This document shows, piece after piece, positions 1-32,081 of a stretch of 32,081 nt of DNA (position 1 is the first letter of the stretch; every line of letters begins with the position of its first letter). Origin of the DNA: Caryophanales bacterium (GTDB taxonomy: Bacteria > Bacillota > Bacilli > Paenibacillales > CANHCR01); the NCBI GenBank assembly GCA_947459205.1, contig CANHCR010000030.1, positions 1 through 32,081 of the forward strand, given 5' to 3'. The notes under the pieces are model-generated. The model did no database searches, was not told where the DNA came from, and worked only from the letters and a program-made list of their open reading frames with translations. The translations under genes were made by a program, and so were the position numbers.

Positions 1-55
1 AAGTTTTTTTGTGCTTCGGCATATACATGTACAAAAACGGGAGGACAATCCGCAT

Positions 56-1006
56 ATGTTTTTCATCAAGAGGTTGACGATTGTTATGCTCACTATTTCG
101 ATGCTCAGTATTTCAATGTTAAATAGTTTCGCTTTCTCAGCGGTTGCAGCGCCAGCACTACATACGAATGCAGAAGCGGTTACACTGCTGGATGTACAAT
201 CGGGACGTATCATTTTTGCCCACAACGGCGAGAAACGGATGAGAATTGCCAGCCTCACGAAAATAATGACGGCGATTGTGGCGATTGAGCACGGTCAGTT
301 AAGCGATCAAGTGACCGTGGGGAGAAACGCATTTGCCAAAGAAGGCTCGTCGATTTATTTGAAAATGGGCGAGCAGATGAGCCTCGAACATTTGCTTTAT
401 GGATTAATGCTCAGATCTGGTAACGACGCTGCCGTGGCGATTGCCGAGCACGTTGGCGGTTCGCTCGAAGGTTTTGTTTACATGATGAATGAAAAGGCGC
501 AATGGATTGGCATGTCGGCCAGTCACTTCGCAAATCCACATGGACTAGATGATAGCGATGAACATTTTTCGACAGCCAACGACATGGCAAAATTGACGCG
601 CTATGCATTGCATAACGAAGTGTTTCGCGAAATCGTCAAAACGAAGTGGAAGCAGGTCGACAATCCGCATGAAGCGTGGGACTATCGTTGGTATAACAAA
701 AACAAGTTGCTTTCTCTCTACCCGGGGGCGGACGGTGTGAAAACGGGTTTCACGAAGAAAGCGAGGCGTTGTTTGGTTTCGTCTGCGACGCGCGAGGGGC
801 GGCAATTGGTCGTTGTGACACTGAACGACCCGACTGATTGGGTTGACCATATGCGTCTTTTTGACTACGGCTTTCGATCAGGATTGGCGACGAGGCTGCT
901 ACCTGCGGCGGAAGAATTGCCAGTAGCGGCTGAACCGACAGTGACTGAACCGTCACTAAGTTTGCTTCAGCGAATGCTACAGTTATTGCGCGATTCGTGG
1001 AGGTGA
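56..1006 (+). CDS. dacB: D-alanyl-D-alanine carboxypeptidase, sporulation type
   Basis: Serine DD-carboxypeptidase that removes the terminal D-Ala of peptidoglycan stem peptides; next to spmA-spmB it is the sporulation enzyme that lowers cortex crosslinking. All three active-site motifs are visible: SxxK at S66-K69 (SLTK), SGN at 121-123 and KTG at 229-231. Residues 1-31 form a hydrophobic signal peptide ending near AVAAPA. I chose the ATG at 56 because GGGAGG lies 11 bases upstream; an in-frame GTG at 11 has no such site. At 316 residues it is shorter than B. subtilis DacB (about 380). After the catalytic domain (to about 272) only a Pro/Glu-rich linker and a short amphipathic C-terminal helix (about 301-316) remain, so the usual beta-rich C-terminal domain seems missing. 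It is followed directly by spmA and spmB on the same strand. Family is certain; dacB rather than dacF rests on context. Confidence 0.93.
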   Translation: MFFIKRLTIVMLTISMLSISMLNSFAFSAVAAPALHTNAEAVTLLDVQSGRIIFAHNGEKRMRIASLTKIMTAIVAIEHGQLSDQVTVGRNAFAKEGSSIYLKMGEQMSLEHLLYGLMLRSGNDAAVAIAEHVGGSLEGFVYMMNEKAQWIGMSASHFANPHGLDDSDEHFSTANDMAKLTRYALHNEVFREIVKTKWKQVDNPHEAWDYRWYNKNKLLSLYPGADGVKTGFTKKARRCLVSSATREGRQLVVVTLNDPTDWVDHMRLFDYGFRSGLATRLLPAAEELPVAAEPTVTEPSLSLLQRMLQLLRDSWR

Positions 1007-1012
1007 ATGATT

Positions 1013-1600
1013 ATGGTCAACATGATTTGGCTTTCGATGATTGTCATTTCCTTCGTCGCCGCCGCCGCTAACAACAATATGGGCGCACTCAGCGAAGCCG
1101 TGTTGAACGGCGCCAAACAAGGGGTCACCGTCTGTTTTGGACTAATCAGCATCCTCGTTTTTTGGCTTGGTATCATGCGGATTGCGGAAGACGCTGGATT
1201 GCTCAAAGCGTTCGGCAAATTGCTCCGCCCGCTAGTGCGAGTGCTTTTTCCTGACGTGCCGAAAGATTCACCTGCTCTCGGCTATATCGTCTCCAACATG
1301 AGCGCCAACATGTTCGGGCTCGGCAATGCGGCCACACCGCTTGGCATCAAAGCGATGCAGGAACTGCAAAAAATCAACCCGCATCCGCACCTTGCAAGCC
1401 CAGCCATGTGCACGTTGCTCGCACTAAACACGGCTAGCATCACGATCATTCCGACGACCGTGATTGCCATCCGTATGAACTACAACGCCGCCGACCCGAC
1501 CGATATCGTCGGCACAACGCTGATTGCGACTGCAATTTCCACCGTTTTCGCAATCCTGATCGATCGATGGTATCGTAAACGTTACATGAAGCGAGGGTGA
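1013..1600 (+). CDS. spmA: Spore maturation protein A
   Basis: Integral membrane protein of the nucleoside-recognition/Gate family, needed together with SpmB for proper dehydration of the spore core in Bacillus. Recognised by close similarity to SpmA along its whole length: an N-terminal hydrophobic segment, the stretch GLGNAATPLGIKAM, and NTASITIIPTTVIAIRMNY, all highly characteristic. There are about four to five hydrophobic segments and a basic C-terminal end. I prefer the ATG at 1013 because the GGAGGTGA at 999-1006 is 9 bases away from it; the in-frame ATG at 1007 touches that site. The site itself overlaps the dacB stop, so the two genes are translationally close. spmB follows after 6 bases. 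The molecular activity of the family is not known. Confidence 0.95.
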   Translation: MVNMIWLSMIVISFVAAAANNNMGALSEAVLNGAKQGVTVCFGLISILVFWLGIMRIAEDAGLLKAFGKLLRPLVRVLFPDVPKDSPALGYIVSNMSANMFGLGNAATPLGIKAMQELQKINPHPHLASPAMCTLLALNTASITIIPTTVIAIRMNYNAADPTDIVGTTLIATAISTVFAILIDRWYRKRYMKRG

Positions 1601-1606
1601 GCACCG

Positions 1607-2140
1607 ATGTATGCTGTCATTTCGACCATTTCTGTTTGGCTCATTCCAGCAGTGATTGTTTTTATTTTGCTATTTGCTGCAATGAAGAAGGTGCCTGTCT
1701 ATGAATCGTTTGTCGGCGGCGCAAAGGAGGGTTTCGATACGGCAATCCAAATCATTCCGCACTTGGTCGGGATGATGGTGGCGATTCAAATGTTTCGTGC
1801 TTCAGGTGCGATGGAGTGGTTGGTGATGTTGTTCCGCCCGCTTTTTGAGACGATTTCTGTGCCTGCAGAGATTTTGCCTCTTGCCCTGTTGCGGCCTCTG
1901 ACCGGCGCAGGTTCGCTTGCATTCATGTCGGACTTGACGCAGCAATTCGGTGCCGATTCGTTGATTAGTAAAATTGCCGCAACAATTCAGGCGAGCACCG
2001 ACACGACAATGTACGTCATTACCGTCTACTTCGGCGCTGTTGGCATTCGTAAAGTCAGTTACGCCCTCAAAGTCGGTTTGTTGTCTGATGTCGTTGGTGT
2101 GGTGGCGTCGGTCATGATTTGTCTGCTCGTTTTTGCGTAA
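1607..2140 (+). CDS. spmB: Spore maturation protein B
   Basis: Partner of SpmA in spore core dehydration and a member of the same Gate-domain membrane family. Recognisable segments include PHLVGMMVAIQMFRASGAME, the LRPLTGAGSLAFMSDL region and STDTTMYVITVYFGAVGIRK, which match SpmB of bacilli. The length, 177 residues, is normal for the family. The start at 1607 is preceded by GAGGGTGA overlapping the spmA stop, 6 bases away. The last codons of the gene carry the TTGCGT -35 element of the promoter that appears to drive resA, so the dacB-spmAB unit and the res unit are packed together without a visible terminator. Confidence 0.95.
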   Translation: MYAVISTISVWLIPAVIVFILLFAAMKKVPVYESFVGGAKEGFDTAIQIIPHLVGMMVAIQMFRASGAMEWLVMLFRPLFETISVPAEILPLALLRPLTGAGSLAFMSDLTQQFGADSLISKIAATIQASTDTTMYVITVYFGAVGIRKVSYALKVGLLSDVVGVVASVMICLLVFA

Positions 2141-2161
2141 ACATAGACGACATATTATAAT
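2133..2161 (+). promoter_or_regulatory. Sigma-A-type promoter for the res genes
   Basis: TTGCGT at 2133-2138 and a perfect TATAAT at 2156-2161 are separated by 17 bases. The -35 lies inside the end of spmB. Transcription would begin near 2168, giving a very short leader ahead of resA. In B. subtilis the resA promoter is activated by ResD; no ResD site could be identified here with confidence. Confidence 0.65.
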
Positions 2162-2184
2162 GTTTATGAGGATGGGTGAGAACA

Positions 2185-2784
2185 TTGGATAACGAAAAAC
2201 AACAGCAATTGACCGAAACAGCGGAAGCGAGGCAACCGTTGTCTCCGGCGAAGAAACGTCGTAAATTCATACAAATTGTCGTGCTCGCTCTGTTTGTCGC
2301 TCTTTGTCTGTATACGGTCTGGACCACCGTGCTCGATCAACCGAGTGAATTATTTGATTCCTACGAATTGATGGACAAGCAGGCTCCAGAATTAACGTTG
2401 CAAGGACTGGACGGCAAGCAGTATAAGTTGTCCAATTTTCGCGGTCAACCCGTCATGCTCAATTTTTGGGCAAGTTGGTGTGAGCCGTGCCGCGCAGAGA
2501 TGCCGTTGTTAAATAAACAATACGAAGCGGCGAAGGGCAAGGGACTTGTTGTTTTGGGTATCAATTTGAGTGAAAATGCACAGACGGTGAAGGGGTTCGT
2601 CAAAGAGTACAAACTGACGTTCCCGATTTTATTGGATAACGATTCAACGGTTGCCGATCGATATGGCATCGATCCGATTCCATCGACATTTTTTGTCGAC
2701 AAAGAGGGAATTGTGCAGGATATACACATCGGTGAGTTGGACAAAGAAACACTTGATAAATATATAAAAGAGATTATGCCGTAG
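2185..2784 (+). CDS. resA: Thiol-disulfide oxidoreductase ResA
   Basis: Membrane-anchored thioredoxin-like protein that reduces the haem-binding cysteines of apocytochrome c on the outer face of the membrane. It has a charged N-terminus, a single transmembrane anchor at about residues 27-48, then a thioredoxin fold with the active site WCEPC (cysteines at 99 and 102) and the cis-Pro loop IPSTFFVD. The CEPC motif is diagnostic for ResA. The start is uncertain: the TTG at 2185 has GGGTGAG 4 bases upstream in good register, while an in-frame GTG at 2176 would sit only 8 bases after the predicted transcription start. resB follows after 22 bases, as in Bacillus. Confidence 0.93.
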   Translation: MDNEKQQQLTETAEARQPLSPAKKRRKFIQIVVLALFVALCLYTVWTTVLDQPSELFDSYELMDKQAPELTLQGLDGKQYKLSNFRGQPVMLNFWASWCEPCRAEMPLLNKQYEAAKGKGLVVLGINLSENAQTVKGFVKEYKLTFPILLDNDSTVADRYGIDPIPSTFFVDKEGIVQDIHIGELDKETLDKYIKEIMP

Positions 2785-2806
2785 ATAGCGGACAAGGGGA
2801 ACCAGG

Positions 2807-4495
2807 ATGATTGACAACACAAAATGTGAGTGTGGGCATCAGAACCATGTAGGCACAGTGCTTTGCGAATCTTGTGGTAAACCGCTCGTTGAAGAAGTCG
2901 ACTCAAATGAAATTTTGGAAATGCGCTATGATGGTGTTGCCCGCCGCTCTCAGCGGGCGAATCCGAATATACTTGACCGCGTGTGGAATTTCTTTTCGTC
3001 CGTCAAAGTGGCGGTCTATTTGATTCTAAGCACGCTCGTCTTGTCTACGCTTGGCACGATTTATCCGCAGGAAAACACCTTTTTTGACATTGATCCTGCG
3101 GTTTTTTATGAGCAACGATATGGTTGGACGGGCGAACTTTACTATGTACTCGGGTTGTCGAGAACGTACGAATCATGGTGGTTCGTGTCGTTACTTGTGA
3201 TGATTGGAATGTCGCTCGTGGTGTGCAGTATTGACCGCGTGTTGCCGCTGTATCGTGCACTTAGTAAACAAAAAATTGCCAAACATCCGCAATTTCTGCG
3301 CAGACAGCGCGTGGTCTATCAGGTGGAACCAGATTTCTCTGAAAGACCGCAGGCGCAATGGTTGGAGCAATTTGCCGCCCGTCTCAAAAAGCGTAGGTAC
3401 AAGGTGCGAAGTGAAAACGGAGCGCTGATGGCCGAAAAAAATCGCTTCAGTCGATGGGGACCGTACGTCAATCACATCGGGCTCATTATTTTTCTCATCG
3501 CAATCTTGATGCGCAGTATACCAGGATGGCATATGGACGAGCATTATCAGTTTCCTGAAGGGGAAGTGGTCGCTCTCCCTGGCACAAATTATTATTTGAA
3601 GAACGAAAAGTTTACCGCTGAATTTTACGACAAACAAGAACTTGCCGAACATCAGCAATTGCGCGGCGACGTCGTTGCTAGCCTGTACGAGACAAAGGCG
3701 ATTCTTTATGAATGCACGGCCGATTGCAACAACCCGCTCAAGGAACCACAATTAGAAAAAGTACACGAACATGATATTCGCGTCAATAGTCCGCTTGATT
3801 ATGATGGTTTGATGGCCTACCAAGTGCATTATGAATTGACGCCGAAACTGCTCGGTGTCAACGTTTCCGTGGTGGACAAGCAGCAAAACAAGCGTTTTGA
3901 CAAATTCCGCGTGGACATGAGCAACCCTGCTGATTCTTATCAATCGGGTCCATACACACTCGAGTTGAAAAATTATTATCCTGATTTTGCCCAAGATGTG
4001 AATGGCAGACCGATTACGAAGTCGAGTCAACCGAACACACCGGCGTTCATCTTTTTAGCTAAAGGTCCGGGACTTTCTGCGGGCGGCGAAATTTTCATCT
4101 ACTTTGTCAAAGATATCGATAAACAAACGTTTCGTCAGGATGAATTGAACGGGACGTTGGCATACCGAATCGATATTAGTGCCGCATCGATGGAAGATGT
4201 CGAAATTTCGATGTATACGAGTTACTTGAACATTCGTGTCGAGCAAGCGATGCCGTTTATTTGGGTAGGTTCGTTCATCTTTATGGTTGGTGTTGTCATG
4301 GGTATGTATTGGCAGCATCGACGAATCTGGTTGCGGATTGATGAAGGTCGCTTGTTGCTTGGCGCTCATACCAATAAAAATTGGTATTCACTGCGCAAAG
4401 ATGTGCAATGGGCACTCGATGGTGTCGGTATCGAAATCGAACAAGAAGCGTTAGACAACAAGGGAGGCAATTCAATTGAGCTTAATCACAGTTAG
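2807..4495 (+). CDS. resB: Cytochrome c biogenesis protein ResB
   Basis: Membrane component of the System II (Ccs) cytochrome c maturation machinery; with ResC it moves haem across the membrane and attaches it to apocytochrome c. The protein has 562 residues. It begins with a small zinc-ribbon-like motif (C7, C9, C20, C23) as in Bacillus ResB. Transmembrane segments lie at about 67-86, 124-146, 221-241 and 478-500, with a large external domain between the third and fourth. The start ATG follows AAGGGGA. The last 20 bases overlap resC, which implies coupled translation. Family assignment is firm. Confidence 0.94.
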   Translation: MIDNTKCECGHQNHVGTVLCESCGKPLVEEVDSNEILEMRYDGVARRSQRANPNILDRVWNFFSSVKVAVYLILSTLVLSTLGTIYPQENTFFDIDPAVFYEQRYGWTGELYYVLGLSRTYESWWFVSLLVMIGMSLVVCSIDRVLPLYRALSKQKIAKHPQFLRRQRVVYQVEPDFSERPQAQWLEQFAARLKKRRYKVRSENGALMAEKNRFSRWGPYVNHIGLIIFLIAILMRSIPGWHMDEHYQFPEGEVVALPGTNYYLKNEKFTAEFYDKQELAEHQQLRGDVVASLYETKAILYECTADCNNPLKEPQLEKVHEHDIRVNSPLDYDGLMAYQVHYELTPKLLGVNVSVVDKQQNKRFDKFRVDMSNPADSYQSGPYTLELKNYYPDFAQDVNGRPITKSSQPNTPAFIFLAKGPGLSAGGEIFIYFVKDIDKQTFRQDELNGTLAYRIDISAASMEDVEISMYTSYLNIRVEQAMPFIWVGSFIFMVGVVMGMYWQHRRIWLRIDEGRLLLGAHTNKNWYSLRKDVQWALDGVGIEIEQEALDNKGGNSIELNHS

Positions 4496-5732
4496 CGGTT
4501 ACGGACTTTTAGCGGCATTCATTTTTTACACTCTGTCTTTCTTCGGATTTTTTATCGCATTAGCTGGTAGTAAATTCAGCAAGCGCGATCCTAAGGAGCA
4601 CAAGCAACGTTGGGCCAAAATTGGCTACAGTTTGAGTGTCGTAGGTTTTGCTGGTCATCTCGTATATTTTGTTGCGAGATGGGTATATGGTGGACATATC
4701 CCAGTCAGCAACATGTATGAGTATATGACGTTTTTCAGTTTGACGATCGCTTTTGCCTTTCTCGTGTTTTACTTGCTCTTCCGTTCGCCGTTACTCGGCT
4801 TGTTTTGCACACCACTTGCGATGATCATGATTGCCTATGCGGCTGTCTTTCCAAAGGATGTACAACCGCTCATTCCGGGTCTGCAGAGCAAATGGTTGAT
4901 GATTCACGTGACGACCGCAGCGCTCGGCGAGGCGTTTTTTGCCATCGGCTTCGTCGCCGGTGTGATGTACTTGCTCAAAACGATTAACTTTCAGAGCAAA
5001 CAAAAATCCGACGTCCGTCAGCAACGCGGCGTTGAGTTTACGCTGTTCGTGATTTTGATGGTGGTCGTGTTTGCTGGCAGTGTGTTCACCTTCAATTCGT
5101 TCGGCTATCAGGCGCAGTTCGTCAAAAAGACTGTCAATGTCGTTGGCAGTGAGACGTCAGTCAGCGAAGAGAAAATCAATTACGTATTGCCGCCCATTGT
5201 GAAGCCGTACCAGTCGGAATTGGTCAAGTCCGATTCGTTCCTTGGCTTGAAAAAACCGCTGTTCACTGCTCCTGCTTGGATGGAAGGTGTCAATGCAGGT
5301 CGTAAATTAAATACGATCATTTGGACAATTCTGTTTTCGGCGATTATCTATCTGCTCTTGCGACTTGTCTTGCGTCGCTCGCTCGGATCCGCCATCCATC
5401 CGATTCTTAAAGATATCGATGAGCAAGACTTAGATGAAATCAGTTATCGGACCATCGCGATTGGCTTTCCGATTTTCACGCTCGGAGCGCTTATCTTTGC
5501 GATGATCTGGGCCGCACAGGCTTGGGGACGATTTTGGGGATGGGACCCGAAAGAAACGTGGGCGTTGATCACTTGGTTGTTTTATGCCGCATACTTGCAC
5601 TTGCGTTTGTCGCGTGGATGGCACGGGCTCAAATCGGCATGGTTGAGTGTCATCGGCTTTCTGCTCGTGATGTTTACGCTGGTTGGCGTCAATTTACTGC
5701 TGTCCGGTCTGCACTCCTACGCTGGTGTCTAA
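4476..5732 (+). CDS. resC: Cytochrome c biogenesis protein ResC (CcsA family)
   Basis: Multi-spanning haem-handling membrane protein of System II cytochrome c maturation. It has 418 residues, mostly hydrophobic. The hallmark tryptophan-rich WWD motif is at about 350-367 (WGRFWGWDPKETWALITW). Conserved histidines that flank the haem site are seen in HVTTAALGE, in the segment after the WWD motif, and in SGLHSYAGV at the C-terminus. The start is a TTG preceded by AGGGAGG with an 8-base spacer. It lies within the end of resB, so the two proteins, which form one complex, are translationally coupled. A 101-base gap separates it from resD. Confidence 0.94.
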   Translation: MSLITVSGYGLLAAFIFYTLSFFGFFIALAGSKFSKRDPKEHKQRWAKIGYSLSVVGFAGHLVYFVARWVYGGHIPVSNMYEYMTFFSLTIAFAFLVFYLLFRSPLLGLFCTPLAMIMIAYAAVFPKDVQPLIPGLQSKWLMIHVTTAALGEAFFAIGFVAGVMYLLKTINFQSKQKSDVRQQRGVEFTLFVILMVVVFAGSVFTFNSFGYQAQFVKKTVNVVGSETSVSEEKINYVLPPIVKPYQSELVKSDSFLGLKKPLFTAPAWMEGVNAGRKLNTIIWTILFSAIIYLLLRLVLRRSLGSAIHPILKDIDEQDLDEISYRTIAIGFPIFTLGALIFAMIWAAQAWGRFWGWDPKETWALITWLFYAAYLHLRLSRGWHGLKSAWLSVIGFLLVMFTLVGVNLLLSGLHSYAGV

Positions 5733-5767
5733 TTTGCGGCAATTCAGCACTTCATATTACGAAATTG

Positions 5768-5801
5768 TTTACACATTCCGATAAAATTACTGTAGTATAA
5801 T
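5768..5801 (+). promoter_or_regulatory. Possible promoter for resD-resE
   Basis: A perfect TATAAT lies at 5796-5801, about 30 bases before the resD start. The nearest -35-like sequence, TTTACA at 5768-5773, is 22 bases away, which is too far for an ordinary sigma-A promoter, so any activity may need an activator. No terminator separates resC from resD, so readthrough from the resA promoter is also likely. Confidence 0.4.
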
Positions 5802-5833
5802 TATTTATCACTTTATTACAGAGGAGTGGTTCC

Positions 5834-6550
5834 GTGAGTCAAGCAGAATTTCGGATTTTAGTGGTTGATGACGAAGAACGTATACGCAGATTATTGAAAT
5901 TGTACTTGGAAAAAGAGAAATTTATGGTTGACGAAGCGGAAGATGGAGAGACAGCATTGCAGTTAGCCTTGAGCAATGTATATGACATCATTTTGCTCGA
6001 CATTATGATGCCAGGGATGGACGGTGTCGAAGTATGTCAAAAAATACGAGTGCACAAATCGACGCCAATCATTATGTTGACCGCCAAAGGTGAAGAGACG
6101 AATCGAGTGCAAGGGTTTGAAGCTGGGGCAGACGATTATGTCACAAAACCGTTCAGTCCGCGCGAGATCGTGTTGCGTACGAAAGCGGTGATTCGTCGTT
6201 CCTCGACGACAGCCTACTTGTCGCAAGATGCTAACGGTGGCAATAATATTACATTCCCTCATTTGACGATTGAACATGATGCGCATCGCGTACTTGTCAA
6301 CAATGAGGAAATTACGTTGACACCAAAAGAGTATGAGCTGTTGCATTATCTTGCCACTACGCCTGACAAAGTGTTCTCGCGTGAGGATTTGCTGAAAGAT
6401 GTATGGAACTATGATTATTTCGGTGACTTGCGCACCGTAGACACACACGTCAAACGTTTGCGTGAAAAACTGAGCAAATTTTCCCCCGAAGCAGCGGCGA
6501 TGATTGCGACTGTATGGGGAGTCGGTTACAAATTTGAGGTGCCTCGATAA
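5834..6550 (+). CDS. resD: Response regulator ResD (OmpR/PhoB family)
   Basis: DNA-binding response regulator of the ResDE system, which in bacilli controls aerobic and anaerobic respiration genes. The N-terminal receiver domain (about 7-120) has the acidic pair D12-D13, phosphoacceptor D56 in LLDIMMPG, T83 and K105 in TKPF. The C-terminal winged-helix domain (about 140-236) contains ITLTPKEYELL and VDTHVKRLREKL. Length, 238 residues, is typical. The start is a GTG preceded by GAGGAG. resE follows immediately, and the resABC genes lie upstream, which identifies this as ResD rather than another OmpR-type regulator. Confidence 0.93.
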   Translation: MSQAEFRILVVDDEERIRRLLKLYLEKEKFMVDEAEDGETALQLALSNVYDIILLDIMMPGMDGVEVCQKIRVHKSTPIIMLTAKGEETNRVQGFEAGADDYVTKPFSPREIVLRTKAVIRRSSTTAYLSQDANGGNNITFPHLTIEHDAHRVLVNNEEITLTPKEYELLHYLATTPDKVFSREDLLKDVWNYDYFGDLRTVDTHVKRLREKLSKFSPEAAAMIATVWGVGYKFEVPR

Positions 6551-8371
6551 GTGATGATTTGGAAAAGCATCGTAGGGAAATTGTGGTTAATGATTATCGG
6601 CTTGATGGCGCTGATCTTGATTTTAATCAGCGTTTTCGTCGGTCGATCGATCGACACTTCGCTTGTCGATTTGCCACAATCGAAATTGAATCTGCAAAGT
6701 TTGGCGAACGAGTTGTCGGTTTCTGTCGAACGATACGGATTCGATGAACAGTACATAAAAACGGTCAATGAACTGCTACGTTCGCAACAAGCAGAAATGA
6801 TGATTGTTGATCCGAACCTCTCAACAGTGAGCGAGAGTTCCAATCCCGATCTTTTCGATTACAAGGTAAAAGATTTGTTTTTGGAACCGGAACTGAAGAA
6901 GGTTTTTTTGGGCGGCGAATCGGTGTTTAGTGCTTTAGAAGAAGAAGAGGATATCATATCGATTGCAGCACCGGTTTATAATATGCAGTCGAACAAGATT
7001 TATGCCGCACTCATTTTGGTCCAATCCGTAGATTCGTTGAAACAGGCTAACGATGTCAAAAAATCGCTCATTTACGCGGCAGTCATCGGCTTTCTATTGA
7101 CCATTTTTCTTGCCTTTTTCCTTTCCAGTCGTCTTACGCAACCGCTTATTCGGATGAAAAAAGCAGCCGACTTAATTTCGGTTGGACATTACAAAATGCG
7201 CGTCGCAAATGAAGCAGAACTGCAAGATGAAATCGGGCAGTTAGCGCGTGCTTTTAACATGATGGCGGAAAAACTCGATGAAACCATCAAGGCGCTCAAT
7301 CAAGAAAAAGAACATTTGAAAAGCGTCATCCGCAGCATGATTGATGCCGTTTTGACGATTGATGCAAACGGTGAAGTCGTTTTGGCCAATCCGCAAGGCA
7401 GACAGTTGCTAAAAGATTGGTATGAAATTCAGTGGAACGAGTGGAAGCCAATGTTCGAGAATCAAATTCCCGAACCACTCTACGAATTGTTCGAACAAGT
7501 TGTTCAAGGTGCAACGGAACTCAGTTCAGTGCTCCATGTGAAAAGCAACACTTGGTCAGTGGTGATGACGCCGCTCTACTCTGAAGACCAATTGCGGGGA
7601 GTAGTGGCTGTCTTACGGAACGTTACTGAACAGTATAAACTCGAGAAACTACGTAAAGACTTCGTCGCTAACGTATCGCACGAGTTGCGCACGCCTTTAT
7701 CAATGTTACAAGGTTATAGCGAAGCATTGCTCGACGATATGGTAGAGACGGTCGAAGAACGTCGAGAATTGGCACAAGTCATTCTCGATGAGTCGTTACG
7801 AATGGGCAGGCTCGTTCGTGATTTGCTTGATTTGGCGCGTATGGAAGCGGGTCACTTAGAGATGAGTTTCAAAGTAGTCGATGTCAGTCAATTGATGACA
7901 CGTGTGCATCGTAAATTTACGGTTGCCGCTAAAGAGAATGCCGTGCAAATTCAATTGCAGATGAACGATGATTCGCTCAAATTGATACATGCTGACGAGG
8001 ATCGATTGGAGCAAGTGTTGACCAACTTGTTGGACAATGCACTGCGCTATTCACAAGCAGGGAAGTATATATATATTCGCGCTTCACATGCTGAATATAA
8101 AGACTTCCCAGCGGTACAGTTCGAAGTCGAAGATCAGGGCGAGGGGATTCCCAATGAAGATTTGCCATATGTGTTTGATCGCTTTTACAAGGCGGACAAA
8201 GCGCGTACACGCGGCGAGTCGAAGGGGACTGGTCTCGGTCTATCGATTGTCAAAAATATCATCCTTGCACACGGCGGGTTCGTCAACGTAAGCAGTACAG
8301 TCGGACAAGGCACCACCTTCACTTATTTGATTCCGAATGATTTCACGGAAATTGAAAAAAATAATATGTAG
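6551..8371 (+). CDS. resE: Sensor histidine kinase ResE
   Basis: Membrane sensor kinase that phosphorylates ResD in response to oxygen or redox state. Order of parts: transmembrane segment at about 9-31, an extracellular sensor domain, a second transmembrane segment at about 172-192, HAMP (about 193-245), PAS (about 255-360), HisKA with H377 in VSHELRTP, and HATPase_c with the N-box ([11 protein letters not shown]), G1 (DQGEGIP) and G2 ([10 protein letters not shown]). All catalytic motifs are intact. The GTG at 6551 abuts the resD stop, with GAGGT 10 bases upstream; an ATG follows one codon later. It is the last gene of the res cluster and is followed by a strong bidirectional terminator. 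Confidence 0.93.
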
Positions 8372-8388
8372 GCTACATTTAAATCAAC

Positions 8389-8433
8389 AAAAAAGGCAGT
8401 GTCAGAGATTTTAGCTCTCTGCACTGCCTTTAT
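8389..8433. terminator. Bidirectional terminator between resE and serA
   Basis: An A-run, then GGCAGTG (8395-8401), a partly paired inner stem, CACTGCC (8422-8428) and TTTATT form a hairpin with A/T tails on both sides. It sits between the convergent resE and serA genes and can serve both. Confidence 0.85.
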
Positions 8434-8456
8434 TCATGTTCTATAAAGGATTTGGA

Positions 8457-10046
8457 TTAAAGCGTGATTTCTTTCGCGTCAATCAATTCGCTGAACGTGT
8501 TCATCTCAGCAACCACTTCTTTTGGTGCCGGTTTATCGATTGCCAAAATCATCACCGCAGATCCTCCAACCACTTGTCGACCGACTTGCATCGTTGCGAT
8601 GTTCACTTCGTTTTTGCCGAGCAATGTTCCGACTTTACCGATAATTCCAGGTCGGTCGTTGTGCGAGATGATGATCAGGTTGCCTTCTGGCGCAATATCG
8701 ATTGGATATTGATCGATTTTGACGATACGTGGACCGTAGCCGTTAAGCAATGTGCCCGATACGGAACGCTCGCCATTGCTTGTTTTGACGCTGACTGTGA
8801 CAAGGTTGGTAAAACCTTTCGAAGTCGATGACTTCTGCACGTTGAGTGTTACTTCGCGTTGTTTGGCAATGTGCATGGCGTTGACTACGTTCACTTCGTC
8901 GTTGCCGAGGTGATAAGAAAGGATGCCCTTCAACACGTGGCGACTGAGCGGCGCAGTATCAACATCAGCCAAATCGCCAGAGTACTGAATCGTAATTTCA
9001 GAAATTGCACCGTCCGCAATTTGTGCGACGAAGTAACCGAGACTTTCGCCAAGTTTGAAGTAAGGTTGCAATTTATTGAGCACGTTCGCTGGAACTGGCG
9101 GCATGTTAACCGCGTTTTTGTACGGCTCATTGCGCAAAATGTTGATGACTTGTTCGGAAACGTCGATTGCCACGTTTTCTTGTGCTTCGAACGTCGAGGC
9201 ACCAAGGTGAGGCGTAACGATGATATCAGGGTTATGCAAAAATGGATGATCGGCTGCAGGGGGTTCTACTTCGAATACGTCGAATGCAGCGCCAGCAACC
9301 GTTCCTTTTTCGACTGCTTCAACGAGTGCGACTTCGTCGATGATACCGCCGCGCGCACAGTTTACGATGCGCACGCCTTTTTTCATCAAATCGAATTGTG
9401 CTTTGCCAATAATGTGGCGCGTTTCATTCGTCAGTGGTGTATGGACCGTGATGAAGTCTGCTTTGCTTGCGATATCATTGACCGAACCAAGCGTAACGCC
9501 CATTTTTTCGGCACGCTCTTGAGTCAAGAACGGATCATAACCGATTACTTCCATGCCGAATGCCTTCGCACGCTTCGCTACTTCTGAACCGATGCGGCCC
9601 ATGCCGATGACGCCGAGCACTTTATTGTTCAACTCAACGCCAAGAAACGTTTTGCGGTCCCAAACACCGCCCACTGTTTTTTTGTAAGCTTGCGGAATTT
9701 GTCGAGCAACGGCCATAATCATCGCAAACGTATGCTCACAAGTGGAAATCGTATTTCCGTCAGGCGCATTGATGACAACCACACCGCGCTCTGTAGCAGA
9801 GGCGAGATCGATGTTGTCGACACCGACACCAGCCCGACCGACGACTTTTAACGACTTGGCAGCTTCAAAAATACGCGGCGTGACTTTCGTCTGACTACGC
9901 ACGAGAAGTGCATCATAATCGCCGATTATCTCCACTAATTGATCTTCTGTCAATCCTGTTTTCTTGTGCACTTCAATATCCGGTGCGTCATAAAGATGTT
10001 GAATCCCTTGATCGCTGATCGGATCCGAAACTAACACTTTGAACAT
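8457..10046 (-). CDS. serA: D-3-phosphoglycerate dehydrogenase
   Basis: Oxidises 3-phosphoglycerate to 3-phosphohydroxypyruvate with NAD, the first step of serine synthesis. The 529-residue length is that of the long PGDH form: catalytic/nucleotide-binding core (about 1-310) with GMGRIG at 148-153, the triad R232 (CARGG), E261 (FEVEPP) and H280 (TPHLGAST), then an intervening allosteric domain and a C-terminal ACT domain (about 455-529) containing HNDRPGIIGKVGTLL. The ATG at 10046 has GGAGGA about 7 bases upstream. A longer reading from a TTG at 10061 would overlap that site and is rejected. It is monocistronic, with its own promoter and terminator, convergent to resE. Confidence 0.95.
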   Translation of the reverse strand: MFKVLVSDPISDQGIQHLYDAPDIEVHKKTGLTEDQLVEIIGDYDALLVRSQTKVTPRIFEAAKSLKVVGRAGVGVDNIDLASATERGVVVINAPDGNTISTCEHTFAMIMAVARQIPQAYKKTVGGVWDRKTFLGVELNNKVLGVIGMGRIGSEVAKRAKAFGMEVIGYDPFLTQERAEKMGVTLGSVNDIASKADFITVHTPLTNETRHIIGKAQFDLMKKGVRIVNCARGGIIDEVALVEAVEKGTVAGAAFDVFEVEPPAADHPFLHNPDIIVTPHLGASTFEAQENVAIDVSEQVINILRNEPYKNAVNMPPVPANVLNKLQPYFKLGESLGYFVAQIADGAISEITIQYSGDLADVDTAPLSRHVLKGILSYHLGNDEVNVVNAMHIAKQREVTLNVQKSSTSKGFTNLVTVSVKTSNGERSVSGTLLNGYGPRIVKIDQYPIDIAPEGNLIIISHNDRPGIIGKVGTLLGKNEVNIATMQVGRQVVGGSAVMILAIDKPAPKEVVAEMNTFSELIDAKEITL

Positions 10047-10102
10047 GAACAATTCCTCCAATTTGAAAGCTACGCTAGTTTGTCAAAAACACATACTTTT
10101 TC

Positions 10103-10130
10103 ATTATATCAATTTGCCGAATGATTGCAA
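10103..10130 (-). promoter_or_regulatory. Sigma-A promoter for serA
   Basis: On the minus strand TTGCAA (10130-10125) and a perfect TATAAT (10108-10103) are 16 bases apart. The start codon is about 57 bases downstream of the -10. Confidence 0.75.
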
Positions 10131-10143
10131 TCTTTGTTACACT
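10114..10143 (+). promoter_or_regulatory. Possible promoter for the rhodanese gene
   Basis: TTGCCG at 10114-10119 and TACACT at 10138-10143 have an 18-base spacer. This interleaves with the divergent serA promoter. Both elements are imperfect. Confidence 0.35.
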
Positions 10144-10169
10144 AATAGGCAAAAGGGGGGCGCAATTCG

Positions 10170-10496
10170 ATGGCTGATTCTGTTATTTTTCCGCAAGATT
10201 TTGTACAAAAGTATAGCAATCAACAATTGATAGAGGCGCTCATCATCGACGTTCGCGAACCGTACGAATGGGACTATTACCATTTGGAGCATTCGCAATT
10301 GATTCCGATGAAGCAAATTCCGCAAAGACTCGCTGAATTACCGCACGATCGCGACATTTACATCATTTGTGCGCACGGCATTCGCAGCGCAGTGGTGACA
10401 GATTATTTGATTCAACATGCACAACATACACGAGTATACAACGTTGCAGGCGGCATGGCGGCGGTCGCTGAATTGCTAGGTTTTGATTACGATTAA
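10170..10496 (+). CDS. Rhodanese-like domain protein
   Basis: Single-domain rhodanese of 108 residues, probably a cytoplasmic persulfide carrier or sulfurtransferase. The N-terminal signature DVREPYEWDYYH is at 27-38, and the active-site loop CAHGIRS is at 67-73 with catalytic C67; NVAGGM follows. It resembles the small stand-alone rhodaneses of bacilli (YqhL- or GlpE-like), but the exact partner is not evident. The start has AAAAGGGGGG 9 bases upstream. It is divergent from serA and followed 15 bases later by the YitT-family gene, so the two may be cotranscribed. Confidence 0.88.
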   Translation: MADSVIFPQDFVQKYSNQQLIEALIIDVREPYEWDYYHLEHSQLIPMKQIPQRLAELPHDRDIYIICAHGIRSAVVTDYLIQHAQHTRVYNVAGGMAAVAELLGFDYD

Positions 10497-10511
10497 CGAG
10501 GAGGACTGTTC

Positions 10512-11402
10512 ATGCCCATCAAAAAGTTAGAATCGAAGGCAAAAAAACATATGAGTCACCCGGTCATTCACTATGTTGTGACTTATTTCTTTCTCTTACT
10601 GGGCGCACTGTTGGTGGCGGTCAGCATCGAATTGTTTCTCATTCCCAACCAAATCATCGACGGCGGCATCATCGGCATCTCGATGATGACGAGTTATTTG
10701 ACAGGCATCGAACTGGGTATCATTCTGTTCGTGCTCAACCTGCCTTTCCTCATTTTGGGCTATAAGCTAATTGGCAAGACGTTCACCATCAACACACTCA
10801 TCGCCGTCACGTTGCTTGCGATTTGCGTCACAATCGTCAAATATTTTTCAATCGATTTGAACGATCAAATGTTGGCTGCGATTTTCGGCGGCATCCTTCT
10901 CGGTATCGGCGTTGGCGTCATCATTCGCTTCGGCGGCGCACTGGACGGCACAGAAATCGTTGCGATCATCACGACTAAGAAAATCGGCTTTTCGGTGGGC
11001 GAAATTATCATGTTCATCAACGTGTTTATTCTAGGCAGTGCCGGTTTCGTCTATTCTTGGCCGTCGGCGATGTATTCGTTGATTACCTATTTCATTGCCT
11101 TCAAAACGATTGACATCGTACTCGAGGGCTTGGACGAGTCGAAATCGGTGATGATTATCACTTCCAATCCAGACGAAATAGCCGAAGCGATTATTCATCG
11201 CCTCGGCCGTGGAGTGACTCATATTTATGCTAAAGGGGGTTACTCTCGTGAAGATAAGGAAATATTGTACTGCATCGTCACGAGACTTGAGGTAGCGAAA
11301 CTAAAATCGATTGTCGCCGAACACGACGAACATGCAATGATTGCGATTGAACATGTCGCCGACGTGATGGGCGGCGGATTTAACAAGAAATCGATTCACT
11401 AA
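10512..11402 (+). CDS. YitT family membrane protein (DUF161 + DUF2179)
   Basis: A 296-residue membrane protein of the YitT family, which is common in bacilli in several paralogues and whose function is not established. About five to six transmembrane segments lie in residues 20-200, with the typical segments LIPNQIIDGGIIGISM and GGALDGTEIVAI. A soluble C-terminal DUF2179 domain follows (about 215-290), with THIYAKGGYSREDKEILYCI. GAGGAGG lies 7 bases before the ATG. The gene is convergent with the uncharacterised minus-strand gene, whose stop is only 17 bases away, and no terminator is visible between them. Confidence 0.88.
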   Translation: MPIKKLESKAKKHMSHPVIHYVVTYFFLLLGALLVAVSIELFLIPNQIIDGGIIGISMMTSYLTGIELGIILFVLNLPFLILGYKLIGKTFTINTLIAVTLLAICVTIVKYFSIDLNDQMLAAIFGGILLGIGVGVIIRFGGALDGTEIVAIITTKKIGFSVGEIIMFINVFILGSAGFVYSWPSAMYSLITYFIAFKTIDIVLEGLDESKSVMIITSNPDEIAEAIIHRLGRGVTHIYAKGGYSREDKEILYCIVTRLEVAKLKSIVAEHDEHAMIAIEHVADVMGGGFNKKSIH

Positions 11403-11419
11403 CGCATTTCCTACTGGTT

Positions 11420-12346
11420 TTATCTGACCTCACTGTAGAACGGCAATGCTGGTAAAAACTCGCTGCCGTAGAACTTTTCCTTCATCGTTGGGAAATCACC
11501 GTTGCGCACCGCTTTCGTTGAAATGAGCGTTTGTAACGCACCGCCTGCCGTTTTCAAGTTCAAAGATTCTGCTTGCCCCGTACGGACCATCTCATCTAAC
11601 TTGCCGACATAATCAAGCGGTAAGGCGAGCGTGTAATGTTTCTCCGCGGTCATCAATTGTGACATCGTCTGCGCCTTCAAGTTGAGGTTCATTGATTTCC
11701 ATTCCGCAATCGACACATCTTTTTTGTTGACCAAAGCCACGCCTTTCAATTGACTATTGATCGTTTTGTTCCATTCAACAATCGCTGTGAAATACATTTG
11801 CCTAGCTAACAAAGCGAAGTTGCGCGCTTCTATGTAGTTCGGTTCTTTGTTGATTCGTTTCAAAAGTTCGTCTTGCGAAACAGTGCTGGCAGCTTGACTC
11901 AAAACTGCGAGCGATTCTTTGAAAAGAGTGAGACTTTTTAACGCATTTTTTTGTGCATCAACGAGGTAGGAAGAAGATGCCGGCATCGTCGCTGCTCGAA
12001 CGCGGTCATATTCCTGGTTGACAGAATCGCGCAATTGATCGAGTTGATCTTCGATATCGCTGACAGATTCTTTGTACAGCAAAGCATCGTACAATGTGAA
12101 CCATTTCTCTTCGAACGTTCTCGTCGGTTCGAAAATGTTGTAGTAGTACGAGACGATATGTTCCTGATGGTACGAGTCTTTCGAACGATCTGGTTTTTTA
12201 TCCTTGTTGATAATCGCCAAATATTTGGTTTCCATCTCATTGGCACCATAGCGAACTCCAAAGAAAAATGAGGCGACGTTTGCTACGATGAGCAAAATAA
12301 TCACAAGACTGACGAAATAATCAAACGCAGTAAGACGTTTATCCAA
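11420..12346 (-). CDS. Uncharacterised membrane-anchored helical protein
   Basis: I do not recognise this family. The protein of about 308 residues begins with a short cytoplasmic stretch (DKRLTAFDYF), one transmembrane segment at about 7-29, then a long, charged, mostly helical outer region with few aromatic or cysteine residues, which suggests helical-bundle or coiled-coil structure. The likely start is the TTG at 12346: a GGAGG lies 8 bases upstream. The longer open frame to 12409 is excluded, because its first codons lie inside a good promoter (12381-12409). The gene stands alone, convergent with the YitT gene and divergent from mntA. There is no export-cleavage site, so a type II (N-in) single-pass orientation is likely. 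Confidence 0.8.
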   Translation of the reverse strand: MDKRLTAFDYFVSLVIILLIVANVASFFFGVRYGANEMETKYLAIINKDKKPDRSKDSYHQEHIVSYYYNIFEPTRTFEEKWFTLYDALLYKESVSDIEDQLDQLRDSVNQEYDRVRAATMPASSSYLVDAQKNALKSLTLFKESLAVLSQAASTVSQDELLKRINKEPNYIEARNFALLARQMYFTAIVEWNKTINSQLKGVALVNKKDVSIAEWKSMNLNLKAQTMSQLMTAEKHYTLALPLDYVGKLDEMVRTGQAESLNLKTAGGALQTLISTKAVRNGDFPTMKEKFYGSEFLPALPFYSEVR

Positions 12347-12380
12347 CAAGAATCCCTCCAAATTATCTGCTGACACCGAT

Positions 12381-12409
12381 AGTATAGATTTATTCGCCCA
12401 AATCGTCAA
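12381..12409 (-). promoter_or_regulatory. Sigma-A promoter for the uncharacterised membrane protein
   Basis: On the minus strand TTGACG (12409-12404) and TATACT (12386-12381) are exactly 17 bases apart. This fixes the gene start downstream of 12375. Confidence 0.78.
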
Positions 12410-12425
12410 TAATCCTGCTTTTTTG

Positions 12426-12454
12426 TGGACATTTCTGAGAATAACGCATATAAT
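12426..12454 (+). promoter_or_regulatory. Sigma-A promoter for mntABCD
   Basis: TGGACA at 12426-12431 and a perfect TATAAT at 12449-12454 have a 17-base spacer. The predicted transcription start is near 12461, directly before the palindrome at 12465-12490. Confidence 0.75.
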
Positions 12455-12464
12455 TTTTTTAGCG

Positions 12465-12490
12465 CAAAAGTTGCACTAGGTAAACTTTTG
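12465..12490 (+). promoter_or_regulatory. Palindromic operator candidate (MntR/DtxR type)
   Basis: CAAAAGTT (12465-12472) and AACTTTTG (12483-12490) form a perfect 8-base inverted repeat with a 10-base centre. The inner TTGCACTAGGTAAAC looks like the interrupted palindromes bound by MntR-type metal regulators, judged from memory. It covers the early transcribed region right after the promoter, a position suited to repression. A hairpin role in the mRNA is possible instead. Confidence 0.5.
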
Positions 12491-12531
12491 TGGACAACGC
12501 CAAATTTCGATTACAACCGGAGGAGAGCATC

Positions 12532-13482
12532 ATGACTGTTTTCTCAACTTTTAAAAAGCGATTGATGTTGATCACCATTCTCGTTATCAGTTTGTCATTG
12601 TTGGCGTCATGCGCCGCTGAACAAAGTCAAAGCGAAATCGATAAACTGAACGTGGTCGTGACGACAGGGATGATTTCCGACGCGGTCCGCCAAGTCGGTT
12701 CGGAGCATGTAAGTGTTAAGGCGTTAATGGGACCTGGCATTGATCCACACACGTATAAAGCAACACAACAAGATGTGAAGGCACTGATGGATGCCGACAT
12801 TGTCTTTTATCACGGGTTGAATTTAGAAGGGAAAATGATTGAGGCGATTGAGAAAATGGGGAGTGAAAAGCCGGTAGTCGCTGTGACTGCCGGTCTAGAT
12901 CGCTCTAATTTATTAAAAGATCCTGAAGCAGCTGAATATTATGATCCACATGTATGGTTTGACGTTTCTCTGTGGAGTTTGGTGATCGATGAGATTGCCG
13001 TACAATTGGCGGCGGCGGATGAAAACAATCGCGCGTCATACGAGGAGAACGCACGCATCTACAAAGAGGAACTCGCAAAACTGGACGATCAAATCAAAAA
13101 AAGCATGGCAGCAATTCCTAAGGATCAGCGCGTCCTCATCACTGCACATGATGCGTTCGCCTACTTTGGTCGCGCGTACGAGGTTGAGGTCGTTGCTTTG
13201 CAAGGCATCAGTACAGATGCCGAGTACAGCGTGCGCGATGTGCAAAGTTTAGTTGAATTGATTGATGAACGCAACGTATCGACTATTTTCACGGAAACTT
13301 CGGTATCCGATCGAGCACTAAAAGCCGTGCTTGAAGGCGCGAAAAAACGCGGCATCGATGTCCGCTTTGGCGATCCGCTCTATTCAGATTCGCTTGGCGC
13401 AGCAGATAGCCCCGCCGCGACCTATACAGGCATGTTAAAAAGTAACGTACAAGCGATAACTGACGGCTTGACGCGGAGGTGA
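12532..13482 (+). CDS. mntA: Metal ABC transporter substrate-binding lipoprotein (Mn type)
   Basis: Cluster A-I/TroA-family solute-binding protein that captures a divalent metal outside the membrane. A lipoprotein signal peptide ends in LLASC with lipid-modified C27. Expected metal ligands are visible: H73 (DPHTYK), H140 (DPHVWFD), H206 (TAHDAF) and D286 (YSDSLG). The His-rich loop typical of many zinc binders is absent. Together with two permeases downstream, this favours manganese over zinc. The ATG at 12532 follows GGAGGA by 7 bases; a longer frame from a GTG at 12490 lies in the operator-like palindrome and is rejected. The stop overlaps the start region of the ATPase gene. Confidence 0.88.
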   Translation: MTVFSTFKKRLMLITILVISLSLLASCAAEQSQSEIDKLNVVVTTGMISDAVRQVGSEHVSVKALMGPGIDPHTYKATQQDVKALMDADIVFYHGLNLEGKMIEAIEKMGSEKPVVAVTAGLDRSNLLKDPEAAEYYDPHVWFDVSLWSLVIDEIAVQLAAADENNRASYEENARIYKEELAKLDDQIKKSMAAIPKDQRVLITAHDAFAYFGRAYEVEVVALQGISTDAEYSVRDVQSLVELIDERNVSTIFTETSVSDRALKAVLEGAKKRGIDVRFGDPLYSDSLGAADSPAATYTGMLKSNVQAITDGLTRR

Positions 13483-13490
13483 TGGCTAGC

Positions 13491-14282
13491 ATGACTAGCA
13501 TGAGGGAATCACAGCAAGCGCAATTTAAAGAGGCACTTACTTTAAGGGACGTCTCGGTCCAAGTTGATCAAAAAACGGTATTGCAGGCATTGAACGTTAC
13601 GGTGCCGAGTGGTAAATTGTGTGCCATCATCGGTCCGAACGGTGCCGGCAAATCGACACTTATAAAGGCGATTATCGGCATGCAAGCGCTTAGTGGCGGT
13701 GAGGTTCGTGTGCTAGGGGGAGCAGTGCGTGAACGTCGGCGGTCGATCGGATACGTGCCACAGAAAGAGTCAGTCGATTGGGATTTTCCGATTTCTGTCG
13801 CTGATGTGGTTTTGATGGGTACGTACAATCGTTTGTCGCTTTTTGCTCGACCAGGCAAGGCAGAACGCGAGTTGGTGCAACGCTGTTTGGAACAGTTGAA
13901 CATAAGCGATCTGAGTCAGCGGCAAATTAGCGAACTGTCTGGCGGCCAGCAACAGCGCGTATTCCTTGCGCGGGCACTTGCTCAACGCGCAGACGTGTAC
14001 TTTTTGGATGAACCGTTCGTGGGCGTCGATGCGACGACGGAACGTAATATTATCGCGTTGCTCAAGAACGAGCGCGAGCGTGGCACGAGTCTGTTTGTCG
14101 TGCATCACGATTTGCAGACTGTTCCTGAATATTTCGATTACGTATTGATGCTGAATCAACGCATCATCGCATTCGGTCCGACCGCGGATGTGTTCAATGC
14201 CGAAAATTTAAGCAAAACGTATGGCGGCACGCTTCATTTTTTACATGCAGCGGATGCACGTACGGGAAGTGACTCTTTATGA
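13491..14282 (+). CDS. mntB: Metal ABC transporter ATP-binding protein
   Basis: Cytoplasmic ATPase of the metal importer. The nucleotide-binding motifs are complete: Walker A GPNGAGKST (about 48-56), Q-loop (VPQKES), signature LSGGQQQR (about 149-156), Walker B VYFLDEP and switch His in VVHHD. Start choice: GGAGG at 13475-13479 is 11 bases from the ATG at 13491. The ATG at 13482, which overlaps the mntA stop, is only 2 bases from it, and a third ATG at 13500 is too far. The last bases overlap the first permease gene (ATGA). Family assignment is firm; the metal is inferred from the four-gene arrangement. Confidence 0.88.
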   Translation: MTSMRESQQAQFKEALTLRDVSVQVDQKTVLQALNVTVPSGKLCAIIGPNGAGKSTLIKAIIGMQALSGGEVRVLGGAVRERRRSIGYVPQKESVDWDFPISVADVVLMGTYNRLSLFARPGKAERELVQRCLEQLNISDLSQRQISELSGGQQQRVFLARALAQRADVYFLDEPFVGVDATTERNIIALLKNERERGTSLFVVHHDLQTVPEYFDYVLMLNQRIIAFGPTADVFNAENLSKTYGGTLHFLHAADARTGSDSL

Positions 14283-15148
14283 TCGAGGCGATCTATTCGT
14301 TTTTTGCAGACCCGAACATCCAGTGGGTGCTGTTCGGTACGATGCTCCTTGGACTGACCGGTGGCGTGTTGAGTGTATTCGCCGTCTTGCGCCAACAAAG
14401 TTTGCTTGGCGACGTGATTGCCCATGCAGCTCTGCCAGGCATCTGTTTGTCTTATTTGCTGTTCGGCATCAAATCGGTGCCACTGTTCTTAGGTGGCGCG
14501 CTCGTTTCCGGATTGCTGGCAGGTTGGTTGATTCAAGTCATTGTCCGCCATAGCAAATTGCGCCAGGATGCAGCACTCGCCATCGTGCTCTCGGTGTTCT
14601 TCGGTCTCGGACTGATGTTGCTTACGTATATCCAACAACTGCCAAACGGTAATCAGGCTGGACTCAGTCGTTTCTTGTTCGGTCAGGCGGCCTCGCTAAT
14701 CGCCTCCGACGTGCGCTTGATTGCCATCTGTGCGCTCGTGACCGCTGTGGTCGTCATCCTTTTTTTTGAACAATGGAAAACACTTTGTTTCGACCCGATA
14801 TTTGCCGCCTCTATCGGCATGCCGGTGAAAATGTTGCACTTTTTGCTGACGGCGTTAATCGTTGTCATCGTCATCATCGGCATTCAAATCGCGGGTGTCG
14901 TACTCGTTGCAGCATTACTCATTACGCCGGCGATGAGCGCGCGCTACTGGTCACAAAGTTTGGCGAGCATGATTTGGCTTAGTGCGTTGTTCGGTTGCCT
15001 TGCTGGGTTGCTTGGAACGGTGACCAGTGTTGTTCTTGGTGACATCCCGACGGGCCCTGTCATCATCCTCTACGGTGCAATCATATTTTTGCTATCCTTG
15101 CTGTTAGCACCTGGCAAGGGTTTGCTGATGGGAGGGCGCCGCTCATGA
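14279..15148 (+). CDS. mntC: Metal ABC transporter permease (first)
   Basis: ABC-3 family membrane subunit of the importer, 289 residues with about eight to nine transmembrane segments. The family pattern is clear: LGDVIAHAALPGI near the N-terminus, the coupling-region sequence FDPIFAASIGMP, and VLVAALLITPA. Its start overlaps the ATPase stop by 4 bases and its stop overlaps the next permease start by 4 bases, so translation is coupled through the operon. The two permeases probably form a heterodimer, as in the Bacillus MntABCD system; zinc systems usually have a single permease gene. Confidence 0.87.
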   Translation: MIEAIYSFFADPNIQWVLFGTMLLGLTGGVLSVFAVLRQQSLLGDVIAHAALPGICLSYLLFGIKSVPLFLGGALVSGLLAGWLIQVIVRHSKLRQDAALAIVLSVFFGLGLMLLTYIQQLPNGNQAGLSRFLFGQAASLIASDVRLIAICALVTAVVVILFFEQWKTLCFDPIFAASIGMPVKMLHFLLTALIVVIVIIGIQIAGVVLVAALLITPAMSARYWSQSLASMIWLSALFGCLAGLLGTVTSVVLGDIPTGPVIILYGAIIFLLSLLLAPGKGLLMGGRRS

Positions 15149-15993
15149 GTTATGAGTTATCGATCATTGTCATCGGCGCACTGACAGGCGTCTGTTGTTC
15201 GCTAGTCGGAAGTTATTTGCTTGCTCGCAAAATGGCGATGATTGGTGACGCAATCAGTCACACCGTTCTGCTCGGCATCGTCATAGCGTTTCTTGTCAGT
15301 TCGCAAATGAGCGGCATCTGGATGTACATTGGAGCGACGGTTGTCGGTCTGGCAACCGCTTACTTTGCACAGTTGCTACATGAATGGAAAGTGAAGGCGG
15401 ATGCGGCTATCGGCGTGACGTTTACGACATTGTTTGCACTTGCCATCTTGTTGATCACGTTATTTACAGAGCGCGTACATCTCGATCTTGATCATGTGTT
15501 GTATGGTGAAATTGCCTTCGCACCACTTCGGACGTGGGAATGGTTCGGTCACTCGCTTGGACCGCAAGCATTGTGGATTTTGAGCGGACTGATGCTGTTG
15601 ATTATCGGATGCTATGCGCTGCTTAGCAAACAAATCCGCACGATTACGTTTGATCCTGCGTTTGCTCAGGTGTCCGGCATGCCACTTCGGCGCGTCCACT
15701 ATTTGATGATGACGCTTGTCTCACTTACGGCAGTCGCAGCCTTCGATATCGTCGGTTCGATTCTCGTCGTAGCGATGCTCGTCGTGCCACCTGCCACCGC
15801 TTACTTGATGGCACGCAGTTTTCAACAAGTGTTGCTCTACAGCGCACTGTTTGCAATCGTCGCTGCACTGGGCGGGTATGCGATGGCGAGCGTGCTCAAC
15901 GCCTCGATTGCAGGGGCGATGACCGTCTGTGCTGGGCTCATTTTTGCATTCATTTTTTCGTTGAAGATTGCACTTCGAAAATTAAAGGTATAA
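15145..15993 (+). CDS. mntD: Metal ABC transporter permease (second)
   Basis: Second ABC-3 family permease, 282 residues. It carries the same landmarks as the preceding gene: IGDAISHTVLLGI, FDPAFAQVSGMP and ILVVAMLVVPPATA. This shows the two are paralogues specialised for one transporter. The ATG is within the stop region of mntC, with GGGAGGG 8 bases upstream. It is the last gene of the operon. No clear terminator follows before mecA, only an A/T-rich gap with an inverted repeat. Confidence 0.87.
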   Translation: MSYELSIIVIGALTGVCCSLVGSYLLARKMAMIGDAISHTVLLGIVIAFLVSSQMSGIWMYIGATVVGLATAYFAQLLHEWKVKADAAIGVTFTTLFALAILLITLFTERVHLDLDHVLYGEIAFAPLRTWEWFGHSLGPQALWILSGLMLLIIGCYALLSKQIRTITFDPAFAQVSGMPLRRVHYLMMTLVSLTAVAAFDIVGSILVVAMLVVPPATAYLMARSFQQVLLYSALFAIVAALGGYAMASVLNASIAGAMTVCAGLIFAFIFSLKIALRKLKV

Positions 15994-16020
15994 TAATCAC
16001 ATGGGGAAAAAAATTATCTT

Positions 16021-16051
16021 CATTTTTCTGTGCATTTGGTCGAGAAAAATG
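16021..16051. repeat. Inverted repeat upstream of mecA
   Basis: CATTTTTC (16021-16028) and GAAAAATG (16044-16051) are perfect 8-base arms with a 15-base loop, between mntD and mecA. There is no T-run, so it is not a standard terminator. A weak promoter candidate, TTGGTC (16036) with TATTTA (16058), overlaps it, so it could be an operator for mecA. Confidence 0.4.
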
Positions 16052-16108
16052 GTAAGATATTTATAGAACCGCTCCACGTTTGACTATGATTCGAGAGGGG
16101 GATATTCC

Positions 16109-16708
16109 ATGAAACTAGAACGATTGAGCAATGACAAGATTCGCGTATTTTTGACGTTTGACGATTTGCGCGAGAGAGGCATTCAGAAAGAGGACATGTG
16201 GAATGATATCCCCAAGGTGCATGAGCTTTTCAACGAGATGATGAACAGCGCATACGAAGAGCTTGGTTTTGAAGTGTCGGGGCCGCTTGCGGTCGAAATT
16301 TTTGCGATGCCGGCACAGGGGATGGTCGTCATTGTCACCAAGAGCAAGATGTCGTCAACGACAGACGATGATGAAGATGAGGATTTGGATGACATTCTTG
16401 AAATGCAAGTTACTCTTGAGCATACGGACCGCATTTGTTACGTGTTCCGCCAGTTTGAGGATGTACTTGGTGCGGCGAAAATCTTGCAGTCGATGGAAGT
16501 CTCGCAAGGCGCGCTCTTTCACTATAAAGACCGTTACGTACTCCATATGGAGTCGGATGACTTTTCAGAGAAGCAGATGCTTGACTTGATTTCAGTGCTG
16601 TCCGAATATGGAGATGCGGTTTCTTACACGAAGGCAGTGATGGAAGAATACGGTCAGACGGTGATTGCTACTGATGCAGTCACTGTGTTGTGCAAACATT
16701 TCCACTAA
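16109..16708 (+). CDS. mecA: Adaptor protein MecA
   Basis: Adaptor that delivers substrates to the ClpCP protease; in B. subtilis it targets the competence factor ComK and other proteins. The N-terminal substrate-recognition domain (about 1-82) begins MKLERLSNDKIRVFLTFDDL and contains VIVTKSKM. A short, very acidic linker (DDDEDEDLDD) follows, then the C-terminal ClpC-binding domain (about 100-199) with FRQFEDVLGAAK and a terminal KHFH. At 199 residues it is shorter than B. subtilis MecA (218), mostly in the linker. GAGAGGGGGA precedes the ATG. The gene is monocistronic, with a strong terminator directly behind it. Confidence 0.92.
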   Translation: MKLERLSNDKIRVFLTFDDLRERGIQKEDMWNDIPKVHELFNEMMNSAYEELGFEVSGPLAVEIFAMPAQGMVVIVTKSKMSSTTDDDEDEDLDDILEMQVTLEHTDRICYVFRQFEDVLGAAKILQSMEVSQGALFHYKDRYVLHMESDDFSEKQMLDLISVLSEYGDAVSYTKAVMEEYGQTVIATDAVTVLCKHFH

Positions 16709-16727
16709 TTCAAACATAAACAACGTA

Positions 16728-16770
16728 GGCATCTGCAAAAACATTTAAGGGTTTTTGCGGGTGCCTTTTT
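16728..16770 (+). terminator. Terminator of mecA
   Basis: A 14-base stem (16728-16741 with 16752-16765, with G-U pairs) and a 10-base loop are followed by TTTTT at 16766-16770. Confidence 0.88.
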
Positions 16771-16795
16771 ACATATTTCTTGAGGAGTGACCGAT

Positions 16796-18322
16796 ATGCC
16801 GGCAAATGAACGAATCAGTTTGGCGAAGACGCTGACTTCCGATGATTTGGAACGAATCGCTAGCAGTTGTCAGAAACAGTTGACCGATGAGGCGATGTAT
16901 TACTTGGAGTCGCGCCGCATTTATCCGAAAACGATTGAACAATTTGGCATTGGATTTCAGTCGGCGAAGATCGGATTTGCCGCCGAGAGCAACTCGATTG
17001 CCGATTATTTCGAAAATCGCATCGTCATTCCGGTGCGTAATGGCGAAGGCAAAATTACCGAACTGGTCGGGCGGGCGATTGACCAGCGCGAACCGAAATA
17101 TAAGTTGTTGCTCGGCAACGAAGAGGCTTTTTTTAACGAGACGGAACTCGATGAATCGGATGAAGTCATTCTTTGCAATAATATCTTCGACACACTCATC
17201 CTCATTCAAGAGGATTTGCCGGCGATTTGCTTGCAAACGTCGGTCAGTTTTAAGGCCGTGCATGCGCAACGTCTGATCGGCAAACGTGTGTTGATTTGCC
17301 TTGGCAATGACGAAACGGGGTTGCGCGAAAGTGCGCGTATCGAAAATTTGCTGCGGGAACTTGATATCGAGACGTACATCGTTCATCTGCCGGAGAACAT
17401 TCGAGACATCAACGATATGTTCGTCAATTTTGAAGAGCCGCTCGCACGTTTTTTGGACTTGCTCAATGCCACCATCGAACAGGCGATGTTGGAGCCCATC
17501 GCTTCAGATTTTCGCAACATCATCGTCTTCAACGAAGAATATATGAAACGTTTTCGCGGTTTGGTCAGCGGCGTGTCGAGTGGGTTGGAGTCGCTCGATC
17601 GTGCCTTGCTTGGCGGCTTCCGCAGCGGACTGTACATCATCACAGGCACGACAGCGAGTGGTAAAACATTGCTCATGAAACAAATGGCCGATCACATCGC
17701 ATCCGGTCAGACACCCGTCATCTACGTGTCCTATGATTTGACGGCGTTCGAATTGTGGGCGCGTTCAATCGCTCGAATCCTCGGTAAAGCGACGCATGAG
17801 GTGTTGAATGGTAATCTCGTGCCAGAAAGCGTATTCGAGGCGAATCAAACGTATCACCAACTCAGCCAATCGATGTGGACGCTGGAAATGCCGTTTGATT
17901 CATCGATTCAATATGCACTTGCGCAAGTTGAAAAAATCTTGCTGACGCTCGGTCGACCGCCAGTCGTGTTCATCGACAATTTGCAGCGAATTCCGTACAG
18001 TCGGCGCGATGGCGAGGTGCAGTCGGCAGCTCAGTTCCAGGCGATGATGGCCTATCGGTTCAAGGAGTTGTCGCGCGAATGGCAGTGTCCGTTCATTTGC
18101 TCGATCCCTGCCGAGCGTCAGGAGCATCCTTTGCCGATTGGCGTCGAAGCGGCGGCCGACGTCATCATGGAGTTGCGCAGAGAATCAGACAAACACACGA
18201 CTGCCGGACGAGATGCACAAAGCACGATGTCGCTGACTTTGCTCAAGCATCGGAACGGCGCGCTCGGCACCTTGCAATTGAACTGCAACCATTCACGTAC
18301 GCTGTTCACTGCAGCACCTTAA
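16796..18322 (+). CDS. Degenerate DnaG/Toprim domain fused to DnaB-type helicase core
   Basis: The 508-residue protein joins a DnaG-like catalytic-core region with Toprim fold (about 30-225) to a DnaB/Twinkle-type RecA-fold ATPase (about 255-505). The primase part has the DnaG-like RIVIPVRNGEGKI and RAIDQREPKYK, but no zinc finger. In Toprim, the catalytic Glu of EGxxD reads N (NNIFD, D132 kept) and DxDxxG reads GNDETG (first Asp lost, D172 kept), so primase or nicking activity is unlikely. The ATPase has Walker A GTTASGKT (284-291), Walker B VVFIDNLQ (D394) and an arginine-finger-like KHRNG (484-488). The DnaB catalytic Glu position (SLEM in DnaB) reads SYDL. The DnaB N-terminal domain is absent. 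The start ATG follows GAGGAG by 8 bases. It lies between mecA and ypeB, where sleB might be expected. Role unknown. Confidence 0.82.
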   Translation: MPANERISLAKTLTSDDLERIASSCQKQLTDEAMYYLESRRIYPKTIEQFGIGFQSAKIGFAAESNSIADYFENRIVIPVRNGEGKITELVGRAIDQREPKYKLLLGNEEAFFNETELDESDEVILCNNIFDTLILIQEDLPAICLQTSVSFKAVHAQRLIGKRVLICLGNDETGLRESARIENLLRELDIETYIVHLPENIRDINDMFVNFEEPLARFLDLLNATIEQAMLEPIASDFRNIIVFNEEYMKRFRGLVSGVSSGLESLDRALLGGFRSGLYIITGTTASGKTLLMKQMADHIASGQTPVIYVSYDLTAFELWARSIARILGKATHEVLNGNLVPESVFEANQTYHQLSQSMWTLEMPFDSSIQYALAQVEKILLTLGRPPVVFIDNLQRIPYSRRDGEVQSAAQFQAMMAYRFKELSREWQCPFICSIPAERQEHPLPIGVEAAADVIMELRRESDKHTTAGRDAQSTMSLTLLKHRNGALGTLQLNCNHSRTLFTAAP

Positions 18323-18342
18323 ATACACTGAAACGCATAATT

Positions 18343-18395
18343 CTCCCTAACCGTTGTCAAACTATGTGCGACAAATGTTGTGAAGGGAGTTTTTT
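18343..18395 (+). terminator. Terminator or SD-hiding hairpin before ypeB
   Basis: CTCCCT (18343-18348) pairs with AGGGAG (18384-18389), an inner TTGTC/GACAA pair (18354-18358 with 18369-18373) strengthens it, and TTTTTT follows at 18390-18395. The AGGGAG strand is also the ypeB ribosome-binding site. It may end transcription from the helicase gene, hide the site, or both. Confidence 0.6.
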
Positions 18396-18398
18396 GCT

Positions 18399-19742
18399 AT
18401 GTATCGAAAAATCAGCGCGATTGTGCTACCGCTTGCTCTCATTGCCCTCATCGCCGTGAGCGCGTGGGGCTTTCAGGTTCGTGAAGAGAAGAATACGGTG
18501 CTGATAAAGGCGGAAAATCAGTATCAACGAGCGTTTCATGAATTGACAGATAATGTCGAACAACTGCATTATGAACTGGCGAAAATCATGATTTTGAACG
18601 GTGAAGAGTCACAGCGAAAGGCGCTAGCGAACGTCTGGCGCTTGACCAATCAAGCGCAATCGAACATTGCTCAGTTGCCACTGGCGCTCTTGCCGTTTCA
18701 TCAGACACAACAATTACTGCATAACGTTTCTGGTTTTGCCTATCGCACATCGGTGCGCGACATGCGCAACAAACCGCTGTCCGCCGCAGAGAAAAAGACG
18801 CTCGTCAATTTGCATCGCCGTACGGGCGAGATTGCCGCCGAATTGCGCAAAGTGCAGACGGCAGTCATCGGCAAACAATTGCGCTGGATGGACGTCGAGG
18901 TGGCACTCGCTGACGAACGCGGGCAACGTGATAACGCAATCATCGACGGATTTAAATTGGTCAACGAGAAAGTCGTTGAATTTGAGGAATTTGATTGGGG
19001 GCCGTCGGCACTCAACAAACATTTGACGACTGAACCACTCATCACAAACGCGAAACCGCTCTCCGATGCGGCATTAAAGAAGCGCGCGGGTGAATGGGTC
19101 GGCGGCACCGCGATCCGTCAGGTGCGTGACAAAAAACTGCAAGCACGTGGCATCGCGGAATGGCAAGTCAAGCATCGTTCGAGCGACCAAACCGTATCGG
19201 TGCAAATGAACCGCTATACCGGTCAAGCGCTGATGTTTCTCCACTCGCGTAAGGTTGGCGCGGTGAAGTTGCAGCCCGAGCAAGCGCTGGCGAAAGCCGA
19301 ACAGTACATGAAGCGTCACCAGTTTCCTGCACTCGAGATGGTCGCCTATGATCGTTATGAGCGCTCGGCCAGCATCACTTTTGTTGAGAATAAGCATAAA
19401 ACACTCTACTATCCTCATAAAGTAGTGGTAAATGTGGCGCTCGATAACGGTGAAATTATCGGCTTGCAATCGCAGTTGCCGTTTGCCGAATCAGAGCGTG
19501 CGAAGTCTTTGAGTGCGGTTTCGCGAAAGTCTGAATTGTCACAAAAAAGTGCACGTTCCTTGTTAGAACCAGGTTTCAAGGTGCTATCCGTGCGCAGGGC
19601 CGTCATCGAAAACGAGCGTCGTGAAGCGGTGTCGTGCTATCAGTTTGAGGGGCGCTTGGGCGAGCAACATTATCGCATTTTTCTCAACACAGTCGACGGC
19701 CGCGAAGAACAAGTGGAGCGCCTGAGTGAAGTCGAAATTTGA
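18399..19742 (+). CDS. ypeB: Germination protein YpeB
   Basis: Spore protein required with the cortex-lytic enzyme SleB for cortex breakdown at germination; in bacilli SleB and YpeB depend on each other for presence in the spore. The 447 residues match the usual length of about 450. An N-terminal membrane anchor or signal segment is at about 6-26, a long helical region at about 30-220, and PepSY-type repeats fill the C-terminal half (for example HRSSDQTVSVQMNRYTGQ and VVNVALDNGEIIGLQSQ). The ATG is 9 bases after AGGGAG, which lies inside the hairpin described at 18343-18395. No sleB gene is next to it here. The stop overlaps the ypfB-like gene by one base. Confidence 0.9.
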   Translation: MYRKISAIVLPLALIALIAVSAWGFQVREEKNTVLIKAENQYQRAFHELTDNVEQLHYELAKIMILNGEESQRKALANVWRLTNQAQSNIAQLPLALLPFHQTQQLLHNVSGFAYRTSVRDMRNKPLSAAEKKTLVNLHRRTGEIAAELRKVQTAVIGKQLRWMDVEVALADERGQRDNAIIDGFKLVNEKVVEFEEFDWGPSALNKHLTTEPLITNAKPLSDAALKKRAGEWVGGTAIRQVRDKKLQARGIAEWQVKHRSSDQTVSVQMNRYTGQALMFLHSRKVGAVKLQPEQALAKAEQYMKRHQFPALEMVAYDRYERSASITFVENKHKTLYYPHKVVVNVALDNGEIIGLQSQLPFAESERAKSLSAVSRKSELSQKSARSLLEPGFKVLSVRRAVIENERREAVSCYQFEGRLGEQHYRIFLNTVDGREEQVERLSEVEI

Positions 19743-19888
19743 TGAAACTTGATGTCGTAGAAAAATGGCTGTGGCGCATCGTCTATGGACTATTTGCGAC
19801 GATCATCATCATCCAGGTGTTGCTGACCCATCCCCAAATCCGCTATTGGCTAGTGAGTATTAGCAAAATCGAAGGCGTCCGCCCTTAA
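19742..19888 (+). CDS. ypfB: Small membrane protein, YpfB-like (DUF5359)
   Basis: A 48-codon frame starting at the ATG that overlaps the ypeB stop (TGATG). The product has a basic/amphipathic N-terminus (MKLDVVEKWLWR), one transmembrane segment at about 12-30, and ends in a motif like KIEGVRP. Position and form match YpfB of B. subtilis, a short membrane protein encoded just before cmk with a similar EGV-type C-terminus. No function is known. The ribosome-binding site is weak, so translation is probably coupled to ypeB. The neighbouring ypfA (PilZ) gene of B. subtilis is not present. Confidence 0.68.
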   Translation: MKLDVVEKWLWRIVYGLFATIIIIQVLLTHPQIRYWLVSISKIEGVRP

Positions 19889-19904
19889 GACAACTGATTT
19901 GCTT

Positions 19905-19933
19905 TTGCATCTGTGCACTCATTATGATATAAT
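19905..19933 (+). promoter_or_regulatory. Sigma-A promoter for cmk
   Basis: TTGCAT at 19905-19910 and an extended -10 TGATATAAT (TATAAT at 19928-19933) are 17 bases apart. The leader of about 50 bases can form a small GTCCG/CGGGC hairpin before the cmk ribosome-binding site. Confidence 0.8.
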
Positions 19934-19992
19934 TTCCAAATGTATGGGTCCGAAAAACGGGCTCAACTTGAACCTTTGGAAGGGTGCACACA

Positions 19993-20685
19993 ATGTCCGT
20001 TTCGAAACGAATTAATATCGCGATTGACGGTCCTGCTGGTGCCGGCAAAAGTACGGTCGCCAAACAAGTGGCTCGTCAACTCGGTTATGTCTATGTTGAT
20101 ACAGGAGCGATGTATCGTGCGATTGCCTGGAAAGTGTTACAAGAGGGTGTGCAAGGTGACGAGCAGCAGATGATTGCTGTCGCCGAGCAGACGCGGGTTA
20201 CGCTTCAACCAGGTGAGATGGTACAAAAAGTATTCGTCGATGATACGGAAGTGACGGAACTGATTCGTACGCCTGAAATCTCAAATTTCACATCCGCTGT
20301 TGCAACCATTGGAGAAATCCGCAAATTGTTGGTCGATATGCAACAACAAATGGCGGAGCAAAAAGGAATTGTGATGGATGGACGCGACATTGGTACACAC
20401 GTGCTGCCGAATGCCGAGTTGAAGCTGTTTTTGACTGCATCGGTCGAAGAGCGGGCACAACGCCGATATCGCGAATTGACGGCGAAAAATGAGCAAGTCT
20501 CGTTTGAGCAAATCAAGGCCGATATTGCTGCGCGTGACCATATGGACGAAACGCGTGAAGTATCGCCTTTGGTGCAGGCGCCAGATGCGCTGCGTATCGA
20601 TTCGAGTGACATGACGATTGAAGAAGTCGTGCAACTCATGGTTCGCTTATCCGTTGAGGCTGGTGCATCGGTAGGTGCAAGATGA
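19993..20685 (+). CDS. cmk: Cytidylate kinase
   Basis: Phosphorylates CMP and dCMP with ATP in pyrimidine nucleotide recycling. The 230-residue protein has the P-loop GPAGAGKS at about 13-20, VDTGAMYRAIAW, the DGRDIGTHVLP loop and a basic lid region. This is the standard long bacterial Cmk. The ATG at 19993 is 8 bases after GGAAGGG; an in-frame GTG at 19984 overlaps that site. The stop overlaps the plsC start. The order cmk-plsC-ypfD is common in bacilli. Confidence 0.94.
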   Translation: MSVSKRINIAIDGPAGAGKSTVAKQVARQLGYVYVDTGAMYRAIAWKVLQEGVQGDEQQMIAVAEQTRVTLQPGEMVQKVFVDDTEVTELIRTPEISNFTSAVATIGEIRKLLVDMQQQMAEQKGIVMDGRDIGTHVLPNAELKLFLTASVEERAQRRYRELTAKNEQVSFEQIKADIAARDHMDETREVSPLVQAPDALRIDSSDMTIEEVVQLMVRLSVEAGASVGAR

Positions 20686-21260
20686 GGTTTTACAAATTTT
20701 CACGATTTTTGCTTCGCGTGTGGTTGAAACTGTTTTATCGGTTTGAGGCAATCGGAGTCGAAAACTTACAACCGAACAAAGCGTACATTTTATGTCCAAA
20801 CCACCAAAGCAACTGGGACCCGCCGCTCGTTGGCATACCATTGTCGATGATCGTGCACTTTATGGCAAAAGAAGAAATGTTCAAAGTGCCGATTTTGAAA
20901 CAGATGATTACGGCGTACGGCGCTTATCCGGTGAACCGCGAACGGATGGACAAAAACACTTATCGCACGACTACGCGCTTGCTTGAAGAGAACAAAATCA
21001 TCTGTATTTTCCCTGAGGGCACTCGTTCCAGTGGAGTCGCGCGTGAAGGCGCAGCCACTTTTGCCATCAGAACAAATACGCCAATCGTCCCGGTGGCGAT
21101 TGTCGGCACGTATCGCTTGTTCAGCAAAATGACCGTGATTTACGGAACACCGCTTACGTTTACTCATCTTGACGATTTGCCGAAGGATGAGAAAGTTAAG
21201 GCGGCGACCGCAGAAATAATGAAGGCGATTCACAAGTTAATGGAGGAGAGACCGTCATGA
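20682..21260 (+). CDS. plsC: 1-acyl-sn-glycerol-3-phosphate acyltransferase
   Basis: Adds the second acyl chain to lysophosphatidic acid to form phosphatidic acid at the inner membrane face. The family blocks are present: HQSNWDP (HX4D, His about 46), FPEGTRS (about 108-114), and a VPVAIVGTYR block. The 192-residue length is that of the short bacterial PlsC type. The N-terminus is hydrophobic and basic, as expected for a membrane-associated enzyme. It overlaps cmk by 4 bases and ypfD by 4 bases. The same window also holds plsY and gpsA, so three steps of phosphatidate synthesis are encoded within 5 kb. Confidence 0.92.
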   Translation: MRFYKFSRFLLRVWLKLFYRFEAIGVENLQPNKAYILCPNHQSNWDPPLVGIPLSMIVHFMAKEEMFKVPILKQMITAYGAYPVNRERMDKNTYRTTTRLLEENKIICIFPEGTRSSGVAREGAATFAIRTNTPIVPVAIVGTYRLFSKMTVIYGTPLTFTHLDDLPKDEKVKAATAEIMKAIHKLMEERPS

Positions 21261-22552
21261 CAGAGGAAACCAAAGGAACCACCGCAGTGGAGAATACAAC
21301 AGAGACCACAACAGAGATTTCAACAGAGAGTGCGCAAGCAGAAGTAGTAGAAGTAGTAGAGGCAGTAGAGGCAGTATCTGAAGAAGTTAATCCACTTGAG
21401 AATGTTGAAGTAAAAGTGTATAACGTCGGTGACAACGTAAAAGGCACGGTCGTGCGTCTTTTGCCGAAAGCGGCGCTCGTTGAACTGGACACGAAATATA
21501 CGGCCGTCATTCCGGTCGGTGAAATTGCCAATGTTTACTACGAAAACATTGCCGACGCTGTTCAAATTGGCGATGTTGTCGAGTGCAAAGTGAAAACAAT
21601 CGATGGCGACAAAGATACGCTTATCCTTTCGAAAAAAGATTTCGATAAAGAACATGCATGGACGCGCATCGTTGAGTTGAACGAAAGCGGCGCATCGTTT
21701 GATGTTATCGTCACGGGTCCGGTCAAAGGCGGTTTAGTCGTTGATCTTGGTGTCCGCGGATTTATCCCGCGCAAGCATGTCGGTGTTGCCACTGAGGAAG
21801 AGTTGGCTGAATTGAAAGGCAAGAAACTTGCCGTTAAAATCATCGAGTTGGATGAAGAAAACAAAAAAGTGGTGCTTTCGCACACGGCTGTTTTGAGAGA
21901 ATTGAAGCAACAAGAAGCGGGTCAATTTATCGCTACGCTCGAAGTCGGTCAAGAGTTGACGGGCACAGTGCAACGTATTTCTGACTTCGGCGTTTTCGTC
22001 AACATCGGAGCGCTCGATGGACTTGTCCATATTTCTGAACTTTCATGGAACCACATCACGAAACCGACAGACGTTGTCAATGAGGGCGACGTAATCAAAG
22101 TGAAAGTCATCAAAATTGATGCTGTTAATGGTAAAGTTGGACTGAGCATCAAATCGTTGTTGCCACAGCCTTGGGACACTGTCGGTGAGAAATTCCAAGT
22201 TGGTGATATCGTTCCTGCAACCGTGAAGCGTGTAACTGACTTTGGCGCTTTTGTGGAAATCGCTGAAGGCGTCGAAGGCTTAGTACGCATGTCACAACTG
22301 GCTCATACGTTCGTCAAATCGGCACATGAAGTCGTAAGTGTCGGACAACAAATCAATGTAAAAATTCTTGAGTTGGATGCAGTCAACAAAAAAGCGAGCC
22401 TAAGTTTGAAGGAAACAACAGACAAACCAGTTGATGCAGTTGCGGCATCGCAAGCAGACCAATCCGATATCGATGCAAACAGTAACCAACAACAATTGAC
22501 GACGAACATCGGTGAACAGTTCGGATCCTTGTTGAGTAAGTTCAAAAAATAA
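21257..22552 (+). CDS. ypfD: S1-domain RNA-binding protein (YpfD / RpsA homologue)
   Basis: Homologue of ribosomal protein S1 with four S1 repeats: about 55-120, 140-205 (more divergent), 222-295 and 305-385. The last two have the classical cores ISDFGVFVNIG and VTDFGAFVEI. Length is 431 residues, against about 380 for B. subtilis YpfD; the extra part is an acidic Thr/Glu/Val-rich N-terminal tail (about 1-50), coded partly by a GTAGAA/GTAGAG-type microsatellite near 21345-21374. GGAGGAGA precedes the start, which overlaps the plsC stop. In Gram-positives this protein is not an integral ribosomal protein as in E. coli; an RNA-binding role is inferred. A terminator follows. Confidence 0.9.
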   Translation: MTEETKGTTAVENTTETTTEISTESAQAEVVEVVEAVEAVSEEVNPLENVEVKVYNVGDNVKGTVVRLLPKAALVELDTKYTAVIPVGEIANVYYENIADAVQIGDVVECKVKTIDGDKDTLILSKKDFDKEHAWTRIVELNESGASFDVIVTGPVKGGLVVDLGVRGFIPRKHVGVATEEELAELKGKKLAVKIIELDEENKKVVLSHTAVLRELKQQEAGQFIATLEVGQELTGTVQRISDFGVFVNIGALDGLVHISELSWNHITKPTDVVNEGDVIKVKVIKIDAVNGKVGLSIKSLLPQPWDTVGEKFQVGDIVPATVKRVTDFGAFVEIAEGVEGLVRMSQLAHTFVKSAHEVVSVGQQINVKILELDAVNKKASLSLKETTDKPVDAVAASQADQSDIDANSNQQQLTTNIGEQFGSLLSKFKK

Positions 22553-22571
22553 TTGCACTTGCAAGCTAGGC

Positions 22572-22600
22572 CGGCGGCCCGCAAGGGTCGCCGTTTTCTT
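22572..22600 (+). terminator. Terminator of the cmk-plsC-ypfD unit
   Basis: CGGCGGCCC (22572-22580), a GCAA tetraloop and GGGTCGCCG (22585-22593) are followed by TTTTCTT. Confidence 0.88.
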
Positions 22601-22631
22601 ATGAATATATAAATAAACGGAGGATGCAGAG

Positions 22632-23957
22632 ATGGCAATCCCTGTAGTGGCGATCGTAGGTCGGCCGAATGTCGGCAAATCGACGATTTTCAATTATTTG
22701 ATTGGTGAGCGACGCTCGATTGTCGAGGACATGCCTGGTGTTACGCGTGATCGAATTTATGGCACGACGGAATGGCGCGATCGCAAGTTTCACTTAATCG
22801 ATACGGGCGGGATCGACCGCAATGAAGAACATCATGAAATGTTCAAGATGATGCGCTATCAAGCCGAATTGGCGATTGATGAAGCGGACGTCATCATATT
22901 TATGGTCGATGCAAAAGATGGACTGACCATCGCCGACGAAGAAGTTGCGAATATGCTGATGCGTTCGAAAAAGCCGATTGTAGTTGCGGTCAACAAAGTC
23001 GACAATTTTGAGCGTCGGGAAGCAATTTATGATTTTTACAGTTTGGGGTTCGGCACGGCGATTGCTGTCTCGGGCGCACATTCGACTGGTTTTGGCGATT
23101 TGCTGGAGGAAGTGTACAATCTATTGCCACCAGACAAAGCGGACGATGAGTACGATGATGACATCATTAAGATTGCCGTGATCGGTCGGCCGAATGTCGG
23201 CAAGTCATCACTCGTCAACGCAATGCTCGGTGAGGAACGAGTCATTGTAAGCAACGTCGCGGGAACGACGCGCGATGCGATCGATACGCCATTCACGCGT
23301 GAAGGGCAAGAATATGTGCTCATCGATACGGCTGGTTTGCGTAAACGTGGCAAAGTGTACGAGTCGATTGAAAAATATAGCGTCATGCGGGCGATGCGGG
23401 CAATCGAACGGGCTGACGTGGTGCTTGTTGTCATCAACGGCGAGGAAGGCATTATCGAGCAGGACAAGCATATTGCCGGGTATGCACATGAAGCGGGCAA
23501 AGCCTCGATTTTTGTCGTCAATAAATGGGACGTCGTCGAAAAAGACGATAAGACGCTGCACAAGTTTTCAGAAAACATCAAAGCGCACTTTCTGTTCATG
23601 GACTATGCGCCGCATGCGTTTGTGTCTGCCAAAACGAAACAGCGTGTACACAAGATTTTGCCGCTCGTCAATGAAGTGGCAGAACAACACGCGATGCGTA
23701 TTCAGACGCCTGTACTGAACGATATTATCGCCGACGCGATGGCTGTCAATCCGCCGCACATGGATCGCGGACGTCGTTTGCGTCTCAGTTATGCCACGCA
23801 AGTTGCGGTCAAGCCGCCGACGTTCGTTTGTTTTGTTAATGATCCAGAACTGATGCATTTTTCGTATCAGCGCTATTTGGATAATAAGATTCGGGCGGCC
23901 TTTAAGTTCGGCGGCACGCCGATTCGCATTATTTGCCGGAAAAAGTCGGAAGATTAG
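22632..23957 (+). CDS. der: Ribosome biogenesis GTPase Der (EngA)
   Basis: Essential double-GTPase that assists assembly of the 50S ribosomal subunit. Two GTPase domains are plain: the first has GRPNVGKS at 10-17, DTGG and NKVD at 121-124; the second has GRPNVGKSS at 185-193, DTAGL and NKWD at about 298-301. A KH-like C-terminal domain follows (about 355-441), including the typical GGTPIRI. The 441-residue length is normal. The start is preceded by CGGAGG. It is followed within 30 bases by plsY and gpsA. Confidence 0.96.
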
Positions 23958-23984
23958 TGATACGTTTGATTTGGGGGAACTTTG

Positions 23985-24602
23985 ATGGTTGCAGCATTCG
24001 TGATATTAGGTAGTTATGTTTTGGGTTCACTAAGTTTCGCTTATTTTGCGGGGCGCTTGTTGAAAGGTGTCGACTTGCGTAAAGTGGGCAGTGGTAATCT
24101 CGGCGCGACGAACACGTTACGCGAATTAGGAACGTTGCCTGGCGTCATCGTTTTGTTATTGGATGTAGCGAAAGGAGCGGTGGCGGTCTGGCTTGGTTCG
24201 ACATTTGCCACTGACGGGCAATGGTGGCTCGTATTAGCATGCGGTTTGGCGGCGATTGCTGGTCACAACTGGCCGTTTTATTTGCAGTTCAAAGGCGGCA
24301 AAGGCGTAGCGACTGCGGCAGGTGTCATGCTCGGTATATTTTCCTTGCCGTTGCTTTGTGCCATGGCAATCGCTTTGATCATCATTGCCGTCACACGCTA
24401 TGTGTCACTCGGTTCAATCATTGGTTCCTTTTTATTACCTATCTTTGTCTATTTATTTGAAATGAAACTGAGCCCCGAATTGTGGTTTGCCGTGCTGATT
24501 GCCGCGGTCGTCATTTTGCGCCACCATTCGAACATCCGAAGATTAATGAACGGTACAGAAAAAAAGTTGTCGTTCAAGAAAAAAACGGAGAACGGAGCGT
24601 GA
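23985..24602 (+). CDS. plsY: Acyl-phosphate:glycerol-3-phosphate acyltransferase
   Basis: Integral membrane acyltransferase that makes 1-acyl-glycerol-3-phosphate from acyl-phosphate, the first acylation of phospholipid synthesis. Recognised by its three conserved blocks: GSGNLGATNTLR, GHNWPFYLQFKGGKGVAT and RHHSNIRRLMNGTE. It has about five transmembrane segments in 205 residues. The ATG at 23985 is 6 bases after GGGGGA; a TTG one codon earlier is possible. The stop overlaps the gpsA start region. Product and substrate relations with the neighbouring gpsA (supplies glycerol-3-phosphate) and the upstream plsC make a coherent pathway. Confidence 0.94.
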   Translation: MVAAFVILGSYVLGSLSFAYFAGRLLKGVDLRKVGSGNLGATNTLRELGTLPGVIVLLLDVAKGAVAVWLGSTFATDGQWWLVLACGLAAIAGHNWPFYLQFKGGKGVATAAGVMLGIFSLPLLCAMAIALIIIAVTRYVSLGSIIGSFLLPIFVYLFEMKLSPELWFAVLIAAVVILRHHSNIRRLMNGTEKKLSFKKKTENGA

Positions 24603-25612
24603 TGAGGATGAGCGAACGTAAAGTTGCAGTGCTCGTTGCCGGAAGTTGGGGAACAGCGCTCGCTTCGGTTTTGGCCGATAACGCCATTCAGGTCGCGCTC
24701 TGGTCATGGAGTGCAGAACAGGTGGCAGAATTAAATGCTACTCGAAAATTGTCGAAGTTTGCATTCGAGCACCGCATCCCAGATCGTGTTACCGCCGTAC
24801 ATTCGTTGGCAGAAGCTGTTCAGGTGGCAGAGGCAATCGTCATCGCGGCGCCGACATCGGCGATGCTTGAAATCTCTGCCCAGTTGGCGACTCTAGTAAA
24901 GCCACATCAACTCATTATCCATGTCGCGAAAGGCTTTGAAAAACAGTCGTTGCAGCGCATGTCTCAGGTCATTGCCACGCAAATTCCGCAGTACGATGCG
25001 CGGCGAATCGTTGTTTTATCTGGACCGAGTCACGCGGAAGAAGTGATTTTACATAAGCCGACGACGGTCGTTGTGGCCGCCGCTGATATCGAAGCGTCAA
25101 AGCAGGCGCTGGCACTCTTTTTCAACGAAAACTTCCGCGTCTATTTGAATGAAGATTTGATTGGCGTGGAAATTGCTGGTGCGTTGAAAAACATTATCGC
25201 TTTGGCTGCAGGCATGTCGGACGGGCTTGGGCTTGGCGACAATGCAAAAGCGGCGCTCGTCACGCGCGGATTGAACGAGATTGTCAACCTTGGCGTGAAG
25301 TTAGGCGGGCGTAAAGAAACGTTTTTCGGACTGGCTGGGCTTGGCGACTTGCTCGTCACTTGTGGCAGTTTGCATAGCCGCAATTATCGCGCTGGATTTA
25401 TGATCGGCGAGGGCAAACAGGTTGATCAAGATAACAAAATCAACGGCATGGTCGTTGAGGGAATCAACACCACCAAGGCGGCCTATCGTTTGTCGCGCGA
25501 GCATGGGGTGAGCATGCCGATCGTCGAGCAGTTGTATCACGTGCTTTTCGAAGGCAAACAACCTCGGCAAGCCGTGTATGACTTGATGACTCGCGACGCT
25601 CGCATCGAGTAG
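24602..25612 (+). CDS. gpsA: NAD(P)-dependent glycerol-3-phosphate dehydrogenase
   Basis: Reduces dihydroxyacetone phosphate to sn-glycerol-3-phosphate for phospholipid synthesis. Typical blocks: GPSHAEEV, the catalytic-lysine region GALKNIIALAAGMSDGLG, and GLAGLGDLLVTCGS. The N-terminal nucleotide-binding loop is odd: the family reads GAGSWG, while here residues 12-17 read VAGSWG, so the first glycine of GxGxxG is valine (codon GTT, one base from GGT). The start is either ATG 24602, overlapping the plsY stop, or ATG 24608; both lie behind GGAG motifs. The C-terminus is complete, and the rest of the protein shows no decay. Confidence 0.92.
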   Translation: MRMSERKVAVLVAGSWGTALASVLADNAIQVALWSWSAEQVAELNATRKLSKFAFEHRIPDRVTAVHSLAEAVQVAEAIVIAAPTSAMLEISAQLATLVKPHQLIIHVAKGFEKQSLQRMSQVIATQIPQYDARRIVVLSGPSHAEEVILHKPTTVVVAAADIEASKQALALFFNENFRVYLNEDLIGVEIAGALKNIIALAAGMSDGLGLGDNAKAALVTRGLNEIVNLGVKLGGRKETFFGLAGLGDLLVTCGSLHSRNYRAGFMIGEGKQVDQDNKINGMVVEGINTTKAAYRLSREHGVSMPIVEQLYHVLFEGKQPRQAVYDLMTRDARIE

Positions 25613-25641
25613 TAAATCAAATTTGCCTGACGATGACCTAT

Positions 25642-25668
25642 ACCGACTTTGTCGACCCGCATATGATA
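25642..25668 (+). promoter_or_regulatory. Sigma-K promoter for spoVIF
   Basis: AC at 25642-25643, a 16-base spacer and CATATGATA at 25660-25668 match the sigma-K consensus AC-N16-CATANNNTA exactly. Start of transcription is expected near 25676, about 25 bases before the ATG. The same bases could be read as a weaker sigma-E site. Confidence 0.72.
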
Positions 25669-25700
25669 TGATGCAGGATCAAGTCGGAGCGGGGGTGGGA

Positions 25701-25982
25701 ATGGTGAACAAACGAAATTGGGCCGATGATTTGCTGCAATCGGTACAGCGCAAAACGGGCCGTTCGATTTCGAAGCAATCGTTGCAAAACTTGGCGGGCA
25801 AGGTGACGCCGTCTACGACGAAGAGCGAACAGCAACTGCGTAATTTGATTCAGCAGGTGGCGAAAATGGCCGGCGTGAAAGTGACGGAGGAAACGACGCG
25901 GGATTTGATTCGCACGATTAAGCAAAATAACGTCAGTCCGAGCAACATGATGTCATTACTGCAACAGATGAAAAAGAAGTAG
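25701..25982 (+). CDS. spoVIF: Stage VI sporulation protein F
   Basis: Small cytoplasmic sporulation protein of the SpoVIF (YjcC) family, which acts in the mother cell late in spore coat assembly. The 93-residue product fits the family pattern: WADDLLQSVQRKTG, then LRNLIQQVAKMAG, VTEETTRDLIRTIKQNN, and MMSLLQQMKKK at the end. The ATG at 25701 lies behind a G-rich GGGGGTGGGA. An in-frame reading extending back to 25623 would cover the sigma-K-like promoter and is rejected. Its placement downstream of gpsA differs from B. subtilis. A strong terminator follows. Confidence 0.82.
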   Translation: MVNKRNWADDLLQSVQRKTGRSISKQSLQNLAGKVTPSTTKSEQQLRNLIQQVAKMAGVKVTEETTRDLIRTIKQNNVSPSNMMSLLQQMKKK

Positions 25983-26013
25983 CCCGACAAAATCCGATTT
26001 CGTCGAATTTATT

Positions 26014-26051
26014 AAGATCGTTTGCCGTAGGATGCGGCAGGCGGTCTTTTT
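26014..26051 (+). terminator. Terminator of spoVIF
   Basis: A 13-base stem with several G-U pairs (26014-26026 with 26036-26048) and a 9-base loop are followed by a T-run at 26047-26051. Confidence 0.82.
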
Positions 26052-26078
26052 GCGATTTGCGCCTAATTGTGACATAAT
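26050..26078 (+). promoter_or_regulatory. Sigma-A promoter for the DUF2768-ferredoxin-yphF genes
   Basis: TTGCGA at 26050-26055 and TGACATAAT (CATAAT at 26073-26078) are separated by 17 bases, with an extended -10 TGn. It directly abuts the preceding terminator. Confidence 0.62.
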
Positions 26079-26103
26079 GAAAGAAAAACAACGGGTGATT
26101 ACA

Positions 26104-26283
26104 ATGGATTTGGAGTTGCTTTCATTTATCGTCATCGGCTTGCTCGCGTTGGCTGTCGGACTCGTCACGTTCGCACGCGCGAAGACGAGTGGATGGCTGC
26201 GTTTGTTGCTCATCACGATCGCTTATTTTCTTATGTTACCGGCTTTTCTCGGCATGATGATTGTCATATTTAGAGTTCAGTAG
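26104..26283 (+). CDS. yphE: Small membrane protein, DUF2768 (YphE-like)
   Basis: A 59-residue protein with two transmembrane segments (about 6-24 and 33-55) joined by a short basic loop (RAKTSGWLR). Size, topology and position between gpsA and the yphF/spoIVA genes match YphE of B. subtilis, a DUF2768 protein of unknown function. The start is ATG 26104, with GGGTGA 5 bases upstream. The ribosome-binding site of the next gene, GGAGGAG, begins in its stop codon, so the two are probably cotranscribed. Confidence 0.68.
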   Translation: MDLELLSFIVIGLLALAVGLVTFARAKTSGWLRLLLITIAYFLMLPAFLGMMIVIFRVQ

Positions 26284-26297
26284 GAGGAGCAACGACA

Positions 26298-26591
26298 ATG
26301 ATTACATTGCAAGGCAGACGGATTGAGAAACAAGTGGAAAGTGAAACGGGCATGACGATTTTGGACTTGGCCCTCAAGCATGAAGTGGACTGGGGATTTT
26401 CTTGCACGCGCGGCACGTGTGCTCGCTGTCGCTGCAAAGTGGAAAGCGGTGCGGAGTTGCTGAATGAACCGACCGATGCAGAAATCGACCGCTTGGGCGA
26501 CGAGGAAATTAGCCAAGGGTATCGCCTAGGATGCCAGGCAGAACTCGTCAAAGACGGTGCATTGACTGCGAAACTCGAAACCTATTTCTAG
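26298..26591 (+). CDS. [2Fe-2S] ferredoxin, plant type
   Basis: A 97-residue electron carrier with the plant-type cluster pattern: C36-x4-C41-x2-C44 (FSCTRGTCARC), and the fourth ligand C78 or close to it in RLGCQAE. An extra cysteine, C46, follows the third. The rest shows the beta-grasp ferredoxin fold, with MTILDLALKH before the cluster. GGAGGAG is 8 bases before the ATG. It is followed 37 bases later by a second, different [2Fe-2S] ferredoxin. The redox partners are not evident. Confidence 0.88.
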   Translation: MITLQGRRIEKQVESETGMTILDLALKHEVDWGFSCTRGTCARCRCKVESGAELLNEPTDAEIDRLGDEEISQGYRLGCQAELVKDGALTAKLETYF

Positions 26592-26628
26592 TGAAATGAC
26601 TCAAATATCGAAACGGGCGTGAAACAAC

Positions 26629-26964
26629 ATGAAGGTGAATGTGACATTTCTGCCGGAGCGCAAGACTGTGACCGTTCACCGCGGAACGACGGTGCTGACG
26701 GCCGCAGCCAAGGCCGGCGTGAAGATTAGTCAGCGTTGTGCAGGCAAAGCCGCATGTCTGACATGTAAAGTTAACATTCGGGAACAGCACAACGTCTCTG
26801 ATCCCAATCAGCAGGAATTTTTCAAACTTGATGCTTTGCTCAACGATGGCGTACGGCTTGCTTGCCAGACGAAAGTGCTCGGTCAATGCGAGATCGAAGT
26901 GCCGGAAGATAGGCTTAAGGCCATCATCCGGGCGCAACTGGAGGGAAGACATGATGACGACTAG
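26629..26964 (+). CDS. [2Fe-2S] ferredoxin, adrenodoxin-like spacing
   Basis: A 111-residue ferredoxin with the cysteine spacing C37-x5-C43-x2-C46 (RCAGKAACLTC) and C79 in RLACQTK. This x5 spacing is the adrenodoxin/Isc type, unlike the x4 spacing of the preceding gene, so the two are not a recent duplication. A charged C-terminal tail ends HDDD. The ribosome-binding site is poor (GGCGTGA). Its last 14 bases overlap the yphF-like lipoprotein gene. Function is inferred from fold only. Confidence 0.86.
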   Translation: MKVNVTFLPERKTVTVHRGTTVLTAAAKAGVKISQRCAGKAACLTCKVNIREQHNVSDPNQQEFFKLDALLNDGVRLACQTKVLGQCEIEVPEDRLKAIIRAQLEGRHDDD

Positions 26965-27727
26965 ACGGATGCATCTAATGAAAAGCGTACTTTTTAAGAA
27001 AAGTATGCTGTTGTTGCTTGCGTGTTTGTTTCTGTTAAGCGGCTGTTTTTACCCCGATGAAGAACGGGTTGAACCGCAAATCGATGTAGCGACGCAGGTG
27101 ATTCCCGTGCAGACTGCTGTAGATGCATACATTATCGACAACAAGAAAAAGCCGGTGACCGATGATGTGTCCGTCGATTCACGTCTGTATGAAACGATTG
27201 ATTTGCGTGAGTTGTATCCGCGCTATTTGCAAGAGTATCCAGCAAATTCGTTCGAGAAAGGCGGTACAGCGCTGTTCGTACTGACGCTTATCGACAATAT
27301 GCCCAAGGTGAAAATGATTGATTTGCGCTTCCAAGAGCAAGTGCGCGAGACGCAGAACGCTGTAGATAAGTACTATGAGCGCGAAGGCAAGTGGCCACGT
27401 TCTGAGCAAGTGTCCGCGCCACAAACGATTGCTGGTGTTGAGACGGATGGTTACTTGTATAAGCTTGATACTGCGGACTTATCGCTTGCAGACGAGACGA
27501 TTACCAGCGTCTTTTCGAAACGGCAACTGAACTTCCTGATTGACGATCAAGGCCGCGTGTCTGTCGATTATTTGCCTGACCTCGTTCAGTTTCTTGACGT
27601 AAACCCGGACGACCGTAAGCCCGGTACCGATTTGACGCTTATGCTCGCCAAACATTCGCTCTATGCGCCGATTGCTGCCAACGTTTATTACTTGGTTGGA
27701 GATACCATCGAAATTGCCTCGCCTTGA
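26951..27727 (+). CDS. yphF: YphF-like lipoprotein
   Basis: A 258-residue exported lipoprotein. The N-terminus is basic, the hydrophobic segment is at about 19-30, and the lipobox LLSGC has the lipid-modified C32. The mature part begins CFYPDEERVEPQI and contains IPVQTAVDAY and YPRYLQEYPANSFEKGG, which match YphF of B. subtilis in the same place upstream of spoIVA. Function unknown. The start ATG at 26951 (or 26954) follows GGAGGG and overlaps the ferredoxin gene, so it belongs to the same unit. The terminator stem begins inside the last codons. Confidence 0.8.
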   Translation: MMTTRRMHLMKSVLFKKSMLLLLACLFLLSGCFYPDEERVEPQIDVATQVIPVQTAVDAYIIDNKKKPVTDDVSVDSRLYETIDLRELYPRYLQEYPANSFEKGGTALFVLTLIDNMPKVKMIDLRFQEQVRETQNAVDKYYEREGKWPRSEQVSAPQTIAGVETDGYLYKLDTADLSLADETITSVFSKRQLNFLIDDQGRVSVDYLPDLVQFLDVNPDDRKPGTDLTLMLAKHSLYAPIAANVYYLVGDTIEIASP

Positions 27728-27740
27728 GCGAGGTTTTTTT
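27717..27740 (+). terminator. Terminator of the yphE-ferredoxin-yphF unit
   Basis: CCTCGC (27717-27722), a 5-base loop and GCGAGG (27728-27733) are followed by TTTTTTT. The stop codon of yphF lies in the loop. Confidence 0.88.
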
Positions 27741-27778
27741 GTGGGAATTTGACCATTTGTCAGCACACGTGACACTTG

Positions 27779-27803
27779 ATTTAAAATTACATATATTTTA
27801 AAT
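27779..27803. repeat. AT-only inverted repeat upstream of the split nuclease gene
   Basis: ATTTAAAAT (27779-27787) and ATTTTAAAT (27795-27803) are perfect 9-base arms with a 7-base centre. It lies in a very A/T-rich gap about 45 bases before the nuclease gene and could be an operator or part of its promoter. Confidence 0.45.
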
Positions 27804-27846
27804 ATAAATAGAAATTGAAACTTACCACTTGCAACCAAGGGGGCAC

Positions 27847-28407
27847 ATGAAAGAGCAGAATCTAAATTTGGGAACGAACACAAAGAAGCAAAAAAGGAAG
27901 CGTGGGAAGGCCTACACGCCGCACGACAGACTGTTCAAACAGTTAGTCGAAACCTTTTTCGAGGAGTTCATGCTCTGCTTTTTTCCGGACATTCATCAAC
28001 AAATCGATTTCACGCACGTCCGCTTTTTGCCGAAGGAGATGTTCACTGACGTGACGGCGGGCGAGAAGCGCGAAGTAGACATTTTGGTCGAGACAAAGTT
28101 GTTAGGCACACCTTGCCTGTTGATCATTCACTTGGAAGGTCAGGAGGAATATCAAGAGCAGTTTCCAGAGCGGATGTTCCTATACTTCAGCCGGCTATAC
28201 GAGAAATATCGCGTCAAAATCTTGCCGATTGCGATTTTCGCGCACGGCAGAAACCTGAAGGAGCCCGACCAATTTACGGTCGAGTTGCCGTTCAAAAAAG
28301 TGTTAACTTTTTCGTATTTGGTGGTACGATTAAAGCAGAAGGATTGGCGTGAGTTTTTGCGCCACGATAACCCGGTGGCCGGGGCACTGATGAGCAGGGC
28401 GGGTTAG
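27847..28407 (+). pseudogene. Rpn/PD-(D/E)XK nuclease-family protein, N-terminal part
   Basis: The N-terminal 186 residues resemble the Rpn family (recombination-promoting nuclease / putative transposase) found in many bacilli. A basic tail leads into HDRLFKQLVETFFEEF, and the nuclease-fold motif is D78 (REVDILVET) with E97-x-Q99 (HLEGQ). The frame ends at TAG right after the family's NPVAGALMSRAG segment. The family's usual continuation (a sequence like ERVQIKLEF) is found about 115 bases further on, as the start of the next reading frame. The gene is therefore split. It may still make a truncated protein that keeps the nuclease motifs. Start ATG 27847 follows AAGGGGG. Not clearly linked to its neighbours. 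Confidence 0.75.
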
Positions 28408-28520
28408 TGTGAAAACGGGCAAGCGTGCCCGTTTTACGGCCAACTACTGGTAGAAATGAAAGTGGCATCGCCCCACAGACTTTCTTTTCTGCCGACTAAG
28501 GGACAAACTTTAATAAACAG
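28405..28520. other. Hairpin-containing segment interrupting the nuclease gene
   Basis: About 100-115 bases that do not fit the protein family separate the two halves of the gene. It contains a perfect 9-base inverted repeat, AAAACGGGC (28412-28420) and GCCCGTTTT (28427-28435), with a 6-base loop, resembling a terminator or the end hairpin of a small mobile element. Stops occur in the downstream gene's frame (TAA at 28497). I see no target duplication or second copy in the window. Confidence 0.5.
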
Positions 28521-28526
28521 GAGCGA

Positions 28527-28919
28527 GTGCAGATCAAACTTGAATTTTTGCAGATGATGGCACGGCTTAAGTTGAATCCGGCGAAGATGCAGTTGCTGGT
28601 TGTGTTTTTCGAGACCTACCTGCCGCTTGGCAAGCAGGAAGAGGCGGAGTTAGCGACAATGATTCACCAGTTAGCACCGAAGGAGGAGTCAGAGATTATG
28701 GAGTTGTACACGTCGTGGGAACTTAAGGGCATGGAGAAAGGCAGAAAACAAGGCAAGTTGGAGGGCATTCAACAAGGCAAGTTGGAAGGCAAGTTGGAAG
28801 GCGAGCGTCTAGCGAAATTGGAACTTACACGCAAGTTGGTCGCGGAGGGACTTGTAAGCATTGAGAAGATTGTTGAACTGACGGGGTTATCGAAAGAAGA
28901 GATTGAACATCATCAGTGA
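28527..28919 (+). pseudogene. Rpn/PD-(D/E)XK nuclease-family protein, C-terminal part
   Basis: Continuation of the gene above. It begins in the segment QIKLEFLQMMARLKLNPAKM and ends with a helical, Lys/Glu/Gly-rich repeat region (KGRKQGKLEG and similar, coded by three copies of a GGCAAGTTGGA-type unit at 28752-28800) and the terminal VELTGLSKEEIEHH, all typical of this family's C-terminus. The formal start would be GTG 28527 with AGGAG only 3 bases away. It lacks the nuclease motifs, so independent function is doubtful. Confidence 0.7.
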
Positions 28920-28945
28920 TTGTTTTTTTTACTTATCAAATTTGC

Positions 28946-28976
28946 TATCATGAAACGCCGCTACCCATCATATGAT
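28946..28976 (+). promoter_or_regulatory. Possible sigma-E promoter for spoIVA
   Basis: CATATGAT at 28969-28976 matches the sigma-E/K type -10 (CATANNNT), with TATCAT at 28946-28951 as a partial -35 and a 17-base spacer. spoIVA is a sigma-E gene in B. subtilis. The -35 is weak. Confidence 0.5.
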
Positions 28977-29025
28977 GTTACTAGTCCGATTGTTGTACGA
29001 GTCTAATCGCTATGGAGGGGTAGCA

Positions 29026-30504
29026 GTGGAGAAAGTAGATATTTTTCGCGATATAGCGGAACGGACCGGCGGTGACATCTATTTAGGGGTGGTTGGCGCT
29101 GTTCGCACCGGCAAATCGACGTTCATCAAACGATTTATGGAAACGGCGGTGCTGCCGAACATTCCGCATGAGGCGGAACGGACGCGTGCGGTGGATGAGT
29201 TACCGCAAAGTGCGGCGGGTAAGACAATCATGACGACCGAGCCGAAATTTGTACCGAATCAGGCGGTGCAAATTGATGTGGCGGAAGGGCTTAGCGTCAA
29301 CGTGCGACTTGTCGATTGTGTCGGTTATGCGGTCGAAGGAGCCAAAGGTTATGAAGACGAGAACGGCCCACGGATGATTACGACGCCGTGGTTTGACGAG
29401 CCGATCTCATTCCAAGAAGCGGCGGAAATTGGCACGCGAAAGGTGATTATTGAACACTCGACGCTTGGCGTCATCGTTACGACCGATGGTTCGATTGCCG
29501 AAATTAGTCGCGAGTCGTACGTCTCTGCCGAGGAGCGAGTAGTCAGCGAGTTAAAAGAAGTGGGCAAACCGTTCATCATGGTGCTCAATTCGCTCCATCC
29601 GCAGCATGAAAACACAATCGCCTTACGCGAGCAGTTGCAAGAAAAATACGGCATTCCTGTGATTGTCTTGAGTGTGGCGACGATGAACGAGCACGAAGTG
29701 CTGTCTGTGCTACAAGAAGTTTTGTACGAATTTCCCGTGCACGAAGTGAACATCAATTTGCCGGGTTGGGTGATGGTGCTCGAAGAAAAGCACTGGCTAC
29801 GTAGCCATTACGAGAAGACGGTGCACAACATGATTCTCGACGTCCGCAAATTGCGCGATATTTCGCGTGTCGTCGAGCAGTTCATGGCGGTCGAACATAT
29901 CGAGCGGGCGTCACTGGCTGGCATGAATATGGGGCAAGGAATCGCGGAAATCGATCTGTATGCAGCCGACACGCTTTATGACCAAATTTTGATGGAAGTC
30001 GTTGGCGTCGAAATTCGCGGCAAAGACCACCTGCTTGAGTTGATGATCCAGTTCACACATGCAAAACGCGAGCATGACAAATATGCGGAAGCCATCGATA
30101 TGGTCAAATCAACTGGTTATGGCATCGCGCCAGCAGCTCTTGAAGAAATGACGCTCGACGAACCCGAACTGATTCGTCAAGGCTCGCGCTTCGGTGTCCG
30201 CTTGAAAGCGACTGCACCGTCGATTCACATGATTCGCGTCGACGTTGAATCGGAATTTGCGCCAATCATCGGCACCGAGCGTCAAAGCGAAGAGTTAGTC
30301 AAATACTTGATGCAGGACTTCGAAGACAACCCGACACGCATATGGGACTCCGACATCTTCGGACGTTCGCTACACTCCATTGTGCGTGACGGCATTCAAG
30401 GCAAACTAGCGATGATGCCCGACAACGCTCGCTACAAACTCCAAGAGACACTCGGACGTATCATCAACGAAGGGTCTGGCGGACTGATTGCCATCATACT
30501 TTAA
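29026..30504 (+). CDS. spoIVA: Stage IV sporulation protein A
   Basis: ATPase that polymerises on the forespore surface and forms the basement layer of the spore coat; also needed for cortex formation. The 492 residues equal the length of B. subtilis SpoIVA, with very high similarity throughout: MEKVDIFRDIAERTGGDIYL at the N-terminus, Walker A GAVRTGKS (24-31, K30), LVDCVGY, and the C-terminal GGLIAIIL. The start is GTG 29026 behind GGAGGGG; an upstream reading from 28972 would include the promoter. It is monocistronic and followed by a strong terminator. Identification is as certain as sequence reading allows. Confidence 0.98.
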   Translation: MEKVDIFRDIAERTGGDIYLGVVGAVRTGKSTFIKRFMETAVLPNIPHEAERTRAVDELPQSAAGKTIMTTEPKFVPNQAVQIDVAEGLSVNVRLVDCVGYAVEGAKGYEDENGPRMITTPWFDEPISFQEAAEIGTRKVIIEHSTLGVIVTTDGSIAEISRESYVSAEERVVSELKEVGKPFIMVLNSLHPQHENTIALREQLQEKYGIPVIVLSVATMNEHEVLSVLQEVLYEFPVHEVNINLPGWVMVLEEKHWLRSHYEKTVHNMILDVRKLRDISRVVEQFMAVEHIERASLAGMNMGQGIAEIDLYAADTLYDQILMEVVGVEIRGKDHLLELMIQFTHAKREHDKYAEAIDMVKSTGYGIAPAALEEMTLDEPELIRQGSRFGVRLKATAPSIHMIRVDVESEFAPIIGTERQSEELVKYLMQDFEDNPTRIWDSDIFGRSLHSIVRDGIQGKLAMMPDNARYKLQETLGRIINEGSGGLIAIIL

Positions 30505-30548
30505 CCATTTTATAGCCGATTTTCAGTCGAAAAGTAGCGAAAATTGTC

Positions 30549-30576
30549 AAGCGCCGAATGTTCGGCGCTTTTTTTT
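30549..30576 (+). terminator. Terminator of spoIVA
   Basis: AAGCGCCGA and TCGGCGCTT arms (30549-30570) with a 4-base loop are followed by TTTTTT. Confidence 0.9.
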
Positions 30577-30597
30577 ATAAAAATTTTACACAACCCC

Positions 30598-30626
30598 TTG
30601 TCATATCTTGGTTTCTGTATTACTAT
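30598..30626 (+). promoter_or_regulatory. Sigma-A promoter for hbs
   Basis: TTGTCA at 30598-30603 and TACTAT at 30621-30626 are 17 bases apart. The leader is short and ends in a near-perfect AAAGGAGGTGA ribosome-binding site. Confidence 0.65.
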
Positions 30627-30661
30627 AACAAGCGTAAACGGTTACAAAGGAGGTGAAATGG

Positions 30662-30934
30662 ATGAACAAAACGGATTTGATCAACAAAGTAGCTGAACTT
30701 GGTGAACTTTCAAAAAAGGATGCAGGCAAAGCAGTTGACGCTGTACTCGATTCGATTTCCGAGTCCCTGAAAGCAGGTGACGCGGTACAAATCGTTGGTT
30801 TCGGTACATTCAAAGTGACGCACAAGCCGGCTCGTCAAGGTCGCAACCCGTCCACAGGACAAACGATTGACATTGCCGCTTCGAACAAAGTGAGTTTCTC
30901 ACCTGGCGCAACGTTGAAAAACGCTGTCAACTAA
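30662..30934 (+). CDS. hbs: HU family DNA-binding protein (HBsu)
   Basis: Abundant nucleoid protein that bends and compacts DNA. The 90 residues show the full HU fold: MNKTDLINKVAELGELSKKDA at the N-terminus, the GFGTFKV turn, and the DNA-binding arm with RQGRNPSTGQTI. The correct start is ATG 30662, 8 bases after GGAGG in AAAGGAGGTGA; the frame can be read from GTG 30653 inside that site, which is not credible. Position after spoIVA is conserved in bacilli. The gene stands alone between two terminators. Confidence 0.97.
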   Translation: MNKTDLINKVAELGELSKKDAGKAVDAVLDSISESLKAGDAVQIVGFGTFKVTHKPARQGRNPSTGQTIDIAASNKVSFSPGATLKNAVN

Positions 30935-30960
30935 ACTTTGCTACATATTTGATAGCATAG

Positions 30961-30988
30961 AAAACCGTGGGCGACCGCGGTTTTTTAT
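30961..30988 (+). terminator. Terminator of hbs
   Basis: AAAACCGTGG and CCGCGGTTTT arms (30961-30984, one G-U pair) with loop GCGA are followed by TT. Confidence 0.88.
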
Positions 30989-31017
30989 TTGTAAATAAAT
31001 CGAGGTTAGCCACGATT

Positions 31018-31119
31018 ATGATGGTGATGGCTGGATTTTTGTCGATGTTCTCTTATTTACTCATTCCTGGACTGTTATTCCTTGTGGGGGCGGTGTTTGC
31101 TTGGTGGGGGAAACAGTAA
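31018..31119 (+). CDS. Possible 33-residue membrane peptide
   Basis: A frame of 33 codons begins at ATG 31018 (further in-frame ATGs at 31021, 31027 and 31045). The product is almost wholly hydrophobic, one transmembrane segment with an aromatic end (FAWWGKQ). GAGG at 31002-31005 is 12 bases before the first ATG and a little far. No family is recognised. It lies in the 333-base stretch between hbs and the lipoprotein gene, which otherwise holds only terminators and a promoter. It may be a real small membrane peptide or chance. Confidence 0.38.
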   Translation: MMVMAGFLSMFSYLLIPGLLFLVGAVFAWWGKQ

Positions 31120-31135
31120 ACCTGAATAATATACT

Positions 31136-31181
31136 AAACGCTGGAATCCAAATAATCTCGTGGGTACCTCGGCGTTTTTTT
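31136..31181 (+). terminator. Weak terminator after the small membrane peptide frame
   Basis: A 9-base stem with G-U pairs (31136-31144 with 31169-31177) and a large loop run into a T-tract ending at 31181. Confidence 0.4.
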
Positions 31182-31226
31182 ATGCCCTTTTTTTATGACA
31201 TCTGCTCTCAAATCAAAAAAATGTTA

Positions 31227-31232
31227 TATAAT
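31227..31232 (+). promoter_or_regulatory. -10 element before the lipoprotein gene
   Basis: A perfect TATAAT about 45 bases before the start; no good -35 at the right distance was found. Confidence 0.35.
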
Positions 31233-31276
31233 CATAATATGGTTTGCGCATAAAATGCGAAATGGAGATGGTTCGG

Positions 31277-32081
31277 TTGAAGTGGAGTTTATGTGTTGCG
31301 TGTCTATGTCTGTTTATTTTGCTAACAAGCGGTTGCTCAAAGCCAGACGAGAATGGAAATAATAAGGACGCTAAAAAAACAGAAGATGTGGTTAAAAAAG
31401 AAGGAGAACTAGACGCAAACGCTCCGGACGCTCCGACTTCGCAAACGGAAGAGCCACCGAAGCAAAAAGTGAAACCGATTACACTGCCCACTGCTTACAA
31501 GTGGCTTGAGGATCGCACGAAGACGAAGAAAATCAATCCGAAAGGCGATCCGATTTTTGCGTTCCATGAAGCCGATTTTGATCTGGACGGTCAAAAGGAA
31601 GCGGTCGTTTCGTTCGGCAATCGACCGGAGTGGGGTACGTTTCCAAAATTTTTCATTTTGCTACCAGGCAGTAATGATTCCACGGAAAATATGCGTATTA
31701 TTGAAAGTGCGGATGTTGATTCATATTCACTGGAGGTTATTCGCCTAAAGGGTTCGGAGAGACCATATATGTATTTGATACACCACGGAGGCAATTTCGA
31801 CTTAAAATCGCTCTATTCTTTTGACGGGTCACGAATCCATTCGATTTTTGAAGACGTTTATCTACCAAAGGCCGAACTTTACGACGGCGATGGCGATGGC
31901 TACATCGATGGATATAACAAAGCATTTGACACTTATACGACTTGTTACGAGGAATTAGCGGTTGATTACGTGTGGGACGGCAAGCAATTTGTAGAGCAGA
32001 ACATGGCTTACGATGCGGGGGCTTACCCGACCGACCCGAAACGGTTGATTCATGAATACTTAAAGTTGTTGGAGCTCGGCA
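31277..32081 (+). CDS. Uncharacterised lipoprotein (3' end beyond window)
   Basis: Open frame running off the window end, 268 codons visible. It starts with a short basic N-terminus, a Cys-rich hydrophobic signal and the lipobox LTSGC (C20 from the TTG at 31277). A Lys/Asp/Glu/Pro-rich linker of about 45 residues follows. The globular part has two acidic loops, DFDLDGQKEAVV and DGDGDGYIDGY, like the calcium-binding turns of VCBS/EF-hand-type sequences. GGAG is 9 bases before the TTG; in-frame ATGs at 31262 and 31268 are alternatives without a ribosome-binding site. I do not recognise the family. Confidence 0.75.
   Translation, partial: MKWSLCVACLCLFILLTSGCSKPDENGNNKDAKKTEDVVKKEGELDANAPDAPTSQTEEPPKQKVKPITLPTAYKWLEDRTKTKKINPKGDPIFAFHEADFDLDGQKEAVVSFGNRPEWGTFPKFFILLPGSNDSTENMRIIESADVDSYSLEVIRLKGSERPYMYLIHHGGNFDLKSLYSFDGSRIHSIFEDVYLPKAELYDGDGDGYIDGYNKAFDTYTTCYEELAVDYVWDGKQFVEQNMAYDAGAYPTDPKRLIHEYLKLLELG

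Follow-up and report, generated by a model that had tools for sequence, protein, structure and literature searches.

The window analysed here is a stretch of 32,081 nucleotides from a genome of the Paenibacillales (contig CANHCR010000030.1). The gene of interest, its two neighbours, and all of the motifs described below are on the forward strand. At positions 16796 to 18322 is an open reading frame, encoding a 508 amino acid fusion of Toprim and DnaB_C domains, that resembles a degenerate primase-helicase. The ATG start codon is at position 16796 and, by reading the sequence, we recognised a ribosome binding site (GAGGAG, 16782 to 16787) 8 nt further 5'. Upstream is a gene for a MecA/YpbH-family adaptor (16109 to 16708; model NF002781, 255.9 bits against a cutoff of 224). 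Downstream is ypeB (18399 to 19742; TIGR02889, 313.5 against a cutoff of 303.55). An intrinsic terminator on the same strand, consisting of a 16-pair stem and T tail, lies between mecA/ypbH and the fusion gene (16727 to 16766). We also considered whether the antisense frame is a gene. This was rejected because the frame has internal stops and no coding case. Directly 5' of mecA, the window has a complete zinc/manganese-type ABC transporter cassette (12490 to 15993), encoding a substrate-binding protein, an ATPase, and two permeases. In relatives, this place is held by a polysaccharide deacetylase and a small conserved gene.

The fusion protein has two recognisable halves. Pfam detected a DnaB_C match, at amino acids 259 to 505 (E 2.5e-24), that corresponds to a RecA-fold ATPase domain (17570 to 18310). 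The other half retains the remnant of a DnaG catalytic core (amino acids 61 to 208; 16976 to 17419), made up of the DNAG_N tail and Toprim fold. Here, the end of DNAG_N was matched at amino acids 61 to 102 (E 1.8e-11) and Toprim_2, slightly below threshold, at amino acids 127 to 208 (E 2.6e-4). Among NCBIfam models, the DnaG model TIGR01391 matched amino acids 62 to 211 (E 1.1e-15), far under its equivalog cutoff. Similarly, the DnaB model TIGR00665 scored 64 bits on the second half, against a cutoff of 385. PHROG primase/helicase models cover both halves (for example, phrog_239 at amino acids 27 to 435, E 1.6e-16). The protein has no DnaB N-terminal domain, its N-terminus is without any CxxC/CHC2 zinc-binding region, and neither adjoining gene is a CHC2 gene. 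An AlphaFold2 model, for which ten sequences were supplied, was of moderate quality (pLDDT 67, pTM 0.46) and is silent on oligomers. The top whole-chain Foldseek matches were human Twinkle (7t8b) and T7 gp4, spanning both domains. The RecA domain aligned with DnaB (2r6e) with a Z score of 23.9 (2.5 A over 223 residues). A first-pass annotation had proposed that a primase-type domain precedes a DnaB-type RecA domain on one chain, as in Twinkle and T7 gp4. Since the profile and fold matches agree, we consider this architecture to be right.

The same annotation listed several altered residues, and all are borne out by our motif reading. The EGxxD motif of the Toprim fold reads N128-N-I-F-D132 (17177 to 17191). 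Hence, the catalytic Glu is gone and the Asp is retained. The DxD motif reads G170-N-D172 (17303 to 17311), so the first Asp is gone and the second is retained. These residues and the zinc-binding domain are features of a DnaG-type primase that the protein lacks. Most ATPase residues of the Twinkle/T7 gp4 type are intact, as had been noted. These are Walker A (GTTASGKT, amino acids 284 to 291; 17645 to 17668), the Walker B Asp394 (FID394; 17975 to 17977), and KHRNG (18245 to 18259), the counterpart of the DnaB Lys/Arg finger KQRNG. The exception is Asp314 (SYD314; 17735 to 17737), found where DnaB and Twinkle have a catalytic Glu.

Our scan of genome contigs identified 14 Paenibacillus loci with full-length homologues at 46-50% identity, a match far beyond chance. 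A profile search found the gene, as a single copy, in 51 of 395 Paenibacillales genomes. In one of the 51, Paenibacillus sp. CC-CFT747 (G207; loci L016 and L063), the locus is retained and the gene is split into several frames, reflecting either a recent pseudogene or assembly errors. Searching 399 Bacilli genomes added 19 carriers in seven other family-level groups; the weaker matches resemble the primase-helicases of phages or plasmids, and their motifs are intact. Outside the class, the sampled phylum set yielded just two genomes with a full-length close relative. A second class-wide search returned the same genomes again, and no added members with an intact Toprim. Among eight close Paenibacillus copies, dN/dS was 0.05-0.10 overall and similar for each half (0.03-0.13 for the N-terminal half and 0.04-0.13 for the RecA half). 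The gene is under purifying selection. That this extends to the Toprim half speaks for use of the disabled domain.

We compared motifs across 44 full-length Bacilli homologues, alongside rows from outside the class, plasmids, and phages. The Toprim Glu was replaced, by N, G, S, R, H, K or Q, in all 44 Bacilli rows. The first Asp of DxD was likewise replaced in every case, by G, P, S or A. Conversely, the EGxxD Asp and second DxD Asp were kept in 44 of 44. Standard EGxxD and DxD motifs in such homologues would mark the window copy as a decayed one; the motifs were degenerate throughout. Given this, and the dN/dS values, we rejected decay of a single copy, and the earlier view that the primase is disabled, not simply decaying, is upheld. 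The two relatives from outside the class (L057 and L058) retain EGxxD, DxD, and the catalytic Glu, as do all plasmid and phage rows. Each Toprim loss maps to one change on the tree. Furthermore, the degenerate set clusters with 100/100 support, in a single tree of 44 rows (37 degenerate) from which long branches were left out. The Toprim losses are shown to have a single origin. That this is a degenerate, selected, and vertically inherited family is, in our view, close to certain.

The catalytic Glu of the ATPase has a different history. At this position, 37 of the 44 Bacilli members have Asp, four have Glu (L062, L094, L096, and L104), two have Gln, and one has Gly. By parsimony, this required four changes. 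Walker A, Walker B, and the Lys/Arg fingers are retained in nearly all family members. The most diverged member (L106, 6883 to 8454) has the Gly, a Leu in place of the finger Arg, and an adjoining serine recombinase gene. Near the intact-Toprim relative L058 (G413), we observed a gene for an IstB/DnaA-like ATPase (10224 to 11378) that is possibly helicase-loader-like.

Prophage genes beside the copies of relatives were the other finding that would have refuted the first-pass annotation. No phage genes were found beside the window copy, as that annotation had remarked, nor beside the syntenic copies of relatives, where we found housekeeping synteny. The one exception is the very diverged L106 copy noted above. 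Scanning IMG/VR with the Paenibacillus alignment returned no relative, and a wider alignment returned three remote partial matches only. Phage and plasmid relatives share only 22-28% identity with the family. With housekeeping synteny, and no close relative in IMG/VR, we rejected a phage origin for the locus. We also rejected a role in anti-phage defence; PADLOC gave only Toprim cross-matches (RTasDnaG-like, 4.5e-15), and the locus is fixed and of housekeeping character. The gene could instead be a domesticated or decaying replication protein, from a mobile element, that has no present function. The nearest active relatives are indeed plasmid CHC2-Toprim-DnaB_C replication proteins, one genome has a broken copy, and most Paenibacillales are without the gene. 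Against this are the purifying selection, the shared locus in eight family-level groups, and the absence of both Toprim catalytic residues across deep splits, with the other two Asp residues kept. This explanation is already largely refuted and we regard it as very improbable.

A further loss became apparent in the RecA domain. The DnaB loop that follows motif H3 has RESG at its end; the Arg side chain, together with the Glu and Gly amides, grips ssDNA phosphates (PMC8421360). The loop is 24 amino acids long in plasmid and phage primase-helicases, with KESG, and 27 amino acids long in the host's own DnaB, with RESG. In the window protein it is cut to 15 amino acids (18104 to 18148). Across the family the loop spans 13-21 amino acids, and (R/K)ESG is missing from all members compared, L057 and L058 included. 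As judged by alignment, the (R/K)ESG loop is both shortened and lost family-wide, a feature that the first-pass annotation did not notice. Most Paenibacillus members retain PEG near the lost ESG site, and some backbone contact to DNA may survive there. The first-pass annotation suggested a DNA- or RNA-binding ATPase. Because the one loop known to contact ssDNA in DnaB is lost, DNA binding is not to be assumed. In fish Twinkle, substitution of the catalytic Glu (E325Q) abolished ATP hydrolysis, and substitution in a DNA loop (R440A) reduced DNA binding (PMC9723800). With Asp at the catalytic site, and a cut loop, we would expect ATP hydrolysis to be slow and translocation to be weak.

These changes bear on whether the protein is a working, Twinkle-style, accessory helicase. 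Such an enzyme would have a dead primase and a DnaB-type motor that can still unwind DNA. It might, for instance, act alongside RadA and DnaB where forks have stalled or in recombination. The near universal Walker A, Walker B, and Lys/Arg fingers, and the four members with a catalytic Glu, are consistent with this. Moreover, Twinkle is the top structural match, and the human protein unwinds DNA despite its lost primase (PMC9860392). Set against these points are loss of the (R/K)ESG loop in the whole family and a catalytic Glu that 40 of the 44 members have exchanged for Asp, Gln or Gly. On balance, we think an accessory helicase possible but rather unlikely.

The position of the gene has also been taken as a clue to function. 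The site is fixed, in the order ypbH/mecA, fusion gene, gudB, prsW, ypeB, and cmk, across eight family-level Bacilli groups. More fully, the order is ypbH/mecA, fusion gene, gudB, (asparaginase), prsW, ypeB, pilZ, cmk, and rpsA. This was seen in Paenibacillales and families f155, f159, f169, f170, and f173, with local gains and losses. Families f180 and f192 carry the fusion gene at other places. In the window, this stretch lacks both gudB and prsW, ypeB directly follows the fusion gene, and no sleB adjoins. Among non-carriers, the empty site is a mecA-gudB junction in L122 and L123 and a mecA-prsW junction in L121. L123 shares a coded genus with three carriers, pointing to recent loss of the gene there. 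Of 19 loci folded, nearly all have a terminator-type hairpin between mecA and the fusion gene. The gap from hairpin to start codon is only about 25-30 nt in the window, as it is at several Paenibacillus loci. Hence, transcription must read through the hairpin or begin upstream of it. At L097, the spacer between mecA and the fusion gene (between 8514 and 8991) is 479 nt, much longer than in relatives, and has a strong predicted fold.

From the place of the gene between mecA and ypeB, the first-pass annotation raised a sporulation- or competence-related job, an argument drawn solely from the neighbours. Here, the protein would act with YpeB, PrsW or MecA, in sporulation, germination or competence. 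Both ypeB and prsW are at the locus in most relatives, and spoIVA is also in the window. We found ypeB in 24 of 24 Bacilli carriers tested and 36 of 54 non-carriers, among genomes that are related rather than independent. The two relatives from outside the class, with intact Toprim motifs, have no ypeB. The co-occurrence is suggestive at most and, with so many non-carriers also having ypeB, we rejected it as proof of a spore role. In addition, the fusion gene is elsewhere in f180 and f192. Since mecA and the fusion gene are kept apart by a terminator, ypeB-positive genomes have the empty site, and the neighbours are of mixed function (gudB, asparaginase, prsW, pilZ, and cmk), we give the argument little weight and consider a spore or competence factor improbable. 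A second suggestion from position is that the protein regulates gudB, encoding glutamate dehydrogenase, with the Toprim and RecA folds as nucleotide or metal sensors. While gudB often starts within tens of bases of the fusion gene (12 bp in L003), it does not adjoin in several carriers (the window, L060, L069, L061, and L015). We think such a regulator highly unlikely.

What sequence comparison does establish is the architecture, the substitutions, the single origin of the Toprim losses, purifying selection, and the fixed locus. From these, we propose the following history. The gene would derive from a Twinkle/T7 gp4-type primase-helicase, as used by small plasmids and phages, and is now a vertically inherited gene of Bacilli chromosomes. 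First, an ancestor would have lost the zinc-binding domain and (R/K)ESG ssDNA-contact loop. Second, the Toprim Glu and first Asp disappeared a single time, in the Bacilli lineage. Third, the catalytic Glu would have become Asp in most members. Because it retains the P-loop, the Walker B Asp, and the Lys/Arg fingers, the product should bind ATP and form a DnaB-like ring. It would make no primers, hydrolyse ATP slowly, and translocate poorly. The host genome encodes its own DnaG on another contig (442 bits) and, elsewhere, a true DnaB; we rejected the possibility that the fusion protein stands in for either. Instead, we suggest that it works beside them in chromosome maintenance, as an ATP-gated oligomeric scaffold or clamp. 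The constrained pseudo-primase domain would serve as its binding part, for nucleic acid or for a partner protein. There is a precedent for this; the N-terminal domain of human Twinkle has lost priming yet binds DNA (PMC9860392).

A degenerate, ATP-gated, ring scaffold or clamp is our best explanation, and we put its chances at roughly even. Much the same applies to the claim that the protein is not a replicative motor; we are less confident of its exact role. Counting against the scaffold or clamp, catalysis may still be possible with Asp in place of the catalytic Glu, and Glu itself is retained by four members. Furthermore, by analogy, human Twinkle has a dead primase domain and can nonetheless be a full replicative helicase. 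More tentatively, the protein could be a doubly degenerate primase-helicase, pairing a pseudo-primase with a non-translocating pseudo-helicase ring, that serves Bacilli as a non-replicative ATP switch acting on DNA or protein partners. Because selection still preserves the protein, it probably has a job other than primer synthesis.

We found no description of the family in the literature searched, a search that most subscription journals lay outside. On that basis, the combination of changes, the extra loop loss, and the bacterial chromosomal setting appear new; the folds, and loss of priming in animals, are known. The family protein shares the Toprim core, and end of the RNA polymerase domain, with DnaG. 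Unlike DnaG, it is without the zinc-binding domain, the Glu and first Asp, and the C-terminal helicase-binding domain. The RecA core, Walker A and B motifs, and KxRNG fingers are common to DnaB. However, the DnaB N-terminal domain and RESG loop are absent, and Asp replaces the catalytic Glu. Domain order is shared with CHC2-Toprim-DnaB_C proteins of plasmids and phages (pSMQ-316, pLRI05, and T7 gp4, the last compared by fold only). Identity to the plasmid proteins is 22-24% over about 90% of the length. The plasmid and phage proteins compared by sequence differ in keeping a zinc finger (or separate CHC2 gene), EGxxD, DxD, the catalytic Glu, and KESG.

Metazoan Twinkle has the same arrangement of Toprim-type domain, linker, and DnaB-type RecA domain, and has also lost the zinc finger and Toprim catalytic residues. 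In contrast to the family, which mostly has Asp and a short loop, Twinkle retains the catalytic Glu (E325 in fish; PMC9723800), LoopD1, and LoopD2. The family also differs in residing on bacterial chromosomes, alongside separate DnaG and DnaB. Hence, loss of the primase from a primase-helicase, known from animal mitochondria, is found here in spore-forming Bacilli, where it occurred once and early. The Bacilli seem to have gone further, since the DNA-contact loop and catalytic Glu are also altered in a protein still under selection. The family offers a natural test of what becomes of a replicative ring ATPase when priming and unwinding are not required, in bacteria that are open to deletion and assay. 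If the doubly degenerate reading is true, the family would be a bacterial counterpart of the loss of primase by Twinkle, taken one step further.
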